In this document: positions 1 through 64,000 of the stretch, in pieces
How positions within the stretch are numbered: the stretch's first letter is position 1
Layout of the letters: every line of letters begins with the position of its first letter
Source: a bacterium
GTDB lineage: Bacteria; Orphanbacterota; Orphanbacteria; Orphanbacterales; Orphanbacteraceae
Reading direction: 5' to 3'
DNA: 64,000 nt
Assembly: GCA_025782575.1 (NCBI GenBank)
Contig: JALGYY010000008.1
Location: 44,373-108,372, forward strand
Translations under genes and position numbers: made by a program
The notes under the pieces: generated by a model
The model's input: only the letters and a program-made list of their open reading frames with translations
Database searches by the model: none
Told to the model about the DNA's origin: nothing

Positions 1-1635
1 CTCCAGGTCCCGTTCTCGATCGAGATCGCGAATGATACAGGGATCTTCATCGAATCCGCCGGCTGAACCGGGCGGGATCTTGATACGGAGCAGTGCACGC
101 CGGCTGAGCAGGAGATCGCGAGGATGGAGAACATAAGTCTCTGGAGCGCGATTATCCGGCACGATGAGAGCCCAGACATCGTAAGGCAATCCGCCGGATG
201 GGACCTCCACCAGAATCGAGCCGCCAGGATCAGCGACAAAGCCTTCATGGTCTTTCAACAGGCGGACCGCGCTGAATTCGGACTCCCCCTCCCCTTCGTT
301 GCCGGCCGAATCGACTGCCGTCGCCAGAAGACGGATCGCGCCATCTTCTACCAGCGTGAAATCCCCTTTCCAGACCATTCCCGCTTCATCGAGGGGAGCG
401 AGCAAGAGCGTATCGATCACAAAATCGTTCCGTACCAGTCGCATCTCACCGGAAGCAAGCGGTTCGGATGAAACAATGACGAGATCGAGTCGTTCGGTGA
501 GAAACGGATTCTGAAGAACGCCGACTGTCACCATGGGAGGGGTCAGATCCATCGGCGAACCGGAACGGGAGATGACCTCCCCGTATTGCGGTACCTCGTC
601 AAATGCAAAAGCGCCGTAATGATAAGTCTTGCCGTAAACAAGTCCTTCGTGAACGAAGGAATCGACTGAGGAGGGAAGGCCGTGAAAGAGACCATCGTTC
701 CCGTTCGGCACCGGATCGCCGTCGGTCACGCTCCCGATCACGCGGGAATCGGAAAACCGAATCAACGTCCCTTCGAAATCGTCGTCATTCGGATTCGTCC
801 AGTGCAGAACGAGACGGCCGTCCTGCTCCGCAATCTGAAAGTCGATGACGTTACCGGGAGGCCCCGGGTCTGACGGAAAAGCGGAGGCGGTCGCGCCGAG
901 TGTATCGACATTGTTCGACCGATCGATCGAGAAGAATCGATAACGGTGATGCTTCCCGTTCGTTACCGGTTTGTGAACGAATGTGAGAGTGTCTCCGGGG
1001 ATGCCGACGAAGAGTCCGTTCTGCCCGTTTTCGACCGGCAGATCATCTTCGTAGGATGGGGGGAAGCGGTCCAGACTGTATCGAATCAAAGTCCCGTAGA
1101 AGTCGCCGGAACCGGGGTTCCGCCAGGTGAGTGTGACACGGCCGTCCCCCCCTACCGCGCTCGCCTCTTCGACCGGGTCAGGAGTGGTGGTGTCCCATGC
1201 GTCGGCGGCCGTTTCCGCCGCCTGTGAATAACGCCGCGCATCATCGAAAACGAAAGCGGAGTAAAAGTACCTTCTGGAATCATCGATTCCCATATGGATG
1301 AAGTCGCGCGAGCTCCCCGGCCATCCCGGAAACTCACCAGGCTCTTCGCCGGAGCCACTCTCAGGTACGGGGAGGCCGTCATCCGGGAGGCTCGGGAAAT
1401 CCGACGTGGAGTACCGAATCCGGACACCCTGAATCGCTGTAGTGTCCTCGGAAAACGTCCAGGAGAGCGAGATACCCCCCTCTACAAGGACATGCGCCAC
1501 AAAACCGGCCAGCGGCGGCGGACCGGCAACGGAACGGCTGTCTCTATCTGCAGCCGCCTCGAGAGCATCCGCATCAGGAACGGCGCCGGCCAGGGTAAGC
1601 GCGATCGCCGCGACAAATGTAAGGGAAATCTTCAT
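1..1635 (-). CDS. Secreted fibronectin-III-like protein, C-terminus cut by window edge
   Basis: The minus-strand frame is open from an ATG at 1635 to the window edge (545 codons visible, no stop). It begins MKISLTFVAAIALTLAGAVP, a clear Sec signal peptide with cleavage probably in the Ala-rich stretch after it. The mature part has three similar units of about 95 residues in which 'LTWRNPGSGDFYGTLIRYS' and 'LHWTNPNDDDFEGTLIRFS' recur; this W/N-P/RYS pattern is typical of fibronectin type III-like domains of FCB-type secreted proteins. A later part resembles an Ig-like 'bacterial surface' region. The start lies 34 bases after the SGNH gene stop, so it is probably the distal gene of the glycan operon. 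No enzymatic motif seen; the role is unknown, probably extracellular adhesion or a surface scaffold. The 3' end and any sorting domain are outside the window. Confidence 0.75.
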   Translation of the reverse strand, partial: MKISLTFVAAIALTLAGAVPDADALEAAADRDSRSVAGPPPLAGFVAHVLVEGGISLSWTFSEDTTAIQGVRIRYSTSDFPSLPDDGLPVPESGSGEEPGEFPGWPGSSRDFIHMGIDDSRRYFYSAFVFDDARRYSQAAETAADAWDTTTPDPVEEASAVGGDGRVTLTWRNPGSGDFYGTLIRYSLDRFPPSYEDDLPVENGQNGLFVGIPGDTLTFVHKPVTNGKHHRYRFFSIDRSNNVDTLGATASAFPSDPGPPGNVIDFQIAEQDGRLVLHWTNPNDDDFEGTLIRFSDSRVIGSVTDGDPVPNGNDGLFHGLPSSVDSFVHEGLVYGKTYHYGAFAFDEVPQYGEVISRSGSPMDLTPPMVTVGVLQNPFLTERLDLVIVSSEPLASGEMRLVRNDFVIDTLLLAPLDEAGMVWKGDFTLVEDGAIRLLATAVDSAGNEGEGESEFSAVRLLKDHEGFVADPGGSILVEVPSGGLPYDVWALIVPDNRAPETYVLHPRDLLLSRRALLRIKIPPGSAGGFDEDPCIIRDLDRERDLE

Positions 1636-1669
1636 GACTCTACATGGTACCGAACGATCGGTGCTCTGA

Positions 1670-2854
1670 TCAACTGTCTGGATAGGCCCTTTCCAGCACA
1701 CCCTGCTCGATCAGCTGCTGGTAGATCCTGGCGGCGATCACATAGTTGCCGGCAGGATTCGGGTGGATCGGATCCGCGAAGAGCGCCGTCCGCGGATCGG
1801 CGTCTGGATCGTAAGGCGGAACAGCCAAGTTTTCGAAGCCCGGGGGAGTTTCCCCATCGGCGAAAACCTTTACGAGAGAGGCGACGACCGGCATGGGGTC
1901 GACCAGAACCACGTCTTGCTCTACAGAAACACGTGTCATGGCATCGCGATACTCGGGAGGCATGACGAGCGCGAGCAGTACCGGCTCCGCCCCTCCGGCC
2001 CTCACATCGGAAATGAGGTTACGCAGATTCTGTTCGTAGTTCTCGATCGATACTCGCGGAGTCCGGCCTGCCTCGTTCACTGCCGACTTCCCCTTGAGAA
2101 ACAATGATTCCAGAAATCGGTAGATCCTGAGCCGCCCGGCGTAGGCTCCCAGGCGACCGCCAAACGATGACCGGGCAATCTGAATCACTTCATCGGATTG
2201 AGTCGCCAGGCGAGAATCATTGAACCCGAATGAAATGATCACTACGTCCGACTCGAACGAAGCGAGATCAGAGCGATAGAACAGGAGCCCCTGATGAGAT
2301 GTGTAGCCGGGAATGCCCGCGTTCCGTGCATCGACATCGAAACCGACAGGACGGGCGGCAAAGAGAGCATCCAGCTGTGCCGTATACGTCTCATCCCGCG
2401 CGATTCCCCACCCGAATGTGCACGAGTTTCCCATGCAGAGAATGCGGACGGCACTCCCCTCTCTCCAGCTCTCCTCCTCTCTCATTCCCGCGGCGTTCGT
2501 TCGAATCGGAAACGTGGGAGGGTCCCCCCACTCTTTCGGTACGAGGTAGTTCCTGGCGGGAAGGTCGAGGTTCGGGTGGAGCCGCCAGAAGAGATCACGA
2601 TCCCACCGGTACATTCTCTCGGACGCGAGGACCTTTCCGGCAGCCGTTCCCGCCTCCTCGGCGATACGCCTCTGGATCTCGAACAATCCTCCCTGCCGGT
2701 CGAGCACGAAATCGGGGGCGAGCCCGGCGCTGCCGGACCATCGGGACTCAGTCACTCCCAGAATCAATTCGAGGACGACAAGAACAAGAATGGATGGAAC
2801 GAGCAGAACAAAAACGCGCAGAACGGGCATGGTTGATCGAGTCCGGATTGTCAT
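1670..2854 (-). CDS. Membrane-anchored SGNH/GDSL-like hydrolase family protein
   Basis: 394 residues. An N-terminal membrane segment (about residues 9-30, LRVFVLLVPSILVLVVLELI) is followed by an extracytoplasmic SGNH-like domain. The block I serine appears as GNSCTFGWG (about residue 143), block III as the Asn in SFGFNDSR, and the catalytic Asp-His pair as DPIHPNPAGNYV near the C-terminus. Members of this fold deacylate or O-acetylate surface glycans and lipids. Its place downstream of a glycosyltransferase and CapA-like gene suggests modification of a surface polysaccharide, but the substrate is not readable from the sequence. The start is supported by GAGG five bases before the ATG. Confidence 0.75.
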   Translation of the reverse strand: MTIRTRSTMPVLRVFVLLVPSILVLVVLELILGVTESRWSGSAGLAPDFVLDRQGGLFEIQRRIAEEAGTAAGKVLASERMYRWDRDLFWRLHPNLDLPARNYLVPKEWGDPPTFPIRTNAAGMREEESWREGSAVRILCMGNSCTFGWGIARDETYTAQLDALFAARPVGFDVDARNAGIPGYTSHQGLLFYRSDLASFESDVVIISFGFNDSRLATQSDEVIQIARSSFGGRLGAYAGRLRIYRFLESLFLKGKSAVNEAGRTPRVSIENYEQNLRNLISDVRAGGAEPVLLALVMPPEYRDAMTRVSVEQDVVLVDPMPVVASLVKVFADGETPPGFENLAVPPYDPDADPRTALFADPIHPNPAGNYVIAARIYQQLIEQGVLERAYPDS

Positions 2855-2875
2855 TCTTGCCTCACAGGAGCAGAG

Positions 2876-3964
2876 CTACTTGGGGGACATTTTCTCCAGC
2901 ACTTCAGCCCATGCCTGACTTGCTGCCTCGAATGAGTGGGTTTCTCGAACGCGGAGCGCGTTCCTGGAAAGACGTGATTCCCGCTCCGCATTACCAAGAA
3001 CGGCCAAAAGAGCCGCAGCGAAAGCTGGAGCATCTTCGCAGTCGTCGATTACCATGGCGTTCCAGTCGTGCTTCGCCACTTCCGCCATATCACCTACATT
3101 GGAAACGATGCACGGCAGCCCGCATGCCATCGCTTCCAGAATCGAAATGGGAAACCCTTCCGACCGGGAGGTCAGAATACAGAGTCTTCCCTGATTCAGA
3201 ACATCAGCCACATCTTCCATGTATCCGAGAAACTCCACCCCATCCCCGAGCTTCAAATCCGCAGCGAGTGTTTCAAGACGCTCCCTTTCGGGCCCCTTGC
3301 CCCCGATCGCCGCTTTGAGATCAGGCATCGTTTCCCGTGCAATTGCAAGGGCGCGCAATGTGGTCTCTACATTTTTTACAGAATAGAGACGGCTCGTCGA
3401 AACTACATCGTATCTCCTGGACGATTCAGAAGCAGGCTTGAAATGATCCATATCCGCCAGATTCGGGATCACTCTGATAAGAGATGGCGACACCTGATTC
3501 GCGATGAGATGATCCCTTGTCTGCTCACCGGTGACGATTACCGCATCGCAGTTTTTGAGACAGTAGAGCGCCGCCCTCTGCAGGAGCCCACCCTTGAGCC
3601 CGACCTCTCTGCTTCCCGCAACGATCGTAATCGCACATTTTCTACCCGTAATCTTCGCGGAAATGAACGCGAGGAAACCCTGGGGCCAGAGATGGATGCC
3701 ATGGACGAAATCGATCTTGTGGCGCAGGATGCCGGCGACCGCCTGTAATAGACGGCAGACCGTACGCAGAATACCGGGCAACTTTCGGAGAGGGAGAGAA
3801 AGGGTGATCACCGGCACATCCGGTTGTGACTCGAGGGGCGTATCTCTCAGGAGTCGTAACTCGACGCCCGGACGGGCGGCGAGAATGGACAGAAACTGAT
3901 TCGACGCCGATTGCTCGAACCCGAATCCGATACCCATGTTGTTTACCTGAAGGATTCTCACCAC
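2876..3964 (-). CDS. Group 1 (GT4-like) glycosyltransferase
   Basis: 362 residues with the two-Rossmann GT-B organisation. The N-terminal half starts RILQVNNMGIGFGFEQSASN (acceptor side). The C-terminal half has the donor-site pattern 'LYSVKNVETTLRA', 'GGKGPERERLE' and 'SRSEGFPISILEAMACGLP', whose Glu (EGFPISILEAMACG) is the EX7E-type motif of GT4 enzymes. It would transfer a sugar from an activated donor during polysaccharide or glycolipid assembly at the inner face of the membrane. The start is GTG (GTG GTG AGA), with the second GTG a possible alternative. It sits 31 bases after the CapA-like gene in the same operon. Confidence 0.88.
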   Translation of the reverse strand: MVRILQVNNMGIGFGFEQSASNQFLSILAARPGVELRLLRDTPLESQPDVPVITLSLPLRKLPGILRTVCRLLQAVAGILRHKIDFVHGIHLWPQGFLAFISAKITGRKCAITIVAGSREVGLKGGLLQRAALYCLKNCDAVIVTGEQTRDHLIANQVSPSLIRVIPNLADMDHFKPASESSRRYDVVSTSRLYSVKNVETTLRALAIARETMPDLKAAIGGKGPERERLETLAADLKLGDGVEFLGYMEDVADVLNQGRLCILTSRSEGFPISILEAMACGLPCIVSNVGDMAEVAKHDWNAMVIDDCEDAPAFAAALLAVLGNAERESRLSRNALRVRETHSFEAASQAWAEVLEKMSPK

Positions 3965-3995
3965 TCAATCCGTTTTGTCCTGGAACCGACACTGA

Positions 3996-5120
3996 TCATC
4001 GGACGATTCTCCAGGCTGCTTCCACATCGCTACGAGACGGCTTACCTGCGCGACCCGCCAGTCTGTCCAGCTTGCCCGCTACCAGATAAGCGATCGACGC
4101 CGGTGGCAGGCGGAAGAGATTCTTTCTGATGTATCTTTTCATGTCGACACTTTCCCCGGCCCGTTTTTCCCAGGTGAGAGCGGCGTATGCTTCTTCATCC
4201 GAATCGGCAATCCGGTCGAAGTGGACCGATGGAAACTGTCGCTGATGATACTCATCCAACCCGAGAGGCTCCCCACTCGGCACCGGCTGAAAATGGTCGT
4301 TGATCTCAATCGGCGTGATAGTACATACAGGTCGTTCACCCGGTACTTTTGGAAGCACGACATCGACCAGCAATCCGTCCCTCGAATGGCGCGACCAGGT
4401 CATATCGAAAACAAAATTCCCCATGCTGTAGATGATCACGCCGTCTCGATAAGCCTCCACAGGTTGAACCGTATGGGTGTGATGGCCGATGACAAGACGA
4501 GCGCCGGCATCGATCAGGGCCCGTCCGAATCGAACTTGCGACGGCGATGGTGTGCCGACGAACTCGGCGCCCCAATGCAATGAAACGACAGGCCATTCCG
4601 ATCGGGCAACGCTCTTTTCGATCGCACGAATGAGATCGGCGGGACCGGGGGCGACGGGGACCCCGCGCGATGATCGTACGAGACTCCAGACATGCAACGC
4701 GATATTGACGTCACCCCGTTCGATTCGGGTGACAGGCTCGCGCCCGGGCAGGCCGGGAGCGGCGACCCCTCTCTTCTCGAGTGCGTTTTCCGTCTCCCTC
4801 GCCGGACCTTCGTCATACTCGAACATATGGTTATTGGCGAGCGCGAGGACATCGAAACCAGCCTCGACTAGAGCATCAATCGCCCCGAGATCGCCTATGA
4901 ACGGCTTCTTCCCGAATCCGGTCCGTCCGGTTAGGGCGCACTCCAGATTGCCGAACAGGAGATCAGCCCCCCCCTTCAGTCCCCCGCCCATCCGATCGAA
5001 GGGATGGCCGAAACCTTCGCTCCTGCAGATCGCCCGCGTGCCATGGCCGATTGAGAGATGGCTGTCACCAAAAAGAATATCGCCGACCGCCCGAATCAGA
5101 ATCGAAGATGAGGTTTCCAT
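3996..5120 (-). CDS. CapA-family protein (poly-gamma-glutamate/capsule metallophosphatase-like)
   Basis: About 374 residues. It has the calcineurin-like metallophosphatase pattern of PF09587 (CapA): GDILFGDSHL near the N-terminus, NLECALTG, LANNHMFEYDEGPA, VVSLHWGAEF, VIGHHTHTVQPVE and YSMGNFVFD. Members act in capsule or surface-polymer synthesis, in PgsA-like anchoring, or as phosphohydrolases. No signal peptide is evident. Two starts are possible: a TTG at 5129 overlapping the upstream stop, or the ATG at 5120, which has a GAGG at a good distance; I chose the ATG. The residues N-terminal to the first motif are few, so either start gives a full-length protein. Confidence 0.85.
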   Translation of the reverse strand: METSSSILIRAVGDILFGDSHLSIGHGTRAICRSEGFGHPFDRMGGGLKGGADLLFGNLECALTGRTGFGKKPFIGDLGAIDALVEAGFDVLALANNHMFEYDEGPARETENALEKRGVAAPGLPGREPVTRIERGDVNIALHVWSLVRSSRGVPVAPGPADLIRAIEKSVARSEWPVVSLHWGAEFVGTPSPSQVRFGRALIDAGARLVIGHHTHTVQPVEAYRDGVIIYSMGNFVFDMTWSRHSRDGLLVDVVLPKVPGERPVCTITPIEINDHFQPVPSGEPLGLDEYHQRQFPSVHFDRIADSDEEAYAALTWEKRAGESVDMKRYIRKNLFRLPPASIAYLVAGKLDRLAGRAGKPSRSDVEAAWRIVR

Positions 5121-5125
5121 GCTTG

Positions 5126-6088
5126 TCAAACCTCATCACCGAACGAAGAGAGCCAGTAGCCGTAGACTTCGCGGAGGGATGATTCAAAGTCGATCTCCGG
5201 GCGCCACCCGAACACCCGCTCGGCTCTGGAGCCGGAGCCGATGTAGACCGATCGATCATCTGTTTCGCCGAACGCCGGGTTTCGGACGATCGGAGGCTGG
5301 ATACCGCTTATGCTCCGCAACAGGTTCAGGATCTCTTCGCCTGAAATGCCGTGGCCGCTGGCAATGTGAAACAGCTTGCCTGTTGCCGCTCTCGTCTTCG
5401 CCGCCATTCGGTAGGCGCGGACTACATCTCGCACATCAACGAAATCGCGCTGAGATCCCAGGGGTCCCACTTCCACTTCATGCGCACCGCCGGTCGCCAC
5501 CGCGGCGAAACCTCGCGCAAAGGCCGAGCAGATAAACGCAGGCGGTTCTCCCGGCCCCGTAATATTAAAGGTGCGTGTTCTCACCACCGGAAGGCCGAAC
5601 TCTTTCTGATACCGGGCTGCCAGATCAGACTGCGCCGCTTTCGATCTTCCATAGTCACTCACGGGACAAGGATCGATCGTTTCGTCGATCGGGAGGAGAT
5701 CGGCGGAAACCGGACCGATTTCCGCCGCCGAACCGGGGATGATAATACTGTCCACGCATGATCCACGATCACGGATCGCGTTGAGAAGATGGCGGGTACA
5801 CCCCTCATTGACAGCCAGAAGTCTCCCGTAATCATCGGCACGAATCAGACCGGCCAGATGGAATACATGGTGGGGCTGTACGCTGTCGATCAGCGCGTCC
5901 AGACGCTCCGGTTCGGCGAGATCGATCGTATGGTGCGTGTATGAACCGGTGATTTCCTGCCCGGTCCGGTTCTCCGGTTCAAAGTGCGCAATGTCAACGC
6001 CGTGGGCCTCAACTCCTTCGGCCAGAAGCTGGCTGACGAGATGCCGCCCGTTGAAGCCGGCGGCTCCTGTAACAAGCGCGCGCTTCAA
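5126..6088 (-). CDS. NAD-dependent epimerase/reductase, RMD-like (GDP-4-keto-6-deoxymannose reductase type)
   Basis: Extended short-chain dehydrogenase: KRALVTGAAGFNGRHLVSQL gives the NAD(P)-binding GxxGxxG motif at the very N-terminus, and DYGRSKAAQSDLAARY holds the YxxxK catalytic pair. The blocks RTRTFNITGPGEPPAFICSA and SQRDFVDVRDVVRAY are those seen in Rmd-type reductases that make 6-deoxyhexoses, so this is the most likely reaction; another 4-keto-sugar reductase or epimerase is possible. I place the start at a TTG preceded by GGAG with 8-base spacing, immediately before KRALVTG. An ATG 87 bases upstream would overlap the nucleotidyltransferase gene and add an unlikely tail. About 320 residues. 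Confidence 0.85.
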   Translation of the reverse strand: MKRALVTGAAGFNGRHLVSQLLAEGVEAHGVDIAHFEPENRTGQEITGSYTHHTIDLAEPERLDALIDSVQPHHVFHLAGLIRADDYGRLLAVNEGCTRHLLNAIRDRGSCVDSIIIPGSAAEIGPVSADLLPIDETIDPCPVSDYGRSKAAQSDLAARYQKEFGLPVVRTRTFNITGPGEPPAFICSAFARGFAAVATGGAHEVEVGPLGSQRDFVDVRDVVRAYRMAAKTRAATGKLFHIASGHGISGEEILNLLRSISGIQPPIVRNPAFGETDDRSVYIGSGSRAERVFGWRPEIDFESSLREVYGYWLSSFGDEV

Positions 6089-6104
6089 ACGCTTCGCTCC
6101 ATGA

Positions 6105-6818
6105 TTATCCCCGGCTTGGCAGAAAACGGTCTTTGTGGGCTTCGAACGTCTCCACGGCGCTTTCGTAGTCTTCATGCCGCCCGATGTCGAGCCAGATCCC
6201 GTCGAAACGGTAACCTTTCACCGTTTTTCCTTCCTTCATCAAGAGTCGAACAAGGTCGGGGAGATCGAATCGCTCACCATGGGGGAGGCGGGTCACGACT
6301 TCAGGTTCCATCAGATAGATCCCGGTGCTGACATCGTAGTGGTATGTGGGCTTCTCGATATACTCGGTCACGGTTCCGTCTTTCTCCGCCTCGATCACAC
6401 CCAGATCGATCTTTACATCTTTCTGAAAGAGGCCGAGAGTGGCCGAGCACTTGTTCTTTCTATGGAAGTCGAGCATGGCCCGAACATCGAGGGTGGTGAG
6501 AAGATCACCATTCATCACAAGAAATGTATCCTCGAGACCGGACAGAAGCGAGAGAGGACCGGCCGTTCCGAGCGGCTTCTCTTCGAGCGAATAATCGATC
6601 TGTACGCCGAACCGCTCTCCGTCACCGAAGTAGGCTTGAAGGAGTGAGGAAAGATAGCCGACGGCCAGCGTAATTCGATCAAAACCGTAATGACCGAGTT
6701 GACGGACAACCACCTCGAGAATCGGCATCTCACCGATCGGCATCAATGGTTTGGGAAGAACGGTGGTATACGGGGCGAGGCGTGTCCCCAGTCCTCCGGC
6801 AAGCACAACGGCCCTCAT
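6105..6818 (-). CDS. Sugar-1-phosphate nucleotidyltransferase
   Basis: 237 residues, single NTP_transferase domain. The signature AVVLAGGLGTRLAPYTTVLP (residues 3-22) is followed by KPLMPIG (donor-loop Lys); LVMNGDLLTT provides the metal-binding Asp, and YIEKPTYHYDVSTGIYLME and GIWLDIGRHEDY are typical of GDP-mannose/heptose/glucose-1-phosphate nucleotidylyltransferases. It has no beta-helix extension, so it is of the short WcbM/HddC/RfbA class. It would activate the sugar processed by the neighbouring dehydratase and reductase. Base and sugar specificity cannot be fixed from sequence alone. Confidence 0.87.
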   Translation of the reverse strand: MRAVVLAGGLGTRLAPYTTVLPKPLMPIGEMPILEVVVRQLGHYGFDRITLAVGYLSSLLQAYFGDGERFGVQIDYSLEEKPLGTAGPLSLLSGLEDTFLVMNGDLLTTLDVRAMLDFHRKNKCSATLGLFQKDVKIDLGVIEAEKDGTVTEYIEKPTYHYDVSTGIYLMEPEVVTRLPHGERFDLPDLVRLLMKEGKTVKGYRFDGIWLDIGRHEDYESAVETFEAHKDRFLPSRG

Positions 6819-6842
6819 CAGCCACTCCCTGTTCGCGTGATC

Positions 6843-7838
6843 TTAAACCACATACTTGTCCACGTCTCGAAACTGGTCGAGGTTGTCCCGAATCCAGTCC
6901 ACTACGCGGGTCAGCCCATCCCGCAGGGAAATCTCCGGCTCCCACCCGAGCAGTTCTCGTGCAAGCGAGGCGTCGGCGATGAGGCGCATGACTTCGCTCT
7001 TTTCAGGCCGGATCCGCTTTTTTTCCGTAATCACTTTTTTCTCACCACCGACGATTGCGATGATCTCATTTACGAGATCGCCGATGGAGATTTCCTTGCC
7101 GGTCCCGAGATTGACTGCCCGGCCGATCGCTTCATCCGATTGGGAGGCGAGCACGAATCCGCGGGTCGTGTCATCTACATAGTTCAGGTCACGGGTGGGC
7201 GTTAAAGATCCGAGACGAATCGTGTCGCCCGTGAGGGCTTGAACAATGATTGTCGGAATTACGGCTCGGGCCGACTGCCTCGGACCGTATGTATTGAACG
7301 GCCGTACAATGACCACCGGCAGATCAAACGCATTGGCGTAACTCTCCGCCATTTTATCCGCTCCGATCTTGCTCGCCGAGTAGGGGGATTGCCCCTGAAG
7401 CGGATGCTTCTCGTCTATTGGTGAGTACTGGGCTGTGCCATAGGTCTCACTGGTCGACGTGTGAACGACACGGCTCACTTTTTGGCGGCGCGCCGCTTCC
7501 AGAACGTGAATTGTGCCCGTCACATTTGTCTGGACGAAATCGACGGGGTTTACATAGGAGTACGGGATGGCGATCAAGGCCCCCAGATGAAAGATCTTGT
7601 CCACCCCGCGGCAAGCCAGATCGACAGCCGAAGGGTCCTTGATATCGCCTGCGAAAACCTCGACCTTTTCACGAATCTCGGATGACAGGTGATGCAGATG
7701 CCCGTGATCGGAGCGCGAATTGTAGCGCACGAAAGCGCGCACCGGATGTCCCTCGCGGACGAGCCGCTCCACAAGATGACTCCCGATAAATCCGGCTGCT
7801 CCTGTGACGAGTACCAGCGGTTTGTCCGTTCCACTCAT
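6843..7838 (-). CDS. NAD-dependent sugar 4,6-dehydratase, LegB-like
   Basis: 331 residues from the ATG at 7838 (MSGTDKPLVLVTGAAGFIGS); the frame is open further upstream, but those residues precede the Rossmann motif and look non-coding. The extended-SDR features are LVTGAAGFIGSHL, STSETYGTAQYSPI, the active-site stretch GQSPYSASKIGADKMAESYA (YxxxK) and VRPFNTYGPRQSARAVIP. The 'TAQYSPIDEKHPLQGQSPYSAS' type of block closely resembles LegB UDP-GlcNAc 4,6-dehydratases of legionaminic/bacillosamine-type pathways. It probably makes a 4-keto-6-deoxy sugar nucleotide for the surface glycan. No amino-transferase, NeuB or CMP-synthetase is visible in the window, so a full nonulosonate pathway is not shown. 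Confidence 0.87.
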   Translation of the reverse strand: MSGTDKPLVLVTGAAGFIGSHLVERLVREGHPVRAFVRYNSRSDHGHLHHLSSEIREKVEVFAGDIKDPSAVDLACRGVDKIFHLGALIAIPYSYVNPVDFVQTNVTGTIHVLEAARRQKVSRVVHTSTSETYGTAQYSPIDEKHPLQGQSPYSASKIGADKMAESYANAFDLPVVIVRPFNTYGPRQSARAVIPTIIVQALTGDTIRLGSLTPTRDLNYVDDTTRGFVLASQSDEAIGRAVNLGTGKEISIGDLVNEIIAIVGGEKKVITEKKRIRPEKSEVMRLIADASLARELLGWEPEISLRDGLTRVVDWIRDNLDQFRDVDKYVV

Positions 7839-7936
7839 TCTTCGAAAGTCTCCCGCCTTCCGGCCTTTCCGTTCAAATGATTCCGATAATTCAAGATAGC
7901 ACGGCGGTTCGGCAGAGTGCAATCGGCGCAAAAATC

Positions 7937-9283
7937 CTAGAGATCAGAGATAATGAACCGTCTCTTTCCGGCACGAGTGGCCGGTATGTCGTCGACCAGT
8001 CTGAATTCGATCCGAACATCGGATCCGACATGGTTCTCGAGCATCGCCCGGATCGGTTCGATCTGAGTCTCCACATCGATCGAATCATCGGCAACATAAC
8101 TCACCTGCAAGAGATCATCCGCCGTCTGTCGCAGCTGGTAGGCGAGGAACGTGGAGTCACGAAACATGAGCGTTGTCGCCGGCCCCGAGAGGGTTCTGCC
8201 GTTATGGAACGTCAGGACATCTGTTGTCCGGCCGTCCAGGGATTGGATGAGAGGCAAACCCCGCCCGCAGGGACACGGCTCCGGGGCGAGCGTCCCCCTG
8301 TCTCCCGTTTCATATCGAATGAACGGCATGGCATAGTTCAATAGGTCAGTCGTGACGATCCTTCCCGTGCCGGCCGGATTCTCCTCATCATCCAGGAACT
8401 GGAAAACGCCCCGCTCCGAACAGATGTGCATGCCGAGATGGCGGTCACATTCCATCGCAATCGCCCCCCCGTCGCGGCAACCGTACCCGTCGAACACGGG
8501 CGCCTGCAGCACCTCTTCGATCGTCTGCCGATGTTCCGGCCGGAGCATTTCCGCAGTCGTCATGATACCGGTCAGTCCGGGGATGGAGAGCCCGAGACTA
8601 CGCACATGTCTGGCGAAAACGAAAAGAGCCGTCGGGTAGCCTCGAACGAACCGGGGCCGGAAATCGGAGAGATCGCTTGCGTGGCGTCTTGCAATTTCCG
8701 GAGAGAGAGACGCCACGGAGAGGGGCAGGTTCCGTTCGAGCTTTACACGAAGCGCCTGCTTCCAATTGACCGAAACATCGCCCATGAGAGAAGAACCGGC
8801 GAGAGTGGCGATCTTGTCTCCCGGGCGGTACCCGGCATACCCCCAGCCGCGGTAAAGAGACGCCCAGTCGGCGCTCCACGCTGACCAGTCGGCGTAATAC
8901 CGCAACGGCTCGCCGGTTGTCCCCCCGGTGGAGTTGATCTTGGCTCGCCGGGATTTCAGATCGCGGCTCTTCAGGTTGTCCCGCTCCCGTCGGACCATTT
9001 CGCGAGTCAGCAATGGAAAGCGTGCCAGATCAACCACGCCGGTAAGACCACCGGGCTGGATCCCCCGCTCGTCCATCACCCGTTTGTAATAGGGAACATT
9101 CTCATAGGCGTGCCGGAGAAGCCGGACTACCTTTTCGTCCTGATATTCCGTCATTCGGTCGGCGCTCCACCACTCCGACTTCGAGTATGCCCGCAGAGTC
9201 CGGCTTACAGAAGTACGGAGCGCCATGTCCTCCATCGGAAGAATGACGTTTCGAAAAAGCACGGGGTAAATGGCGTTGATCAT
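7937..9283 (-). CDS. PaaK/CapK-like adenylate-forming enzyme
   Basis: 448 residues. It carries the P-loop-like AMP-binding signature NSTGGTTGEPLRYYAD (about residue 117), DGYGCRDGGAIAMECDR and the ATP/ribose-binding ETGDRGTLAPEPCPCGRGLP, which match phenylacetate-CoA ligase/CapK relatives (PF00501-like with an AMP-binding C-terminal domain, DELLQVSYV...). Polysaccharide-cluster members of this family are often called CapK; they activate an acyl or amino group on a carboxylate. Here it stands between citrate lyase and sugar genes, so it may charge an acid destined for glycan decoration. The CxCGRG motif suggests a zinc site as in PaaK. It follows citF by 12 bases. Confidence 0.85.
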   Translation of the reverse strand: MINAIYPVLFRNVILPMEDMALRTSVSRTLRAYSKSEWWSADRMTEYQDEKVVRLLRHAYENVPYYKRVMDERGIQPGGLTGVVDLARFPLLTREMVRRERDNLKSRDLKSRRAKINSTGGTTGEPLRYYADWSAWSADWASLYRGWGYAGYRPGDKIATLAGSSLMGDVSVNWKQALRVKLERNLPLSVASLSPEIARRHASDLSDFRPRFVRGYPTALFVFARHVRSLGLSIPGLTGIMTTAEMLRPEHRQTIEEVLQAPVFDGYGCRDGGAIAMECDRHLGMHICSERGVFQFLDDEENPAGTGRIVTTDLLNYAMPFIRYETGDRGTLAPEPCPCGRGLPLIQSLDGRTTDVLTFHNGRTLSGPATTLMFRDSTFLAYQLRQTADDLLQVSYVADDSIDVETQIEPIRAMLENHVGSDVRIEFRLVDDIPATRAGKRRFIISDL

Positions 9284-9295
9284 CCGCCTGACCTG

Positions 9296-10879
9296 TTAGG
9301 TGTTGACACGAAATACTGTATCGATCACGGTCCCGTCCACCCACTTGATGATGGCGACCGGGTCATCGGCAAGCGACGGCTGTGCCGGCGCTCCCCCCAC
9401 AATCCGCTCTACTTCCTGTTTGATCTCTTCGATCGGCCGGATCGGAAGGCCGCTCCCCTTTACTGAGTTCAGAAGATCCTGGCGCCGTGGATTGATGGCG
9501 ATGCCCCGCTCGGTAACGATCACATCGATCAATTCGCCCGGCCCGCAGAGGGTCGTCACCCTGTCGACGATCACGGGGATTCGGTCTCGAAAAGAGGGAA
9601 TCGCCAGGATCGTACAGTTTGAGAATAGGCAATTCTGCCACCCCCCGATTCCATGGAGAAGCCGACCGTCAGAGTGAGTGACCACATTGGCGCCGAAATC
9701 CAAATCGACTTCAGTCGCTCCCAGTACGACCGCGTCCACCATGCCGGCAAAGTTCCCTTTACCATGGTAGTTGTAACTCGTAAAGGGACTGGTGTTCACG
9801 TGGTTCGTGTTTTCCCGCATCGATCGAACACCATCGAGGTCAAACGTCTGCCCGTCAAGAATGTAATCCGTCAATCCCTCTTCGAGCATCTCCACAAGAT
9901 ACTTCGTGCTTCCCCCGCGAATGAACCGCGCCTTGACGCCCTCCTCTATCATCATCTCTTTCAAATAGATCGCGAACGCAAGCGCCGTTCCCCCGGCGCC
10001 CGCCTGGAATGAAAAGCCGTCCTTCATGATTCCCGCCTCGCGAACGAAGCGAGCCACATAGTCAGCGATGAGCAGGCGGTCAGGACTCTTGGTGATCTGT
10101 GTGGTGCCAGAGATGATCTTCGAAGGATCGCCGATCTGTTCCATCTCTACAACGAAATCCACGTAATTCCCTTGTATCTGCCAGGGAACGCAGGGGAAGG
10201 GGACCAGGTTATCCGTGACGACCACTACCCGCTCCGCATACTGCGAATCGGCAAGGGCGAACCCCAGTAACCCGCACGCGCTGTCGCCGGTTACGCCGTT
10301 GGCGTTTCCAAACGGGTCCGCAGTCGGCGAGGCGATGACAGCGATATCGATCGGAACCTCGCCATCCTGAACCGCCTGATACCGCCCCCCATGGCTCCGC
10401 AAGACGCCGAGTCCGCGCATCTTTCCCCTCGAACAATAATCACCGAGTGGTCCGTTCATGCTTCCTTCGATGTGATGGATCACGCCCGACTCGAGATGTT
10501 TCAACTGATTCTGGTGACAGGGAAAAGAGGCGCTTGGAAACCAGAGGAGGTTTTTTACCCCCAGATCGGCAGCGGCATCGAAGATGGCGTTCGCCACGAG
10601 ATCACCGTTCCGAAAATGATGGTGAGTGGAGATCGTCATCCCGTCTTTCAGTCCGCACTTTTCCAGCGCCGTTCGGAGGTCAGAGACTCGCTTGTCGCCC
10701 CGGAGCGGATAGTCTGCGCAGGATCGAATTCGGGGGGCGGCGCGACGACCCTCCGGTTTGTGGGCACTCACCAGATCGCCGAACTCGTTCTTCCGAAAAC
10801 CACAATAGGGAACCTGGATCTTTCCATTCGCTTCGGTGGGGGCGGGACGACCGGCCACGTTCTTTCTCAGCTCACTCAT
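9296..10879 (-). CDS. citF: Citrate lyase alpha subunit (citrate:acetyl-ACP transferase)
   Basis: 527 residues from the ATG that overlaps the upstream CitDE stop by 8 bases. The sequence follows CitF along its whole length: the N-terminal KIQVPYCGF, DGMTISTHHHFRNGDLVAN, LLWFPSASFPCHQ, GPLGDYCSRGKMRG, DPFGNANGV, KDGFSFQAGAGGTALAFA, FIRGGSTKYLVEM, GATEVDLDFGANVVTHSDG and VTERGIAINPRRQDL. CitF exchanges acetyl for citryl on the acyl carrier. An unusual upstream extension of the frame (about 23 residues, Arg/Pro-rich) would lie within citDE and is not expected to be translated. Partner subunits are fused and lie immediately upstream. Confidence 0.93.
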   Translation of the reverse strand: MSELRKNVAGRPAPTEANGKIQVPYCGFRKNEFGDLVSAHKPEGRRAAPRIRSCADYPLRGDKRVSDLRTALEKCGLKDGMTISTHHHFRNGDLVANAIFDAAADLGVKNLLWFPSASFPCHQNQLKHLESGVIHHIEGSMNGPLGDYCSRGKMRGLGVLRSHGGRYQAVQDGEVPIDIAVIASPTADPFGNANGVTGDSACGLLGFALADSQYAERVVVVTDNLVPFPCVPWQIQGNYVDFVVEMEQIGDPSKIISGTTQITKSPDRLLIADYVARFVREAGIMKDGFSFQAGAGGTALAFAIYLKEMMIEEGVKARFIRGGSTKYLVEMLEEGLTDYILDGQTFDLDGVRSMRENTNHVNTSPFTSYNYHGKGNFAGMVDAVVLGATEVDLDFGANVVTHSDGRLLHGIGGWQNCLFSNCTILAIPSFRDRIPVIVDRVTTLCGPGELIDVIVTERGIAINPRRQDLLNSVKGSGLPIRPIEEIKQEVERIVGGAPAQPSLADDPVAIIKWVDGTVIDTVFRVNT

Positions 10880-12083
10880 CAGCCGATCCCCCGGCGGACG
10901 TTCTGCTCTGGCCGGCGAGCCGCACGGTTCGGAGCGCCCGCTTGACAACAGGCGGATCGATCATTTTGCTCCCGAGACTCACAACGCCGCTCCCGGTCGC
11001 TTCGGCTTTTTCGAACGCGGCGACGATCCGCTTCGCCTTTTCCAGTTCCATCTCGGTCGGAGCAAAAGCCTCATGAACGACTCTGACCTGGCGGGGGTGA
11101 ATACAGCCCATTCCTTCGAAGCCGAGTCCCTTGGATTCGAGCGCATTCAAGCGGAGCCGGTCCATGTCCGCCACATCGGAGAAGACGCTGTCAATCGGAG
11201 CGACACCTGCAGCCCGCGCGGCATTCACCACAGCCGATCGCGCCCACTGTGACTCGCGGCCCTCACTCGTCCGCGGGGCGCCGATGTCAGCCGTATAATC
11301 CTCGAGCCCGATCGTCAGAGCGATCACCGTTGGAGATGCCGTGGCGATTTCGTACGCCCTTTCAATGCCGAGTGCCGTCTCGACGATCGGCATCAGGAAG
11401 ATCTCTCCTTCGAACCCGTGGGCGGCACGGATCCTGTCGATCCGGTCAGCCACACCGTTCACCTGGGAAGCCGACTCGCACTTGGGAATCAAGACGACAT
11501 GCACATTCTCCGGAATGATCGAATCCAGATCGGCATAGCCGTCGGGAATCGGATTGATGCGAACCATTCGTTCAGCGCCATAGAAATCGACCGATCGAAG
11601 GGCGTTTCGAACGACGATCCGGGCGGCGTCCTTCTCGGCGTGGGCGACAGAATCTTCGAGGTCCAGGATGATCGCGTCCGGTTCGTGGAGCCCCGCATTC
11701 GGCGCGAACTTGGGTTCGTTCCCGGGAAGATACAACCTGCTGCGACGGAGCCGGTCACGGGTCGTTTTCCCCCGAGACTGATCGATACGCTCCGGCAGAT
11801 GGGAGCGTTCCAGATCGGGAAGCGCCCTCTTGGCTGCCGTCTCGATGCGCGCAGCCAGAACAAACGGGAGTGCCCCCGCATCTTCGATCCGGAGCGATGC
11901 ATGCTCGATTCCAAGGCTTCGCATAGTCTCTTCGGCCAGTGCTCGGATCGATTCGCCGTACATCGAAGCGACTTTGCTCTCGAGGTCGATCGCGATACCA
12001 CCGGTTACGCCGGATTCGAAAGAAACCCAGCAATCCGACCGGATCTTCGCCCCTCTCCTTCCCGCCTCAGCAGTATGTCCCAT
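10872..12083 (-). CDS. Fused citrate lyase gamma (acyl carrier) and beta subunits, CitD-CitE
   Basis: 403 residues. Residues 1 to about 90 match citrate lyase acyl carrier protein: AGRRGAKIRSDCWVSF corresponds to the CitD site where the prosthetic group is attached to Ser (here about Ser16), followed by GGIAIDLESKVASMYGESIR and DAGALPFVLAARIETAAKRA. Residues about 110-400 are a CitE/HpcH-HpaI aldolase: RSRLYLPGNEPKFAPNA, ILDLEDSVAHAEKDAAR, IFLMPIVETALGIERAYEIA, LTIGLEDYTADIGAPRT and GMGCIHPRQV. So one polypeptide carries the acyl-carrier arm and the citryl-ACP lyase. In the usual operons citD and citE are separate genes. The start chosen is the second of two close ATGs because its AAGGAG spacing is 7 bases. 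No citC, citX or citG (arm synthesis/activation) is visible here. Confidence 0.88.
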   Translation of the reverse strand: MGHTAEAGRRGAKIRSDCWVSFESGVTGGIAIDLESKVASMYGESIRALAEETMRSLGIEHASLRIEDAGALPFVLAARIETAAKRALPDLERSHLPERIDQSRGKTTRDRLRRSRLYLPGNEPKFAPNAGLHEPDAIILDLEDSVAHAEKDAARIVVRNALRSVDFYGAERMVRINPIPDGYADLDSIIPENVHVVLIPKCESASQVNGVADRIDRIRAAHGFEGEIFLMPIVETALGIERAYEIATASPTVIALTIGLEDYTADIGAPRTSEGRESQWARSAVVNAARAAGVAPIDSVFSDVADMDRLRLNALESKGLGFEGMGCIHPRQVRVVHEAFAPTEMELEKAKRIVAAFEKAEATGSGVVSLGSKMIDPPVVKRALRTVRLAGQSRTSAGGSADE

Positions 12084-12150
12084 GCCCATTCTCCTTGCCC
12101 TTGGGTCGAGCGTATCCGGCGCTCATCCGGAGCGCAACCATAAGCGGGCT

Positions 12151-13152
12151 CTACCCGACCTGGAGGACTCCGGCGCCCCTGATCTCGCTTCTCTCGAGCT
12201 TCAGCAGCGCCTCGTTCAACTCCTCGAAGGGGAATACCTCTACTTCCGTTCGTATCGGAATTTCGGCCGCGATCTGGAGCAATTCCCGGCCGTCCCGTCT
12301 TGTGCCGGCCGTCACGCTTCGGAGCGTTCGCTCACCATATAAGTACTTCCCGTAGTCCCATTCCGGAATCTTCGACATATAGATCGACGCGATCGATGCG
12401 GTCCCTCCCCGCCTCAGATGGCCGAGCATGTCCAGAACGAGCGGGCCGGCAGGCGCAAACATGACAGCGCTGTCCAGCCGGACTCCCGGATCGTCATCCG
12501 CACCGCCTGTCCACACCGCTCCGAGCGCCTCTGCAAGTTCCCGATGTTCCCGGCCCCGCGTGAAAACGTAAGGCTTCGCCCCGCGATGTACCGCCACCTG
12601 AATCGCCACATGAGCGGAGGCGCCGAATCCGAACAGGCCGAGACGGTCCCCCGGTTCATACTCGGAGAGCCGAAGCGCCCGGTACCCGATAATCCCGGCA
12701 CATAGGAGCGGAGCGACATGATAGTCATCGAACCGATCAGGCAACACATGAGCAAAAGCGGCCGGGACGACCATTTTCTCCGCGTAGCCTCCGTCCCGGT
12801 GAAAGCCTGTAAAGATCGCGCCCTCACAGAGATTTTCCCGATCACGATTGCAATCGACACAACTGCCGCACGTCTGGTGCAGCCAGGCGACACCGACCCG
12901 CTCCCCGATCTGAAAGCCCCTCACCCCTTCGCCGAGCCTGTCGATCACGCCGACCACCTGATGGCCGGGTATGACGGGCAATCGGGGGAGTTCCAGCTCC
13001 CCTTCCACCGTATGCAGATCGGTATGACAAAGACCGCAGGCCTTCACATGAAGACGGATCTCGCCAGGCTCCGGCCCGGGCTCGGCCACATCCACCAGTT
13101 CGAGAGGCGCTGTCCCGATCGGACCGGGGCGTTTGAGCTGATAAGCGCGCAT
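12151..13152 (-). CDS. Zinc-dependent alcohol dehydrogenase (MDR family)
   Basis: 333 residues. Catalytic zinc ligands appear as ACGLCHTDLHTVEGEL (Cys-x2-Cys-His) and PGHQVVGVIDRLGEGV (His-Gln, with the conserved Gly-His). The structural-zinc motif C-x10-C-x2-C-x7-C is recognisable in QTCGSCVDCNRDRENLC, and GLFGFGASAHVAIQVAV is the NAD(P)-binding site. Close relatives oxidise primary alcohols or reduce aldehydes; the substrate here is unknown. It is the first gene of the minus-strand operon, divergent from the spermidine-synthase-like fusion with 125 bases between the starts. Confidence 0.88.
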   Translation of the reverse strand: MRAYQLKRPGPIGTAPLELVDVAEPGPEPGEIRLHVKACGLCHTDLHTVEGELELPRLPVIPGHQVVGVIDRLGEGVRGFQIGERVGVAWLHQTCGSCVDCNRDRENLCEGAIFTGFHRDGGYAEKMVVPAAFAHVLPDRFDDYHVAPLLCAGIIGYRALRLSEYEPGDRLGLFGFGASAHVAIQVAVHRGAKPYVFTRGREHRELAEALGAVWTGGADDDPGVRLDSAVMFAPAGPLVLDMLGHLRRGGTASIASIYMSKIPEWDYGKYLYGERTLRSVTAGTRRDGRELLQIAAEIPIRTEVEVFPFEELNEALLKLERSEIRGAGVLQVG

Positions 13153-13277
13153 GCCAACAGGTTCGGTCTTTTGGGCCCGCCCGTCAATATCGGTAAAACA
13201 ATAGAATCGGGGATATGCTCCTCACGGTTGCCGCCCATCAGCCGATTCCGTAATATGACGCTGAGGAGGGATCCCGC

Positions 13278-16200
13278 TTGAGTCGCAAAATCATCGGAAT
13301 ACTGTTTTTACTGTCCGGCGCGGCCGGCCTCATTTATCAGGTCGTCTGGAGTCGGTCCCTGACTCTGCTGTTCGGGTCGACCACTCTCGCCGTCAGCACG
13401 GTAATCACGGCATTCATGGCAGGTCTGGGGCTTGGAAGCTGGCTCTTCGGACGCTATGCGGACAGGGTTAAGAAAGCCCTCCCCCTCTATGCCGCTCTCG
13501 AAATCGGGATCGCCGTTCTCGCGATTCTCTTTCCCTTTTTCCTGAAGGTGATTACCCCTCTCTTTTTCGCTTTGAGCAAGACCATCGGTGATTCCTATGT
13601 CCTCTTCCCGCTCGCCCGCTTTGCTCTCTGTTTTGTAGGGCTTCTCTTCCCCACCGTATTGATGGGCGGCACCCTTCCGGCAATGACACGCTTCTTCGTC
13701 AAAGAAAGGGCTACTTTCGGGGGAAACGTAAGCGTTCTCTATGCACTCAACACATTCGGCGCCATGATCGGGTGTTTTACGGCCGGATTCTTCTTGATCC
13801 CCTACCTCGGGATCGACGGGACTGTCGCACTCGCCGTCGGGCTGAACCTGACAGCTGCGATCGGCGCCCTCCTCCTCTCACGGGTCGAAAAAGAACAGAA
13901 GGCGGAACGACCGGAAAACCGAGCAACCGCAATCGACGGTGCAACTGATAGCGGGAGAGCGGGCTCTACCGACGACTCGATCAACCCCGGCATCGTACTT
14001 CTTATTTTTGCCGTGGCCGGATTCACTTCACTCGCCTATGAGGTCCTCTGGACGAGAGCCCTTCTGTTCTTCCTCGGATGGTTCGCGGTGTACGCATTTA
14101 CAATTATTCTGACCACGTTTCTGTTCGGGCTTGCCGTCGGAAGCGCCGCCTATCCTCTCCTGTTTCGGAAGGGGAAAAATCTGCTTCTTGCTTTTGCCGT
14201 CATCGAGATTGTAATCGGCATTTTCGGCGCACTTTCCGTTCCGATTTTTTCAGGCCTGTTCGAGGTGATCCGCTCGCTCGAGGAGTCTCTGCCAAGGGAC
14301 AACTGGTGGCACTTTATTATCGCCAGGGCGGGCGGTAGCTTTGCCGTCATGCTGGTCCCGACATTTCTCATGGGACTCACCTTCCCGCTGGCAAGCGCAA
14401 TCTATGCGCGTGCGGGAAAAGGCTACGGTGCGACGATCGGAAATGTTTACGCATCGAATTCATTGGGCGCGATTCTGGGATCGATGGCAACCGGGTTTCT
14501 GCTGCTCCCCCTGCTCGGTCTCGGGCAGAGCATGGCGCTCATAGCTCTTTTGAATCTACTGCTCGGCGGCTCTATTCTGCTCCTCCGTGCGCGGCGCAGT
14601 CGCTCCAGGGTCCCGGCATTTGCGATGGCGGTCCTCCTGCTCGCAGCCGGTGGGGCCAACTTCGCGTTCTCATCCGATCGCCCGATGGTGTTATCGAGCC
14701 GCCATTTCAAAGATCCCGATCGCCCGATGCGGCTTCTATACTCGAGCGAAGGGGCCACCGCATCGCTTGCCGTCCTCCATGACGTCAACAGTGGCCATGT
14801 TGAGCTGAACATCAATGGCGAGTCGACCGCGTACACGACTTATACGGACATGCAGGTTCATCTCATGCTTTCACACCTGCCTCTCCTCTTTGTGGAGAAC
14901 CCTAAAAAGGTACTCGTAATCGGTTTCGGCCTCGGATCAACGTCGTACGGCGCCACGCTCCATCCCTCGGTCGAAGAGGTACGTTGTATCGAGCTAGTCC
15001 CGAAAGAGGTCGAAACGGCTGAGTTCTTCGAGTCAGTGAATCACGGCGTCCTTCGTTCGCCCAAATTCAAACTGACGATCGATGATGGTCGAAATTTCAT
15101 TTTCAGGACCGAAGAGAAGTTCGACCTGATTTCGTTCAACGCCATTCATCCGAGCCATAGCCCGGCGCTCTACACGGTCGAGTTCTACCGGGAATGTGCG
15201 AAGAAAATGACCGATGCCGGCGCGATCTGCGCCTGGGTGCCGAACAACAGCTTTACAGAGAGACAGTTTCAGATTCTACTGCGGACATTCCAATCCGTTT
15301 TCCCCCACTCCTCGCTCTGGTATGTAAACCCGAATCATCTCGTTCTGATCGGCACCAGGCAGAGACATGCTCTCGACTTCGATGACTTCAGGCGAAGGGT
15401 GGGGCAGGAACCGGTTCGGACGGAACTGGCCAACTACACGATGGAAGATCCCTATCAGCTGCTGGCGTATCACCTGATGGATGAAAAGGACCTCGAGATC
15501 TACACGAGCGGTGTTCCTGTGAATTCCGACTCCAAACCCTATCTGGAATACTCCCGCGAACTGTACACCAGAATCGAAATCATCGATGCGATGCAGTACC
15601 ACCGATCGAGCATACTTCCGTACATGACGATCGCGAACGATTCAGCCGCCGTTGTAGATACGCTGCGGGAATATGAGAAAGCGGCGTATCACCTGCTGGC
15701 CGCCCAGTCGATCTACTGGATCGAATCGAAGGCGCCCGATCTCCCCGGCCGGGTATGGCGAATTGACATTGAACTCGCCGAAGCGATGCGACTGACGCCC
15801 GGGCAACGAAATCTCCTGGCGATCAGCGGCATCCGTGAAACGGATAAAGGAAATCTGTCGAGCCAGTTCGAAAACCGGCCGGATAACACCGAATCACAGC
15901 GAAGGCTTTTGAGGCTCTACAGGCTTCAGGGCGACTGGGATCACGTCCGTGAGACTCTTAACGCTGTTCGTGGCGTTCACACCACATCGACCACTTTGGA
16001 GGGAGCTCTCCTCCACTTCGAAAACGGCGAACTGGAATCGGCGGCGACCGCATTTCGCGCGGTTGCATCCGGCGACTCGCCGGTACTCGGGAACGTGGGC
16101 AGTCAGTATCTTCAGATAACGGATTATGAATTGCGACGTAAGACAGGAGAGTCGCTCAATACCGACGAGATGCTCGCTCTGGCGAACAGTTACTGGACAG

Positions 16201-16751
16201 TGGGCGATCGTGACCGTGGCGAAGTCGTGTTTCAGGAGGCGATTGCACAGTCAACCGGCCTGGCGCTCCCCCTGCTACAATACGGCCAGGCAATGGAAAA
16301 TGCCTATCGGATCGACGAGGCGGCTGAACTTTATAAAGCAGCCCTCGAGCTTCCGATCGCCCGGACCGATCTTAAACAGTTGATCGCCCACTCTCTCGAG
16401 CGGACCAGAATTCAGATCGCCATGCGTGAGAAGCCGAACGAGGTACAATCGATCGAAGTCGGGGATCGAGTCATTCCGATCGATCCCGCTTCCTCGGCAT
16501 TTCGGATGAAGCTGGGGTTGCTTCACATGGAAAGAAGGGATGTCAGCCGGGCTGCGATAGAACTTCGGCTCGCCGTCATGCTCGACGGAAAGAACGTGGA
16601 GGCCCGGCTGAATCTCGGCCGGGCTCTCGCCTTCCGAGGGCTCGAAGACGAGGCGGAAGAAGAGTTCCGCGTCGCCCTGGCGATCGACCCGGATCGAGCG
16701 GACATCAGGCAGGAGATATCGAGACTCCGTCGGACGCGGGTCGAGCAGTAG
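13278..16751 (+). CDS. Membrane/spermidine synthase-like fusion with C-terminal TPR repeats
   Basis: 1157 residues. The start is TTG, preceded by a strong GGAGGG at 7-base spacing. Residues 1 to about 440 hold many hydrophobic segments arranged as an MFS-like/SpeE membrane module (FLLSGAAGLIYQVVWSRSLT, LMGGTLPAMTRFF, MGLTFPLASAIY, ASNSLGAILGS). Residues about 470-760 are a spermidine-synthase-like methyltransferase fold (KVLVIGFGLGSTSYGATLHP, IDDGRNFIFRTEEKFDLI, VEFYRECAKKMTDAG, PVNSDSKPYLEY). Residues about 790-1157 are helical TPR-like repeats ending in a clear one (ARLNLGRALAFRGLEDEAEE). Such fused proteins are widespread in uncultivated lineages; a polyamine product is not established for them. 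Convergent with the PPIase gene with 24 bases between the stops. Confidence 0.82.
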   Translation: MSRKIIGILFLLSGAAGLIYQVVWSRSLTLLFGSTTLAVSTVITAFMAGLGLGSWLFGRYADRVKKALPLYAALEIGIAVLAILFPFFLKVITPLFFALSKTIGDSYVLFPLARFALCFVGLLFPTVLMGGTLPAMTRFFVKERATFGGNVSVLYALNTFGAMIGCFTAGFFLIPYLGIDGTVALAVGLNLTAAIGALLLSRVEKEQKAERPENRATAIDGATDSGRAGSTDDSINPGIVLLIFAVAGFTSLAYEVLWTRALLFFLGWFAVYAFTIILTTFLFGLAVGSAAYPLLFRKGKNLLLAFAVIEIVIGIFGALSVPIFSGLFEVIRSLEESLPRDNWWHFIIARAGGSFAVMLVPTFLMGLTFPLASAIYARAGKGYGATIGNVYASNSLGAILGSMATGFLLLPLLGLGQSMALIALLNLLLGGSILLLRARRSRSRVPAFAMAVLLLAAGGANFAFSSDRPMVLSSRHFKDPDRPMRLLYSSEGATASLAVLHDVNSGHVELNINGESTAYTTYTDMQVHLMLSHLPLLFVENPKKVLVIGFGLGSTSYGATLHPSVEEVRCIELVPKEVETAEFFESVNHGVLRSPKFKLTIDDGRNFIFRTEEKFDLISFNAIHPSHSPALYTVEFYRECAKKMTDAGAICAWVPNNSFTERQFQILLRTFQSVFPHSSLWYVNPNHLVLIGTRQRHALDFDDFRRRVGQEPVRTELANYTMEDPYQLLAYHLMDEKDLEIYTSGVPVNSDSKPYLEYSRELYTRIEIIDAMQYHRSSILPYMTIANDSAAVVDTLREYEKAAYHLLAAQSIYWIESKAPDLPGRVWRIDIELAEAMRLTPGQRNLLAISGIRETDKGNLSSQFENRPDNTESQRRLLRLYRLQGDWDHVRETLNAVRGVHTTSTTLEGALLHFENGELESAATAFRAVASGDSPVLGNVGSQYLQITDYELRRKTGESLNTDEMLALANSYWTVGDRDRGEVVFQEAIAQSTGLALPLLQYGQAMENAYRIDEAAELYKAALELPIARTDLKQLIAHSLERTRIQIAMREKPNEVQSIEVGDRVIPIDPASSAFRMKLGLLHMERRDVSRAAIELRLAVMLDGKNVEARLNLGRALAFRGLEDEAEEEFRVALAIDPDRADIRQEISRLRRTRVEQ

Positions 16752-16775
16752 AGAGAAGACGCACCTCGATCCGAA

Positions 16776-17804
16776 TCAACTATCCATGAATCGGATTTCC
16801 GCCGACTCTTTCAACTTCCGAATATAAGCCTCAACAGCTTCGCTCCGACGTTCTCCCGTAAGCTGAAACGCGATCTGCTCTTCTACGTCGGCAAGAGGAA
16901 TCTTCTTCTCATCCCGGCGATCGGCAATGCGAATCACGTGATAACCGAACTCAGTCTCCACCACCTCGCTGATTTCACCCGGCTGCAGCCGGAACGCGAC
17001 CTCTTCGAACTTCTTCACCATCCGTCCGCTTCCGAACCAGCCGAGGTCTCCCCCATTGGCGCTGCTCGGGCATTTGGATTCCGCTCGCGCGAGTTCCGCA
17101 AAATCAGCCCCGTCGACACACTGCTTCCGGATTCCCTCAATTTTCTCCTTGATCGCCGCTCGCTCTTCATCGGTTGTGTTGGCGTCCACCGTCAAAAGAA
17201 TGTGACTCGCCTGAACTTCCTCGCCCTGAATGAATCGTTCCGCGTTGGTCTCGTAGTATTCGCGACAAACCGCCGGGGTCGCCTCTTCCAGCTCTCCGAT
17301 GTTGTTCTTGAGTAGCTCCTCAATCTGCAGGGACTTCGCCATCTCTTCCTTCAGACTCTCCTCGGTCATTCCCATGCTCGCCAGCTGGCCAAGATAGGTC
17401 TCTTCGTTCGGGAATTGAGCGACATATTCTGCATGCCGTTCGGCGAGCGTTTCATCGCTCACAGTAATCTGCTGGGTTTTGACCGCGTCGTAGAGAAGGA
17501 CGTGAGCAATCAGCCGCTCCATGGCCTGCTGAAGGAGCTGCTCTTTCATCGCCTCCGCCTGAAACGGGGAGATCTGACCACCCCCCAGGCGCTCGAACAG
17601 GCGGGCCACTTCACGATCAATGTCCGCCTGGTTAATCTCGGTTCCGTCTACCGTACAGAGTGCCTCGCCTGGCAGGATGCTCGCCTGAGTATCGGACGAT
17701 GACGTCGCCACCCCGTCCTCTCCCCCGCTTTCACTCCCCTTTCCACAACCGACAACAATCAACAGGGCACAGCCGAACAACGCGGCCAACGTGCGAAACT
17801 TCAT
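16776..17804 (-). CDS. Parvulin-type peptidyl-prolyl isomerase lipoprotein (SurA/PrsA-like)
   Basis: 342 residues. Signal peptide with lipobox (MKFRTLAALFGCALLIVVGC; lipid-modified Cys about 20) then a Ser/Gly-rich linker. A SurA N-terminal-type chaperone region (residues about 45-170) is followed by a parvulin domain (about 195-305): ASHILLTVDANTTDEERAA, ADFAELARAESKCPSSANGG, DLGWFGSGRMVKKFEEVAF, GYHVIRIADRR. It would assist folding of outer-membrane or secreted proteins in the periplasm. A plausible minus-strand promoter lies 90-120 bases upstream. Confidence 0.9.
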   Translation of the reverse strand: MKFRTLAALFGCALLIVVGCGKGSESGGEDGVATSSSDTQASILPGEALCTVDGTEINQADIDREVARLFERLGGGQISPFQAEAMKEQLLQQAMERLIAHVLLYDAVKTQQITVSDETLAERHAEYVAQFPNEETYLGQLASMGMTEESLKEEMAKSLQIEELLKNNIGELEEATPAVCREYYETNAERFIQGEEVQASHILLTVDANTTDEERAAIKEKIEGIRKQCVDGADFAELARAESKCPSSANGGDLGWFGSGRMVKKFEEVAFRLQPGEISEVVETEFGYHVIRIADRRDEKKIPLADVEEQIAFQLTGERRSEAVEAYIRKLKESAEIRFMDS

Positions 17805-17895
17805 TCCGTCCAGTCCTTTCTTCGAGTGGATGCTTTGCGGCCCGGCAGGGGTAAAGAGGACCGCATCTAAGAGAAATCTTCACAACAGACATATA

Positions 17896-17924
17896 ATGTT
17901 AGTAGACCCTCAGTAGCCCGTCAA
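17896..17924 (-). promoter_or_regulatory. Predicted sigma70-type promoter of the PPIase gene
   Basis: On the minus strand TTGACG, a 17-base spacer and TAACAT, followed directly by the AT-rich TATATG. The expected transcript would begin about 85 bases before the PPIase ATG. Seen as a pattern only; no experimental support. Confidence 0.5.
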
Positions 17925-18135
17925 GCAGTCAGATCTGGAGTTTCCCCGTTTTTCAGAAGTTCTTGAGTGACATCCGGTGCGAGGAGTCCGGCGGCTCCGG
18001 TTTGTGACAGAGCAAAACACCTCGACATACTTGATCTACCAAGCATCCCACTCAACCGAACGATCTCTTTACTCCCGAATCATAGCGACCGGTTTCCGGC
18101 TGCCGAATTGGCGAGACGAGGCCGGTGGGCCCCGT

Positions 18136-18207
18136 GAATTCTGGGGACACAATACGCAATTTCCACGCTCGGTACCGGTAGAGATACGTATTGTGTCCCC
18201 AGAATTC
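18136..18207. repeat. REP-like palindrome, copy 1
   Basis: Perfect 21-bp inverted arms (GAATTCTGGGGACACAATACG and its complement) around a 30-base loop. The core TTCTGGGGACACAA also occurs at 43.8 kb and 57.6 kb. Palindromes of this kind (with GGGGACAC) are associated in many genomes with Y1/REP-associated tyrosine transposases (RAYT), but no such gene is in the window. Confidence 0.75.
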
Positions 18208-18281
18208 AGCGGCTCCTCGGGAGGAGGGTCGGCCGGCGTGGAGGAAGGCACCGGTGTGGTAACCCTAGGTCACTGGTGTGA

Positions 18282-19691
18282 TCAATCGATATAGCCGAGC
18301 GATCGGAGACGTTCCATTTCAGATGAGTCGAGTACGGCTCTCTCGGGAGCACCGAATCGGATGGCCGATTTCTCCATCTCCGCAAGCCTCACTGCGAGAG
18401 TGCGTGCCAGGGAATCAGCTACATCCGGATGAGCCTCGGCCAGATTCTGCAGATCACCCGGATCGTCTCGAACATCGAAAAGCAGAAGGTCCCCCTGCCG
18501 AGGCGGCCTGACAAGCTTCCAGTGCCCGCGGCGGATCGCCTTCCACCGGTCGACACGTCCACCGACGATCTTCCCGTCCACCAGAGCCTTGAGCGGCAGG
18601 TCGAGCTCAAAAACATGATCTCCCGTGGGGGACATCGGGACCGAAGCGATTTCAGCGCCGGCAACTGCATCTCCGGGCCTGGTCGACAGCCGCTTCCATC
18701 CACCATTAAGAAGCTCAGCGAGATTCGTCTGACTCATCAGCTCGGCGCTGACCGCCGGCGGACTCTCACCGGGGAGCTTCACGAGAAGCGGGACGCGAAC
18801 CGACTGATCGAAGAGATTGTTCTTGTGTCCTGCACTTCCGTGCTCGAAAAACTCCTCACCATGATCGGCAGTAATCACGATCAAGGCGTTCTCCCATAGC
18901 CCTTCTGCTTTCATGACATCGAACAGGCGGCCGAGCATTTCGTCGGTGCAGCGAATTTCGCCGTCATATTGCGACACCAGATAGCGAGATCGTGCCGGGT
19001 CCATCTCAGCATGAATCGCTTCGTTGAATTCAAATCGGGAGATATCAAATCGCTCCATGTCGGAAGTTACGAACATCGTGTCGAACGGCGGAGGGGGGAG
19101 GAAGTCGTAGTGAATGTCCCAGAAGTACGCGAACAGAAAAAGCGGCCTCGCTGAAGTCTGTCGGAAAAAGCGGGCCAGCTTTCGTTCCATTTCCGGATTG
19201 GTGACCTCTCCATGACCCTCCTCCTGGGTGGGGGCCGCGGCCGAGTCGTCATAGAGATCAAATCCCTGATCCAGATTGTATGAGCTTCGCAGAAAGGGTC
19301 CGCTCACAAATGCCGCGGTCTGGTACCCCTCTCCGGCACCGCGCTTCCCGTCCTCCGCCGACAGCCGCTCGGCGATCGTCTCGTACGCCCCACCCAGCCG
19401 GTCCCGGGGCTCTCTGACCTGATGTTCGGAGGGGTAGAGCCCGGTCAGGATCGATGCATGAGAGGCAAGCGTCCAGCTCGTCACCGCCTGAACATCGGTA
19501 AAACGGATCGCCGATCGCGCAAACTCATCGAGATTCGGTGTGGTATCCAGAGAGTAGCCGTAGCAGCCCATATGATCGGGGCGAAGTGACTCGAGGGTGA
19601 TCAGGATGATATTGGGGGGGCGCTCTCCGTCCCCCCCCTTTCCACATGCGAGCAGAGTCAGAATCAGCCCGGCCAGGCGGAATCTCTTCAC
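18282..19691 (-). CDS. Sulfatase-family lipoprotein (alkaline phosphatase superfamily hydrolase)
   Basis: About 469 residues from a GTG giving MKRFRLAGLILTLLACGKGG, a lipoprotein signal with lipobox LLAC; the frame continues upstream but the longer form would lack this signal. The PF00884 domain has NIILITLESLRPDHMGCYGY, NLDEFARSAIRFTDV, the nucleophile loop TSWTLASHASILTGLYPSEH and VITADHGEEFFEH. A classical sulfatase would have Cys/Ser-x-Pro-x-Arg for formylglycine; here it is Thr in W-T-L-A-S, as in phosphoethanolamine/phosphoglycerol transferase-like relatives, so sulfate-ester hydrolysis is doubtful. The first metal ligand region reads TLES where relatives have IDTL. It ends LRSLGYID, like the second family member at 45.8-47.1 kb. 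Confidence 0.82.
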   Translation of the reverse strand: MKRFRLAGLILTLLACGKGGDGERPPNIILITLESLRPDHMGCYGYSLDTTPNLDEFARSAIRFTDVQAVTSWTLASHASILTGLYPSEHQVREPRDRLGGAYETIAERLSAEDGKRGAGEGYQTAAFVSGPFLRSSYNLDQGFDLYDDSAAAPTQEEGHGEVTNPEMERKLARFFRQTSARPLFLFAYFWDIHYDFLPPPPFDTMFVTSDMERFDISRFEFNEAIHAEMDPARSRYLVSQYDGEIRCTDEMLGRLFDVMKAEGLWENALIVITADHGEEFFEHGSAGHKNNLFDQSVRVPLLVKLPGESPPAVSAELMSQTNLAELLNGGWKRLSTRPGDAVAGAEIASVPMSPTGDHVFELDLPLKALVDGKIVGGRVDRWKAIRRGHWKLVRPPRQGDLLLFDVRDDPGDLQNLAEAHPDVADSLARTLAVRLAEMEKSAIRFGAPERAVLDSSEMERLRSLGYID

Positions 19692-19837
19692 AAATCGACA
19701 TCCCGTCGCTAAAGTTCGGGCAGGATCACCCCGCTGCTCTCGCCTCCGGCCTCTCCCGGCGCGAAACCATCCCGCCGCGAAGTCCAAGAGAGCAGTCTGA
19801 GGGAAACTTAGCACCCAGAACCACAGGAGTCACGCGC

Positions 19838-20476
19838 ATGACTTTCTTACGAAGCTCCGCGGCGGCATTTGCTCTCCTGCACGCTTTTCTGCTCACCCCT
19901 GCGCCGGCTCTCGCCACGGACACGGAAGAACTGTGGACCCTGGGATTCGGCCTCAACTGGAGCTACCTGGGGACCGAGGAACGAACGGCTGACGGTTCGG
20001 CGAATGACGTATTCATCGATGCCTCCGGAATCGGCGCCACAGTCACCGGTGGTTACGGAATCAACGCCAACATGGCGATCCGCGGTGAAGCGTCGCTCAC
20101 CCAGCACGACACGGACAATCCCGACATCGAAGTCATATTCACGACTGCCGCTCTGGAAGGACTCTGGATCGCCCGCGACATGGAAACGTTCCGCCCCTAC
20201 GTGATGGGCGGCGTCGCCTGCTACTCCCTCGAATCGAGAGAGACCAGGTTCGAATTCGAAACGACCGGATACGGTATTCTTGCCGGGGGGGGCTTCTACT
20301 ATTTCTTCAGTGACAACTTCGCGCTCGACGCCAGCATCCGGGGCGACTTCATCAACTGGGACACAATCAAGGCTCGTGTCGGCGATGGGGGCGGAACAAC
20401 TCTCGAGGCGTCCGCACCGATCGATGAAAGTGGCAGCGTGGCAAAGATAAGCGCCGGGGCCGCATGGTGGTTCTAG
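19838..20476 (+). CDS. Outer-membrane beta-barrel protein (OmpA-barrel/OmpW-like fold)
   Basis: 212 residues from the ATG with AGGAG 8 bases upstream. Signal peptide MTFLRSSAAAFALLHAFLLT ends at ALA. The mature part is made of alternating amphipathic beta segments ([65 protein letters not shown]), ends in an aromatic residue (F), and has the spacing of an eight-stranded outer-membrane barrel. No function beyond a small porin or structural barrel can be claimed. The start of the next gene overlaps its stop by 13 bases, suggesting translational coupling. Confidence 0.8.
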   Translation: MTFLRSSAAAFALLHAFLLTPAPALATDTEELWTLGFGLNWSYLGTEERTADGSANDVFIDASGIGATVTGGYGINANMAIRGEASLTQHDTDNPDIEVIFTTAALEGLWIARDMETFRPYVMGGVACYSLESRETRFEFETTGYGILAGGGFYYFFSDNFALDASIRGDFINWDTIKARVGDGGGTTLEASAPIDESGSVAKISAGAAWWF

Positions 20477-21339
20477 CGCGCAGAACTTACTTTCTTTTGA
20501 CGAGCGCACTGCTCCTCCTGTCCGCCCTGTCTTGCGCGAGCGATAACCCGGGCTGTCCCGAGTGCCTCATCCCCCCCTCTCCCCCGTCCAATCTGCAGGT
20601 TGTAACAGAGAGTCGCGCGCTTCTCCTGACGTGGGATTTTCAAGCCGACGTTTCCCAGACGCTTTCGTTTTCGGGCTACAAGATATTCACACGAACGAAC
20701 GGGGAAGACTTTTTCCGACACACAACGGATCTCCAGATCCGCCCCGCTTCGTCGGATACCATTCCCGATCTCATCAAACGGCAACACTCGCTCGCCGATG
20801 ATCGAATGGAGATCCGGCTTACGGGACTGAGACCCTTCTTTCAGACATGGACCTATGTTGTAGGGATTCAGAACGGAAATCGTAGTGCACCGTCCGACAC
20901 GATCATGGATATCCCCTATCGCCGGACCGAGAACATCCGCCTCCAGGAGGTTACCAGACCCCAAGGTCTCTACTATTCAATCAGCGAGAACACTCCCGAC
21001 CAGGGAGCTTTAACGGAAGATGTCATCGGTTATCGTTCCGCGGGAGAAGATTATCTGCTGTTTCGCTCCGCCGATCTGGGGGGCTATCTTCGTCTCTTGA
21101 AAGGTGGGGCTGAACTGGAAACGGAAAACGCGCCGGACTCCGGTTATATCAGCGATGGAGAGATCGATCGGATCCAGATCGAAGCGGGTGACTGGCTCTT
21201 TATTCAGAACACAAAAGGTACCGATGAGACGACTGAAGATGACAACTTCTCCCGAATCCGTATCCGGCTTATCGACGGGAAAACAGCAATCAACATCGAC
21301 CGGGATTATCAGATCCGCGAGGGTGCCCGGAATCTATGA
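20464..21339 (+). CDS. Lipoprotein with fibronectin-III-like region
   Basis: 291 residues. Signal peptide with lipobox LSALSC (Cys about 24); then [20 protein letters not shown] begins a fibronectin III-like domain (about residues 40-140). The rest is an all-beta region of unknown type ending [11 protein letters not shown]. The start ATG lies inside the last codons of the barrel gene, so the two are likely co-translated and may work together at the outer membrane. It converges on the Fpg-like gene with a 6-base overlap of the two stops. Confidence 0.7.
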
Positions 21340-22236
21340 GGAGCTTCCCTTCTCTTCCAGGTCTTCGATCCTACGGGGCCAATCTCCCTTGAGCAGCCGC
21401 GAAAGCGAACGGTCCGCCAGTACTTTTCCACCTGTCTGGCAGCGGGCGCAATAGTTCGCTTCATTCGAGGCGTATACGATACGCTGCACAGGTGCACCGC
21501 AAACCGGACATGGTTTATCGAAGCGACCGTGTACGGCCATGGCCTCGTGAAACGCGGTCACTTTATCCGGGAACCGGTCGCCTAATTCGGTCCGGAGCCG
21601 ATCGGTCCATTGGAGAAGCGTTTTGATCGTCGCTCCGTGAAGCGCCTCGATCTCCTCGTCAGTAAGACGAGACGTCCATTTCAATGGCGACAGACAGGCG
21701 GCATGCAGGATCTCGTCCGAGTAGGCGTTCCCGATTCCACTGAAGAGCCTGGGATCAGTGAGGGATCGTTTGACCGTGTGGTTCTCGAGAAGCAATCGAT
21801 CCCGGAACGATTCGAGACTGGAATCGATTACTTCGAGTCCACCCGGATCGTGGGCGGCCAGGCCATCCTCACCCTGAACGACATGGAGCGATGCTCTCTT
21901 TCTGCTCCCCGCTTCGGTCAGTAGAATCGAGCCACCCGAAAAGTCGAAAGCGGCGAGGCCGATCTTCCTGGAGATCGGCGCCCCTCTGGGCTTCCAACGG
22001 AAACGGCCTGCGATCATCAGGTGAAAGACCAGGAAGAATCCCCCATCGAACTCCCAGACGATCCGCTTTCCGATCCGCCTGAATCCCGAGATTTTCAGAC
22101 CCTCGACGGCGGACAGTGGTGGGGCGACCGTTCGAAGCAGGAATGGACTGACAACCCGGGCGGCCTCCAGCCGACTGCCAAGGAGCTCGGCTCTCAGGCG
22201 CTCCACATAGATCGTGATGTCAGGGTATTCCGGCAT
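21334..22236 (-). CDS. Formamidopyrimidine-DNA glycosylase / endonuclease VIII-family (Fpg/Nei)
   Basis: 300 residues from the ATG giving [20 protein letters not shown]; after Met removal the Pro-Glu N-terminus is the catalytic lyase nucleophile of the Fpg/Nei family, which decides this start over the ATG 12 bases upstream. An FGLIGN-like block ([25 protein letters not shown], helix-two-turns-helix) and the C-terminal zinc finger [28 protein letters not shown] (CxxC..CxxC) are intact. It would remove oxidised bases from DNA. A slightly longer insert near DRLRTELGD makes Fpg versus Nei assignment uncertain. Confidence 0.88.
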
Positions 22237-22280
22237 AGCGGGAATCATATCGGAGTTGGACCGTCGCCAACCTATTTCTC

Positions 22281-22314
22281 TTGATATCTAATCTCGTTTG
22301 CGATATATTATCAA
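22281..22314 (+). promoter_or_regulatory. Promoter of the fur-ferritin operon with inverted repeat
   Basis: TTGATA, 17-base spacer, TATATT; excellent sigma70-type match. The outer hexamers TTGATA and TATCAA form an inverted repeat spanning the whole promoter, plausibly an operator for the Fur/PerR-family protein encoded just downstream (autoregulation is inference). The predicted +1 is only a few bases from the first in-frame ATG, which would make the message nearly leaderless. Confidence 0.6.
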
Positions 22315-22319
22315 ACAGG

Positions 22320-22787
22320 ATGAATAATCAAAACAGCCAATCGGATCATCTGATGACCACGCTCGAGAGGGAATGCCGGAAGAAGGGTATTCCTCTCACG
22401 ATCCAGCGGCGCACGGTGATGGAAGTTCTCGCGGACAACAGAACCCACCCTACCGCTGAGCATGTCTATGAGAGCGCGAGCGCGCGCATTCCCGGGCTGT
22501 CGAAGGCGACAGTCTACCGTGTGCTCGAAATGTTCGTCAGTCTGGGCCTGATCAGCAAAGTGGATCATCCGGGTGCCGCCACCAGATATGACCCCATGCA
22601 GGAGGAACATCATCACTTTTACTGCGTCGACTGTGAGCGCCTGATCGATATTGAAGTGGGTGCTGTTCCTGCACTCCCCGAGATCGACCTCCGCGAATCA
22701 GGACACACCATTCAGGATTATTCGATTCACTTCCGGGGAGTCTGCGAAGATTGCGCCGGTCATAACGAAAGGAAAGCCAGGATATGA
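22320..22787 (+). CDS. Fur-family metal/peroxide-responsive repressor (PerR-like)
   Basis: 155 residues. The winged-helix DNA-binding domain is LTIQRRTVMEVLADN, AEHVYESASARIPGLSKATV, YRVLEMFVSLGLISKV; the dimerisation/metal domain has EEHHHFYCVDCERLIDI (His-cluster plus CxxC) and VCEDCAGH (CxxC), the structural-zinc cysteines of Fur/PerR. The start is taken at MNNQNSQ; a longer frame precedes it, and a second ATG at 22353 is an alternative. It is coupled by ATGA overlap to the ferritin-like gene, a typical peroxide-stress/iron pair. Confidence 0.88.
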   Translation: MNNQNSQSDHLMTTLERECRKKGIPLTIQRRTVMEVLADNRTHPTAEHVYESASARIPGLSKATVYRVLEMFVSLGLISKVDHPGAATRYDPMQEEHHHFYCVDCERLIDIEVGAVPALPEIDLRESGHTIQDYSIHFRGVCEDCAGHNERKARI

Positions 22788-23233
22788 GCAAGGAAATCGT
22801 CGACGGTCTGACAAAGGCCTATTGGATGGAGATCGAGACTGTGCAGAACTATCTCGCCAATTCCGTCAATCTGGACGGCATTCGGGCGGAAGAGATCAAG
22901 GCGTCACTAAGTGCGGATGTAGCGGAGGAGCTCACCCACGCGCAGAATTTCGCCAGGAGAATCAAGGAGATCGGCGGCACGGTACCGGGGTCAGTGCGAT
23001 TCAAGGCAGAGCAGAAGATGCTCCAGCCGCCGGAGGATACGACAGATGTACTGACCGTGATCCGCGGGGTGATCGAGGCGGAAGAAGGGGCCATCATGCA
23101 CTACAAGAAACTGATCAAAGTGTGTGAGGGTGCGGAGGACTATGTCACCGCCGACATGCTGACTACGGTTCTTGCGGATGAAGAGGGGCACAGGCGCCAG
23201 TTCCTCGGCTATATCAAAGAATACGAAAAGTAG
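22784..23233 (+). CDS. Ferritin-like/bacterioferritin-type diiron protein
   Basis: 149 residues of four-helix-bundle type. Candidate diiron ligands: Glu in YWMEIETVQNYLANS, E and H in VAEELTHAQNFARRI, Glu in GVIEAEEGAIMHYKK, and E and H in LADEEGHRRQFLGYI. This is the Ex6Y..ExxH pattern of ferritin-like proteins; it would store or detoxify iron and consume peroxide. It has no heme-ligating Met signature that I can assign. The start overlaps the regulator stop (ATGA), so the repressor and its likely target protein form one operon. Confidence 0.85.
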   Translation: MSKEIVDGLTKAYWMEIETVQNYLANSVNLDGIRAEEIKASLSADVAEELTHAQNFARRIKEIGGTVPGSVRFKAEQKMLQPPEDTTDVLTVIRGVIEAEEGAIMHYKKLIKVCEGAEDYVTADMLTTVLADEEGHRRQFLGYIKEYEK

Positions 23234-23275
23234 GGACCAGGGGGGCGGCGACAAGGTCCGGCTACCCGGTTTCGA

Positions 23276-23644
23276 TCAGCCGGTATTGCCGGTCTGATTG
23301 ATCCAGGCGAGAGTCGCCCCCCATCCCCCCCGTTCCGGCGGCGCTTCCCGATATTGTCGTACCAGCGGATGCCCTTCCAGCACTTTCCAGACCTCCCGTT
23401 TCAGCACACTCCGCCCCTTTCCGTGAGCAATACGAACCTCATCCAGGCCGATGTCACGGGCATTCTTCAAAAACTCATCCACCACCTCCCTCACCTGTTC
23501 CGGGAAGAACCCATGCAGGTCGAGAAAGTCGGTTACCACGTAAGGTTCCGGCTCCTCTTCCTCCTCGGGAGGGGGCGATTCCACCGATTCCGGCTCCCCT
23601 CCCCCGAAGAGAAGCCTGAGCCACGCTTTCCACGTCTGCGCCAT
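23276..23644 (-). CDS. Smr-domain protein (small MutS-related)
   Basis: 122 residues. A Pro/Glu-rich acidic stretch (VESPPPEEEEEPEP) precedes a single Smr domain with the LDLHGFFPEQ motif and the HGKGRSVLKREV loop. Smr domains are nucleases or nucleic-acid-binding modules, as in MutS2 and stand-alone proteins. This is the stand-alone type. No operon partner: flanking genes are on the other strand. Confidence 0.88.
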   Translation of the reverse strand: MAQTWKAWLRLLFGGGEPESVESPPPEEEEEPEPYVVTDFLDLHGFFPEQVREVVDEFLKNARDIGLDEVRIAHGKGRSVLKREVWKVLEGHPLVRQYREAPPERGGWGATLAWINQTGNTG

Positions 23645-23781
23645 GAAATCAGTCTATCCCAACCGGTCGCATGCCGTGGAACAATCCAGTCGGTCGGTGT
23701 ACACTGATTTCCAATTCGACGTACCGGCACCCCACCGAGACCGCTGTCCCGGAGTCACGCCAGAAAAAAGGAGATTGATTC

Positions 23782-24804
23782 ATGCCTCTCGTACCAATGC
23801 GCGTCCTGCTCGATCATGCCGCCGAACACGGCTATGGCGTGGGGGCGTTCAACGTCAACAATATGGAACAGATTCAGTCGATCATGATGGCGGCTACGGA
23901 AACGAACTCGCCGGTGATCGTGCAGGCAAGCCGGGGTGCCCGAAGCTACAGCAACGATGCTTATCTGCGGCACCTCATGCTGGCAGCGGCGGAACTGAAC
24001 CCCCAGATTCCGATCGCCATGCACCAGGATCATGGTAACAGCGCCGCGACCTGTATGAGCGCCGTCGACCAGGGCTTCACATCGGTAATGATGGATGGTT
24101 CACTTGAAGAGGACGGCAAGTCCCCGGCCAGCTACGAATACAATGTTGAAGTCACTCGGCGGGTGGTTGACGCCGCCCACGCCAAGGGGGTCACGGTAGA
24201 GGGAGAACTCGGCTGTCTCGGCGGGATTGAGGACGGTCACGGCGCAGGCCTGACCGGTGACGAGGCACTCGCTCATCTCACTGATCCGCAGCAGGCGGAG
24301 GAGTTCGTGGCCGCTACCGATGTCGACGCGCTCGCCGTCGCGATCGGCACGAGCCACGGCGCCTACAAATTCACGAGTGAACCGACAGGCGAGGTGCTCC
24401 GGATGGACATCATCGCCGAGATTCATCGCCGCCTTCCGAACACCCATCTCGTCATGCACGGTTCCAGTTCGGTCCCGAAACATCTCATCGACATCATCAA
24501 TAAGTTTGGGGGCAGTATGAAACCGACATGGGGTGTGCCTGTGAGGGAAATCCAGGAGGGAATCAGGAACGGTGTCCGTAAGATCAACGTCGACACGGAT
24601 AACCGTCTGGCGATCACCGGAGCGATCCGAAAGGTTTTTCAGGAGAAAGGGAGCGAGTTCGATCCCCGAAAGTACCTCGGCCCGGCGCGGGAAGCGATGG
24701 CCGAAGTGGTGAAAGACCGCATGATCGCCTTCGGCCAGGCGGGTCACGCCGACAAGATCCCTGTGGTGACACTCGACGAGATGATAACCAGGTACTCTGG
24801 ATAG
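23782..24804 (+). CDS. fba: Class II fructose-bisphosphate aldolase
   Basis: 340 residues; ATG preceded by AAAGGAG at 8 bases. It has the class II zinc aldolase pattern: [34 protein letters not shown] (zinc His), [34 protein letters not shown] (catalytic Glu), [11 protein letters not shown] (zinc His) and VMHGSSSVP (zinc His), then [16 protein letters not shown]. It cleaves fructose-1,6-bisphosphate in glycolysis/gluconeogenesis. The EDGHGAG insertion and size agree with the tagatose/FbaA-type class IIA/IIB members found in many bacteria. Confidence 0.95.
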
Positions 24805-25024
24805 ACTCCTCCCCGGTGCATTGAGTGTCCGGATCAGAAAACCACTCAGCCGGTCCTGATGGGCCGGGTGTGCTTCTGCCGGCCGGATCAGGAGCCGATC
24901 GCCGAGGATCACCCCGATCTCCTGCCCTAGTTAAGCTTTCCGTTCAGATTGTAATATTTACCCCCCAAATAACCGCTAAGCCTCTACTGTCCCCATGCCG
25001 ATTCTGAATTCAGGAGCACGGTGA

Positions 25025-26140
25025 ATGAAAAGGACGGATATGGGGAATCAGGACTCGATAAGGAGCATTCAGAACAGAGAGGAAGTGTACTGGAGAATCA
25101 CGAACTTTCTCCTCGTAGGGATATCCCTACTTGTCATGGTGCAGAACATTGTGTGGGGCCTCGAAGCCGAAGGTGTTCCATCCAATCTTCTTCACCAGTG
25201 GCGGCTCTCATCGATCGCTCTTCCCGGGATTGTCTCAATCCTCACTCTCTATTTCAGTTCCCGCCGAAAAATCACGCGGAAGCAGCACTTCGATTCACTG
25301 GCTCTCGAGGAGAGGGCTCGCCATGCGGAGGCCCATGAACGGGAAGCATTACGAGCCAATCGGCGCAAGGAAGAGTTCATCGCCAACCTGAGCCACGAGA
25401 TCCGGACACCGATCGCAACCATGCTCGGTTACGCCGAGATCCTGCAAATGCACGAGCTCAGCACCTGGGACAAAAAGGACGCCCTTCGTATCTTGCACCA
25501 GAATGGCCTGCATCTCAGCCAGCTCGTTGAGGATCTTCTGGAACATGCTAATCTGACCGCCAGTGCCGTCAACGCGCAAGTCGAACCTGTCTCGATTTCA
25601 CGCACGATGGCGGAGGCGTCCGTTCTTATCGAGCCACTCGCTCGCACGAAGGGCATCGCTCTGGAAATACATGTCGCCAAGGAGGTCCCCGATACGATCG
25701 AGTCCGATCCTCTCCGGCTACGTCAAATCCTCCTGAACCTTCTCGGTAATGCGGTCAAATTCACCAACAAGGGAGAAATCAGGATTACGGCGAGAGTAGT
25801 GCCTGATGATTCCGGCGACATCGAAATCCGAGTGCAGGATACCGGTATCGGGATCGAGCAGAAACACCTCGATTCCCTGTTTGAAGCGTTTTTTCAGGTC
25901 GACGGTTCTACAACCAGACAGTTCGGGGGAACCGGCCTCGGGCTTTCCATCTCCCATCGGCTGGCCGGCGTTCTGCAAGGGTCGATCCGCGCTGAGAGCA
26001 GGTACGGAGAAGGAAGCTCATTTACTCTGCGAATTCCGCGCGAGGTGAGTGCCGGTAAGTTCACAACGCCGTCTGACACACGTCCGATTCCGCTCGGCGA
26101 GGAAGAACTCTTTGCGTCCACGAAGTCCCGGTCGGTCTGA
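25025..26140 (+). CDS. Membrane sensor histidine kinase
   Basis: 371 residues; ATG with AGGAG at 8 bases. Two membrane segments (about 30-50 WRITNFLLVGISLLVMV and about 66-85 LSSIALPGIVSILTLYF) flank a short periplasmic loop, then a coiled-coil linker. Kinase motifs: H-box ANLSHEIRTPIATM (phosphorylated His), N-box LLNLLGNAVKFTNKG, G1 QDTGIGIEQKH, F FEAFFQVDG, G2 FGGTGLGLSISHR. No response regulator gene adjoins it, so it is an orphan kinase; the signal is unknown. Confidence 0.92.
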   Translation: MKRTDMGNQDSIRSIQNREEVYWRITNFLLVGISLLVMVQNIVWGLEAEGVPSNLLHQWRLSSIALPGIVSILTLYFSSRRKITRKQHFDSLALEERARHAEAHEREALRANRRKEEFIANLSHEIRTPIATMLGYAEILQMHELSTWDKKDALRILHQNGLHLSQLVEDLLEHANLTASAVNAQVEPVSISRTMAEASVLIEPLARTKGIALEIHVAKEVPDTIESDPLRLRQILLNLLGNAVKFTNKGEIRITARVVPDDSGDIEIRVQDTGIGIEQKHLDSLFEAFFQVDGSTTRQFGGTGLGLSISHRLAGVLQGSIRAESRYGEGSSFTLRIPREVSAGKFTTPSDTRPIPLGEEELFASTKSRSV

Positions 26141-26159
26141 CCGGAATTGCGCCGGGTTT

Positions 26160-28013
26160 TTATCCCCCACCCTCATCCAGCAGACTCTCCACTTCATCCA
26201 GCAGCCGGCCGAAAAGCCCGACTGTCTCCTGCACAGGATCGGGCGTCACCATATCGACACCGGCGGCATTCAGCAGGTCGATCGGATACTTCGAACTCCC
26301 CCCCTTGAGGAATCGGATATAACGATCGAGAGCACCTTTCTCCCCGGCGAGAATCTTCTGTGAGAGCATGGTAGCTGCGGAATATCCGGTCGCGTACTGA
26401 TAGACGTAAAAGCTGTTATAGAAGTGGGGTATGCGGGCCCAGTAAATCCCGATTGCGGGACCGTCTTCAACCTCGACTCCGTTATACTTCCGGTAGAGTC
26501 GGCGAAACGTCTTCCCCATGAAATCGGCCGTCAATGGATCGCCGTTTTCGACCGTTTCGTGGATCTCCCTCTCAAACTCCGCGAAGAGAACCTGCGTGTA
26601 AACCGTGGACCGGATCTGATCGAGATAATGATTCAGCAGGTAGAGTTTCTTATCCCTGTCATCCGTGTTCTTCAGGTAGTAGTCCATCAGGATCGCTTCG
26701 TTGGTAGTCGAGGCGACCTCCGCCGTAAAGATCGAGTAGTCGGCGTATACATATGGCTGCTCGGATGTCGTGTAGTAGGTATGGAGCGAGTGGCCCATCT
26801 CATGAGCGATCGTAAAGACATCATCGAGACGCCCCTGATAGTTCAACAGTACGAACGGATGAGTTCCATAGGCACCCCACGAATAAGCACCGCTCCTTTT
26901 GCCGGCATTTTCGACAACATCGACCCAGCCCGACCGGAAACCCTTCTCGAGCAGCTCCACATACTCTTTCCCCATCGGCGCGAGCCCATCGAGGACAGTA
27001 CGAACCGATTTTTCATAGGGGATCTTTTCATCGACTTTCGAGAACAGAGGCACAAAGAGATCGTACGGCTCGAGCTTCTCCAGCTTCAGGATCCGCCGAC
27101 GTAGAGCGGTGTAACGGTGAAGTGGTTCCAGATTTTCACCCACCACACGCACAACCGTATCAAAAACTTCGATCGGAATATTGTATGAATTAAGCGCGGA
27201 GTGCAGGCAACTATCGTACTTTCTCGCACGGCTGTAAAAAATATCCCTGCTTACGTTGGCACTCAACGTCGCGGCAAGTGTATTTGCATAGTTCTGGTAC
27301 GTGCCTAGAAGGGCGTGATAAGCATCGTGCCTCACCCGTCGATCAGTCGACTCCATGAACTGCGAGTAGCGACCTTTCGTAACTTCTACACTGTTCCCCT
27401 CCTCGTCTTTGATCGACGGAAACTTGATATCCGCGTTGTTCAGCATGTTGAAGATGTTGCGCGGCCCGGCAGCCATGTTCGCCGTCATGGCGAGCAGCCT
27501 TTCCTCGCTCGGCGATAGCGTATGGCTCATCACTCTCCAGATATCATCGATATACTGCTTATACATTCTGAGGTCAGGATGATCCGCGAAGTACTTCTCT
27601 ATGGTGCCGTCGGGAAGGCCGAGAATTTCAGGGACGAGATAGGCTTCGGACTGCCGGACATGAGTCTGGAGAATGGTGATTCGATCGGCCAGGGCCTGAG
27701 ACTGGGGATTCCCCGTATCCTGATCACGCTGAAGATGAGCGTAGACATAGAGGGAATCGAAAATCTGGCCGAGCGCGTCCCGAAGCTGCAGACACTGATA
27801 CAGTTTGTCAGCGGACTCGCCAAGCTTGCCGCGGAACGTAGCGACGCGATCGACCAGGCCATCAACCCTGGCGAAGTCACTCTCCCAGGCAGCATCGGTC
27901 GCGTACAGGTCGCCGATATTCCACTGGAACCCGGGATCCACTTCGCTTCGCTTCGGAAGGGATGACTTGATATCATGCGGAAGTACTTGCGTATGGAGCG
28001 GAAAGTTGTTCAT
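26160..28013 (-). CDS. pepF: Oligoendopeptidase F (M3B metallopeptidase)
   Basis: 617 residues, the usual length. The zinc motif HEMGHSLHTYY (HExxH) lies at about residue 397, with downstream FTAEVASTTNEA providing the third ligand Glu; other family blocks include DLYATDAAWESDFARVDG, ERLLAMTANMAAGPRNIFNM, GAYSWGAYGTHPFVLLNYQG and FYVYQYATGYSAATMLSQ. A cytoplasmic oligopeptidase (no signal peptide). AAGGAAG lies about 9 bases before the ATG. Divergent from the secreted M1 peptidase with 210 bases between starts. Confidence 0.92.
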   Translation of the reverse strand: MNNFPLHTQVLPHDIKSSLPKRSEVDPGFQWNIGDLYATDAAWESDFARVDGLVDRVATFRGKLGESADKLYQCLQLRDALGQIFDSLYVYAHLQRDQDTGNPQSQALADRITILQTHVRQSEAYLVPEILGLPDGTIEKYFADHPDLRMYKQYIDDIWRVMSHTLSPSEERLLAMTANMAAGPRNIFNMLNNADIKFPSIKDEEGNSVEVTKGRYSQFMESTDRRVRHDAYHALLGTYQNYANTLAATLSANVSRDIFYSRARKYDSCLHSALNSYNIPIEVFDTVVRVVGENLEPLHRYTALRRRILKLEKLEPYDLFVPLFSKVDEKIPYEKSVRTVLDGLAPMGKEYVELLEKGFRSGWVDVVENAGKRSGAYSWGAYGTHPFVLLNYQGRLDDVFTIAHEMGHSLHTYYTTSEQPYVYADYSIFTAEVASTTNEAILMDYYLKNTDDRDKKLYLLNHYLDQIRSTVYTQVLFAEFEREIHETVENGDPLTADFMGKTFRRLYRKYNGVEVEDGPAIGIYWARIPHFYNSFYVYQYATGYSAATMLSQKILAGEKGALDRYIRFLKGGSSKYPIDLLNAAGVDMVTPDPVQETVGLFGRLLDEVESLLDEGGG

Positions 28014-28223
28014 GCGAAGGACTTCCTTTTTTATGATAATGGCTTAAGGTCGAAGGCTCCCTGAGTCGGCTCACCATGTTAAGGAACACCGCCCGCCAAA
28101 TCAAGGAGAGCGCGCGAATAGGGCACAGGCCGGCCCGAGCACGTCAGTCTGTGTCGGACCCGTCCTCTGTGTTACAATTAAGGTGCTGCCGAGTCCCTCC
28201 ATCCAGCTTTCAAGGAGAATTCC

Positions 28224-30245
28224 ATGAATCGGGCAATCTTCCCTCTCCTGTTGATGTTGTTCGCCATACTCGCTCCAGCCTCTAACGCCGATTCCATTCG
28301 TCCTTCCGACCGCTTTGTCGCGGGGGAGGAACCGGGATCTGTCGAGCGCCTGCCTGCACGGCTCGCGGAGTTCCGCCCGAGCGACAAATCGATACAAAGT
28401 GTCGCCACCGTCTGCCCCGATTCATTCGATGTGATTCATTACAACCTCTTCATAAACATCAAGACGCCGACAACGACTCTCGAATGCGAAGCAACCATTC
28501 GCTTCAGTGCCACCAAGGCCAATCTGACCGGAGTCCGTCTCGATCTAAGGCAGTTGAGCGTATCCGCTATCGAGAGAAGCGGGACGCCCCTCATCTGGAG
28601 TCACGTCGGGGAAACCCTTCTGGTTACTCTCGATGCCCCTCTCCCGCTCGGGGACACGACGGAAATCAAGATCACTTACAGCGGAATCCCCGACGCGGAA
28701 GGACCTGGCGGATTCGGAGGATTTTGGTTCCACCCCGCGCCGATTACCGACTTCAGCATGGGTGTCGGCCTGAACACTGAGCCACCTTCGATGGGCCGCT
28801 ACTGGTTCCCGGGAGTCGACTCGCCCTGTGACAAGGCGACGAGCGAAGTTCATCTCAAGGTTCCGTCGGCCAAATTCGGCGTTTCGAACGGGAGGCTCAT
28901 TTCGGTGACGCCCGATTCGACAAGCCCTCGGATGATTTACAACTGGCAGAATGACCATCCGATTTCGACCTATCTGATGGCCATGTCGGTCGCCAAATAT
29001 CAAGTTGTGGCCGATACCGTTAATCCGATGATCACATACTATGTACACGACACCGCGCCGGCTCTCGGCACGTTTCAAAACGTGCACCACATGATGGATA
29101 CATTCGAATCTCTCTTCGGCGCATACCCATACGACACGTTTTCCTTCGTCACTACACCCCTGGGCGACATGGAGCATCAGACGTGCGTCTTTCACAGCAC
29201 CGCCCTCATGACGGGGGATACTTCATACGATGACATCCTTTCGCACGAGTTGACTCACCAGTGGTTCGGCAATCTGGTTACCTACGGCGACTGGCGCGAC
29301 GTCTGGCTATCTGAAGGGTTCGCCACCTATGGAGAGGCTCTCTTTCGAGAGGATTATTACAGTGTAAACAACTATCACAATTATGTTAATAACCAACTCA
29401 TGCCGGCCTACTTGAACGCAGCCGGCAGCCTCACATGGCCCATCTATGACCCCGTCAGCAAATGGGGGCCGACTTCGTACGAGAAGGGGGCGACGGTCCT
29501 TCACATGCTGCGGCATGTCATGGGCGACGGGCCGTTCTTCGCTGCGCTGAATGACTACCTTGACAATCATCGATACGGGAACGCGGTGACCTCCGACTTC
29601 CAGGCCGACTGCGAAGGTCAATACGGCGGTTCGCTTGCGTGGTTCTTCAATGAGTGGATTTTCAGCGGCGGACATCCGATTTTTGATTGGGGGTGGGAAG
29701 CCCTGGACCTGGGGGGCTCGTGGGAAGTCTCGATCCAGACCGTACAGACTCAGACAATCGGCCCCGTTTACACCATGCCTGTCGACTTCCTGATCAGCTG
29801 GGCGGGTGGTGACACGACAGTAGTCGCGGAGGTGAACGCCCTGTCCCAGACTTTTGTTTTCACTGTCCCGTTCGAGCCGACCGGTCTCCTGTTCGACCCC
29901 GATAACTGGCTTCTGGACGAAGCGAATGAAATCGCGACCGGCACCCCTGCAGGAGTGATCCCCCCATGGATCACGCTCGGACCGAACCGGCCGAATCCAT
30001 TCAATCCGGCAACAATCATCCCGTTCAGGCTCCCCGGAAACTCGCCGGTAACTCTCGAAATCTTTAATACGGGAGGCCGTCTCGTCCGATCGCTTCTGAT
30101 GAACGAGCCGCGAGCCGCGGGAGACCACTCAATCAGATGGGACGGGCTGGACGGCGAACGGAACCAGGCTTCCAGCGGAGTCTATTTCTACAGGCTTCTC
30201 AGCCGCGAAGGGACCGAAACCAGAAAGATGCAGCTGATTCGTTGA
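28224..30245 (+). CDS. Secreted M1-family aminopeptidase with C-terminal FlgD-like sorting/Ig domain
   Basis: 673 residues; AAGGAG then ATG. Signal peptide MNRAIFPLLLMLFAILAPAS. The M1 peptidase has the zinc motif HELTHQWFGNLVTYGDWRDV with WLSEGFATY (third ligand Glu in the next helix), and GGFGGFWFHP / NTEPPSMGRYWFPG blocks like the GxMEN region. After the catalytic part, about residues 590-673 form an FlgD-like Ig domain starting LGPNRPNPFNPATIIPF and ending SGVYFYRLLSREGTETRKMQ, with the 'DAAGR/NTGGRLVR' and 'WDGLDGERN' signatures. In this lineage this is a common C-terminal module, perhaps for surface attachment or a T9SS-like export signal (inference). Confidence 0.88.
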   Translation: MNRAIFPLLLMLFAILAPASNADSIRPSDRFVAGEEPGSVERLPARLAEFRPSDKSIQSVATVCPDSFDVIHYNLFINIKTPTTTLECEATIRFSATKANLTGVRLDLRQLSVSAIERSGTPLIWSHVGETLLVTLDAPLPLGDTTEIKITYSGIPDAEGPGGFGGFWFHPAPITDFSMGVGLNTEPPSMGRYWFPGVDSPCDKATSEVHLKVPSAKFGVSNGRLISVTPDSTSPRMIYNWQNDHPISTYLMAMSVAKYQVVADTVNPMITYYVHDTAPALGTFQNVHHMMDTFESLFGAYPYDTFSFVTTPLGDMEHQTCVFHSTALMTGDTSYDDILSHELTHQWFGNLVTYGDWRDVWLSEGFATYGEALFREDYYSVNNYHNYVNNQLMPAYLNAAGSLTWPIYDPVSKWGPTSYEKGATVLHMLRHVMGDGPFFAALNDYLDNHRYGNAVTSDFQADCEGQYGGSLAWFFNEWIFSGGHPIFDWGWEALDLGGSWEVSIQTVQTQTIGPVYTMPVDFLISWAGGDTTVVAEVNALSQTFVFTVPFEPTGLLFDPDNWLLDEANEIATGTPAGVIPPWITLGPNRPNPFNPATIIPFRLPGNSPVTLEIFNTGGRLVRSLLMNEPRAAGDHSIRWDGLDGERNQASSGVYFYRLLSREGTETRKMQLIR

Positions 30246-30310
30246 TCAGGCGGAAGACCGCCCCCCCAACAAGAGGACGGTCATTGGTTGACTAATGTGG
30301 TCGTTCCATA

Positions 30311-31795
30311 CTAGCGGATAACGAGGTGGCGGCGCGTCCAACTCTCCTGGTTCGCAGAGAGACGAAGGAAGTAGATACCGCTCGCGACGGCGTTTCCCTG
30401 TGCATCTCTTCCATCCCAACGGGCCTGATGGCGACCGGGACCGGATCGTCCCTCCACAAGGGTTCTCACAAGGCGCCCGGCAGCGTCATAAACCCGAAGC
30501 GCTACCACCCCCCCCGACTTTGAAGGGACTGAATAGGAAATCGAAGTTTCACCGCGTGATGGACTGGGATATCCCGGCGAGAGAGCGAGGGAAAAACCGT
30601 CTCGCCCTTCACTGTTCACCGATGTCGGAAGTTTCCCAAGTGAGTCGAACATCATCGTGTATGCATCGTCCGGGTAACAACCGATTATGCCCGACGCGGG
30701 CACCGGAACCGTCCCGATACTGTCGGTGAAGTTCTCGAGCAGAACAAAATTGAGACTCGATGGGATCACCATCTGCGTGTGATCCAGAAAGATCTCAAAA
30801 GTGGAGCTCAGGCTGAGAGTGTCACGGGCAACAGTCTGCCCGCTCGGACTGAGGCGCGCTTCGAGCACGTAATCCCCGGTCATCGGCATTGCGACGCCGT
30901 CGACAAGATCAAATCGTACCGGCCAGCGATTGCCGTTCGGGAAGAGCCTGTAATCGTCCCATCGGTAATCGATGTCGTGATTCCTCGCCCATTTGGCCAT
31001 CGACTTGAGCTCGGCTTTCCGGCAGTTATGAAGATCGATCTTGCGGCTCCCCAGCACATCCCACTGCCCGTTCGCATAAACAAAGCCGGTGGAGAGCGTC
31101 GAATCGAGAGCATCGAACCCCTCGTTGTCCACCATTGTAAGAAAGAAGCCGCTCGACTCGCCGCCATACAGCGTGTCGGTTTCGATCAGGTACCGATCGG
31201 ACCACACGTTCCATTTGCTCCGGTATCCCCAGACACCGTTCGGTGGTTCCCATCCGGGCCCGGTCCCCGTACCGGTGAGATATCCGACGCTTACGGTCGA
31301 ATTCCAGTCACCGGGGCTCGTGAAACAGTTTGAACAGAAATGGTGGACCATACGGGCGGTCGCCGGCTGGGATGCGTGGTCGATCGCCGGCGTTTCCGGG
31401 TCAAGGTTCCACATTTTGACTACCGATACGAGTTCCAGAGTCTCCAGTGAAGCCGGCTCCCAGTTGTCGTATGTGTACGGATTCGTCTCGATTCCGCGGT
31501 GCTGTCCGACAGCCGAAATTCCCGTGTTCCCATAAACCTGGAAGTACCCGTTCGTTTCGCGAAAACTGAGGTTCCCATCCTCGTAGAGCGGGCGCCACGG
31601 GAACAAGTTGAGCTGATTCGAGGAAGTGTCCATCACGCCGTCGTTGAAGTCGTCAATCAGGAGATACCCGGTTCTGGTCTGCTGGAGCGCAAGAGATGAG
31701 GCCTTGGAAACGGCAGATGTCGCCATGAGCAGGAGTGCCGACAAAATGATCAGATAGCAGGGCGCAATCCGTGCGGACTTCAGGTCCAGGCTCAA
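30311..31795 (-). CDS. Secreted protein with C-terminal FlgD-like domain, function unknown
   Basis: About 494 residues. I take the second in-frame TTG because GGAGG stands 7 bases before it; the first TTG is too close to that site. Signal peptide region APCYLIILSALLLMATSAVS. The central part is beta-rich with many Trp/Tyr (YLLIDDFNDGVMDTSSNQLN resembles carbohydrate-binding or concanavalin-like folds, but I cannot name a family). The C-terminus is the FlgD-like domain: PSPSRGETSISYSVPSKSGG, RVYDAAGRLVRTLVEG, RWDGRDAQGNAVASGIYFLR. Probable extracellular or surface protein; a polysaccharide-related role is only a guess. Confidence 0.72.
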   Translation of the reverse strand: MSLDLKSARIAPCYLIILSALLLMATSAVSKASSLALQQTRTGYLLIDDFNDGVMDTSSNQLNLFPWRPLYEDGNLSFRETNGYFQVYGNTGISAVGQHRGIETNPYTYDNWEPASLETLELVSVVKMWNLDPETPAIDHASQPATARMVHHFCSNCFTSPGDWNSTVSVGYLTGTGTGPGWEPPNGVWGYRSKWNVWSDRYLIETDTLYGGESSGFFLTMVDNEGFDALDSTLSTGFVYANGQWDVLGSRKIDLHNCRKAELKSMAKWARNHDIDYRWDDYRLFPNGNRWPVRFDLVDGVAMPMTGDYVLEARLSPSGQTVARDTLSLSSTFEIFLDHTQMVIPSSLNFVLLENFTDSIGTVPVPASGIIGCYPDDAYTMMFDSLGKLPTSVNSEGRDGFSLALSPGYPSPSRGETSISYSVPSKSGGVVALRVYDAAGRLVRTLVEGRSGPGRHQARWDGRDAQGNAVASGIYFLRLSANQESWTRRHLVIR

Positions 31796-32091
31796 GATCA
31801 ATCCTCCAGAGCATCGATTCTTCAGCCCATAAGACCGGGGTAATCATTCATGCTCTTCTGGAAGCCGCCTCCTCTGGGAGGCCGGCAGGGCTGTTCCCGG
31901 CGCGACGCGTGCGGTGCGTCGGTAATGGGGGGAGTGCTGCCAGCATATCACAATCACCTGTTTCTCGCAACTTCGGCTGGCGCATTCAGCTAAAGGCCCG
32001 ATCGGGAAGTTCACACCCGTCCGCAGATTCCCCTTCCGGAGTGTACCGGAAAGGTTTATGTTGTGTGAGCGTGAGAGAGAGGAGGTATCAC

Positions 32092-32982
32092 ATGAATCGT
32101 TGCCTCTCCGTTTTGGGATTGCTGACCGGGCTATTGCTTCTCCTTCCCCTTCCTGTGGCCGCAGACGAGGATCCGGATATCCAGTTCGGATTCTACCCTT
32201 CCCACAACAGGGACCAGCTGCTGATCCTGGCCGATGAATTCTGCGAATACATTTCGAAGAAGGCAAAGGTCAAGGTCAAGCCGTTCGTCAGCGTGGGATA
32301 CGACGATCTGGTCGAGGAAATCACAGCCAACAATGTTCATTTCGCCTGGATGTCTCCCCTCAGTTTCGTGCAAGCCGAGAAGAAGGGAAACGCCCGCGTA
32401 CTTCTCAAGTCGGTACGTGGATCGAATCCGTTCTACTGGGGCGCGGTAATTGTCCGAAAAGGACGGAACATTGAGACGCTGGAGGATCTCAAGGGCAAGA
32501 AGATGGGATGGACCTACCCGAGCAGTACAGCCGGTTTCATCTTCACCAAAGCCGCTCTGCATGCCGAAGGGATAAACGCCGACACATACTTCTCCGAGAA
32601 CCTCTTTCTCGGCGGCTACGACGAACTGGTCAAAGCCGTGGTGGAGAGCAAGGTCGATGCGGGGGCGTGCTTCGCCAATGACATTGACGGCAAGAGAGGG
32701 GCGTGGAGCCAGTACTTGAGCGCGGCGGATCGCAGAAAGATCAAGCCGATCTTCTTCACCAAACCGATTCCCGGCGACACCATTTCGGGATCGAAGATCT
32801 TTATCAACGCGAATCCGAAAGTTACAAACCGGATTCTGCAGGTTCTACTCGACATGGGGGAAGATGAGAAAGGGGCACAAATCCTGACCGATCTCTACCA
32901 GGTCGACTTCCTGGTGGATGCCGAAAATGACGACTATGAATCGGTGAGAGAAGCAGCCCTTCTTTTCCCCGATCGATACTGA
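32092..32982 (+). CDS. PhnD-like phosphate/phosphonate-type periplasmic binding protein
   Basis: 296 residues; start set by a perfect AGGAGGT 6-7 bases upstream. Signal peptide MNRCLSVLGLLTGLLLLLPL ending at AAD. Then IQFGFYPSHNRDQLLILADE, a KVKPFVSVGYDDLVEEITAN block and VHFAWMSPLSFVQA, GMTYPSSTAGFIFTKAAL-like and DTYFSENLFLGGYDELVKAV blocks: the periplasmic-binding-protein-like PhnD family (PF12974). No ABC permease or ATPase gene is nearby, so it is an orphan; it could serve a distant transporter or a sensor. The ligand cannot be read from the sequence. Confidence 0.82.
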   Translation: MNRCLSVLGLLTGLLLLLPLPVAADEDPDIQFGFYPSHNRDQLLILADEFCEYISKKAKVKVKPFVSVGYDDLVEEITANNVHFAWMSPLSFVQAEKKGNARVLLKSVRGSNPFYWGAVIVRKGRNIETLEDLKGKKMGWTYPSSTAGFIFTKAALHAEGINADTYFSENLFLGGYDELVKAVVESKVDAGACFANDIDGKRGAWSQYLSAADRRKIKPIFFTKPIPGDTISGSKIFINANPKVTNRILQVLLDMGEDEKGAQILTDLYQVDFLVDAENDDYESVREAALLFPDRY

Positions 32983-33014
32983 TCGCCTGGTCTTCACCCG
33001 AAGCGGGTAGATAT

Positions 33015-33056
33015 AAAGAGCTCCGCGTAACCCGTTCCGGGAGCGCGGAGCTTTTC
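33015..33056. terminator. Bidirectional rho-independent terminator
   Basis: AGCTCCGCG and CGCGGAGCT form a 9-bp stem extended by flanking A and T residues, with a 16-base loop. It lies between two convergent genes (PhnD-like and saccharopine dehydrogenase) and can terminate both. Confidence 0.8.
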
Positions 33057-33068
33057 ATATGTAACCCT

Positions 33069-34394
33069 TTAGCTCAATACCCGCAGCTTCTCCACGCAGC
33101 CGATTCCGAGTTGCGCCAGTTCTTCCAGAATCGGCCTGTAGACGTCCGGTTCAATCGGAATTTGAACACCTGTGCTCTTGAGCGTTCCGTCCAGAATGAA
33201 ACGGGCTGCAATCGCCGCGGGAAGCCCGACTGTGCGGGCCATGGCGGAGTCGCCCCCCGGACACCCGTAATCAATCAGAGTCGAGGTGATCGCTTCGCGG
33301 CGGCCGGTCGGAAACTGTGCCGTGAACCGATGATGCAGCACGATCATGTCCCGCTCCCGTTCACGATATGACATGCGTTCCAGCATGCGCTCGGTAAGAA
33401 CATCAATCGTGCCTCCCTTGTTCATCCGGATCGGATCTGTTTCGAACAGACCGAGCCACTCGATGTTCCTAATGGCTCGAGAATCCATGCGAACGCCGCA
33501 GGAGTGGGCTACACGCCTTCGCAGATCGCCGCGACCGGGAACAATATTCTCCAGTAGACCGGCGTAGGTCATGCCCTTCAGATTCCGGTCCTCGATGTCC
33601 ATGTAGCCGATATCGACAAGGACCTTCATCGTCTCGCACCACCCCGGATTCCGAAGAGTCGCGCGGAACACCGTCTTCGAATTGCCGAGACCATATGTAT
33701 CGACATAGCTGATCGAATCCCGGTTGGGATAGGCTTCGAACATCCCCGCTCCGGGGACGGCGATCGATCGCCTGTCCACAAACAGCTTCTCGCTCGGAAC
33801 ATCGATCCGACGACCCTCTTCGAGATAGCTGGCCGAATTCTTGCCCGCAAGCAGAACACCGTACGGCGACCAGGAGAACTTGTAGCCGAAGGGATTATCA
33901 TTCGCTTCCGGCGCCGGCAGGCCTCCGCAGAAGGACCGGAACTCGACGATCTCCCCCCCTCTTTCCCAGACGTCATGAAAGACTCTCATGGCTGACATGT
34001 GGTCAATACCGGGATCGAGCCCGATCTCATTCAGAATGAGAACTCCCGCGTCGACAGCGGGTCGGTTCCGCTCGAGCATGGCTTCACTGACATACGACGT
34101 CGTAATCATATGCTTGCCGTGTGCGATACAAAGATCCGCCACTTTCACGTGATAAGCATAAGGAACCAGGCTGATCACAAGATCCGTTTCAGAGATCAGC
34201 TCTTCGAGGGAGCTCGAATCATTCAGGTTCAGTTCGACGGCGCTCCCACGATCATGACTATCGATGAGGGCGATCGCCTTGGAGAGGGTTCGGCTCGCCA
34301 CCACGACTCGCAGCGACGGATGATCCAGCAAATACCGCACATGAGGTCGGGCGACCAGCCCCGCGCCGAGAACAAGAACGCTCTTCGATTTCAT
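33069..34394 (-). CDS. Saccharopine dehydrogenase (paralog 2)
   Basis: 441 residues. Rossmann start KSVLVLGAGLVARPHVRYLL; then LVISLVPYAYHVKVADLCIA, MITTSYVSEAMLERNRPAVD, LNEIGLDPGIDHMSAMRVFH, CGGLPAPEANDNPFGYKFSW and YPNRDSISYVDTYGL, all conserved in Sacchrp_dh (PF03435/PF16653), the saccharopine-to-glutamate plus aminoadipate-semialdehyde step. It is close in length and motifs to the neighbour at 34.5-35.8 kb, and clearly the product of duplication. Separated from it by 121 bases, so it may be co-transcribed. Whether both are active is unknown. Confidence 0.85.
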   Translation of the reverse strand: MKSKSVLVLGAGLVARPHVRYLLDHPSLRVVVASRTLSKAIALIDSHDRGSAVELNLNDSSSLEELISETDLVISLVPYAYHVKVADLCIAHGKHMITTSYVSEAMLERNRPAVDAGVLILNEIGLDPGIDHMSAMRVFHDVWERGGEIVEFRSFCGGLPAPEANDNPFGYKFSWSPYGVLLAGKNSASYLEEGRRIDVPSEKLFVDRRSIAVPGAGMFEAYPNRDSISYVDTYGLGNSKTVFRATLRNPGWCETMKVLVDIGYMDIEDRNLKGMTYAGLLENIVPGRGDLRRRVAHSCGVRMDSRAIRNIEWLGLFETDPIRMNKGGTIDVLTERMLERMSYRERERDMIVLHHRFTAQFPTGRREAITSTLIDYGCPGGDSAMARTVGLPAAIAARFILDGTLKSTGVQIPIEPDVYRPILEELAQLGIGCVEKLRVLS

Positions 34395-34515
34395 GATGTC
34401 AATCCTCTTGCACCGGGGGGGTACATTGATGCGATCAGGATCACTACTCGCTCGCCCTATATATCGTCAACCGAAGCCTCCGGGGCAAGAGAGAGGAGAA
34501 CGATTTCGAAAGGAT

Positions 34516-35838
34516 TCAGGCAAGTTTTTCGGTCAATTCCTTGAGATGGATTCCGAGCCCTTCGAGTGCGGAAAGTACCGGTTCGTATATCTCCGGCTCG
34601 ATGGGGATGCGGACACCCTTTTCGACGACTTTTTCTTCCACAATCAGACGGGTGGCAACCGCGGCCGGCAGACTGACCGAGCGGGCCATGGCCGAATCAC
34701 CGCCGGGAACACCGTACGCGATCAGCGTCGATACGCTTCGCTCTTTCTCGCCGGAATCGAATTCGGCTTCCACTTCGTCGATCAGAACAAGCATATCCGA
34801 TTCATCGGGACCGTATGTCATGAGCCGGCTCGCACGGGCGACCAGCGCGTCTTCCGGCGTACCGGATTCGATCCCCACCGGCTCATCCGAGAACAGCCCG
34901 AGCCAGTTCAGGCGGGACATGACCGGGCTGTCCACCGCTACGTCAAGATGCTCGGCGGCCTGCACCGCCCGCTCCCGTCCATCGTTCCCGTTCAACCTGT
35001 CGAAGAGATCGGCTAGAGTGAGTCCGCCCATATGCATTTTCTGAGCGCCGAACATGCCGATTGTTTCGAGAGCGCGAATCGTCTCACACCATCCCGGATA
35101 GCGAAGAGTGGATCGGAGAACTGTCGACGCATCCTCCAGACCATAGAGAGGGATGTACTTCAGAGAATCCCGGTTCGGATAAGCCTCCAGCTCGCCGAGC
35201 CCCTCGACCGGGAACTTCCAGGTATGCTCGTGCAACTCGTCGCCATGAAGATCGATCGTATTACCGTCGCGGAGATAGACAGCCGGCCGGCGCCCGGCAT
35301 TCAGCGCCCCATATGGATTCCACGAAAACTTGTATCCCAACGGATTGTTGTTCGCCAGGGGCGAAGGAATACCGCCGCAATGGGAACGATAGGAGACTAC
35401 CTTTCCTTCCCGCTTCCGGACGCTATGAATGAGCTTCATAGCGGACATGTGGTCGATCCCGGGATCGAGACCGATTTCATTCAGCAGCACCACACCCGCC
35501 CGCTCGGCCTCTTTGTTCAACGCATGCATGTCGTCACTGACGTAAGAGGCGGTCACCATCGATTTGTGGGCGGAGACACAATGCCTGGCTACGAGCGGAT
35601 GGTAGTCATAGGGGACCATGCTGACGACAGCATCGGAAGACCGAATCAGATTATCCAGACCCGAACTGTCACCGAGATCGAGAAACGCCACTTCCCCATG
35701 AGATCGCCCGGCAATCAGTTCCTCACCACGCTCCGGCTCGAGTGTCGCCACGCGGACTCTGTAGCCTGCGTCGTCGAGTAGATAGTGAATCAACGGACCC
35801 GCCACGCGGCCCGAACCGAGAACGAGAATCTCTTTCAT
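34516..35838 (-). CDS. Saccharopine dehydrogenase (paralog 1)
   Basis: 440 residues with KEILVLGSGRVAGPLIHYLL (Rossmann), VSMVPYDYHPLVARHCVSAH, MVTASYVSDDMHALNKEA, LNEIGLDPGIDHMSAMKLIH, CGGIPSPLANNNPLGYKFSW and AYPNRDSLKYIPLYGLEDAS. These are the saccharopine dehydrogenase domains that in animals form the C-terminal half of AASS. Start ATG overlaps the LKR-like stop (ATGA), so translation is coupled to the reductase gene. Together with that gene it would convert lysine plus 2-oxoglutarate into glutamate and alpha-aminoadipate semialdehyde. Confidence 0.88.
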   Translation of the reverse strand: MKEILVLGSGRVAGPLIHYLLDDAGYRVRVATLEPERGEELIAGRSHGEVAFLDLGDSSGLDNLIRSSDAVVSMVPYDYHPLVARHCVSAHKSMVTASYVSDDMHALNKEAERAGVVLLNEIGLDPGIDHMSAMKLIHSVRKREGKVVSYRSHCGGIPSPLANNNPLGYKFSWNPYGALNAGRRPAVYLRDGNTIDLHGDELHEHTWKFPVEGLGELEAYPNRDSLKYIPLYGLEDASTVLRSTLRYPGWCETIRALETIGMFGAQKMHMGGLTLADLFDRLNGNDGRERAVQAAEHLDVAVDSPVMSRLNWLGLFSDEPVGIESGTPEDALVARASRLMTYGPDESDMLVLIDEVEAEFDSGEKERSVSTLIAYGVPGGDSAMARSVSLPAAVATRLIVEEKVVEKGVRIPIEPEIYEPVLSALEGLGIHLKELTEKLA

Positions 35839-37136
35839 CGGTCGTTTTCTCCCAGATGTGATCTGATGTAACGGTACGACTCGGTCAGCACGCCGTCCTT
35901 CAGGATGAGTGCTTCCCGAAAAGGCTCCGGAAGAGTGATTTTCTCGACGGAATCATCGAAGTCGGCCCGTGCGAGGCCCCCCAGGAACGGAGAAAGCGCC
36001 CGGCTGAACTCTTCGGACGACTCACGGGGCAGTTCGCAGGGCAGGTTGTCGACCGCTTCGATCAGAATCCCCTCCCCCTCCACGCCGTCCGTCGTCTCCC
36101 CCGTCAACGGATTGTAGACGTATACCGGATTACCAGGATCGGCGCCGCGCACATAGACCTCGACGGCGCCATCTATGTCGGCGCTGATGTCTCCGATCAA
36201 GCTGAGCTTCCGGTCCCCACTCTCCCAGGCTCTTTCCAGATAGTCGCGCGTAACGAGCCGCGGGTATCTCTCTTCCCAGTAGATCGCGTTGATCAGCATT
36301 GTAAGATGAGGCAGATACTGCTCGAATTTCGATTCGTACTTTTCCGGATAATCATAATAATCCTGAAGTTCGAACGGTGTTCCGTCTTCCAGTGGCCTGG
36401 CCATATGCTTTTCCTGAAAGACGACCTTGGTAAAAGAGGTCGACGGCGAACGACTGCCGAGCTCCTCCGGTTCGACATCCTCCGGATGGAGAAGGTCGAA
36501 GATTTCCTGCGCCCCTTTCGAGACGTTACCGTATCCGGCGAATCCGCAGACTACCGGATCGAGCGTGTCCGGCAGTCCCCCGAGACGGATCGCATCGCCG
36601 GCCCGTCCGACGGCTGTCTTCGCGGCCTCGAGGCTCTCATACTCGTGGGACACTTTGATGGCGGAAAGTGGGGTTACCAGTCCCTGAGGCGCGAGACGCC
36701 TTCCATAGAAGTGAAGTGAATCGATCATGCCTGCGAGACCGGCGAACCTCCCGAAGAGGACGAGCCGGCGTCCTTCTTCATCAACGATTTTCTCGTAGTC
36801 GAAGAGGTGGCACTTCAGCTCCATCATTCTGCGGAGCATGGCCATGTTGTATTCTTGCCCCTTGATCGTGTGGGAGAAGAACAGATAGGCCTTTCCGGGT
36901 AGAAATTTATCCGCGGGGATTTCCTTTACGCCAAAGATAATATCTGCCGGGGAGAGATCGGCTGTGACCGTCGCCCCCGCATCTTGATACTCTTCGTTTC
37001 GGAATACCCTCTTCTTCGAGGGTTCCACCAGCACTTTTATACCCTGGCCCGTGAGCTTCTTTACCTCGTCAGGAGTGATCGGCACACGCCGCTCCCATAC
37101 CGTTTTGTCTTCCCTGCGGATCCCGATCGTATTCAT
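35835..37136 (-). CDS. Lysine-ketoglutarate reductase (N-terminal AASS-like)
   Basis: 433 residues. TIGIRREDKTVWERRVPITP, VEPSKKRVFRNEEYQDAGA, PADIIFGVKEIPADKFLPGK, YLFFSHTIKGQEYNMAMLRR, YEKIVDEEGRRLVLFGRFAG and AGLAGMIDSLHFYGRRLA are typical of the LKR (alanine dehydrogenase/PNT-like) half of eukaryote-type bifunctional alpha-aminoadipic semialdehyde synthase; here it is a separate bacterial gene. It condenses lysine with 2-oxoglutarate to saccharopine. Start: GGAG five bases before the ATG at MNTIGIRR; an upstream ATG lacks a good ribosome-binding site. Overlaps the dehydrogenase by ATGA. Confidence 0.88.
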   Translation of the reverse strand: MNTIGIRREDKTVWERRVPITPDEVKKLTGQGIKVLVEPSKKRVFRNEEYQDAGATVTADLSPADIIFGVKEIPADKFLPGKAYLFFSHTIKGQEYNMAMLRRMMELKCHLFDYEKIVDEEGRRLVLFGRFAGLAGMIDSLHFYGRRLAPQGLVTPLSAIKVSHEYESLEAAKTAVGRAGDAIRLGGLPDTLDPVVCGFAGYGNVSKGAQEIFDLLHPEDVEPEELGSRSPSTSFTKVVFQEKHMARPLEDGTPFELQDYYDYPEKYESKFEQYLPHLTMLINAIYWEERYPRLVTRDYLERAWESGDRKLSLIGDISADIDGAVEVYVRGADPGNPVYVYNPLTGETTDGVEGEGILIEAVDNLPCELPRESSEEFSRALSPFLGGLARADFDDSVEKITLPEPFREALILKDGVLTESYRYIRSHLGENDR

Positions 37137-37196
37137 TGGCACTCCGAATTCATCTCCGTTCTGCACTGTCTATTCCGGGGGGAAGGTCCAATTGTG

Positions 37197-37595
37197 TCAA
37201 AGGGGGCTCGCCGTGTCAAACCCGTGTCGGGTCTTCATCCAGCCCCCCAGAAGGACGCCCGGGATCACCAGAATCAGGAACGAGATATGGTACCAGGGCG
37301 GCATGAGATCCCACGCCCCGATCTGCACGAAGATCCCCATGGCGAGATTCACGAATCCGAGAACCAGCACGTGTCCCATCGGATTCTTCTTTGCAATGAG
37401 GGCCGTAATAAAGCCGCAGATCAATGAAATCAGGACATGCTGAACCAGAAGAGCCAGATTGATTCCGATCTCCCCCCGTGTCCCGTCGACGATGAAGTTC
37501 CCCGGAAAGATGCTCGCTACCAGATTGCTGAGCGGCATGGTCAGGAGGCCGTAGGCCATGAATCCGGCAATCACGGCTGACACGGATCGAATCAT
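37197..37595 (-). CDS. Four-helix membrane protein, unknown function
   Basis: 132 residues with about four transmembrane segments (RSVSAVIAGFMAYGLLTM, LLVQHVLISLICGFITALIA, HVLVLGFVNLAMGIFVQ, ISFLILVIPGVLLGGWM). No named family recognised. It is the last gene of the ArsR-SRPBCC operon, with its start overlapping the preceding SRPBCC gene (ATGA-type overlap of 4 bases). Confidence 0.72.
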   Translation of the reverse strand: MIRSVSAVIAGFMAYGLLTMPLSNLVASIFPGNFIVDGTRGEIGINLALLVQHVLISLICGFITALIAKKNPMGHVLVLGFVNLAMGIFVQIGAWDLMPPWYHISFLILVIPGVLLGGWMKTRHGFDTASPL

Positions 37596-38125
37596 TTCAG
37601 TTTCTCCTCACTTGGAAGGGGCCAGTTTTCCGATCGGGTCGATTTCGGAGCGAACGCCTCCATGATCCCGAACAGCCTGTAAAGCATGCGCGTGCCGATC
37701 GGCGGCTTTCCCGTTTCCACAATGGCCTTCAGGTTCCTGACAATCATGCCGGCTCCCCCCTTCAGCTGTTTGGCGGTGCTTGTTCCGGGCATGACGTCGT
37801 GCACGGTCAATGTGAACTCCACACCTCCGCCGACCTCTTCGAGTTCGTAGGTGACGATGCAGGGAGGATCGTCAAACCGAGTGAACCGGAGAGTGTGCGA
37901 GTAACGGCGGGGAGGATCGAATTCGAGGACTTCCCCCACGACTCCCGTCCATTTGCCGTTCGGTGTTCGCATCCGGATCTGCCCGCCCGGTTCATAGCCG
38001 TCCGTGTGGCACCGCATATTGAAGAAGGAACCTTGCGGCTCATCCAGCTTGGTGATCTCCCGCCACACGTCTTCAATCGATCCATTGATGTGGATTCGGG
38101 CGACGATCTTTTCTCTTCCGGCCAT
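37592..38125 (-). CDS. SRPBCC/AHSA1-like START-fold protein
   Basis: 177 residues. KIVARIHINGSIEDVWREIT begins an AHA1/polyketide-cyclase type SRPBCC domain; GYEPGGQIRMRTPNGKW, VLEFDPPRRYSHTLRFTR and VEFTLTVHDVMPGTSTAKQL follow the family pattern of a hydrophobic ligand cavity. Such genes often sit just after an ArsR regulator, as here (15 bases). Ligand unknown. Confidence 0.83.
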   Translation of the reverse strand: MAGREKIVARIHINGSIEDVWREITKLDEPQGSFFNMRCHTDGYEPGGQIRMRTPNGKWTGVVGEVLEFDPPRRYSHTLRFTRFDDPPCIVTYELEEVGGGVEFTLTVHDVMPGTSTAKQLKGGAGMIVRNLKAIVETGKPPIGTRMLYRLFGIMEAFAPKSTRSENWPLPSEEKLK

Positions 38126-38140
38126 GTCTGCTCCTTCGTC

Positions 38141-38470
38141 TTATTCGCTCTCCGGTATTTCGATTTTGTATTTGATCGCCGTCAAACCCCTGGCCCAGTA
38201 AGAGCTGTAATCGGTAGTCCAGCGATCGTAGATCATCTGAATGGGAACAGGATTGAAGTAGAGGCGCCTCGACCGTCCCTCCTTCTTCGATGTGATGAGG
38301 CCGGCCTCTTCCAACACACCCAGATGCTTCATGACCGCCACTCGACTCATCTCGAAAAACGACGCGACCTCGCCCACGCGGCACCCCGGTTGCTCCTTGA
38401 CGATGTCCATCATGCGACGTCTGGCGTTGCTGGCAAGGGCTCGAAATATGGTATCCGTATTGCTTCTCAT
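38141..38470 (-). CDS. ArsR/SmtB-family transcriptional regulator
   Basis: 109 residues: winged-helix ALASNARRRMMDIVKEQPGC, RVGEVASFFEMSRVAVMKHL (recognition helix) and AGLITSKKEGRSRRLYF (wing). It lacks the cysteine metal site of ArsR/SmtB sensors, as do many SRPBCC-linked members. First gene of a three-gene operon with SRPBCC and membrane protein. A promoter and a 16-bp palindrome lie directly upstream. Confidence 0.88.
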   Translation of the reverse strand: MRSNTDTIFRALASNARRRMMDIVKEQPGCRVGEVASFFEMSRVAVMKHLGVLEEAGLITSKKEGRSRRLYFNPVPIQMIYDRWTTDYSSYWARGLTAIKYKIEIPESE

Positions 38471-38475
38471 GATTA

Positions 38476-38491
38476 GTAACTAAATAGTTAC
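38476..38491. promoter_or_regulatory. Operator palindrome for the ArsR-family gene
   Basis: GTAACTA-AA-TAGTTAC, two 7-bp arms separated by 2 bases, starting 6 bases from the start codon and overlapping the predicted -10 region. Position and symmetry fit autorepression by an ArsR-type dimer (inference). Confidence 0.6.
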
Positions 38492-38512
38492 ATATTTTCA
38501 ACTGCCCGTCAA
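38484..38512 (-). promoter_or_regulatory. Predicted promoter of the arsR operon
   Basis: On the minus strand TTGACG, 17-base spacer, AACTAT (or TAACTA at 16 bases). The transcript start would fall within a few bases of the start codon, so the message would have almost no leader, consistent with no visible ribosome-binding site. Confidence 0.5.
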
Positions 38513-38610
38513 CCAGGCGGATTCGACCCCTTCGACGGAAGGGGGGTTTCTGTTACCATGAGCCGGCGAAACAGCCCGAACGCAACCACTGAACCGGGGA
38601 GAAGGAAAAG

Positions 38611-39888
38611 TTGTCGCGCACTTTGGCGTTGGTACTCGCCGGCGGGCGGGTGGATGAGCTGAGCGTATTGACCCTTCATCGGCCGAAGGCGGCTGTCTTC
38701 TTCGGCGGCCTCTATCGAGTCATCGATTTCCCTTTGAGCAACCTGATGAACTCCGGCATCGAGCGCGTCGGAATTCTCTGCCAGTATCGTTCGTCCTCCC
38801 TCATCGATCACGTCGGGATAGGCGCTTCCTGGGATTTTGTCGGCCGCGACCGGGGCGTCACACTTTTGCCTCCCCAAAAAGCAACGGATGATTCCGACTG
38901 GTACAAAGGGACTACCGATGCCGTATACCAGAATCTTGAATTCCTGCAGGAACACCCCCACGACAATCTGATGATCCTCTCCGGCGACCATGTCTACTGC
39001 ATGGATTACGGGCCGATGATTCGTTACCACGAAGAGAAGAACGCCGACCTCACAGTCGGGCTTGTTGAAGTGCCGCGCGAGGGTGCCCACCGGTTCGGCC
39101 TGGCCCAGATCGACGACGAAGACGGCCATATAGGGGGGCGGATCATCGACTACGTCGAAAAGCCCGAACGACCGATCTACAATTGGGCATCGATGACAGT
39201 CTATCTCTTTCGACCGGAAGTACTGATCGACCTCATCAAGGATCAGGCTGCGAGAGGATCGTCCTGGGAATTCGGTCGTGACCTGCTCCCCCGTATGGTC
39301 GAAAGCCACCGGGTGTACGGCTATCGTCACCGGGGCTACTGGGCTTACAGCAGGACAATCGACGAGTACTGGCGATCAAACATGGACTTCCTCGACAACG
39401 GGGCCGCGCTCGGCTTCAACGACTGGCAGATACGGACGAACCTGGACGATAAGAACCTGCGCGACCGCCCGCCGGCCTATATCGGCGAGGGAGCGAGCGT
39501 GAAAGGATCTCGGATTACGTTCGGTTGCCGGATCGAAGGAAGCGTGGAACGGAGCATTCTCTTCCCGGGGGTAACCGTTGAAAAGGGAGCATCCGTGCGG
39601 GACTCGATCCTGTTCCCGGATGTCAGTGTGGGTGCGAATTCTCAGCTCAATATGGTGATTGCCGATGAAAAGGTGCGGGTCGGCCCGGCTGCTCGAATCG
39701 GCTACAGTAACGACCTGACTCCGAACAGGGCGTTCCCCGACCTCCTCTCCACAGGGATCACGCTGATCGGAAAAGAATCGCACCTGCCTGACAAAATCGA
39801 AATCGGACGAAACTGCATTGTCCCTCCGTTCCTGGAACCGGATCATTTTTCAGAGTCCTCCTATCCGTCGGGGGTACTCCTGACATGA
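38611..39888 (+). CDS. GlgC-like ADP-glucose pyrophosphorylase subunit, altered nucleotide loop (putative regulatory)
   Basis: 425 residues; TTG start after AAGGAAAAG. Clear GlgC family: LVLAGGRVDELSVLTLHRPK, FFGGLYRVIDFPLSNLMNSG, DSDWYKGTTDAVYQNLEFLQ, ILSGDHVYCMDYGPMI and a C-terminal left-handed beta-helix. The loop that is GGGxGTRL in active enzymes here reads AGGRVDEL, so the catalytic Arg and a Gly are replaced. The Lys of the KPAxxF block also stands in a changed context (RPKAAVFF). This is the pattern seen in non-catalytic partners (GlgD, plant large subunit). Overlaps the next gene by 4 bases (ATGA). Confidence 0.85.
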   Translation: MSRTLALVLAGGRVDELSVLTLHRPKAAVFFGGLYRVIDFPLSNLMNSGIERVGILCQYRSSSLIDHVGIGASWDFVGRDRGVTLLPPQKATDDSDWYKGTTDAVYQNLEFLQEHPHDNLMILSGDHVYCMDYGPMIRYHEEKNADLTVGLVEVPREGAHRFGLAQIDDEDGHIGGRIIDYVEKPERPIYNWASMTVYLFRPEVLIDLIKDQAARGSSWEFGRDLLPRMVESHRVYGYRHRGYWAYSRTIDEYWRSNMDFLDNGAALGFNDWQIRTNLDDKNLRDRPPAYIGEGASVKGSRITFGCRIEGSVERSILFPGVTVEKGASVRDSILFPDVSVGANSQLNMVIADEKVRVGPAARIGYSNDLTPNRAFPDLLSTGITLIGKESHLPDKIEIGRNCIVPPFLEPDHFSESSYPSGVLLT

Positions 39889-41138
39889 GACGCACACTGG
39901 TGATGCTTCTCGCGGGTGGAGGGGGCACACGGCTGAACGTGCTCGCCAAGGCGAGGGCGAAACCGGCTGTACCGTTTGCCGGCATGTACAGGATTATCGA
40001 TTTTGCGATGAGCAACGTGATGAACTCCGATGTCAATCGTGTGGCCGTTCTTACGCAGTACAAGCCCCTGTCTTTGAACGACCATATCGGCCAGGGGGAA
40101 GCTTGGGATCTCTCGGGCCGTATGCGAGGCGCCAAGATCCTTCCCCCTCGAACCGGAGAAGCGGCGTCAGACTGGTACAAGGGGACGGCCGACGCCATTC
40201 GACAGAACTTCGACCTCATTGATCAAATCAATCCCGAACGAATCCTGATCCTCTCGGGCGACCATATTTACTTCATGAACTACAACAGACTCGTCAACTT
40301 CCACACGGAATCCGACGCCGATGTCACGATCGCCATGATGCGTGTGCCATGGGAAGATACGAATCATTTCGGCATCGCTTCGGTAGACGATCGGAATCGG
40401 ATCACCGCCTGGGAAGAAAAACCGGTGGAGGCGAAGAGCAATCTCGCTTCCCTCGGCATCTACGTCTTTAACACGGCGTACCTGAAACGCATGCTGCGCG
40501 AAACCGGAGAGAATGATTTCGGACACGGAATCATTCCGGCGGCGCTTCGCGAAAAGAGCGTCTTCGCCTATCCGTACGTAGGCTACTGGAAAGACGTGGG
40601 TACCTTGCAGGCCTACTGGGACGCGAGCATGGATCTTATCCGGCCGGATTCAGGAGTCGATCTCGCCCGGTGGCGCGTCCGAACCAATCTGGAAATGGAC
40701 TCCCGTGTCGGCGACCGGCCGCCTACCCTGATCACCCATGATGCCGAAGTGAAAAACTCCATCGTCAGCCCCGGATGCCACATCGAGGGGAGTGTGGTTC
40801 GCTCAATACTCTCCCCCGGAGTCCGGGTGGCCCGCGGGGCGCGAGTGGTCGATTCCATTGTCATGCATGACTGTGCAATCGAGCAGGACGTCCTTGTCGA
40901 TCGTGCGATCCTCGACAAAGAGGTGACAGTCGGTCGCGCCACGATTATCGGTCACGGCGAAGAGGGGATACCCAACGCGGAAACCCCGGATCATCTCCAT
41001 ACGGGGCTCACATTGATCGGTAAGAAAGCAACGATCCCCGCGGGCGTCAAACTGGGGCGAAATTCGATCGTCGATGCGTGGGTGCGGGCGGATGCATTTC
41101 CGAAAGGGGAGATCCCGGCGGGGAGCACGATCCGCTGA
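39885..41138 (+). CDS. glgC: Glucose-1-phosphate adenylyltransferase (catalytic GlgC)
   Basis: 417 residues. Intact motifs: LLAGGGGTRLNVLAKARAKP, VPFAGMYRIIDFAMSNVMNS, ASDWYKGTADAIRQNFDLI, ILSGDHIYFMNYNRLVNFHT, ITAWEEKPVEAKSNLASLGI and GYWKDVGTLQAYWDASMDL, then the beta-helix with hexapeptide repeats. It makes ADP-glucose for glycogen or related storage glucan. It is translated together with the degenerate paralog upstream, suggesting a heterotetramer as with GlgC/GlgD. Confidence 0.9.
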   Translation: MRRTLVMLLAGGGGTRLNVLAKARAKPAVPFAGMYRIIDFAMSNVMNSDVNRVAVLTQYKPLSLNDHIGQGEAWDLSGRMRGAKILPPRTGEAASDWYKGTADAIRQNFDLIDQINPERILILSGDHIYFMNYNRLVNFHTESDADVTIAMMRVPWEDTNHFGIASVDDRNRITAWEEKPVEAKSNLASLGIYVFNTAYLKRMLRETGENDFGHGIIPAALREKSVFAYPYVGYWKDVGTLQAYWDASMDLIRPDSGVDLARWRVRTNLEMDSRVGDRPPTLITHDAEVKNSIVSPGCHIEGSVVRSILSPGVRVARGARVVDSIVMHDCAIEQDVLVDRAILDKEVTVGRATIIGHGEEGIPNAETPDHLHTGLTLIGKKATIPAGVKLGRNSIVDAWVRADAFPKGEIPAGSTIR

Positions 41139-41162
41139 TCGGCTATGAACCGGTTCCAAAAC

Positions 41163-41200
41163 GGCGGGCCCCCATTCGGGAGACCCGCCCTCTTGTTTCT
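41163..41200. terminator. Terminator between glgC and ferredoxin genes
   Basis: GGCGGG...CCCGCC stem followed on the plus strand by a T-rich run (CTCTTGTTTCTTCTT); on the minus strand GTTTTGG follows. Placed between convergent genes and usable by both. Confidence 0.6.
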
Positions 41201-41218
41201 TCTTACAATTCTGCGGTC

Positions 41219-41527
41219 CTACGCAAATCCCAGATTGGACTTCCTGTCCTCAGCGCCCGGTAACGGGTCGCCCTTTTCGGCCACTACCGGCAGGTCAGGA
41301 CATTTGTCAGCGTTGATCTGGAGCCACTTCTCCTGATCGCCCGGAAGGTCTTCTTCCGCGAAGATCGCCTCCACCGGACACTCAGGCACGCACGCTCCGC
41401 AATCGATGCACTCATCCGGATCGATGTAGAGCATCTGGTCGTCGCCGTGAAAGCAATCGACAGGGCAAACTGTTACACAATCCGTGAACCGGCAGCCCTG
41501 ACAGTTTTCGACTACGATGTAAGTCAT
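41219..41527 (-). CDS. fdxA: 7-Fe ferredoxin (FdxA type)
   Basis: 102 residues. CQGCRFTDCVTVCPVDCFHG (3Fe-4S ligands with the CxxxxxxC spacing) and CIDCGACVPECPVEAIF (4Fe-4S) are the pattern of the Azotobacter-type FdxA; the C-terminal helical tail after the second cluster is present. Small electron carrier in the cytoplasm. No obvious redox operon partner adjoins it. Confidence 0.93.
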   Translation of the reverse strand: MTYIVVENCQGCRFTDCVTVCPVDCFHGDDQMLYIDPDECIDCGACVPECPVEAIFAEEDLPGDQEKWLQINADKCPDLPVVAEKGDPLPGAEDRKSNLGFA

Positions 41528-41640
41528 CTCACTCTCCTGGAGTCATGGGATAGCCATTCAGCCTGGCATACACATCCATATCGTATCCGGGGAAATTCCT
41601 TCGCGCAAGTCCATCCGGCGTTTTTTTGATGATTTCCGGG

Positions 41641-42072
41641 TTAAAGTGCCCGGCGCATGGAGTAGGTCGCTCCGCCGAAGAGGAGTAGCCCGGCCAGAAG
41701 GAAAACAAGTATCCCGCTGAGGGGGGGGGAACTGAACCGGGTGGCGACGTTCCGGGAAGCAATGACGGCTCCCTCGCTGCCGAGCACCTGAAGAGATGTA
41801 ATTCCTGGAATCCGCGGTATCCAGCTGATGGTCCAGTCCTCGCCGAACCGTCCCACCAGCTCTTCTTCCGCAGTCTCACTGTTCGGCCGGTAGGTCACGC
41901 TCAGATCATAGACCCTGCCTGCTTCGGCGCCGACCAAAGTGACCTTCTGAGCCTCTCCATGAAGGGGAAATTCCTCGACCAGTTCAATCGTAACGGCACC
42001 CTCCGCGAATGCGCCCGGAAGCATGGTAAGCGCGGAGGCTGCCAGCCCTATGAAAAACAGCTTACTCCGCAT
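41641..42072 (-). CDS. Exported protein with C-terminal membrane segment, coupled to NSS transporter
   Basis: 143 residues: signal peptide MRSKLFFIGLAASALTMLPG, an extracytoplasmic beta-rich domain, and a C-terminal membrane helix (LSGILVFLLAGLLLFGG) with a basic tail (YSMRRAL). Family not recognised. Its ATG shares a base with the transporter's stop (TGATG), so translation is coupled; perhaps an accessory subunit of the NSS transporter (inference). Confidence 0.7.
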   Translation of the reverse strand: MRSKLFFIGLAASALTMLPGAFAEGAVTIELVEEFPLHGEAQKVTLVGAEAGRVYDLSVTYRPNSETAEEELVGRFGEDWTISWIPRIPGITSLQVLGSEGAVIASRNVATRFSSPPLSGILVFLLAGLLLFGGATYSMRRAL

Positions 42073-43634
42073 CAGTTGCCCGCTCCGCCGTCGACGAGCG
42101 CCGAGGCTTTTTTCTTCCTCTTTTGCGCGGCGATCCCGGTCAGAATCAGCGCTCCGCCGACAGTGAAAATGATCCAGCTGACGAGCACCAGGATGTGCAT
42201 ATTGCTCTGTTCACCCATGACGAAATCGTGGCCATACACTCCTCCGTCACTCGCTTCCGTGTTGATGGCGTACCCGAGAATCACCAGGATCACGATCGGA
42301 ATGACATACTTGATCATGATGTCAAAACTGATGTTCAACTGATATCGGGAGGTCTTGTTGATCGACTTTCGCAGTTTGTCCGCCCCGAGAACCCACCCCA
42401 CAAAAACGCATTCCAGAAATCCGCAGATCAGAAGGCCGTAGGAGAATGCCCAGTGGTCGAACAGATCGAGCAGGGTGAGGCCGAGTGTGCCGTCATTCGC
42501 AAGTGTGGGGTCGATCACTTTGGGGAGCGCAAAGATAACCGAGCCGATCGCGCCGAGAATACAGACAATGATGACAACGGGCCGCCGCCGTAGTCCGAAT
42601 CTGTCGATCACGCCCGAACCGAGCGCCTCGACAAGAGAGACGGACGAAGTGAGTCCCGCGGTAAGCAAGAGCGTATAGAACAGGATGCCGAAGAGCTTGA
42701 CGCCCACGGGAAATGCACCGAGCCCCTCGGGAATGACGAAAAATGTCATGCTGAGGGTCGAAGCGTTCGGGACGATGGCGAAACAGAAGAGGAGAGCGAA
42801 TATGGCGATCCCGGCGATGAATTCGAACGAACAGTTGAGAAACGAGATGGTGAAGGCGTTCGAAGTCTGGTCCGAATCCTTCGGGAGATAGGAGGCGTAG
42901 GTCGCCATGATTCCAAAACCGAGGGAGAGCGTGAAGAAAATCTGAGAGAACGCCCCCTGCCAGACCTGGGGATTCTTCATCACCTCAAAATCGGGCGTAA
43001 AGAGCAGATAGAGGCCGTTCGACCCGTTCTCGAGTGTGAGACCCCGCACGATGAGCACGATCATGAAGAGCCACATGAGCGGCACGAAAACTTTTACCAC
43101 CCGTTCGATCGACTTCGTTCCCCACCAGACGACGATCCCGTTCAGTAACCAGACGATCAGGACGTAAAACACGGTGTCGTATCGGGAAATCATATTGAAG
43201 AAGTAGGACATCGAGTTGGAAAGTGTGCCCGCTTCGAGGCCGAATGCCGGGACAGCGCTCGCCTGCCAGAGAGACCCGAAGGCGCCGATCAACGTGCCGA
43301 GTACCCAGGCGAGAATCGTAATGTAATACATCGTGATGACCGCGGCGTTCAGGAGGCCGAACCAGCCGACCCACTCCCCTTTGACCCCGGCCGCCATGTA
43401 CATCGCCTCGGGGAAGGCGCGCCGGTAGTGATGTCCTACGCCCAGTTCGAGCATCATCACGGGGATGCCGAGCACGAACAGCGCGATCAGATAGGGGATG
43501 TAGAAAGCGCCGGCGCCGAATCGATAGGCGTTGGCACTGAAAAAGACGATATTACCGAGGCCGATAGCGGAGCCGGAAGCGGCGAGAATGAAGCCGAGCT
43601 TGGACTTCCATACTCCTCGCGGCTCCTGCCCCAT
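42072..43634 (-). CDS. Sodium-dependent neurotransmitter-symporter family transporter (NSS/SNF)
   Basis: 520 residues from MGQEPRGVWKSKLGFILA; GGGAGGAACG stands directly before this ATG, and the longer open frame is not supported. About 12 membrane segments; the signature SKLGFILAASGSAIGLGNIV, GAGAFYIPYLIALFVLGIPV (unwound TM1 and sodium/substrate sites) and LGVGHHYRRAFPEAMYMAAG match bacterial NSS (LeuT-like) proteins. Amino acid or related solute uptake with sodium. Strongly hydrophobic throughout; substrate undefined. Confidence 0.9.
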   Translation of the reverse strand: MGQEPRGVWKSKLGFILAASGSAIGLGNIVFFSANAYRFGAGAFYIPYLIALFVLGIPVMMLELGVGHHYRRAFPEAMYMAAGVKGEWVGWFGLLNAAVITMYYITILAWVLGTLIGAFGSLWQASAVPAFGLEAGTLSNSMSYFFNMISRYDTVFYVLIVWLLNGIVVWWGTKSIERVVKVFVPLMWLFMIVLIVRGLTLENGSNGLYLLFTPDFEVMKNPQVWQGAFSQIFFTLSLGFGIMATYASYLPKDSDQTSNAFTISFLNCSFEFIAGIAIFALLFCFAIVPNASTLSMTFFVIPEGLGAFPVGVKLFGILFYTLLLTAGLTSSVSLVEALGSGVIDRFGLRRRPVVIIVCILGAIGSVIFALPKVIDPTLANDGTLGLTLLDLFDHWAFSYGLLICGFLECVFVGWVLGADKLRKSINKTSRYQLNISFDIMIKYVIPIVILVILGYAINTEASDGGVYGHDFVMGEQSNMHILVLVSWIIFTVGGALILTGIAAQKRKKKASALVDGGAGN

Positions 43635-44061
43635 CGTTCCTCCCTGACTATTCGCTGAATTCCGATCTGTGCAGACTAGGTGAACGGCAGCCGGGCTGTC
43701 AACGGTCTCAGGTCCGGAGTTTTCGCCACTTTTCAGAAGCCCGGCGACGACATCCAGCGGACCACGGGCACATCTTTGAGCTTTGATATTCGCTATTCTG
43801 GGGACACAATACGTAACTCCGCCAAGCGAAGCGGCGATATTACGTATTGTGTCCCCAGAATTCCGTCGGCTTGATCTCTCTCGATCCCTTTCCCGGATTA
43901 TGTAAACCTGACTCTCATTTTGAGAGAGAATTCCAGAACCAATGGAATCTACAACGGGACTTGGGGTAACCATCTTTGAGCTGGCCGCGCATTGTTGACA
44001 GGCCCGTTTCACCTCTCTACGATTCATTTGAATGTCCCACGCCCCTCATCCCGGAGGTCTC
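43635..44061. other. 427-base divergent intergenic region
   Basis: It contains the second GGGGACACAA palindrome and a small CTCTCA/TGAGAG hairpin at about 43.92 kb; promoters for the NSS gene and the SSS operon must lie here but I cannot name them with confidence. No gene seen. Confidence 0.5.
43795..43861. repeat. REP-like palindrome, copy 2
   Basis: Perfect 22-bp arms (ATTCTGGGGACACAATACG..) around a loop that itself folds (CCGC..GCGG). Same core as copies at 18.1 and 57.6 kb; here it lies between two divergently transcribed genes, so it is not simply a terminator. Confidence 0.75.
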
Positions 44062-44157
44062 TTGCCGCTCAGCACCATTCTCATTGTGGCCGGCTCCTGG
44101 GTTATCTTGCTGGCCCTTCTGATCGCCACCCGAAAACGTGGCGGAGACGAAGAGTGA
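44062..44157 (+). CDS. 31-residue single-pass membrane protein, small symporter accessory subunit candidate
   Basis: TTG start preceded by GGAGG at about 5 bases. The product (MPLSTILIVAGSWVILLALL followed by IATRKRGGDEE) has one membrane helix and a charged C-terminal tail. Its TGA overlaps the GTG start of the sodium:solute symporter by 4 bases (GTGA), strong evidence that it is translated and coupled to it. Small accessory subunits of this size are known for other sodium symporters, so a similar stabilising role is likely (inference). Confidence 0.72.
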   Translation: MPLSTILIVAGSWVILLALLIATRKRGGDEE

Positions 44158-45617
44158 GCGAAGCGGGCAATCACTCCCTCCTGTTCGGTCTCCTGTTTTA
44201 TCTGGCAGTCGTTCTGGCACTCGGGATAGCCGCGAGCCGCCTCATGAAGAGGCTCGATGACTTTCTGCTGGCCGGAAGGCGCCTTGGCGCGATCGCGACC
44301 GCGATCTCGGAACGGGCATCCGGCGAGAGCGCCTGGTTCCTGCTCGGACTTCCCGGCGCGGCATACGCGGTCGGGTTCACAGAGTACTGGACCGTTATCG
44401 GAAGCGCGGCCGGGATCTTCGCTTCCTGGCTGTTCATCGCCATTCCCCTCCGCAAGCTGACGGGCCGGCTCGGCGCCCTTACGATTCCCGACTACTTCGA
44501 AGCCCGATTCGGTGACACCGGCCGCCTGTTGCGAAGCGTTTCGATGGTGATCATCCTTTTCTTCTACACAGCGTACGTGGCGGCTCAGTTTGTCGGAGGA
44601 AGCAAAATCCTGGCGGCCACTTTCGATCTCGAAGTCAAATACGGGCTTATTCTGGGAGCCGTTATCGTCACTTTTTATACGCTGATGGGTGGCCTGCTCG
44701 CCGTCGTATGGACCGATGTCATCCAGGGTTTTCTGATGGCGGCCGTAGCGGTCATCCTGCCTGTGGTGGGCATTTACTATCTGGGCGGGCCGAGCGCCTT
44801 CATCGATTCGGTAGCGGCAAAGGGCCCGGAACTTCTCACGATGACGGGAGGAAGAGTAGGTGCGTCGTTTCTATTCGGTGTGATGATCGGATCTCTGTCG
44901 TGGGGGTTCGGCTATCTTGGCCAGCCCCACCTTCTTACCCGGTATATGGCTGCCCGCGGCCCCAAGGAGCTGAGGACCGGGCGGATGATCGCCATATCGT
45001 GGGTCATGATCGCCTACTGGTCCGCGCCGCTGATCGGAATGGTGGGCATCGGTATTCTCGGGCCCGACCTGGCCGACCCGGAAATGGTCATGCCGCTGGT
45101 GGCCAAAACCCTTCTGCCCGGATGGATCGCGGGAATTTTCATTGCGGGGGCTGTAGCCGCGATGATGTCGACCGCCGACTCGCAGCTTCTGGTCGCTACG
45201 TCCGCTGTAGTGGAAGACTTCTACGTCCGTCTTCTCGGAAACACGCGCTCCGCCCCCGAGCGCCTGATCTTTATCAGCAGGATCGCGACTGTCGCCATCG
45301 CGCTGATCGCCCTCTTTCTGGCGTTTTCCAGCCAGGAGCTGATTTATGACATGGTCTCCTATGCGTGGTCCGGACTGGGAGCGTCATTCGGGCCTCCACT
45401 TCTCCTCTCGCTCCGCTGGAAACGAATGACACTCTGGGGAGCGCTCGCCGGCATGATCTCCGGCACGGTTTCAAACGTCATCTGGAAGGCGGTTCCCGGA
45501 TTGAACGACATGATCGATCTCAAGTTCGCCACTTTTGTCATCTCGCTCATTTTCACTATTGCAGTCACACTGATCACCGCCCCACCGAAAAATAAAACAA
45601 TCGGTAGCGAAGCATAG
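44154..45617 (+). CDS. Sodium:solute symporter (SSS family, PutP-like)
   Basis: 487 residues from the GTG that overlaps the small gene's stop, with GGAG upstream. About 13 membrane helices. Family blocks: LDDFLLAGRRLGAIATAIS, ERASGESAWFLLGLPGAAYA, LRSVSMVIILFFYTAYVAAQ, YTLMGGLLAVVWTDVIQGFL and AGAVAAMMSTADSQLLVATS, all typical of SSS (proline/pantothenate-type) transporters. Sodium-driven uptake of an amino acid or organic acid; substrate unknown. Confidence 0.9.
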   Translation: MSEAGNHSLLFGLLFYLAVVLALGIAASRLMKRLDDFLLAGRRLGAIATAISERASGESAWFLLGLPGAAYAVGFTEYWTVIGSAAGIFASWLFIAIPLRKLTGRLGALTIPDYFEARFGDTGRLLRSVSMVIILFFYTAYVAAQFVGGSKILAATFDLEVKYGLILGAVIVTFYTLMGGLLAVVWTDVIQGFLMAAVAVILPVVGIYYLGGPSAFIDSVAAKGPELLTMTGGRVGASFLFGVMIGSLSWGFGYLGQPHLLTRYMAARGPKELRTGRMIAISWVMIAYWSAPLIGMVGIGILGPDLADPEMVMPLVAKTLLPGWIAGIFIAGAVAAMMSTADSQLLVATSAVVEDFYVRLLGNTRSAPERLIFISRIATVAIALIALFLAFSSQELIYDMVSYAWSGLGASFGPPLLLSLRWKRMTLWGALAGMISGTVSNVIWKAVPGLNDMIDLKFATFVISLIFTIAVTLITAPPKNKTIGSEA

Positions 45618-45621
45618 CGAC

Positions 45622-45743
45622 CCTCTCCCGGGCCACACGACCCTCCTCGAGAGAGACTTAAGCCGGCCGAGCAAGCAGGCGAGGGACGACGAGAGGAGTC
45701 CCGCAGCGTCTCTCGTGAGGAGGGTCGTGCCGCCCGGGAGAGG
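45622..45743. repeat. Long imperfect inverted repeat between convergent genes
   Basis: Two 36-base arms (CCTCTCCCGGGCCACACGAC.. and its near-complement) match at 32 of 36 positions and enclose about 50 bases with a further GGGA/TCCC hairpin. It lies between the stops of the SSS symporter and the sulfatase-like gene, so it can act as a strong transcript-end structure on both strands. No U-tract is present. Confidence 0.75.
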
Positions 45744-45756
45744 TGGGGCTTGGACG

Positions 45757-47088
45757 TCAGTCGATATAGCCGAGAGCGCGAAGGCGCTTCTCGAACTCAC
45801 TCGGGAGATTGCGGGGACGGGTCGCTTCGTCTGAAAACGCTTTCGCCCAACTCCTGAGCGACTCTTCCATTTCCTGACGTTTGGCAGTCGCGTCGTCCGC
45901 CAGGTTCTTCCGCTCTCCCGGATCGGCCATCAGATCGAAAAGCTCCATCGTCGATGTCTGCCGATGGACCGCAAGCTTCCAGCCATCCCGCCGAGTCATC
46001 ATGGAACCATCCTCGAGTAGAGAGAACGTAGGCAAACTCCTCTCGATCCCCCCTCCCGCCAGGCTACCGGCGAAACTCCGACCTTCGAAAGAGTCGGGCA
46101 TCGGCACATCCAGAAGTTTAAGCAGCGTCGGCGCAAGATCGATCAGGCGGGCGTCTCCCTCGACCACACTTCCCGCGGGAATGTGCGGGCCTGACAGAAT
46201 AGTCGGGACGTGAAGACCGGCCTCATAGAGAAAACGGCCGTGGCCGATATAACGGTGATGCTCGTAGAAGTCTTCCCCGTGGTCTGCAGCGAGTACCACG
46301 ATCGTCCGCTCGGTCAGCCCCGACTGCTCCAACCGGGCAAGCACCTTCCCGATTTCGCGATCGACGAACGAGATCTCGCCATCATAAAGAGCGAGTGAAC
46401 TCGCCAGTTCCTCCGGCCCCAGCTCGATTTCCCTCCGGAAGACATCGCTGAACTGGACCATGCTGGACAGACCATCGGACGATCCACCGTGCATCGAGTC
46501 ATATGGAGGGGGTGGCGAATAGTCCTGATGGGGGTCCCAGAAGTGGATCCAGCCGAAAAACGGTTCCTCAGTCTCTCCACTGAACCAGTCCTCGACCCGC
46601 CCGGACACCTCATCGGCTGTTCCAAAGCCAACGGAGGGGAGATTGCCCGGCTCCGGCGACGCCCCGTTATATTGGTGAAACCCCTGCTCCAGCCCCCTTC
46701 CCTGCGACGGTACGCCGTATGCCACCGCCATTGTGCGATAGCCCGCCCCGGCCAGAACCTCGGCCAGAGTGGTCTCTTCGGAAGCCAGATGGTCCCTGTT
46801 ACCATAGAGTCCCGAGTCATGGGGGAGCCGGGAGCTGAAAAGAGAGGCGAGGCTAGGAATTGTGGCGGGAATCTGGGTTGTCACGTTGGAAATCATGACG
46901 CCCGACCGAGCCAGGCGATCGATTGACGGCGTGCTCGCTCCTCTGTTTCCGTAACAACCCAATCGGTCGGCGCGCAGTGTGTCGATAGTTACGAGAAGCA
47001 AGTTGTAGCGCAGCTTTTCTGATGCACATCCTGGAAACCCGCATGCAATAAGGGCGCACAGTGCACAAGCAATTCTGAATCGTTTCAT
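45757..47088 (-). CDS. Sulfatase-family lipoprotein (alkaline phosphatase superfamily)
   Basis: 443 residues; signal peptide MKRFRIACALCALIACGFPG with Cys about 21 as lipid-modified residue (FPGC). The PF00884 fold shows LLLVTIDTLRADRLGCYGN (metal Asp), SIDRLARSGVMISNV, TQIPATIPSLASLFSSRLPH (nucleophile position Thr, not Cys/Ser-x-Pro-x-Arg) and VVLAADHGEDFYEHHRYIGH (metal Asp-His). Ends LRALGYID, as does the paralog at 18.3-19.7 kb. Phosphotransferase/phosphodiesterase activity is as likely as sulfatase activity; substrate unknown. Confidence 0.85.
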   Translation of the reverse strand: MKRFRIACALCALIACGFPGCASEKLRYNLLLVTIDTLRADRLGCYGNRGASTPSIDRLARSGVMISNVTTQIPATIPSLASLFSSRLPHDSGLYGNRDHLASEETTLAEVLAGAGYRTMAVAYGVPSQGRGLEQGFHQYNGASPEPGNLPSVGFGTADEVSGRVEDWFSGETEEPFFGWIHFWDPHQDYSPPPPYDSMHGGSSDGLSSMVQFSDVFRREIELGPEELASSLALYDGEISFVDREIGKVLARLEQSGLTERTIVVLAADHGEDFYEHHRYIGHGRFLYEAGLHVPTILSGPHIPAGSVVEGDARLIDLAPTLLKLLDVPMPDSFEGRSFAGSLAGGGIERSLPTFSLLEDGSMMTRRDGWKLAVHRQTSTMELFDLMADPGERKNLADDATAKRQEMEESLRSWAKAFSDEATRPRNLPSEFEKRLRALGYID

Positions 47089-47449
47089 GGAGCGAAGGAT
47101 ACTCTCTTCCGGACTGCGGAAACAAGTGGAGTGGTTCCCGACAACATTCCGATGGAAACCATACGGTATTCATCCGGTTACCGTCTTCACCTAGGGAGTT
47201 TTGGGAAGGCGGCTTTCTAACCTCGCTATTTCTAGCGATTTACGACCTCGTTTTTTTCCTTGACACTTGTTCACAGGCACAGTACTTTTCGGCGGGCTTT
47301 GACAATGAAGCGTGGAGGCGGGTTTGTCCCCTATCCGGCGACATTCATACCCGTTCCACAAAGAGGAAGTTAATGTTGATGTATCGGAATCCTCCGCATA
47401 TCGGAAGGGTCTCTCCGATGCGTTGCCTTCAACCATGGGAGGGACCAAC
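47089..47449. other. 361-base region with promoter and long leader of the beta-barrel gene
   Basis: It lies between divergent genes. The plus-strand promoter is listed separately; the leader before the barrel gene's ATG is about 155 bases. The left part contains a TCGCT/AGCGA hairpin at about 47.22 kb. No gene seen. Confidence 0.5.
47260..47288 (+). promoter_or_regulatory. Strong sigma70-type promoter of the beta-barrel protein gene
   Basis: TTGACA, exact 17-base spacer, TACTTT; the best -35/-10 pair seen in the window, preceded by an AT-rich run (TTTTTTTCC). It would give a leader of about 155 bases before the ATG at 47450. Confidence 0.7.
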
Positions 47450-48067
47450 ATGAAGAAGGCGGTTGTTTTCGCAGCTGCGGCTATCCTGCTTATGGCAGGT
47501 TCGGCAGTAGCCAATGGCGGCAGCAATGCACTAATGTTCGGATTTGACGGCCTCAGCTCGCTGGGCGTCGATCCGATCGAATCGGGTTTCATCGGTGGCA
47601 AAATGGCCATGGGTGACGGCCAGTACGTGATCGGCATGGTCGAACTCGGTTACGAGAAAATCACCGACGAAGCAGATGGCAGCGGTTTCGAGCCGGAAGA
47701 TACTGAGACTGCGATCGGCCTCGGAATCGGCCTGCAGAAGAACCTGGGCGAGAATGATGGCGTAGTACCCTACGTCGGCGCCATGGGACACTTCGAATGG
47801 TTCCAGGACAAGTCGGAGCCGTCGGACGGCACCGAGATCAAAGAAACCATCACGACCATCGGCGTGAGCGGTCTGGTCGGTTTCGAGTACTTCCTTCGCG
47901 AGTGGTTCTCCCTCGGCGGGAACTACACCTTCGGATTCGACTACGCGAAGGTGAAGGACGAGACGGACACCCCCGGCGGCTCCACTGAGTCGGAAGCCAG
48001 TGGTTGGGCGGTCGGCCCGTTCAGCACGATGCACGCGATTGCCACAGTTTACTTTGGTGATGAGTAG
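47450..48067 (+). CDS. Outer-membrane beta-barrel protein
   Basis: 205 residues from the ATG with GGGAGGG at 6 bases. Signal peptide MKKAVVFAAAAILLMAGSAV. The rest alternates amphipathic strands with acidic loops (GQYVIGMVELGYEKITDEAD, DTETAIGLGIGLQKNLGE, GVSGLVGFEYFLREWFSLGG, GFDYAKVKDETDT) and ends WAVGPFSTMHAIATVYFGDE. Glycine/aromatic pattern of an eight-strand barrel. No specific function visible; a strong promoter suggests an abundant protein. Confidence 0.82.
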   Translation: MKKAVVFAAAAILLMAGSAVANGGSNALMFGFDGLSSLGVDPIESGFIGGKMAMGDGQYVIGMVELGYEKITDEADGSGFEPEDTETAIGLGIGLQKNLGENDGVVPYVGAMGHFEWFQDKSEPSDGTEIKETITTIGVSGLVGFEYFLREWFSLGGNYTFGFDYAKVKDETDTPGGSTESEASGWAVGPFSTMHAIATVYFGDE

Positions 48068-48091
48068 ATAGACTGACAGCAGTAAGTACCA

Positions 48092-48123
48092 GCCCCTCGG
48101 GACATTGTCCCGGGGGGTTTTCT
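48092..48123 (+). terminator. Rho-independent terminator of the beta-barrel gene
   Basis: CCCCTCGGGAC / GTCCCGGGGGG stem with a 3-base loop (one G-T pair) followed by TTTTCTT. Confidence 0.85.
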
Positions 48124-48264
48124 TGTAGCATCTGGTGGCGAAGCAACCGTATTGACTCCAGCGCTGCCTTTGCTCCAACTCGTCTCCTTCAGCTCAACTC
48201 TATGCCCGGGCGACTTCGTGGTCTGACTGCGTAGCACCGCCCTGAAAGTAATCGCCGGCATAGC

Positions 48265-48300
48265 AAGAGGCCGGCCAGCAATTCCGCCGGCCGGCCTCTT
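48265..48300 (-). terminator. GC-rich inverted repeat, possible terminator of the Asp-rich lipoprotein gene
   Basis: Perfect 12-bp arms AAGAGGCCGGCC/GGCCGGCCTCTT with 12-base loop just after the minus-strand gene. There is no long U-tract after it. Confidence 0.55.
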
Positions 48301-48326
48301 ATCCAGCTGATCAACTCCCGGTCTGA

Positions 48327-49406
48327 TTACTTCTGCAGCGCCTCGATCGCCGCTCGGATCATCGCCGGCGCGCCGGAACGCTTCCCGGGGCAGAAGCTCG
48401 GTGTCGACGAGATCTTCGTCGCGGTCCCAGTAATATTGGTGCAAAAGTCCGGAATTTCCGGTGGGCAGCCCGCCCCGATGATTGTGGTTGTGTTCCCTGA
48501 GTAGGTCCAGCCGTCAGCGGTTCTCGTAATCGTCATATCAGAGTTCGATGTCGTCGTGCACCCATTGGAGGTGTTCTCAGACGAGCAGACGGCGCGGACT
48601 TCATTGATGTCGTCAAACGTGATCGTACATTCCTGGTTTGGGTCATCGCCGACGTCTTCCAGGAGGTCGTCGGGACAGACGCTGAACTCAGACTCCTGGG
48701 TCTGCTCAAAGCCGGACGTGCAATCCGTAAACGTGAACTCGAGACGATACTCTCCGACCCAATCAGCCGGCACGTTATTCCCGATGACATCGTCATCATC
48801 ATCGTCGCCCACTACGTCATCATCGTCATCGCCAACTACGTCATCATCATCGTCATCGTCGCCCGATGACATGCAATCCTCCGGGGTGGAACTCACCTGG
48901 GTGAGTGTCCCCTCGTAGGTATAGTTGATCTCCTCGATTTCCTCCGGGCAATCACCCTCGATCACAGTGGCCATCGTTCGCGTATAGGTGATCGTGGTGC
49001 CGTTGACCTGGCCATCCAGTGTGTAGACGAAGCTCGCCTCGCAACCAGGGTCCCCCGGGATCGATAAAAAACTGAACTCACATTCATAGGAGACATCGTT
49101 ACCCAGGAAGAGCCAGGGGCACTCGTCATTCGGGTTGAAGATGTCGGTGAAACCCTCAGGACAGATATTGAGGAAGACATCACCGCTGGTACCGGCGTTC
49201 TTCCCCTGCACCATCTCTTCGGTCCCTTGCCATGTCCCCTGCCATTGAAGGGGAGCGGCCATCGTGCCGGTAGTTCCCCCATCTCCGCTGTCGTCGTCGT
49301 CGCCTCCCGCGTTGGCCGGGTTGTCATCATCACCACAACCGACAGCCATGAAGAGAGCGGCGATCATGGCAAACATCACCAAAAAAGGCGTTTTTCGTCT
49401 GAACAT
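48327..49406 (-). CDS. Lipoprotein with two related domains joined by an aspartate-rich repeat
   Basis: 359 residues. Signal peptide FRRKTPFLVMFAMIAALFMA with Cys about 24 (AVGC), then a GDDD-rich stretch. Two similar domains of about 110 residues (first starting LQWQGTWQGTEEMVQGKN, second AEWVGEYRLEFTFTD-like) share LNICPEGFTDI / FSVCPDDLLED and TYTRTM / MTITRTADGW / TKISST patterns, with paired cysteines. Between them (about residues 182-215) lies a DDDD-VVG repeat, from DNA made of GTCATCATC-type units. Acidic Asp-rich linkers can bind calcium. Function unknown; surface lipoprotein. Confidence 0.75.
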   Translation of the reverse strand: MFRRKTPFLVMFAMIAALFMAVGCGDDDNPANAGGDDDDSGDGGTTGTMAAPLQWQGTWQGTEEMVQGKNAGTSGDVFLNICPEGFTDIFNPNDECPWLFLGNDVSYECEFSFLSIPGDPGCEASFVYTLDGQVNGTTITYTRTMATVIEGDCPEEIEEINYTYEGTLTQVSSTPEDCMSSGDDDDDDDVVGDDDDDVVGDDDDDDVIGNNVPADWVGEYRLEFTFTDCTSGFEQTQESEFSVCPDDLLEDVGDDPNQECTITFDDINEVRAVCSSENTSNGCTTTSNSDMTITRTADGWTYSGNTTTIIGAGCPPEIPDFCTNITGTATKISSTPSFCPGKRSGAPAMIRAAIEALQK

Positions 49407-49566
49407 ACATTCTCCTTTGCTGGAGTCCGGGGTCCGGGGCTACTGAAGCATCTCTGTCAGGATGAGCCGACAGGATAGCGCAGGATTGTTAATCCGTCCA
49501 GAATTCCGGTATGGAATCCATTGAGTCGCTCAGCCAGTTCGAGTACGTTCGGGATGGAGGTTACCC

Positions 49567-50634
49567 ATGCCGGTTGAATTGCAATCGCTTCTCGACTCGA
49601 TCAACAGCCAACCCATGATTCGAGGTTCGAGTATTCTCGCCTGCGCCATTCTGGCAGCGTTTCTCGCGAACTGGATCTTCACCCGATTGCTTCATCAGAT
49701 CGCGAAAAGGACCGTATCCGACGTCGATGATCAGATCTTCAATATTCTGCACCGGCCAGTTTTCTGGACTTTTCTTCTTCTGGGAGTCTCATTCTCGCTC
49801 CAGCCGATCGGGCTGATCGACCGTCCGGCGGAGATCATTCGATCGGTAGCCAAGACGACTCTGATCCTGCTGTGGGCGACCGCCACGATCAGGCTGATCC
49901 GAACGCTGGCGAGAGCTCTTGCCGCCAAACCATCGGCGCACGGAATGATCCAGACACGTACGATTCCGCTTATCGACAACCTGGCGCTCGCGGCGATTAT
50001 TGTCGGCTCGCTTTATTCGATTCTTGTGGGCTGGCAGATCGATGTGACCGGTTTCGTCGCATCGGCCGGAATCATGGGTCTCGCCATCGGGTTCGCAGCC
50101 AAAGACACGCTGGCCAATCTTTTCTCGGGGATCTTCATCATCGTCGATGCGCCGTATCAACTTGGCGACTACATCAATCTGGATTCCGGGGAACGGGGCA
50201 TGGTGACCCACATCGGCCTTCGGAGCACGAGGCTCCTCACCCGTGACGATGTGGAAATCATCGTGCCGAACTCGGTGATCGGAAATGCAAAGATCATCAA
50301 TGAAACTCAGGGACCTTACAAGAAAGTACGGATAAAAATTTCGGTCGGTGTTTCCTATAACGAAAGAATAGAGAAAGTCGAAGAGATCCTGCTCCGGCTC
50401 GCCGAGAAAGAGGATCATGTGTGCAGTGATCCGGCGCCCCGTGTTCGATTCCGTCGATTCGGCGCTTCAAGCCTGGACTTCGATCTCCTGGTGTGGATCA
50501 AGGAGCCGGAACTTCGCGGGTTCGTTACCCATAGCATGCTGACCCATGTCTACAATGCCTTTCGAGATGCCGGGATCGAGATCCCCTATTCCAAGCAGGA
50601 CATTTATATCAAGGAGCTTCCCGAGAGGGAGTAG
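49567..50634 (+). CDS. Small-conductance mechanosensitive channel (MscS family)
   Basis: 355 residues; GGAGG six bases before the ATG. Membrane segments about 18-35, 60-80, 90-110 and 138-185; the pore-lining helix is SAGIMGLAIGFAAKDTLANL, followed by FSGIFIIVDAPYQLGDYINL and the beta-domain ERGMVTHIGLRSTRLLTRDD and VEIIVPNSVIGNAKIINET. Releases osmolytes when the membrane is stretched. Stands alone in the plus orientation. Confidence 0.92.
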   Translation: MPVELQSLLDSINSQPMIRGSSILACAILAAFLANWIFTRLLHQIAKRTVSDVDDQIFNILHRPVFWTFLLLGVSFSLQPIGLIDRPAEIIRSVAKTTLILLWATATIRLIRTLARALAAKPSAHGMIQTRTIPLIDNLALAAIIVGSLYSILVGWQIDVTGFVASAGIMGLAIGFAAKDTLANLFSGIFIIVDAPYQLGDYINLDSGERGMVTHIGLRSTRLLTRDDVEIIVPNSVIGNAKIINETQGPYKKVRIKISVGVSYNERIEKVEEILLRLAEKEDHVCSDPAPRVRFRRFGASSLDFDLLVWIKEPELRGFVTHSMLTHVYNAFRDAGIEIPYSKQDIYIKELPERE

Positions 50635-50638
50635 CGAT

Positions 50639-52603
50639 TCAGGGCTTCAAACCGATTCTCTCCAGCGCCTTCCGTGGATTCGCATATGACGGTTCAAGGG
50701 TCAGCGCCTGCCGGTACAAGAGGGCGGCCGCCTCCCGATCTCCCTCTCCCTCCCTCACCTTACCCAGGTTGAATATCGCCTTTACATAATCCGGGCTGCT
50801 CACCCGTATCGCTTCGAATACCCGCGCCGCCTCTTCCAGATCACCCATCTTGTAGTGACAGAGACCGATGTTGTTTTGAAGACTCCGGGTAATTTCCCGA
50901 TCACCCGCTCCCTGATACTCCGTAAGAAGATCCCTGAATCCGGCAAGCGCCCCTTCGAAGTCACCGGCGCTGTAGAGATCAGCCACCTGAAGCAATGTTT
51001 CGGTCTTCGGGTCGAGCGGCCGATCACCCCTGTCATACTGACCGGGCAGCCGGTACTTGCGACTGAGCTCATAATAGTGAACCGACTCCTGATCGTTCCC
51101 CTGCCGACTCGCCAGATCAGCGAGCGCTTCATAAGCCGGCCCGAAGTGAGGATCGATTGCAAGAGACCTTTCGAGCATCCGCCTGGCGTTTTCGTAGTCT
51201 CCCGAATCCTTGTAGAGCGTTCCGAAGTTCAGATAGTCCACTCGCTTCAACGACTGGGCTTTCAGAAGGGGAACGCGATAGTTGCAGAACACGCCGAGCG
51301 CAATCAGTGCCGCCAGAGATAGTGGGAGCGTCCTTTCCAGTCGACCGCTCTTTGCGAGCCTCCGAATCGAATCGAAAAGAGCGAACGCCCCATGAGACGC
51401 GAACAGGATGAGCACCGGAACGGCGGGAATCCTGTACTCGGCAGAGACGAAAAACAACACGCAAGTGGCGAGATAGACCGAGATATGAAGATAGAGAATC
51501 GAATGCTCCCGCCATCGACTGCGCGCGAAGAACATCCCGAGTAGTGCGAAGGGGGCCACCATGCCGAACGTAAGCGGCAGAAGACGAAGGATCCAGGAGA
51601 AGTCCCTGGCAAAATAGTAGTTCAGATTGGTCGGCGACTCGGTTCGATTCCAGAAGAAGTAAAACTTCCGCGCCGCCAGCCTGATTTCCTGCAGAGGGTT
51701 CTGACGGGCGAACCGCCACCCCTCGCTGAATAGATAGCGTGCGCTCTCAGCCACTGTCACCGGCCGGCCCATGATTTTTGATACAGCGGCCTTGGTCCCC
51801 CCCACCTCCCCCTCGAAGCTCGCGCTGCCGATAAACTCAGGCAATGTATAGAGCCCGTTGGCGTGCTCGTTATGACCGATATAAAACGCCGCATAGTTGG
51901 CGGATACGGGAACGACTCTTTTCTCGACCAGGTAGTTACGAGCCGAAACGAGCAGCAGTAGACTGGCGGCTCCCCCGGCGAAAAGCGCGCCATGAATCAG
52001 AGCCTTCCGAAGAGTCTTCTGATTGAGCCGGAAAAACAGGAAGGCGAACGGGACGAGCAGGACGGCGTTTCCTCGTCCGAGTGACGCCAGCCCCAGCAGA
52101 AGCCCGGCGATGAGCGTCTTTTTCCACCCTGGCGAAGAACGGTACAATTCCAGAGCTACCAGCATGGTGAGAACGAGAAAGTCGATGAGCGCGGGTGTTA
52201 GAATCGCCCCGCTATAGAATAGGAAGGGACCGTAGATCGCGGCGATGATGCCGGCCATCAGGCCGACCCGATTCGAGAAGAGTCGCGTACCGAGCCACCA
52301 GATCATGACAGCGCTCAGGCTACTCAAGACCGCCTGAACCATCGGCACGAGGGCAATCTCTCCACCCCCCAGCCTGTAAAAAACAGCAAGAAACCAAGGG
52401 TAGAGAATGTTCATCGAGTAAATATCTTCTCCACGAAACTCTCCAGCCATGATCATTCGCGCAAAACGATCGTACGTTTCAGAGTCGATCAGAAGGAGGT
52501 CGGCGACCGGAGTCCCTTTGATTTCAATCAGATACGCGATTCGAAGTAGAAGAGCGAGGAGGAACACGCCCCCTCCTGCCGGAATTGCCCTCAGTCTTCC
52601 CAT
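50639..52603 (-). CDS. Glycosyltransferase family 39-like membrane protein with TPR tail
   Basis: 654 residues. About ten membrane segments in residues 1-450 (GGGVFLLALLLRIAYLIEIK; DSETYDRFARMIMAGEFRG with the Asp-Glu of the PMT/ArnT-like loop; VPMVQAVLSSLSAVMIWWLG; LTFGMVAPFALLGMFF). Residues about 470-654 are TPR repeats (LNFGTLYKDSGDYENARRML, GLCHYKMGDLEEAARVFEAI). It would use a lipid-linked sugar donor to glycosylate proteins or lipids at the outer face of the inner membrane. The converging stop is 4 bases from the MscS stop. Confidence 0.8.
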   Translation of the reverse strand: MGRLRAIPAGGGVFLLALLLRIAYLIEIKGTPVADLLLIDSETYDRFARMIMAGEFRGEDIYSMNILYPWFLAVFYRLGGGEIALVPMVQAVLSSLSAVMIWWLGTRLFSNRVGLMAGIIAAIYGPFLFYSGAILTPALIDFLVLTMLVALELYRSSPGWKKTLIAGLLLGLASLGRGNAVLLVPFAFLFFRLNQKTLRKALIHGALFAGGAASLLLLVSARNYLVEKRVVPVSANYAAFYIGHNEHANGLYTLPEFIGSASFEGEVGGTKAAVSKIMGRPVTVAESARYLFSEGWRFARQNPLQEIRLAARKFYFFWNRTESPTNLNYYFARDFSWILRLLPLTFGMVAPFALLGMFFARSRWREHSILYLHISVYLATCVLFFVSAEYRIPAVPVLILFASHGAFALFDSIRRLAKSGRLERTLPLSLAALIALGVFCNYRVPLLKAQSLKRVDYLNFGTLYKDSGDYENARRMLERSLAIDPHFGPAYEALADLASRQGNDQESVHYYELSRKYRLPGQYDRGDRPLDPKTETLLQVADLYSAGDFEGALAGFRDLLTEYQGAGDREITRSLQNNIGLCHYKMGDLEEAARVFEAIRVSSPDYVKAIFNLGKVREGEGDREAAALLYRQALTLEPSYANPRKALERIGLKP

Positions 52604-52695
52604 TCTGCTCCTGCCGTTTCCGTGTCGATCACTTCAGTTGGTATAGCTCTTTAAGTGAACTATTTAAAACACTTTCGGTCACTTGAGGCTTTTGG

Positions 52696-52701
52696 TATAC
52701 T
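52696..52701 (+). promoter_or_regulatory. Extended -10 promoter element before choice-of-anchor B gene 1
   Basis: TGGTATACT fits the TGnTATAAT extended -10; the -35 position (TTTCGG) is poor. Leader about 70 bases. Confidence 0.4.
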
Positions 52702-52780
52702 AGCCAGTGATAAGTGCCTCCCCCGGCAGTCTCCCCAGATTAGCCAAGCCTTTATTCTCAAGCAGACGGAGGAATATGCT

Positions 52781-55162
52781 GTGCTGCGTACAATCATGAT
52801 CGGGACCATTCTTGCGGTGCTACTGATTTTACCTGTAGCCGCCGACGCTCAGCTGAACGTGACATTGCTGTCGAACAAAGACGACAAGCCGGTTAACAAC
52901 TATAACGACTGCTGGGGCTATTCGGCCGGCGGCCGCGAATATGCCATCATCGGGTATACAGCCGGAACGCTCTTCTACGACGTGACCGTGCCGACCGCCC
53001 CCGTTCTCGTAGGCGATGTCGTGGGAGTCAACTCCGTCTGGCGTGACATGAAGACGAACGGCACCTACTGCTATATCGTCACCGAGGGTGGCGGCGGCGG
53101 GATGCAGGTGGTCGATCTCAGCTTCCTGCCCGACAGCGTATCGCTCGTCAACAAGGTCGCCGCCTTCACGGCTCATAATATTTACGTCGACACAGGCACG
53201 CAGCGCGCGTACGTCTGCGGAATCGGCAACACGACGCGCATATACGACGTCGGCGCCAACGCCGTTTCCCCCCCTCTCCTCGGCTCGTACAGTGATCTCT
53301 ATATCCACGATCTGTTTGTGCAGGGCGATACGATGTACTGCGGCAACATCAGCAACTCCAAATTCACGATCCTGGATGCCAGAAATGTCGGGGCAATCGA
53401 TACACTGGCGGCTGTAAGCTACGGTCATTCGAGCCACGCCACCTGGCTTCTCGAAGGTGACAACTCCATTCTTCTTACTGCAGACGAGGAGTCCGGCGGC
53501 ATCATCCGTGCCTGGGACATCTCCAACTACGCAAGCATCACCGAGCTCGGCTCCTATGCATCGGGTTCCGGCACATCGGTTCACAATATTTTTTCAATCG
53601 GAGACAACGTCTACTCTTCCTATTACACGGAAGGCCTTCGGATCGCGAACTTCACCGATCCGACGAGTCCTGTCGAGGTCGGGTCCTACGATACGTTCCC
53701 CGGAAGCGGGCTCTTCGACGGTGCCTGGGGATGTTATCCCTTCCTGCCGTCCGGAACGATCATCATCAGCGATGTGGCGACCGGACTCTATCTCCTCGAC
53801 TTCACCGCGCCGGGGGTGATCGCCGGCACCGTATCCGATACGGGCAGCACTCCCGTCGCATTGGCCGACGTTTCGGTTCCATCCGAGCCCTCCAATGCCG
53901 TTACCAACTCGGCCGGTGGTTATGTTCTCACCTCGAGCCCGGGAACACCCAGCGTCATCACATCGGCATTCGGGTTCGTGAGCGACACGACTGCCGTATC
54001 CGTTTCGGCCGGAGTTACGACGACTCATGATGTGGGCCTTGTCCCACTGCCGGGATCATCGATTCTTGGCATCGTGAGCGCTTCGGGAGGGGGCGGAGTA
54101 CTGGAAAACGCCGATGTAACGATCATCGGCGAGGCTCGTTCCGATCTTTCCGATGCCGGCGGTGAGTATCAGCTCGACTTCATTCCGGCCGGTGTTCATC
54201 TGGTAGCGGCTTCGCTGTTCGGATACGACCCCGATACCGTACAGGTGACTGTCGTGGACGGTGTTCCCCAGATCGCCGACTTCTCACTGATCCCCTGGTT
54301 CCTCACATTGCGAATGGAAGACGGCGAGAATCGCGGCTGGACCAGAATAGCGCCGGACGATGACGCGACCACAGGGATCTGGATCCGCCGTGATCCGAAC
54401 GGAACGGGCGGGGGCCAAGTGCAGACTGAAGACGATCACACTCCCGATCCCGGTTTCAAATGCTACGTCACCGGCAACGCAGCCCCTGGCTCCAGCATCG
54501 GTCTGGACGATGTCGATGGGGGCAAGACGACCCTTTTCACCAAGGTCTACGATCTGACCAGCCTGACCAATCCCGAGATTATCTACCATCGGTGGTTCTC
54601 CAACAATGCCGGCGCCAACCCTAACATCGAGCCGTTTGTGGTTCACATATCCAATGATTCGGGGTCGACCTGGGCAACTGTCGAGAGCACAACCGTGAAC
54701 GAGAACTTCTGGAAGGAAATCCGGTTCAAGGTGAGTGATTTCGTGACGCCGACCAGCGAGGTCCAGGTTCGTTTCATCGCCCGTGACAACATCGGCGCGA
54801 TAATCGAGGCGGCTATCGATGACTTCGGTATTCGGGGCGACGTAGTGACAGGGATCGCAGGCAGCGAGGATGTGGTTCCCACAGGTGTGCTCCGGCTCGC
54901 CAAGAACCGTCCGAACCCGTTCAACCCGACAACCACGATTGATTTCACTATCCCAGCAAAGGGGAAGGTCAATCTCTCTATCTATGACCCGGCCGGACGA
55001 CTTGTTCGCACCCTGGTCAAGGGGTCGATGAATGAGGGACAGCATTCGGTGAACTGGACAGGGCTGGACAACAAGAATCACGCGGTCGCCAGCGGCGTCT
55101 ATTTCTATCGTCTCGACACGGGCAAAGACAAAGTAACCAGGAAGCTGACTCTGATCCGCTAG
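52781..55162 (+). CDS. Secreted choice-of-anchor B protein with CarboxypepD-like and FlgD-like domains
   Basis: 793 residues from a GTG with GGAGG at 8 bases; the start gives MLRTIMIGTILAVLLILPVA (signal peptide) and then AQLNVTLLSNKDD. Residues about 20-350 are LVIVD-type repeats (VWRDMKTNGTYCYIVTEGG, AFTAHNIYVDTGTQRAYVCG, IISDVATGLYLLDF) of the choice-of-anchor B family. Two carboxypeptidase-regulatory-like domains follow (GVIAGTVSDTGSTPVALADV, SSILGIVSASGGGGVLENAD), then a beta region containing a DTG-type lectin/MAM-like block, and a FlgD-like C-terminus (PNPFNPTTTIDFTIPAKGK, GRLVRTLVKGSMNEGQH, SGVYFYRLDTGKDKVTRK). Likely surface or extracellular; enzymatic role not visible. Confidence 0.85.
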   Translation: MLRTIMIGTILAVLLILPVAADAQLNVTLLSNKDDKPVNNYNDCWGYSAGGREYAIIGYTAGTLFYDVTVPTAPVLVGDVVGVNSVWRDMKTNGTYCYIVTEGGGGGMQVVDLSFLPDSVSLVNKVAAFTAHNIYVDTGTQRAYVCGIGNTTRIYDVGANAVSPPLLGSYSDLYIHDLFVQGDTMYCGNISNSKFTILDARNVGAIDTLAAVSYGHSSHATWLLEGDNSILLTADEESGGIIRAWDISNYASITELGSYASGSGTSVHNIFSIGDNVYSSYYTEGLRIANFTDPTSPVEVGSYDTFPGSGLFDGAWGCYPFLPSGTIIISDVATGLYLLDFTAPGVIAGTVSDTGSTPVALADVSVPSEPSNAVTNSAGGYVLTSSPGTPSVITSAFGFVSDTTAVSVSAGVTTTHDVGLVPLPGSSILGIVSASGGGGVLENADVTIIGEARSDLSDAGGEYQLDFIPAGVHLVAASLFGYDPDTVQVTVVDGVPQIADFSLIPWFLTLRMEDGENRGWTRIAPDDDATTGIWIRRDPNGTGGGQVQTEDDHTPDPGFKCYVTGNAAPGSSIGLDDVDGGKTTLFTKVYDLTSLTNPEIIYHRWFSNNAGANPNIEPFVVHISNDSGSTWATVESTTVNENFWKEIRFKVSDFVTPTSEVQVRFIARDNIGAIIEAAIDDFGIRGDVVTGIAGSEDVVPTGVLRLAKNRPNPFNPTTTIDFTIPAKGKVNLSIYDPAGRLVRTLVKGSMNEGQHSVNWTGLDNKNHAVASGVYFYRLDTGKDKVTRKLTLIR

Positions 55163-55195
55163 ATTCAGTCTGTTCCATAGGTGGCTGAGGGAATT

Positions 55196-55228
55196 CCCGG
55201 TCCGGCGACCAACCGGATCGGGATTTTC
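55196..55228 (+). terminator. Terminator after choice-of-anchor B gene 1
   Basis: CCCGGTCCGG / CCGGATCGGG stem (one G-T pair), 7-base loop, then ATTTTCTC. Confidence 0.75.
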
Positions 55229-55275
55229 TCTCCCCGGAATTTCAGACCAAACGAGAAATGATTCAGGAGGCTGCC

Positions 55276-56661
55276 GTGTATCGTGAATTACTACGTATGA
55301 TCGTTGCTCTCGGCGCGCTTGCGCTTGTCGCCGGTTCGTCGATTGCCGCCCAGGACAGTGTCAGTTGTAACATGACCCTTCTTTCCCAAACTGATACGAG
55401 AACTGAATCCTACAACGATTGCTGGGGATACACGGCCCCCAACGGGGATGAATACGCAATCATCGGGTACAAAACGGGAACGGTGTTCTATAACGTCACC
55501 GACCCCCAGGTACCGGTGGAAGTCGGGTTTATCTCGGGTCCTAACTCCACCTGGCGGGATATCAAGACCTATCAGAACTATTGCTATATCGGAACGGAAG
55601 GGAGTGGGGGCGGAACAGGGATGCAGATTGTCGACCTCTCCGACCCTGAGAACCCGGTTCGCGTGAATACGTACAATGCGACCTTTACCACATCGCACAA
55701 CCTTTACATCGATACGGCTGCGGGGCGCTGCTACGTTGTCGGCGCGAGTGGCGGCATGCATATTCTCGACATCGCGACCGATCCGGTAAACCCGATCTGG
55801 CTCGGCTCATGGGGTAACTTCTACATTCATGACCTTTACGTCGAGAACGACACCGCCTATGTGGGAAACATTTCCGATCAGTCGTTCCGCGTACTTGATG
55901 TATCGAACCCGGCGAATATCCAGATACTGATCGCCCACACTTACGCGTCCGCCTCTACGCACAACTGCTGGATCCATCCGGACCACAATTTCCTCCTTAC
56001 GAGTGACGAAGCGGGGCGCGGTCACATTCGTTGCTGGGACATTTCGGACCCGCAGAACGTGACGGAGGTTTCCGATTACAAGAAACCGGGCTTCTTTGTC
56101 TCGGCTCACAATGTGATGATGAAGGGGGCTGTCGCTTATATTTCCTACTACACCGAAGGGACGAGGGTCGTCGACTTTTCCGATCCCTTCAACCCGGTGG
56201 AACTTGGTTTCTACGACACCTATACTGGTGGCGGCGGCCCGTTTGCCGGGAACTGGGGCGTGTACCCATTTCTCCCGTCCGGGACGATCGTCTCGAGCGA
56301 TATGGCAAGCGGTCTATTCCTGACTCGCTATGACGATCCTATCGTGACGGACGTCACTTCCGGCAATCCCACGATGGTTCTGCCGGTTGCCAGGCTGATG
56401 CCGAACGTCCCGAATCCGTTCAATCCGGCCACGCGGATCGCCTACCAGCTACCTGTGACCGGACAGGTCGATCTCTCGATCTATGATCCGGCCGGTCGCC
56501 TGGTACGGACAATGGTCTCCGGCGCGCAAGAGGCCGGATCGCACACCATCACCTGGAACGGCCGGGATGGGAACGGAGCGCCCGCGTCAAGCGGCGTCTA
56601 CTTCTACCGTCTGAACACGGATGACACCGCCATCTCCCGCAAGCTCCATCTCGTCCGCTGA
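55276..56661 (+). CDS. Secreted choice-of-anchor B protein, short paralog
   Basis: 461 residues from GTG with AGGAGG five bases upstream (MYRELLRMIVALGALALVAG signal). LVIVD-like repeats: YNDCWGYTAPNGDEYAIIGY, NSTWRDIKTYQNYCYIGTEG, FTTSHNLYIDTAAGRCYVVG, SASTHNCWIHPDHNFLLTSD and FAGNWGVYPFLPSGTIVSSD; then the FlgD-like C-terminus PNPFNPATRIAYQLPVTGQ, DPAGRLVRTMVSGAQEAGSH. It lacks the two internal domains of the upstream paralog and has its own terminator, so it is probably its own transcription unit. Function unknown; secreted. Confidence 0.85.
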   Translation: MYRELLRMIVALGALALVAGSSIAAQDSVSCNMTLLSQTDTRTESYNDCWGYTAPNGDEYAIIGYKTGTVFYNVTDPQVPVEVGFISGPNSTWRDIKTYQNYCYIGTEGSGGGTGMQIVDLSDPENPVRVNTYNATFTTSHNLYIDTAAGRCYVVGASGGMHILDIATDPVNPIWLGSWGNFYIHDLYVENDTAYVGNISDQSFRVLDVSNPANIQILIAHTYASASTHNCWIHPDHNFLLTSDEAGRGHIRCWDISDPQNVTEVSDYKKPGFFVSAHNVMMKGAVAYISYYTEGTRVVDFSDPFNPVELGFYDTYTGGGGPFAGNWGVYPFLPSGTIVSSDMASGLFLTRYDDPIVTDVTSGNPTMVLPVARLMPNVPNPFNPATRIAYQLPVTGQVDLSIYDPAGRLVRTMVSGAQEAGSHTITWNGRDGNGAPASSGVYFYRLNTDDTAISRKLHLVR

Positions 56662-56668
56662 CCTGCAA

Positions 56669-56702
56669 CCCCGGTTCGGAGCGCGCCGAACCGGGGCTTT
56701 TT
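56669..56702 (+). terminator. Strong rho-independent terminator
   Basis: CCCCGGTTCGG / CCGAACCGGGG perfect 11-bp stem with 6-base loop followed by CTTTTT. Confidence 0.88.
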
Positions 56703-56815
56703 CCAACCAGGCAGATATGCTATTCTTCCCGCGAATTCACGATGACAGGGGCGGTTTGATGCCCCATTGAATTAATAACCTGTACCCCCTAGCGGGCAAT
56801 TAGAGGCTTCATAGC

Positions 56816-57610
56816 ATGGCTAAACTGACAGCGAAGACAGCAGACGTCTACACTCTTTACGAGAACTCCGTGCAGGATCCGGAGACCGAAGTTCGATTTC
56901 TGAAAAGGGTCTACAAGAAGAAATATAATAAACGGCCAACCAGCCTGCGTGAGGATTTCTGCGGAACCGGCGCACTGGCCTGTGAGTGGGTCAAGGATTC
57001 CAAGAAGAACTCCGCCATGGGGGTCGACCTCGACCCAGCCCCATTGAAGTGGGGGACGGAGCACCACGTCGCCTCCCTCGGAAAGTCCGCCGATCGGGTT
57101 CGGCTTGTAGAAGCTGATGTATTGAAACCGCGGGATGAGAAATTCGACATTGTCAGCGCCAACAACTTCTCCTACTTCTGCTTCAAAGAGCGGGACGTCC
57201 TTCTCTCCTATTTCAAGACTGTACTCGGCTCTCTGAACAAGACCGGGTTTTTCTATCTTGATATCTATGGCGGCCCCGAGGCGCAGGTCCCGCAACTGGA
57301 AGAATGGGAATACGACGACTATTCCTATGTGTGGGATCAGGACTACTTCGATCCGGTCTCAGGCGACTATCTCTGCTACATCCACTTCAAGTTCCCGGAC
57401 GGGAGCAAGATCAAGAAGGCATTCACCTATGACTGGCGTCTCTGGAATCTCATGGAAGTGAAGGACCTGCTCATAGAGGCGGGCTTCTCGAGTACCAAAG
57501 TCTTCTGGGAAGGGACTGACAAAGACGGCGACGGAAACGGCGTGTTCCGGCCGGTCAAAAAAGGGGACGGCGCGATCGCCTGGCTCGCCTATCTGGTGGC
57601 GACTCCCTAG
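56816..57610 (+). CDS. Class I SAM-dependent methyltransferase
   Basis: 264 residues. SAM-binding region SLREDFCGTGALACEWVKD (motif I, DFCGTGAL), MGVDLDPAPLKWGTEH (acidic loop), LVEADVLKPRDEKFDIVSAN and SANNFSYFCFKERDVLLSYF; the C-terminal part is aromatic and acidic (LEEWEYDDYSYVWDQDYFDP). Close to the family annotated as class I methyltransferases with SAM-MTase fold; substrate unknown. Convergent with the MurU-like operon. Confidence 0.8.
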   Translation: MAKLTAKTADVYTLYENSVQDPETEVRFLKRVYKKKYNKRPTSLREDFCGTGALACEWVKDSKKNSAMGVDLDPAPLKWGTEHHVASLGKSADRVRLVEADVLKPRDEKFDIVSANNFSYFCFKERDVLLSYFKTVLGSLNKTGFFYLDIYGGPEAQVPQLEEWEYDDYSYVWDQDYFDPVSGDYLCYIHFKFPDGSKIKKAFTYDWRLWNLMEVKDLLIEAGFSSTKVFWEGTDKDGDGNGVFRPVKKGDGAIAWLAYLVATP

Positions 57611-57630
57611 GCCCGCATCATCTCCGAGTT

Positions 57631-57686
57631 CTGGAGTTCTGGGGACACAACCGGCGGAGTTAAGTATTGTGTCCCCAGAACTCCAG
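57631..57686. repeat. REP-like palindrome, copy 3
   Basis: Perfect 20-bp arms CTGGAGTTCTGGGGACACAA and complement, loop 16 bases. Same core as the other two copies. Between two convergent genes. Confidence 0.75.
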
Positions 57687-57701
57687 GGTTCGTCGCGCGG
57701 G

Positions 57702-58439
57702 CTACGATGTGAGGTCGGTGATCGTGACGGTACCGTTGGAGAGATCCTCTTCAAGGCGGCGCATTCGCTCCGGCGTTCCGAGGTCGATCCAGTAGGCGTC
57801 GTCAACAAAATAGGCGACAACGCTCTCCCCCACCCTCACCATTTCCAGATATGATTCCACGATCGAAAAGGAGCCCGTTCCGGGGAGTCGTCCGGCAACC
57901 CCTGGGGCGAGTAGCTGAATCCCACTGAATCCGGCAGGCGTTACTTCGCCGACCGGTTCTCGTACCAGTTGATCGCCGAATCGTCCGCAGAGCTCGCCGG
58001 AACTGTCGATCGCCAATGGGCGGGAAGTCGAACGGTTCTGCACGGCGATCACGGCAACCGCTCCCGACTTTTCGCGATACTCGCGTAGCGCATCCAGCGA
58101 GATAGTCGACAGGACATCCACGTTGTGAACGAGTACCTCTTCCTGATCACCGAGCAGGTCGGCGGCATTACGAACTCCCCCACCCGTTCCCAGGATCTCT
58201 TTCTCGATGATCAGAGTCGGCTCCTGGTCGCCGGTCGGGCGTTCTGCCAGATATTGTTCAACCTGTTCGGCAAGGTAATGAGCGTTCACGACGATCGAAC
58301 CATCACATGGGTGATTCATCTTGGCGAGTGCGAGCTTGAGAAGAGGCCGCCCCCCCGCCTCGATCAAAGCTTTCGGTATTGATTCGGTCAACGGAAGCAG
58401 GCGGGTCCCCATGCCGGCCGCAAGAATCATCCCTCTCAA
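57702..58439 (-). CDS. MurU-like sugar-1-phosphate nucleotidyltransferase
   Basis: 245 residues; TTG start overlaps the RapZ-like stop by 4 bases, preceded by GGAG at 5 bases. RGMILAAGMGTRLLPLTESI followed by PKALIEAGGRPLL (donor loop), LVHNVDVLSTISLDA (metal Asp), and PAGFSGIQLLAPGV; no beta-helix tail. In Pseudomonas MurU converts MurNAc-1-phosphate to UDP-MurNAc after AmgK has phosphorylated the sugar, and the two genes are adjacent; here the kinase gene is in the same operon, which supports the same role. The specificity is inferred from the neighbour, not proved. Confidence 0.82.
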   Translation of the reverse strand: MRGMILAAGMGTRLLPLTESIPKALIEAGGRPLLKLALAKMNHPCDGSIVVNAHYLAEQVEQYLAERPTGDQEPTLIIEKEILGTGGGVRNAADLLGDQEEVLVHNVDVLSTISLDALREYREKSGAVAVIAVQNRSTSRPLAIDSSGELCGRFGDQLVREPVGEVTPAGFSGIQLLAPGVAGRLPGTGSFSIVESYLEMVRVGESVVAYFVDDAYWIDLGTPERMRRLEEDLSNGTVTITDLTS

Positions 58440-58843
58440 GAAGACTCCTCACCCAGATCGTTGTGATTCAGCCGGACCGTGTGGCCCCGCTCGGTCAGAT
58501 GATTGAAGGTCCGTTCGGCAAAGTAGACTGAGCGATGCTGCCCCCCCGTACAACCGAACGCCACCGTGATGTCCGTGAACCCGCGCTCCCGGAACGCTTC
58601 CACCGCGGAGTCGACAATGCTCCGGAGGTGCACCCAGAAAGTGCCGATCTCCGGCCGGGCCTCCAGAAATGCTTTCACTCGGATGTCACGGCCATCCAGT
58701 TCCTTGTAAGCTTCTTCCCTCCCGGGGTTCGGCAGAAACCGGCAATCAAACACAAAGCCGCCACCGTGGCCGGTTTCATCTTTCGGCATTCCCGATTTGT
58801 GATAAGAAAAGCTGAACACATGTACCATTAAGCGTTTATTCAT
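58436..58843 (-). CDS. Stand-alone RapZ C-terminal domain protein (amino-sugar sensor-like)
   Basis: 135 residues. VHVFSFSYHKSGMPKDETG, GGFVFDCRFLPNPGREEAYK, VDSAVEAFRERGFTDITVAF and GCTGGQHRSVYFAERTFNHL follow the C-terminal half of RapZ (RNase adapter, which binds glucosamine-6-phosphate and the sRNA GlmZ) but the N-terminal P-loop kinase-like half is absent. Start ATG with GAGG at 9 bases, overlapping the kinase stop by 8 bases. In this operon it may sense an amino sugar from cell-wall turnover (inference). Confidence 0.85.
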   Translation of the reverse strand: MNKRLMVHVFSFSYHKSGMPKDETGHGGGFVFDCRFLPNPGREEAYKELDGRDIRVKAFLEARPEIGTFWVHLRSIVDSAVEAFRERGFTDITVAFGCTGGQHRSVYFAERTFNHLTERGHTVRLNHNDLGEESS

Positions 58844-59954
58844 TGGTCGGCACCTCAACATAGCGATCGGGTGAATCGACGATACGACTCAGAAGGGATC
58901 CAAGATAGGAAAAACGCGCCGACAGGGGATAACGTTCCATCAATGCCCCCAGATTCTGAATCCCGAACGGCACACGCTCGAGAAACTGCTCTTTCCCCTT
59001 GTTGACACCCAGGTTGGCGTAGGCGCCGAGAGCCTGAAGAATTCGAATGAGCGCAAAACCGGGAAAGTGCGCCAGAAATTGATCCCGGTCGATCGCTTGA
59101 ATGGACTCAGCCTGATCCAAATAGGTAGCGATCAAATCTTCCCGCTGATCGTCGTTCAGGCCGGACTTCCCTGCGTAGAGAAGTGCGGCGAGATCATAGG
59201 CAAGCGGGCCTCGACGCCCCGACTGGTAGTCGATGAACCAGGGCTCTCCCTTCACCACCATGATATTCCTCGTCTGGAAATCCCGATACAGTAAGAAGTC
59301 GTCAGGCTCCTCCATGAGGAATTTGACGAGCGATTGGAAATCGGCGGCCAGCAGATCCCGGTCGAGTTTCTCGCGATAGAGAAGACCCAGAAAGTGAGTT
59401 TCGAAGTAACGGAGATCATGCTCCATCGTCTTGGGTCCGAAGCGATCATCCTGATAGCAGAGCGAATAATCGATTCCCTTGTGTCCCTCAATCTGAATGC
59501 GGGGAAGCCAGCTGACTGCTTTTCGATAAACGGAAAGTGCGGCGTCGCCCGGGGATGAGTTTGGCGATTCGGTCGCCCCGCTCCTCCTGTCGGTGTTGTC
59601 TTGGTTGTTCTTCGCGATAAGAGAGGCGAGGGAGACATCACCCAGATCAGTCTCCAGATAGACTCCTTCGCTTTCATCGGTTGCCAGAATCTCCGGCACC
59701 GGCAGGCCGATTGAGTGAAAGTGCCTGGAGAACCCGATGAACGCGGCGTTCTCCCTTTGGTCATCGTGGGCAATACCGATAACAGTCCGTTTACCGTCCC
59801 CGAGCCGGAAGACCAGGCGATCGGATCCTTCAGCGCGAATCGGCGTGATCTGTTCCGGCGGGACGCCGAAGGTCTTCTCGTAGAGTGATTTCAGTTTCGC
59901 GTTCAGTGGGCTGTCCTCCCCGCGACGATTGGTGCCGGCAGGCCTACTGTACAT
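58836..59954 (-). CDS. AmgK-like anomeric amino-sugar kinase (aminoglycoside phosphotransferase fold)
   Basis: About 372 residues. The APH-type kinase: SDRLVFRLGDGKRTVIGIAH (P-loop region), FSRHFHSIGLPVPEILATDE, catalytic loop LLYRDFQTRNIMVVKGEPWF (HRDFxxxN with Tyr in place of His) and IDYQSGRRGPLAYDLAALLY (DFG-like, 'FIDYQ'); this last pair is typical of AmgK, which phosphorylates MurNAc and GlcNAc at C1. First gene of the coupled trio. The ATG is chosen, but a CTG 48 bases inside, preceded by GGGGAGG at 8 bases, is an appealing alternative start. Confidence 0.83.
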   Translation of the reverse strand: MYSRPAGTNRRGEDSPLNAKLKSLYEKTFGVPPEQITPIRAEGSDRLVFRLGDGKRTVIGIAHDDQRENAAFIGFSRHFHSIGLPVPEILATDESEGVYLETDLGDVSLASLIAKNNQDNTDRRSGATESPNSSPGDAALSVYRKAVSWLPRIQIEGHKGIDYSLCYQDDRFGPKTMEHDLRYFETHFLGLLYREKLDRDLLAADFQSLVKFLMEEPDDFLLYRDFQTRNIMVVKGEPWFIDYQSGRRGPLAYDLAALLYAGKSGLNDDQREDLIATYLDQAESIQAIDRDQFLAHFPGFALIRILQALGAYANLGVNKGKEQFLERVPFGIQNLGALMERYPLSARFSYLGSLLSRIVDSPDRYVEVPTNE

Positions 59955-60135
59955 TGGATGATCGCCCCGAAACAAGTCGGAGAAGCTGCTCGAAGCCCGA
60001 ATGCAGCGCTTCAGGCTACTGATGACAGGACGCGCCCCTTGCCAGTGGTTCCAACATGAAGTAGGGTGGTCCTGTCCGCCCCGGCCCCACGGGTTACCTC
60101 CGTTTTGGGGAGAACCATTGACCAATTCACATGCC

Positions 60136-61187
60136 GTGACGGCCATACTCACAACTGAGCTTCGAGTTCCCGAATTGCTCCGGGAGGGTGGGGAGAGATA
60201 TGCCGCCAACCGCTTACCCTACTCCGGCAAACCCAAGCTGCTCGATCAGGTGAGAAGCGCGATCCGGTCCCGGCATTACAGTCAGAGCACTGAGAAGACC
60301 TACGTCCACTGGATCCGGCGGTTCATTCTGTTCCATGGGAAATGCCATCCAATCGACATGGGCGAGGCGGAGGTCAGTCGTTTTCTGAATCACCTCGCGG
60401 AAGAACGTCGGGTGAGTGCATCCACGCAGAATCAGGCGCTCAGCGCCATCCTCTTTCTCTATCGCCACGTTCTTGGGCGGGAACTCGAGTGGCTGGATGA
60501 TCTCGTTCGGGCAAAGCCCTCCGAGCGCGTCCGGGTCGTACTCACACGGGAGGAAGTGCGCGCCCTGCTCCGCCAGATGAGCGGCACCCCACGGATGATG
60601 GCATACTTGTTGTATGGTGCCGGCCTCAGGCTCATGGAATGCGTCCGCCTGCGAGTGAAAGATGTCGATTTCGCCCGGCACGAAATCACGGTTCGCCAGG
60701 GGAAGGGGCGCAAAGACAGGCGGACCATGCTGCCTGACAGGGTCCGCCGAGTGCTCCGAGACCATTTGGCAGAGGTCAGGCGGCAGCACGAGGCCGACCT
60801 GAAGCTAAACGCCGGTTCTGTCGAACTGCCCTACGCCATCGGCCGAAAGTACCCGAATGCACATCAGGAATGGGGCTGGCAGTGGGTCTTTCCTGCCACA
60901 AGGATCTACCACGACCGTGAAACCGGACAACACCGCCGCCATCACTTGCATCAGTCTGTTCTTCAAAAGGCGATCAAGCGGGCCGTCAGTGAGGCGGGAA
61001 TCGTGAAACCCGCGACCAGTCATATACCCTGCGCCACTCCTTCGCCACCCACCTTCTCGAAGGGGGATACGACATCAGGACAGTCCAGGAACTTCTAGGC
61101 CATCAGGATGTCAAGACCACCATGATCTATACCCACGTACTGAACCGGGGAGGGCGGGGAGTAAGAAGTCCTGTTGACATGGAGTGA
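60136..61187 (+). pseudogene. Integron integrase (IntI-type tyrosine recombinase), frameshifted
   Basis: The frame holds the N-terminal region RSAIRSRHYSQSTEKTYVHW, the active Arg (YLLYGAGLRLMECVRLRVKD), the Lys region (RQGKGRKDRRTML) and the additional IntI-specific patch (PNAHQEWGWQWVFPATRIY). At about 61022-61025 an extra AT (CATATACC for CATACC) shifts the frame and ends the protein early. Removing two bases restores [40 protein letters not shown] and [11 protein letters not shown] to a stop at 61187, that is, the second Arg (HxLRH), His and the nucleophile Tyr. So the sequence as given lacks the catalytic Tyr; either a pseudogene, a slippage site or a sequencing error. The N-terminal start is not settled (GTG 60136, TTG 60175 are candidates). 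Confidence 0.9.
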
Positions 61188-61413
61188 GGGAGGCGAAGTG
61201 TCGCGGGGTTTGCCAGCCCCATCCGTGCGGCGGTATATTTTCATTACACCGCCCGCTGCGCGGCCTATTGGCCCGGCTCGTGGAGTGTGTTTCATGTGGA
61301 AGTCGTTGCCCTATATGGTATTCTGCAACGAACAGAGATGAAGGGCCGTGCTGATATACCGCGCGATTCGCGGCGTATCAGCATTGGGCTAATTGATAGA
61401 ATAGTAGTTAGAT
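61188..61413. other. Candidate attI region between integrase and first cassette
   Basis: Ends in the core GTTAGAT (61407-61413, GTTRRRY), whose TTAGAT pairs with the ATCTAAC of the first cassette's own attC, so the first insertion point lies here. Two hairpins are visible: GGCGGT/ACCGCC (61229-61253) and an imperfect TGCTGATATACCGCG / CGCGGCGTATCAGCA (61349-61383). No clear array promoter can be assigned. Location on the 3' side of intI is reversed relative to most integrons. Confidence 0.65.
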
Positions 61414-61429
61414 TGACGGGGAGCAGGCG

Positions 61430-61741
61430 ATGACCCGACGCGCAATCCAGCCAGACGCGAAGATCACAGTTTGCGTGACGGCGCGCGACCATGCGCTCAT
61501 GCCGGAGTACACTTTCGGCGATCCCGAGTACGCTGAGCGACTCCAGCCCGCCTCTGCGGGAAGCGGCTTGGTCGGTGAATACACTCTCGATGACCTGGAA
61601 GACATCCTGGGCTACGTCGCGGCAGAGGCGAACCACACCGAAGACAGGAAGCTACGGCAGGAACTTGACGCCCTGTTCAACCGGCTGCATCGCATTCAGC
61701 GCTCGTACGACGACGGAAACTGGAACGACAGTGCAATCTAA
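61430..61741 (+). CDS. Integron cassette 1 protein, unknown
   Basis: 103 residues; GGAG six bases before the ATG. Highly charged, helical C-terminal half (YTLDDLEDILGYVAAEANHT, LRQELDALFNRLHRIQRSYD); no known family. Its stop TAA is part of the ATCTAAC core of the attC site, a normal arrangement for cassette genes. No membrane segment or signal peptide. Confidence 0.72.
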   Translation: MTRRAIQPDAKITVCVTARDHALMPEYTFGDPEYAERLQPASAGSGLVGEYTLDDLEDILGYVAAEANHTEDRKLRQELDALFNRLHRIQRSYDDGNWNDSAI

Positions 61742-61835
61742 CAAGCGCTTGCAGCGGTCAAGTTCGTCCATCGCGTCGCTGGCAGAGCCAGCGCCGCGCC
61801 GGCCGACCTTGCCGCTGAAGCGCAAGGCGTTAGGC
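61736..61835 (+). repeat. attC site 1 (100 bp)
   Basis: R'' ATCTAAC, L'' region AAGCGCTTGCAGCGG, L' region CCGCTGAAGCGCAAG and R' GTTAGGC. L'' and the complement of L' match except for one extra base, the unpaired base typical of attC that gives strand polarity. Variable central part folds less well. Confidence 0.9.
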
Positions 61836-61849
61836 GAACGGGGAAGACA

Positions 61850-62599
61850 GTGGACTTTGAGGCGCACCTATCAACACTCGCAGAGCTAGAGACGTTCGAC
61901 CCGGTCGTCTTCAAGGGAGATGGGAGTGTGCCACAATCCGTCTGCGATTTCGTTCTTGCCCTATCTCTGGTGTTCAACGACCTGAAAGACCTCTTGGACA
62001 TACATCTAGTCCTCAACGATCCGAAGCCCTCAGGCCTTCGCCCCTATACGAAGCAATTTGGTGCCATTAACGGTATTGACCACCACATCTTCCGTCTCGT
62101 TGGCGGAATCCTACACGAGCTCACTCGGTTGATTAAGAACAGCCACGAAGTGACAGATCATCTCTTTTTCCAGCGGCTTGTCAACAAGCTCCCCGTCACC
62201 GCGCGGGAGGACTGGGCGACTCTGTCAGCAGTTGCCCAGGGCGAGCAGAAACCTGGTCTCCTTGGCAAGTCGTTGGCAATAATCAGAAACAAGGTCATCT
62301 TCCACTATGATCCGGGGGTGATAGGAAAGGGCTGTATCCACCACTTCGCGAATGCAGAGGAGCCGGGCCGACGGGCCTTCGTATCGCGCGGCATCAACAT
62401 GGCGACGTCACGCTTCTATTTCGCAGACGCAGCCTCCACCGGTACACTTCCGACGATCTTAGGACCCGAAGCAGCGGATAGCCTGCCGGGAGCTCTCGTT
62501 GAGATAACGGGGCGAGTGAACACCGCACTCCACGCGCTGGTTCTCGGGTTCGTATCCGAGCGTGGGGGCGCTTTTCGAGGAAACTATGATGTCGCCTAA
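61850..62599 (+). CDS. Integron cassette 2 protein, possible HEPN-like
   Basis: 249 residues; starts with GTG shortly after the attC site (no ideal ribosome-binding site; GGGGAAGACA precedes it). Mostly helical. The block SLAIIRNKVIFHYDPG contains R-N-x4-H, the RNxxxxH pattern of HEPN domains found in toxins and abortive-infection systems; this alone is weak support. FSHDHIFRLVGGILHELTR-like stretches are helical too. Otherwise no family recognised. Stop TAA is within the GCCTAAC core of attC 2. Confidence 0.7.
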   Translation: MDFEAHLSTLAELETFDPVVFKGDGSVPQSVCDFVLALSLVFNDLKDLLDIHLVLNDPKPSGLRPYTKQFGAINGIDHHIFRLVGGILHELTRLIKNSHEVTDHLFFQRLVNKLPVTAREDWATLSAVAQGEQKPGLLGKSLAIIRNKVIFHYDPGVIGKGCIHHFANAEEPGRRAFVSRGINMATSRFYFADAASTGTLPTILGPEAADSLPGALVEITGRVNTALHALVLGFVSERGGAFRGNYDVA

Positions 62600-62691
62600 C
62601 AAGCCAGTGCAACGGGCCGCGCCCGGCCCCGGCCCAGGGGGGGAAGGCAATCGTTGCTCGTGGGCGCGGCCGCTGACCGGCAGCGTTAGGC
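62594..62691 (+). repeat. attC site 2 (98 bp)
   Basis: R'' GCCTAAC, R' GTTAGGC, with inner GC-rich part including GGGCCGCGCCCGGCCCCGG and CAATCGTTGCTCG; folds as a long hairpin. Confidence 0.85.
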
Positions 62692-62728
62692 GGCGGCATT
62701 GGACCGACACATCACACAGGAGAGAGCG

Positions 62729-63088
62729 ATGGCCAACAACGCGAAGACCACGACGGCGACGGTGATTCCGACCATGCGATACAACGATGCGACGGCAGCC
62801 ATCGAGTGGCTCTGCGAGGCGTTCGGATTCGAGAAGCACCTTGTAGTGCCCGGCGAAGACGGCACGATCGTTCACGCACAACTCGTCTTCGGCGGCGGCG
62901 CCGTATCTCAAAGCCCGTACATCATCGTGGAAGACGCCGACAAACACTACGCACGAGCTGTCGCGGCGGGCGCGGAGATCGTGATGGAGATCAGGGACGA
63001 GGACTACGGGGGCCGGGAGTACTCTTGCCGCGATCCCGAAGGTCACGTTTGGAACTTCGGCTCCTACGATCCCTGGGCCGCCGCCTAA
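62729..63088 (+). CDS. Integron cassette 3: VOC/glyoxalase-family protein (PhnB-like)
   Basis: 119 residues; AGGAG six bases before the ATG. VIPTMRYNDATAAIEWLCEA, FGFEKHLVVPGEDGTIVHAQ, LVFGGGAVSQSPYIIVEDAD and SCRDPEGHVWNFGSYDPW are the beta-alpha-beta units of the vicinal oxygen chelate fold (PF00903), close to the YnfA/PhnB-like group. Such genes are common cassette cargo and include resistance and detoxification proteins, but many have no known role. Stop TAA is in the core of attC 3. Confidence 0.88.
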   Translation: MANNAKTTTATVIPTMRYNDATAAIEWLCEAFGFEKHLVVPGEDGTIVHAQLVFGGGAVSQSPYIIVEDADKHYARAVAAGAEIVMEIRDEDYGGREYSCRDPEGHVWNFGSYDPWAAA

Positions 63089-63149
63089 CAAGCGCTTGCA
63101 GCGGACGGTCCGCTGCGCGGCCCGCCGCTGAACCGCAACAGCGTTAGAT
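63083..63149 (+). repeat. attC site 3 (67 bp)
   Basis: R'' GCCTAAC then AAGCGCTTGCAGCGG (as in attC 1), CGGACGGTCCG in the centre, CCGCTGAACCGCAAC and R' GTTAGAT. Confidence 0.9.
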
Positions 63150-63152
63150 TCA

Positions 63153-63797
63153 ATGGATAATAGACTGAAGAAATGGAAACGGTGGCTGAAAGTCGTGCAT
63201 GACGACCTTCAGCAATTACTTGTGAATAGAAATATATTCTGGGAAGTGCAAACCATCATTAAGAATAATATGGAACTGCGCAAACCGAGTTCTTTTTACA
63301 CTTATCTTGGCGACACATACGTTGCGTACATAAGTATTGGGATTCGGCGGCAAGTTAAGGTGAGCAGTCAAAGTATCTCATTTACTCGTTTGCTAACTGA
63401 GATTGTCGACACTCCTTCGGTGTTGTCTCGAAAATACTACACAGGTCTTTACAGGGGCTCAGTGGTTGAAGATATGGCTGACAGGGACTTTGACAAATTC
63501 AGCGGGAGGGGACAAAGTCACATATCAAAAGATATGGTTAGCTCAGATTTACGAAAACTGTACCGGGTCGCATCCAAAGTCGAGGATTTCGTTGATAAGC
63601 GAATAGCGCATCATGACAAACGGAAACCGAAGATACTGCCTAAGTTCGATGAAGTCGATGCCTGTTTGGATGTTCTGGACAAGCTATACGTGAAATACCA
63701 TTTGGCTTTTAATGCATCCTCAATGAATTCACTTATGCCGACCTATCAATACGATTGGAAAGAAATATTTAAGGTTCCGTGGGTGAGGCGGACGTGA
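63153..63797 (+). CDS. Integron cassette 4 protein, possible AbiU2/HEPN-like
   Basis: 214 residues, starting with ATG only 3 bases after the attC core, with no ribosome-binding site; so it may rely on read-through from upstream. The coding region is far more AT-rich than every neighbouring gene, a sign of recent acquisition from a different host. The block KVEDFVDKRIAHHDKRKPKI resembles the R-x3-4-H region of AbiU2/HEPN-type abortive-infection proteins, followed by helical FDEVDACLDVLDKLYVKYHL; this is suggestive only. No membrane segment. Confidence 0.7.
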   Translation: MDNRLKKWKRWLKVVHDDLQQLLVNRNIFWEVQTIIKNNMELRKPSSFYTYLGDTYVAYISIGIRRQVKVSSQSISFTRLLTEIVDTPSVLSRKYYTGLYRGSVVEDMADRDFDKFSGRGQSHISKDMVSSDLRKLYRVASKVEDFVDKRIAHHDKRKPKILPKFDEVDACLDVLDKLYVKYHLAFNASSMNSLMPTYQYDWKEIFKVPWVRRT

Positions 63798-63821
63798 AGA
63801 AATGGATTAGCTTGAATAGGA

Positions 63822-63894
63822 ATCTAACAACGCCGTTAAGTCCGACGGGCGTTCCGCTACGCTCCACACCCGCGGCTTCCGGTCAGCGTTAGGC
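63822..63894 (+). repeat. attC site 4 (73 bp)
   Basis: R'' ATCTAAC, R' GTTAGGC, inner ACGCCGTTAAGTCCGACGG / CCGGTCAGCG parts. Confidence 0.85.
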
Positions 63895-63962
63895 CGACTG
63901 AGTTGTGGTTGTAGACACGGCCCGATTTTGATTCTTGCGAACTCAAACCAGATGAGGTGGTC

Positions 63963-64000
63963 ATGCGAAATCCATTCTTCCACGGCGTTGGCGGAGTTCT
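63963..64000 (+). CDS. Integron cassette 5 gene, 5' end only
   Basis: ATG preceded by GAGGTGGTC, encoding MRNPFFHGVGGV up to the window edge. Position after attC 4 and the ribosome-binding-site-like sequence support a cassette gene, but only 12 codons are visible. Confidence 0.45.
   Translation, partial: MRNPFFHGVGGV

Follow-up and report, generated by a model that had tools for sequence, protein, structure and literature searches.

We describe a bacterial operon in which an AmgK-like sugar kinase, a stand-alone C-terminal domain of RapZ (RapZ_C) and a MurU-like nucleotidyltransferase are tightly coupled. This operon is a variant form of the known AmgK/MurU recycling pathway that carries RapZ_C. 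In the best explanation taken as a whole, to which we give a probability of about 0.4, RapZ_C would be a MurNAc-6-phosphate (MurNAc-6P) phosphatase feeding AmgK in cis. The operon would make UDP-MurNAc from recycled wall sugar, bypassing MurA and MurB. AnmK, encoded elsewhere in the genome, would convert anhydro-MurNAc into MurNAc-6P, RapZ_C would remove the 6-phosphate by means of the invariant cysteine of its C-x5-R-S loop, in MupP's stead, the AmgK-like kinase would then place a phosphate on C1 of MurNAc, and UMP would be attached by the MurU-like enzyme. Tight coupling, or fusion in most relatives, would hold phosphatase and kinase together. Sequence and context make the kinase and MurU pair and its peptidoglycan-recycling setting very probable. 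That RapZ_C handles MurNAc-6P in cis is rather probable, and that it does so as a phosphatase is plausible but tentative.

The three open reading frames lie on the minus strand of the window, i.e. the whole stretch of 64,000 nucleotides that was analysed. The kinase (APH fold, 372 aa; PF01636, 4.6e-13) occupies positions 58836..59954, with an ATG at 59954 and a TAA ending at 58836. RapZ_C (135 aa; PF22740, 1.8e-34) extends over 58436..58843 from an ATG at 58843, and the two ORFs share 8 nt (58836..58843); from an alternative upstream ATG at 58861, this overlap would be 26 nt. The MurU-like sugar-1-phosphate nucleotidyltransferase (245 aa; PF00483, 6.2e-19) is located at 57702..58439. Its start is a TTG at 58439, preceded by GGTGAGGAG, and its ORF overlaps that of RapZ_C by 4 nt (TTGA, 58436..58439). 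The coupled operon proposed by the sequence-only reading, with overlaps of 8 and 4 bases, is confirmed by these coordinates, but the span then given (58436-59954) covers the kinase and RapZ_C and leaves the MurU-like gene (58439 to 57702) outside. An Rfam search around the operon gave no match, and a scan for promoters and terminators at the operon revealed nothing exceeding chance.

On one side of the operon, a tyrosine integrase (60001-61098, plus strand) with an integron-integrase-like N-terminal domain (PF13495 and PF00589) starts 47 bases from the start of the kinase, in divergent orientation; the C-terminus of this integrase looks frameshifted. On the other side, a class I methyltransferase (PF08242; 56816-57610, plus strand) is convergent to murU, and a homologous methyltransferase gene is found at the same place in the close relative G002 (locus L003). 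Two adjacent homologous proteins with a common FlgD-like C-terminal sorting region are encoded at 52655-56661, and their ends in the ORF list read GVYFYRL...KLTLIR and KLHLVR. A perfect 20-bp palindrome, consisting of TTGTGTCCCCAGAACTCCAG and its complement, sits between murU and the methyltransferase (57631..57686, directly 3' of murU). It is a dispersed genome repeat, with further copies in the window at 18135-18208 and 43792-43864, and its core half-sites occur 46 times in the genome versus 0 in the reversed control. As a Y1 (IS200-like) transposase was found by one repeat pair (L171), the repeat resembles a REP element, with the transposase as its RAYT.

The best NCBIfam match of the window kinase is the AmgK equivalog model NF045759, with 66.2 bits, below the curated cut-off of 550; we therefore name it AmgK-like and not AmgK. 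Across the kinases, NCBIfam ranks the two AmgK models first. The catalytic Asp and Asn and the metal Asp of the APH fold are present and invariant: D225 and N230 in the catalytic segment D225-F-Q-T-R-N230 (59265..59282, minus strand), itself invariant in alignments A1 and A5, and the metal-binding D242 (59229-59231, minus strand), which follows this segment. When the kinase family profile was compared with the PDB, the sole match was 3csv (5.5e-29), whose segments RDFHAQN and IDFQ align with the catalytic and metal segments; the window kinase has YRDFQ versus HRDFH in 3csv. A search for viral relatives of the kinase confirmed none. In the window, as in most relatives, the kinase gene is a neighbour of the murU-like gene. 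For the window transferase, the MurU and mannose-1-phosphate guanylyltransferase models are the best in NCBIfam, with nearly equal scores, and the MurU model NF045761 gives 97.5 bits, below its curated cut-off of 250. None of the proteins of the window operon reaches an NCBIfam equivalog cut-off. With the profile of the whole MurU-like family, the first ranks in the PDB go to MurU structures (4y7t, 2e-41; 8hhd, 1.3e-37), above mannose-1-phosphate and heptose enzymes.

RapZ_C had been described from the letters as lacking the N-terminal kinase-like half of RapZ, and this holds: PF22740 covers the whole domain (119 bits, gathering cut-off 27), the P-loop half is absent, and the full-length RapZ model NF003828 matches only at its positions 157-278 (105.7 bits versus a cut-off of 244). 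The predicted structure (pLDDT 94) has a Z-score of about 20 to the C-terminal domain (CTD) of E. coli RapZ, and a fused kinase-RapZ_C homologue was also predicted with confidence (pLDDT 92, pTM 0.78). In the fold comparison, RapZ comes first, PFK is next but weak, and there is no PTP among the matches listed. The phosphate-binding loop C98-T-G-G-Q-H-R104-S105 (58529..58552, minus strand, like the motifs below) fits both Cx5R-S and CxxGxxR[ST], with the Cys closing a strand and the Arg opening a helix. In 65 aligned RapZ_C sequences, C98, T99, G101, H103, R104 and S105 never vary, and the C-T-G-G-x-H-R-S loop is also invariant in 12 out of 12 full-length RapZ. We favour the phosphatase reading because this loop fits the Cys-x5-Arg-Ser phosphatase signature. 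A paper on Xanthomonas HpaP, cited beside the RapZ homologue YvcJ, reportedly names both NTPase and phosphatase activity in its title. For YvcJ of B. subtilis, NTPase and phosphatase activities have been reported, in whichever of its domains the latter may reside (PMC7525490). In E. coli RapZ, the loop forms, with H190, a sulphate/malonate site (PMC5737377), and C247A and C247S each inactivate the protein, for which Islam et al. suggest a catalytic -SH (PMC9841335).

The ligand pocket has diverged in the kinase-linked domains. From the E. coli GlcN6P pocket, the window RapZ_C keeps T248, G249, H252 and R253, while H190 is replaced by Gly (4/5 kept). Compared with full-length RapZ, the kinase-linked RapZ_C display a fixed change from NPHW to NPGR, which corresponds in the window to N39-P-G-R42 (58718..58729) in place of E. 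coli N188-P-H190-W191. They also carry an insert of about five residues, containing G-[HN]-G-G, that is absent from full-length RapZ; in the window, G25-H-G-G-G29 (58757..58771), in the loop before FVFDCR, is part of it. Judging from these residues, the Arg that replaces the aromatic residue beside the new Gly could accommodate the lactyl carboxylate of MurNAc. The basic RNA-binding tail (K270 and K281-K283 of E. coli) is gone, and the window protein ends with HNDLGEESS.

We then investigated the spread of this arrangement by searching GTDB genomes with the kinase alone, which gave more than 500 relatives, the best 80 of which were kept as loci. In these best 80, RapZ_C directly follows the kinase each time (80/80), a MurU-like gene is found downstream in 77, and kinase and RapZ_C form one protein in 71 loci and two in 9. 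The loci belong to Elusimicrobia, Acidobacteria, Bacteroidota, Ignavibacteria, Calditrichota, KSB1, Latescibacterota, Gemmatimonadetes, Verrucomicrobia, NC10 and others, and ten or more bacterial phyla have the kinase/RapZ_C arrangement. The sequence-only reading had suggested looking for a conserved neighbourhood in FCB genomes; it is present there, and Elusimicrobia, Acidobacteria, Verrucomicrobia and NC10 show that it extends beyond this group. The idea of a functional or physical unit is likewise supported, since most relatives make kinase and RapZ_C as a single protein. We found no description of an AmgK-RapZ fusion in the open-access literature, which is only part of the whole.

As the 80 loci are biased towards near relatives, we sampled Bacteroidota without such bias. 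RapZ_C is present in 24 of 198 genomes, as 20 fusion-sized frames and 4 short ones, with no full-length RapZ. All 24 belong to the set of 25 genomes that have the strong class of kinase; the single exception (G045) is devoid of both RapZ_C and AnmK. In one of the 24 (G216), the kinase is encoded on one contig and RapZ_C on another. Labilibaculum and Plebeiobacterium are culturable Bacteroidota with the fusion. The genome of the window (4.88 Mb, 49 contigs) has one RapZ_C. Six of the seven genomes analysed from its phylum possess the domain, always with the kinase before and a MurU-like gene after. Among the relatives, locus L013 belongs to Candidatus Eisenbacteria, and the close relative G002 has kinase and RapZ_C in one reading frame. 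In the kinase tree, which was made quickly and in which the placement of long branches is unsure, the fused or split state changed at least four times, and the split state of the window belongs to a clade that branches from within the fused proteins; it is a local variant. We also considered that RapZ_C might simply stand in for full-length RapZ, which is ruled out as 11 out of 30 genomes carry both the fusion and full-length RapZ; the two thus do different jobs.

The genomic context concerns peptidoglycan recycling. The operon adjoins MurQ and MurA at the acidobacterial loci L080 and L089, and MurQ together with a GH3/PBP4B-like gene at L090 and L091 of Bacteroidota. Together with MurU as nearest solved relative, these neighbours support the AmgK/MurU-type MurNAc recycling that had been proposed from the sequence. 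The genome of the window encodes AnmK (3.2e-86) in a coupled cluster of sodium:solute symporter, AnmK, SpoIID and GH3 beta-N-acetylhexosaminidase (L172, G000:C46:186000-196000), which is likely an anhydro-MurNAc uptake and recycling operon. The MurQ model gave only weak SIS-domain matches in this genome. With MurNAc-6P made by AnmK and no etherase, the phosphate must go before AmgK can act. The six Eisenbacteria with the operon show the same pattern (AnmK in 5/6, MurQ in 0/6), so that MurNAc-6P needs a phosphatase. In Pseudomonas, the 6-phosphate of MurNAc-6P is removed by MupP (PMC5371407, PMC5371409). Here, the best match to the NCBIfam MupP model reaches 59.8 bits for a cut-off of 359, in a search in which, at 1e-30, the controls, even Caulobacter, gave no match. 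Among 36 operon genomes, AnmK was found above the Pfam cut-off in 29 and full MurQ in 17.

Among the Bacteroidota genomes with AmgK, AnmK is present in 17 of 24 with RapZ_C versus 0 of 43 without, a contrast that goes back to just one or two events in evolution and is therefore overstated by the Fisher test (1e-10). The 42 genomes with a weaker kinase and no RapZ_C look like one class (Chlorobia), as assigned from one neighbouring gene and even sampling. Five loci of this Chlorobia-like class without AnmK (L158-L162) carry an AmgK-like kinase and a MurU-like enzyme, and a NamZ exo-muramidase was read downstream in L160 and L161. Free MurNAc released by NamZ would need no phosphatase.

The amino-sugar-responsive control that was first suggested for this operon accounts for the invariant Cys and the missing pathway step no better than an enzymatic role of RapZ_C does. 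Several observations do count against a phosphatase: the RapZ-CTD of E. coli is known as a binder of GlcN6P and an adaptor for sRNA rather than as an enzyme, H190 of the pocket is a Gly in the window, 7 of the 24 Bacteroidota with RapZ_C have no detectable AnmK, 17 of the 36 operon genomes have MurQ, and HAD phosphatases are present in the genome of the window. A serious possibility, if somewhat short of even odds and close to the phosphatase in probability, is a regulatory domain: RapZ_C would be an allosteric sensor of GlcN6P, GlcNAc-6P or MurNAc-6P that switches AmgK on or off and sets the balance between recycling and synthesis from scratch, while the 6-phosphate would be removed by a HAD phosphatase of its own. 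E. coli RapZ-CTD binds GlcN6P at a site reported as conserved among RapZ homologues (PMC7073468), YvcJ binds UDP-GlcNAc (PMC7525490), and the window RapZ_C retains the four pocket residues listed above. PGP-type (phosphoglycolate-type) HAD phosphatases occur in all Eisenbacteria searched, and many operon genomes also have MurQ. However, a Cys need not be invariant for binding alone, and E. coli RapZ loses its activity in the C247S mutant. Moreover, the loss of H190 and the new NPGR/GHGGG pocket indicate that the ligand probably differs from GlcN6P, and no MupP orthologue was recognised, although the same search was silent in control genomes.

It is improbable that RapZ_C serves chiefly for dimerisation or as a scaffold that holds AmgK, and perhaps MurU, in one complex, with the phosphate loop as a relic or a minor stability aid. 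RapZ-CTD does form dimers in crystals (PMC5737377), and fission and fusion recurred while the genes stayed adjacent, but such a role leaves unexplained both the invariance of C-T-G-G-x-H-R-S across phyla and the 24/25 association without drift of the pocket. Activity of the kinase and transferase on another sugar (e.g. GlcNAc, mannose or heptose phosphate), outside MurNAc recycling, would accommodate the nearly equal MurU and mannose-1-phosphate scores and the missed equivalog cut-offs, but is likewise improbable given MurU as best solved relative of the whole family, the MurQ, MurA and GH3/PBP4B neighbours and AnmK in 29 of 36 genomes.

We compared the operon with known systems. As in the Pseudomonas-type MurU pathway (AnmK-MupP-AmgK-MurU), an AmgK-like kinase adjoins a MurU-like uridylyltransferase, in a genome with AnmK and without MurQ; unlike in that pathway, RapZ_C is coupled to the kinase in the window and fused to it in relatives, and the kinase and MurU scores are far below the NCBIfam equivalog cut-offs. 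The Chlorobia-like AmgK/MurU-NamZ set has the same two enzymes but neither RapZ_C nor AnmK, and its neighbour NamZ would supply free MurNAc. RapZ_C shares with E. coli RapZ, an RNase adaptor and GlcN6P sensor, the C-terminal fold and the CTGGxHRS phosphate loop, but not the N-terminal P-loop half or the basic RNA-binding tail; it differs further by the change of H190-W191 to G-R, the GHGGG insert and the linkage to an APH kinase. MupP, a HAD MurNAc-6P phosphatase, resembles RapZ_C in the proposed reaction and place in the pathway, whereas the sequences are unrelated and the aspartate-based HAD chemistry contrasts with the cysteine-based loop proposed here. Finally, the C-x-x-G-x-x-R-S loop between strand and helix recalls the Cys-x5-Arg phosphatases of the PTP superfamily; no overall match to their fold appeared among the matches listed, and the phosphatase activity of RapZ_C is putative.

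By the MurU route, which has been described mainly in proteobacteria and in Tannerella, bacteria can do without MurA, the target of fosfomycin. In a form carrying RapZ_C, a MurU-type route appears here across many phyla. This arrangement bears on which enzyme takes the 6-phosphate off MurNAc where MupP is not recognised, and on the role of RapZ-type domains, with their essential cysteine, outside Enterobacteriaceae. In a broader and more doubtful generalisation, RapZ C-terminal domains would be a family of cysteine-dependent sugar-phosphate phosphatases. In ten phyla or more, the domain fused to AmgK would be the MurNAc-6P phosphatase that the pathway lacks, and E. coli RapZ would be a derived form that came to bind RNA while its catalytic Cys stayed essential.
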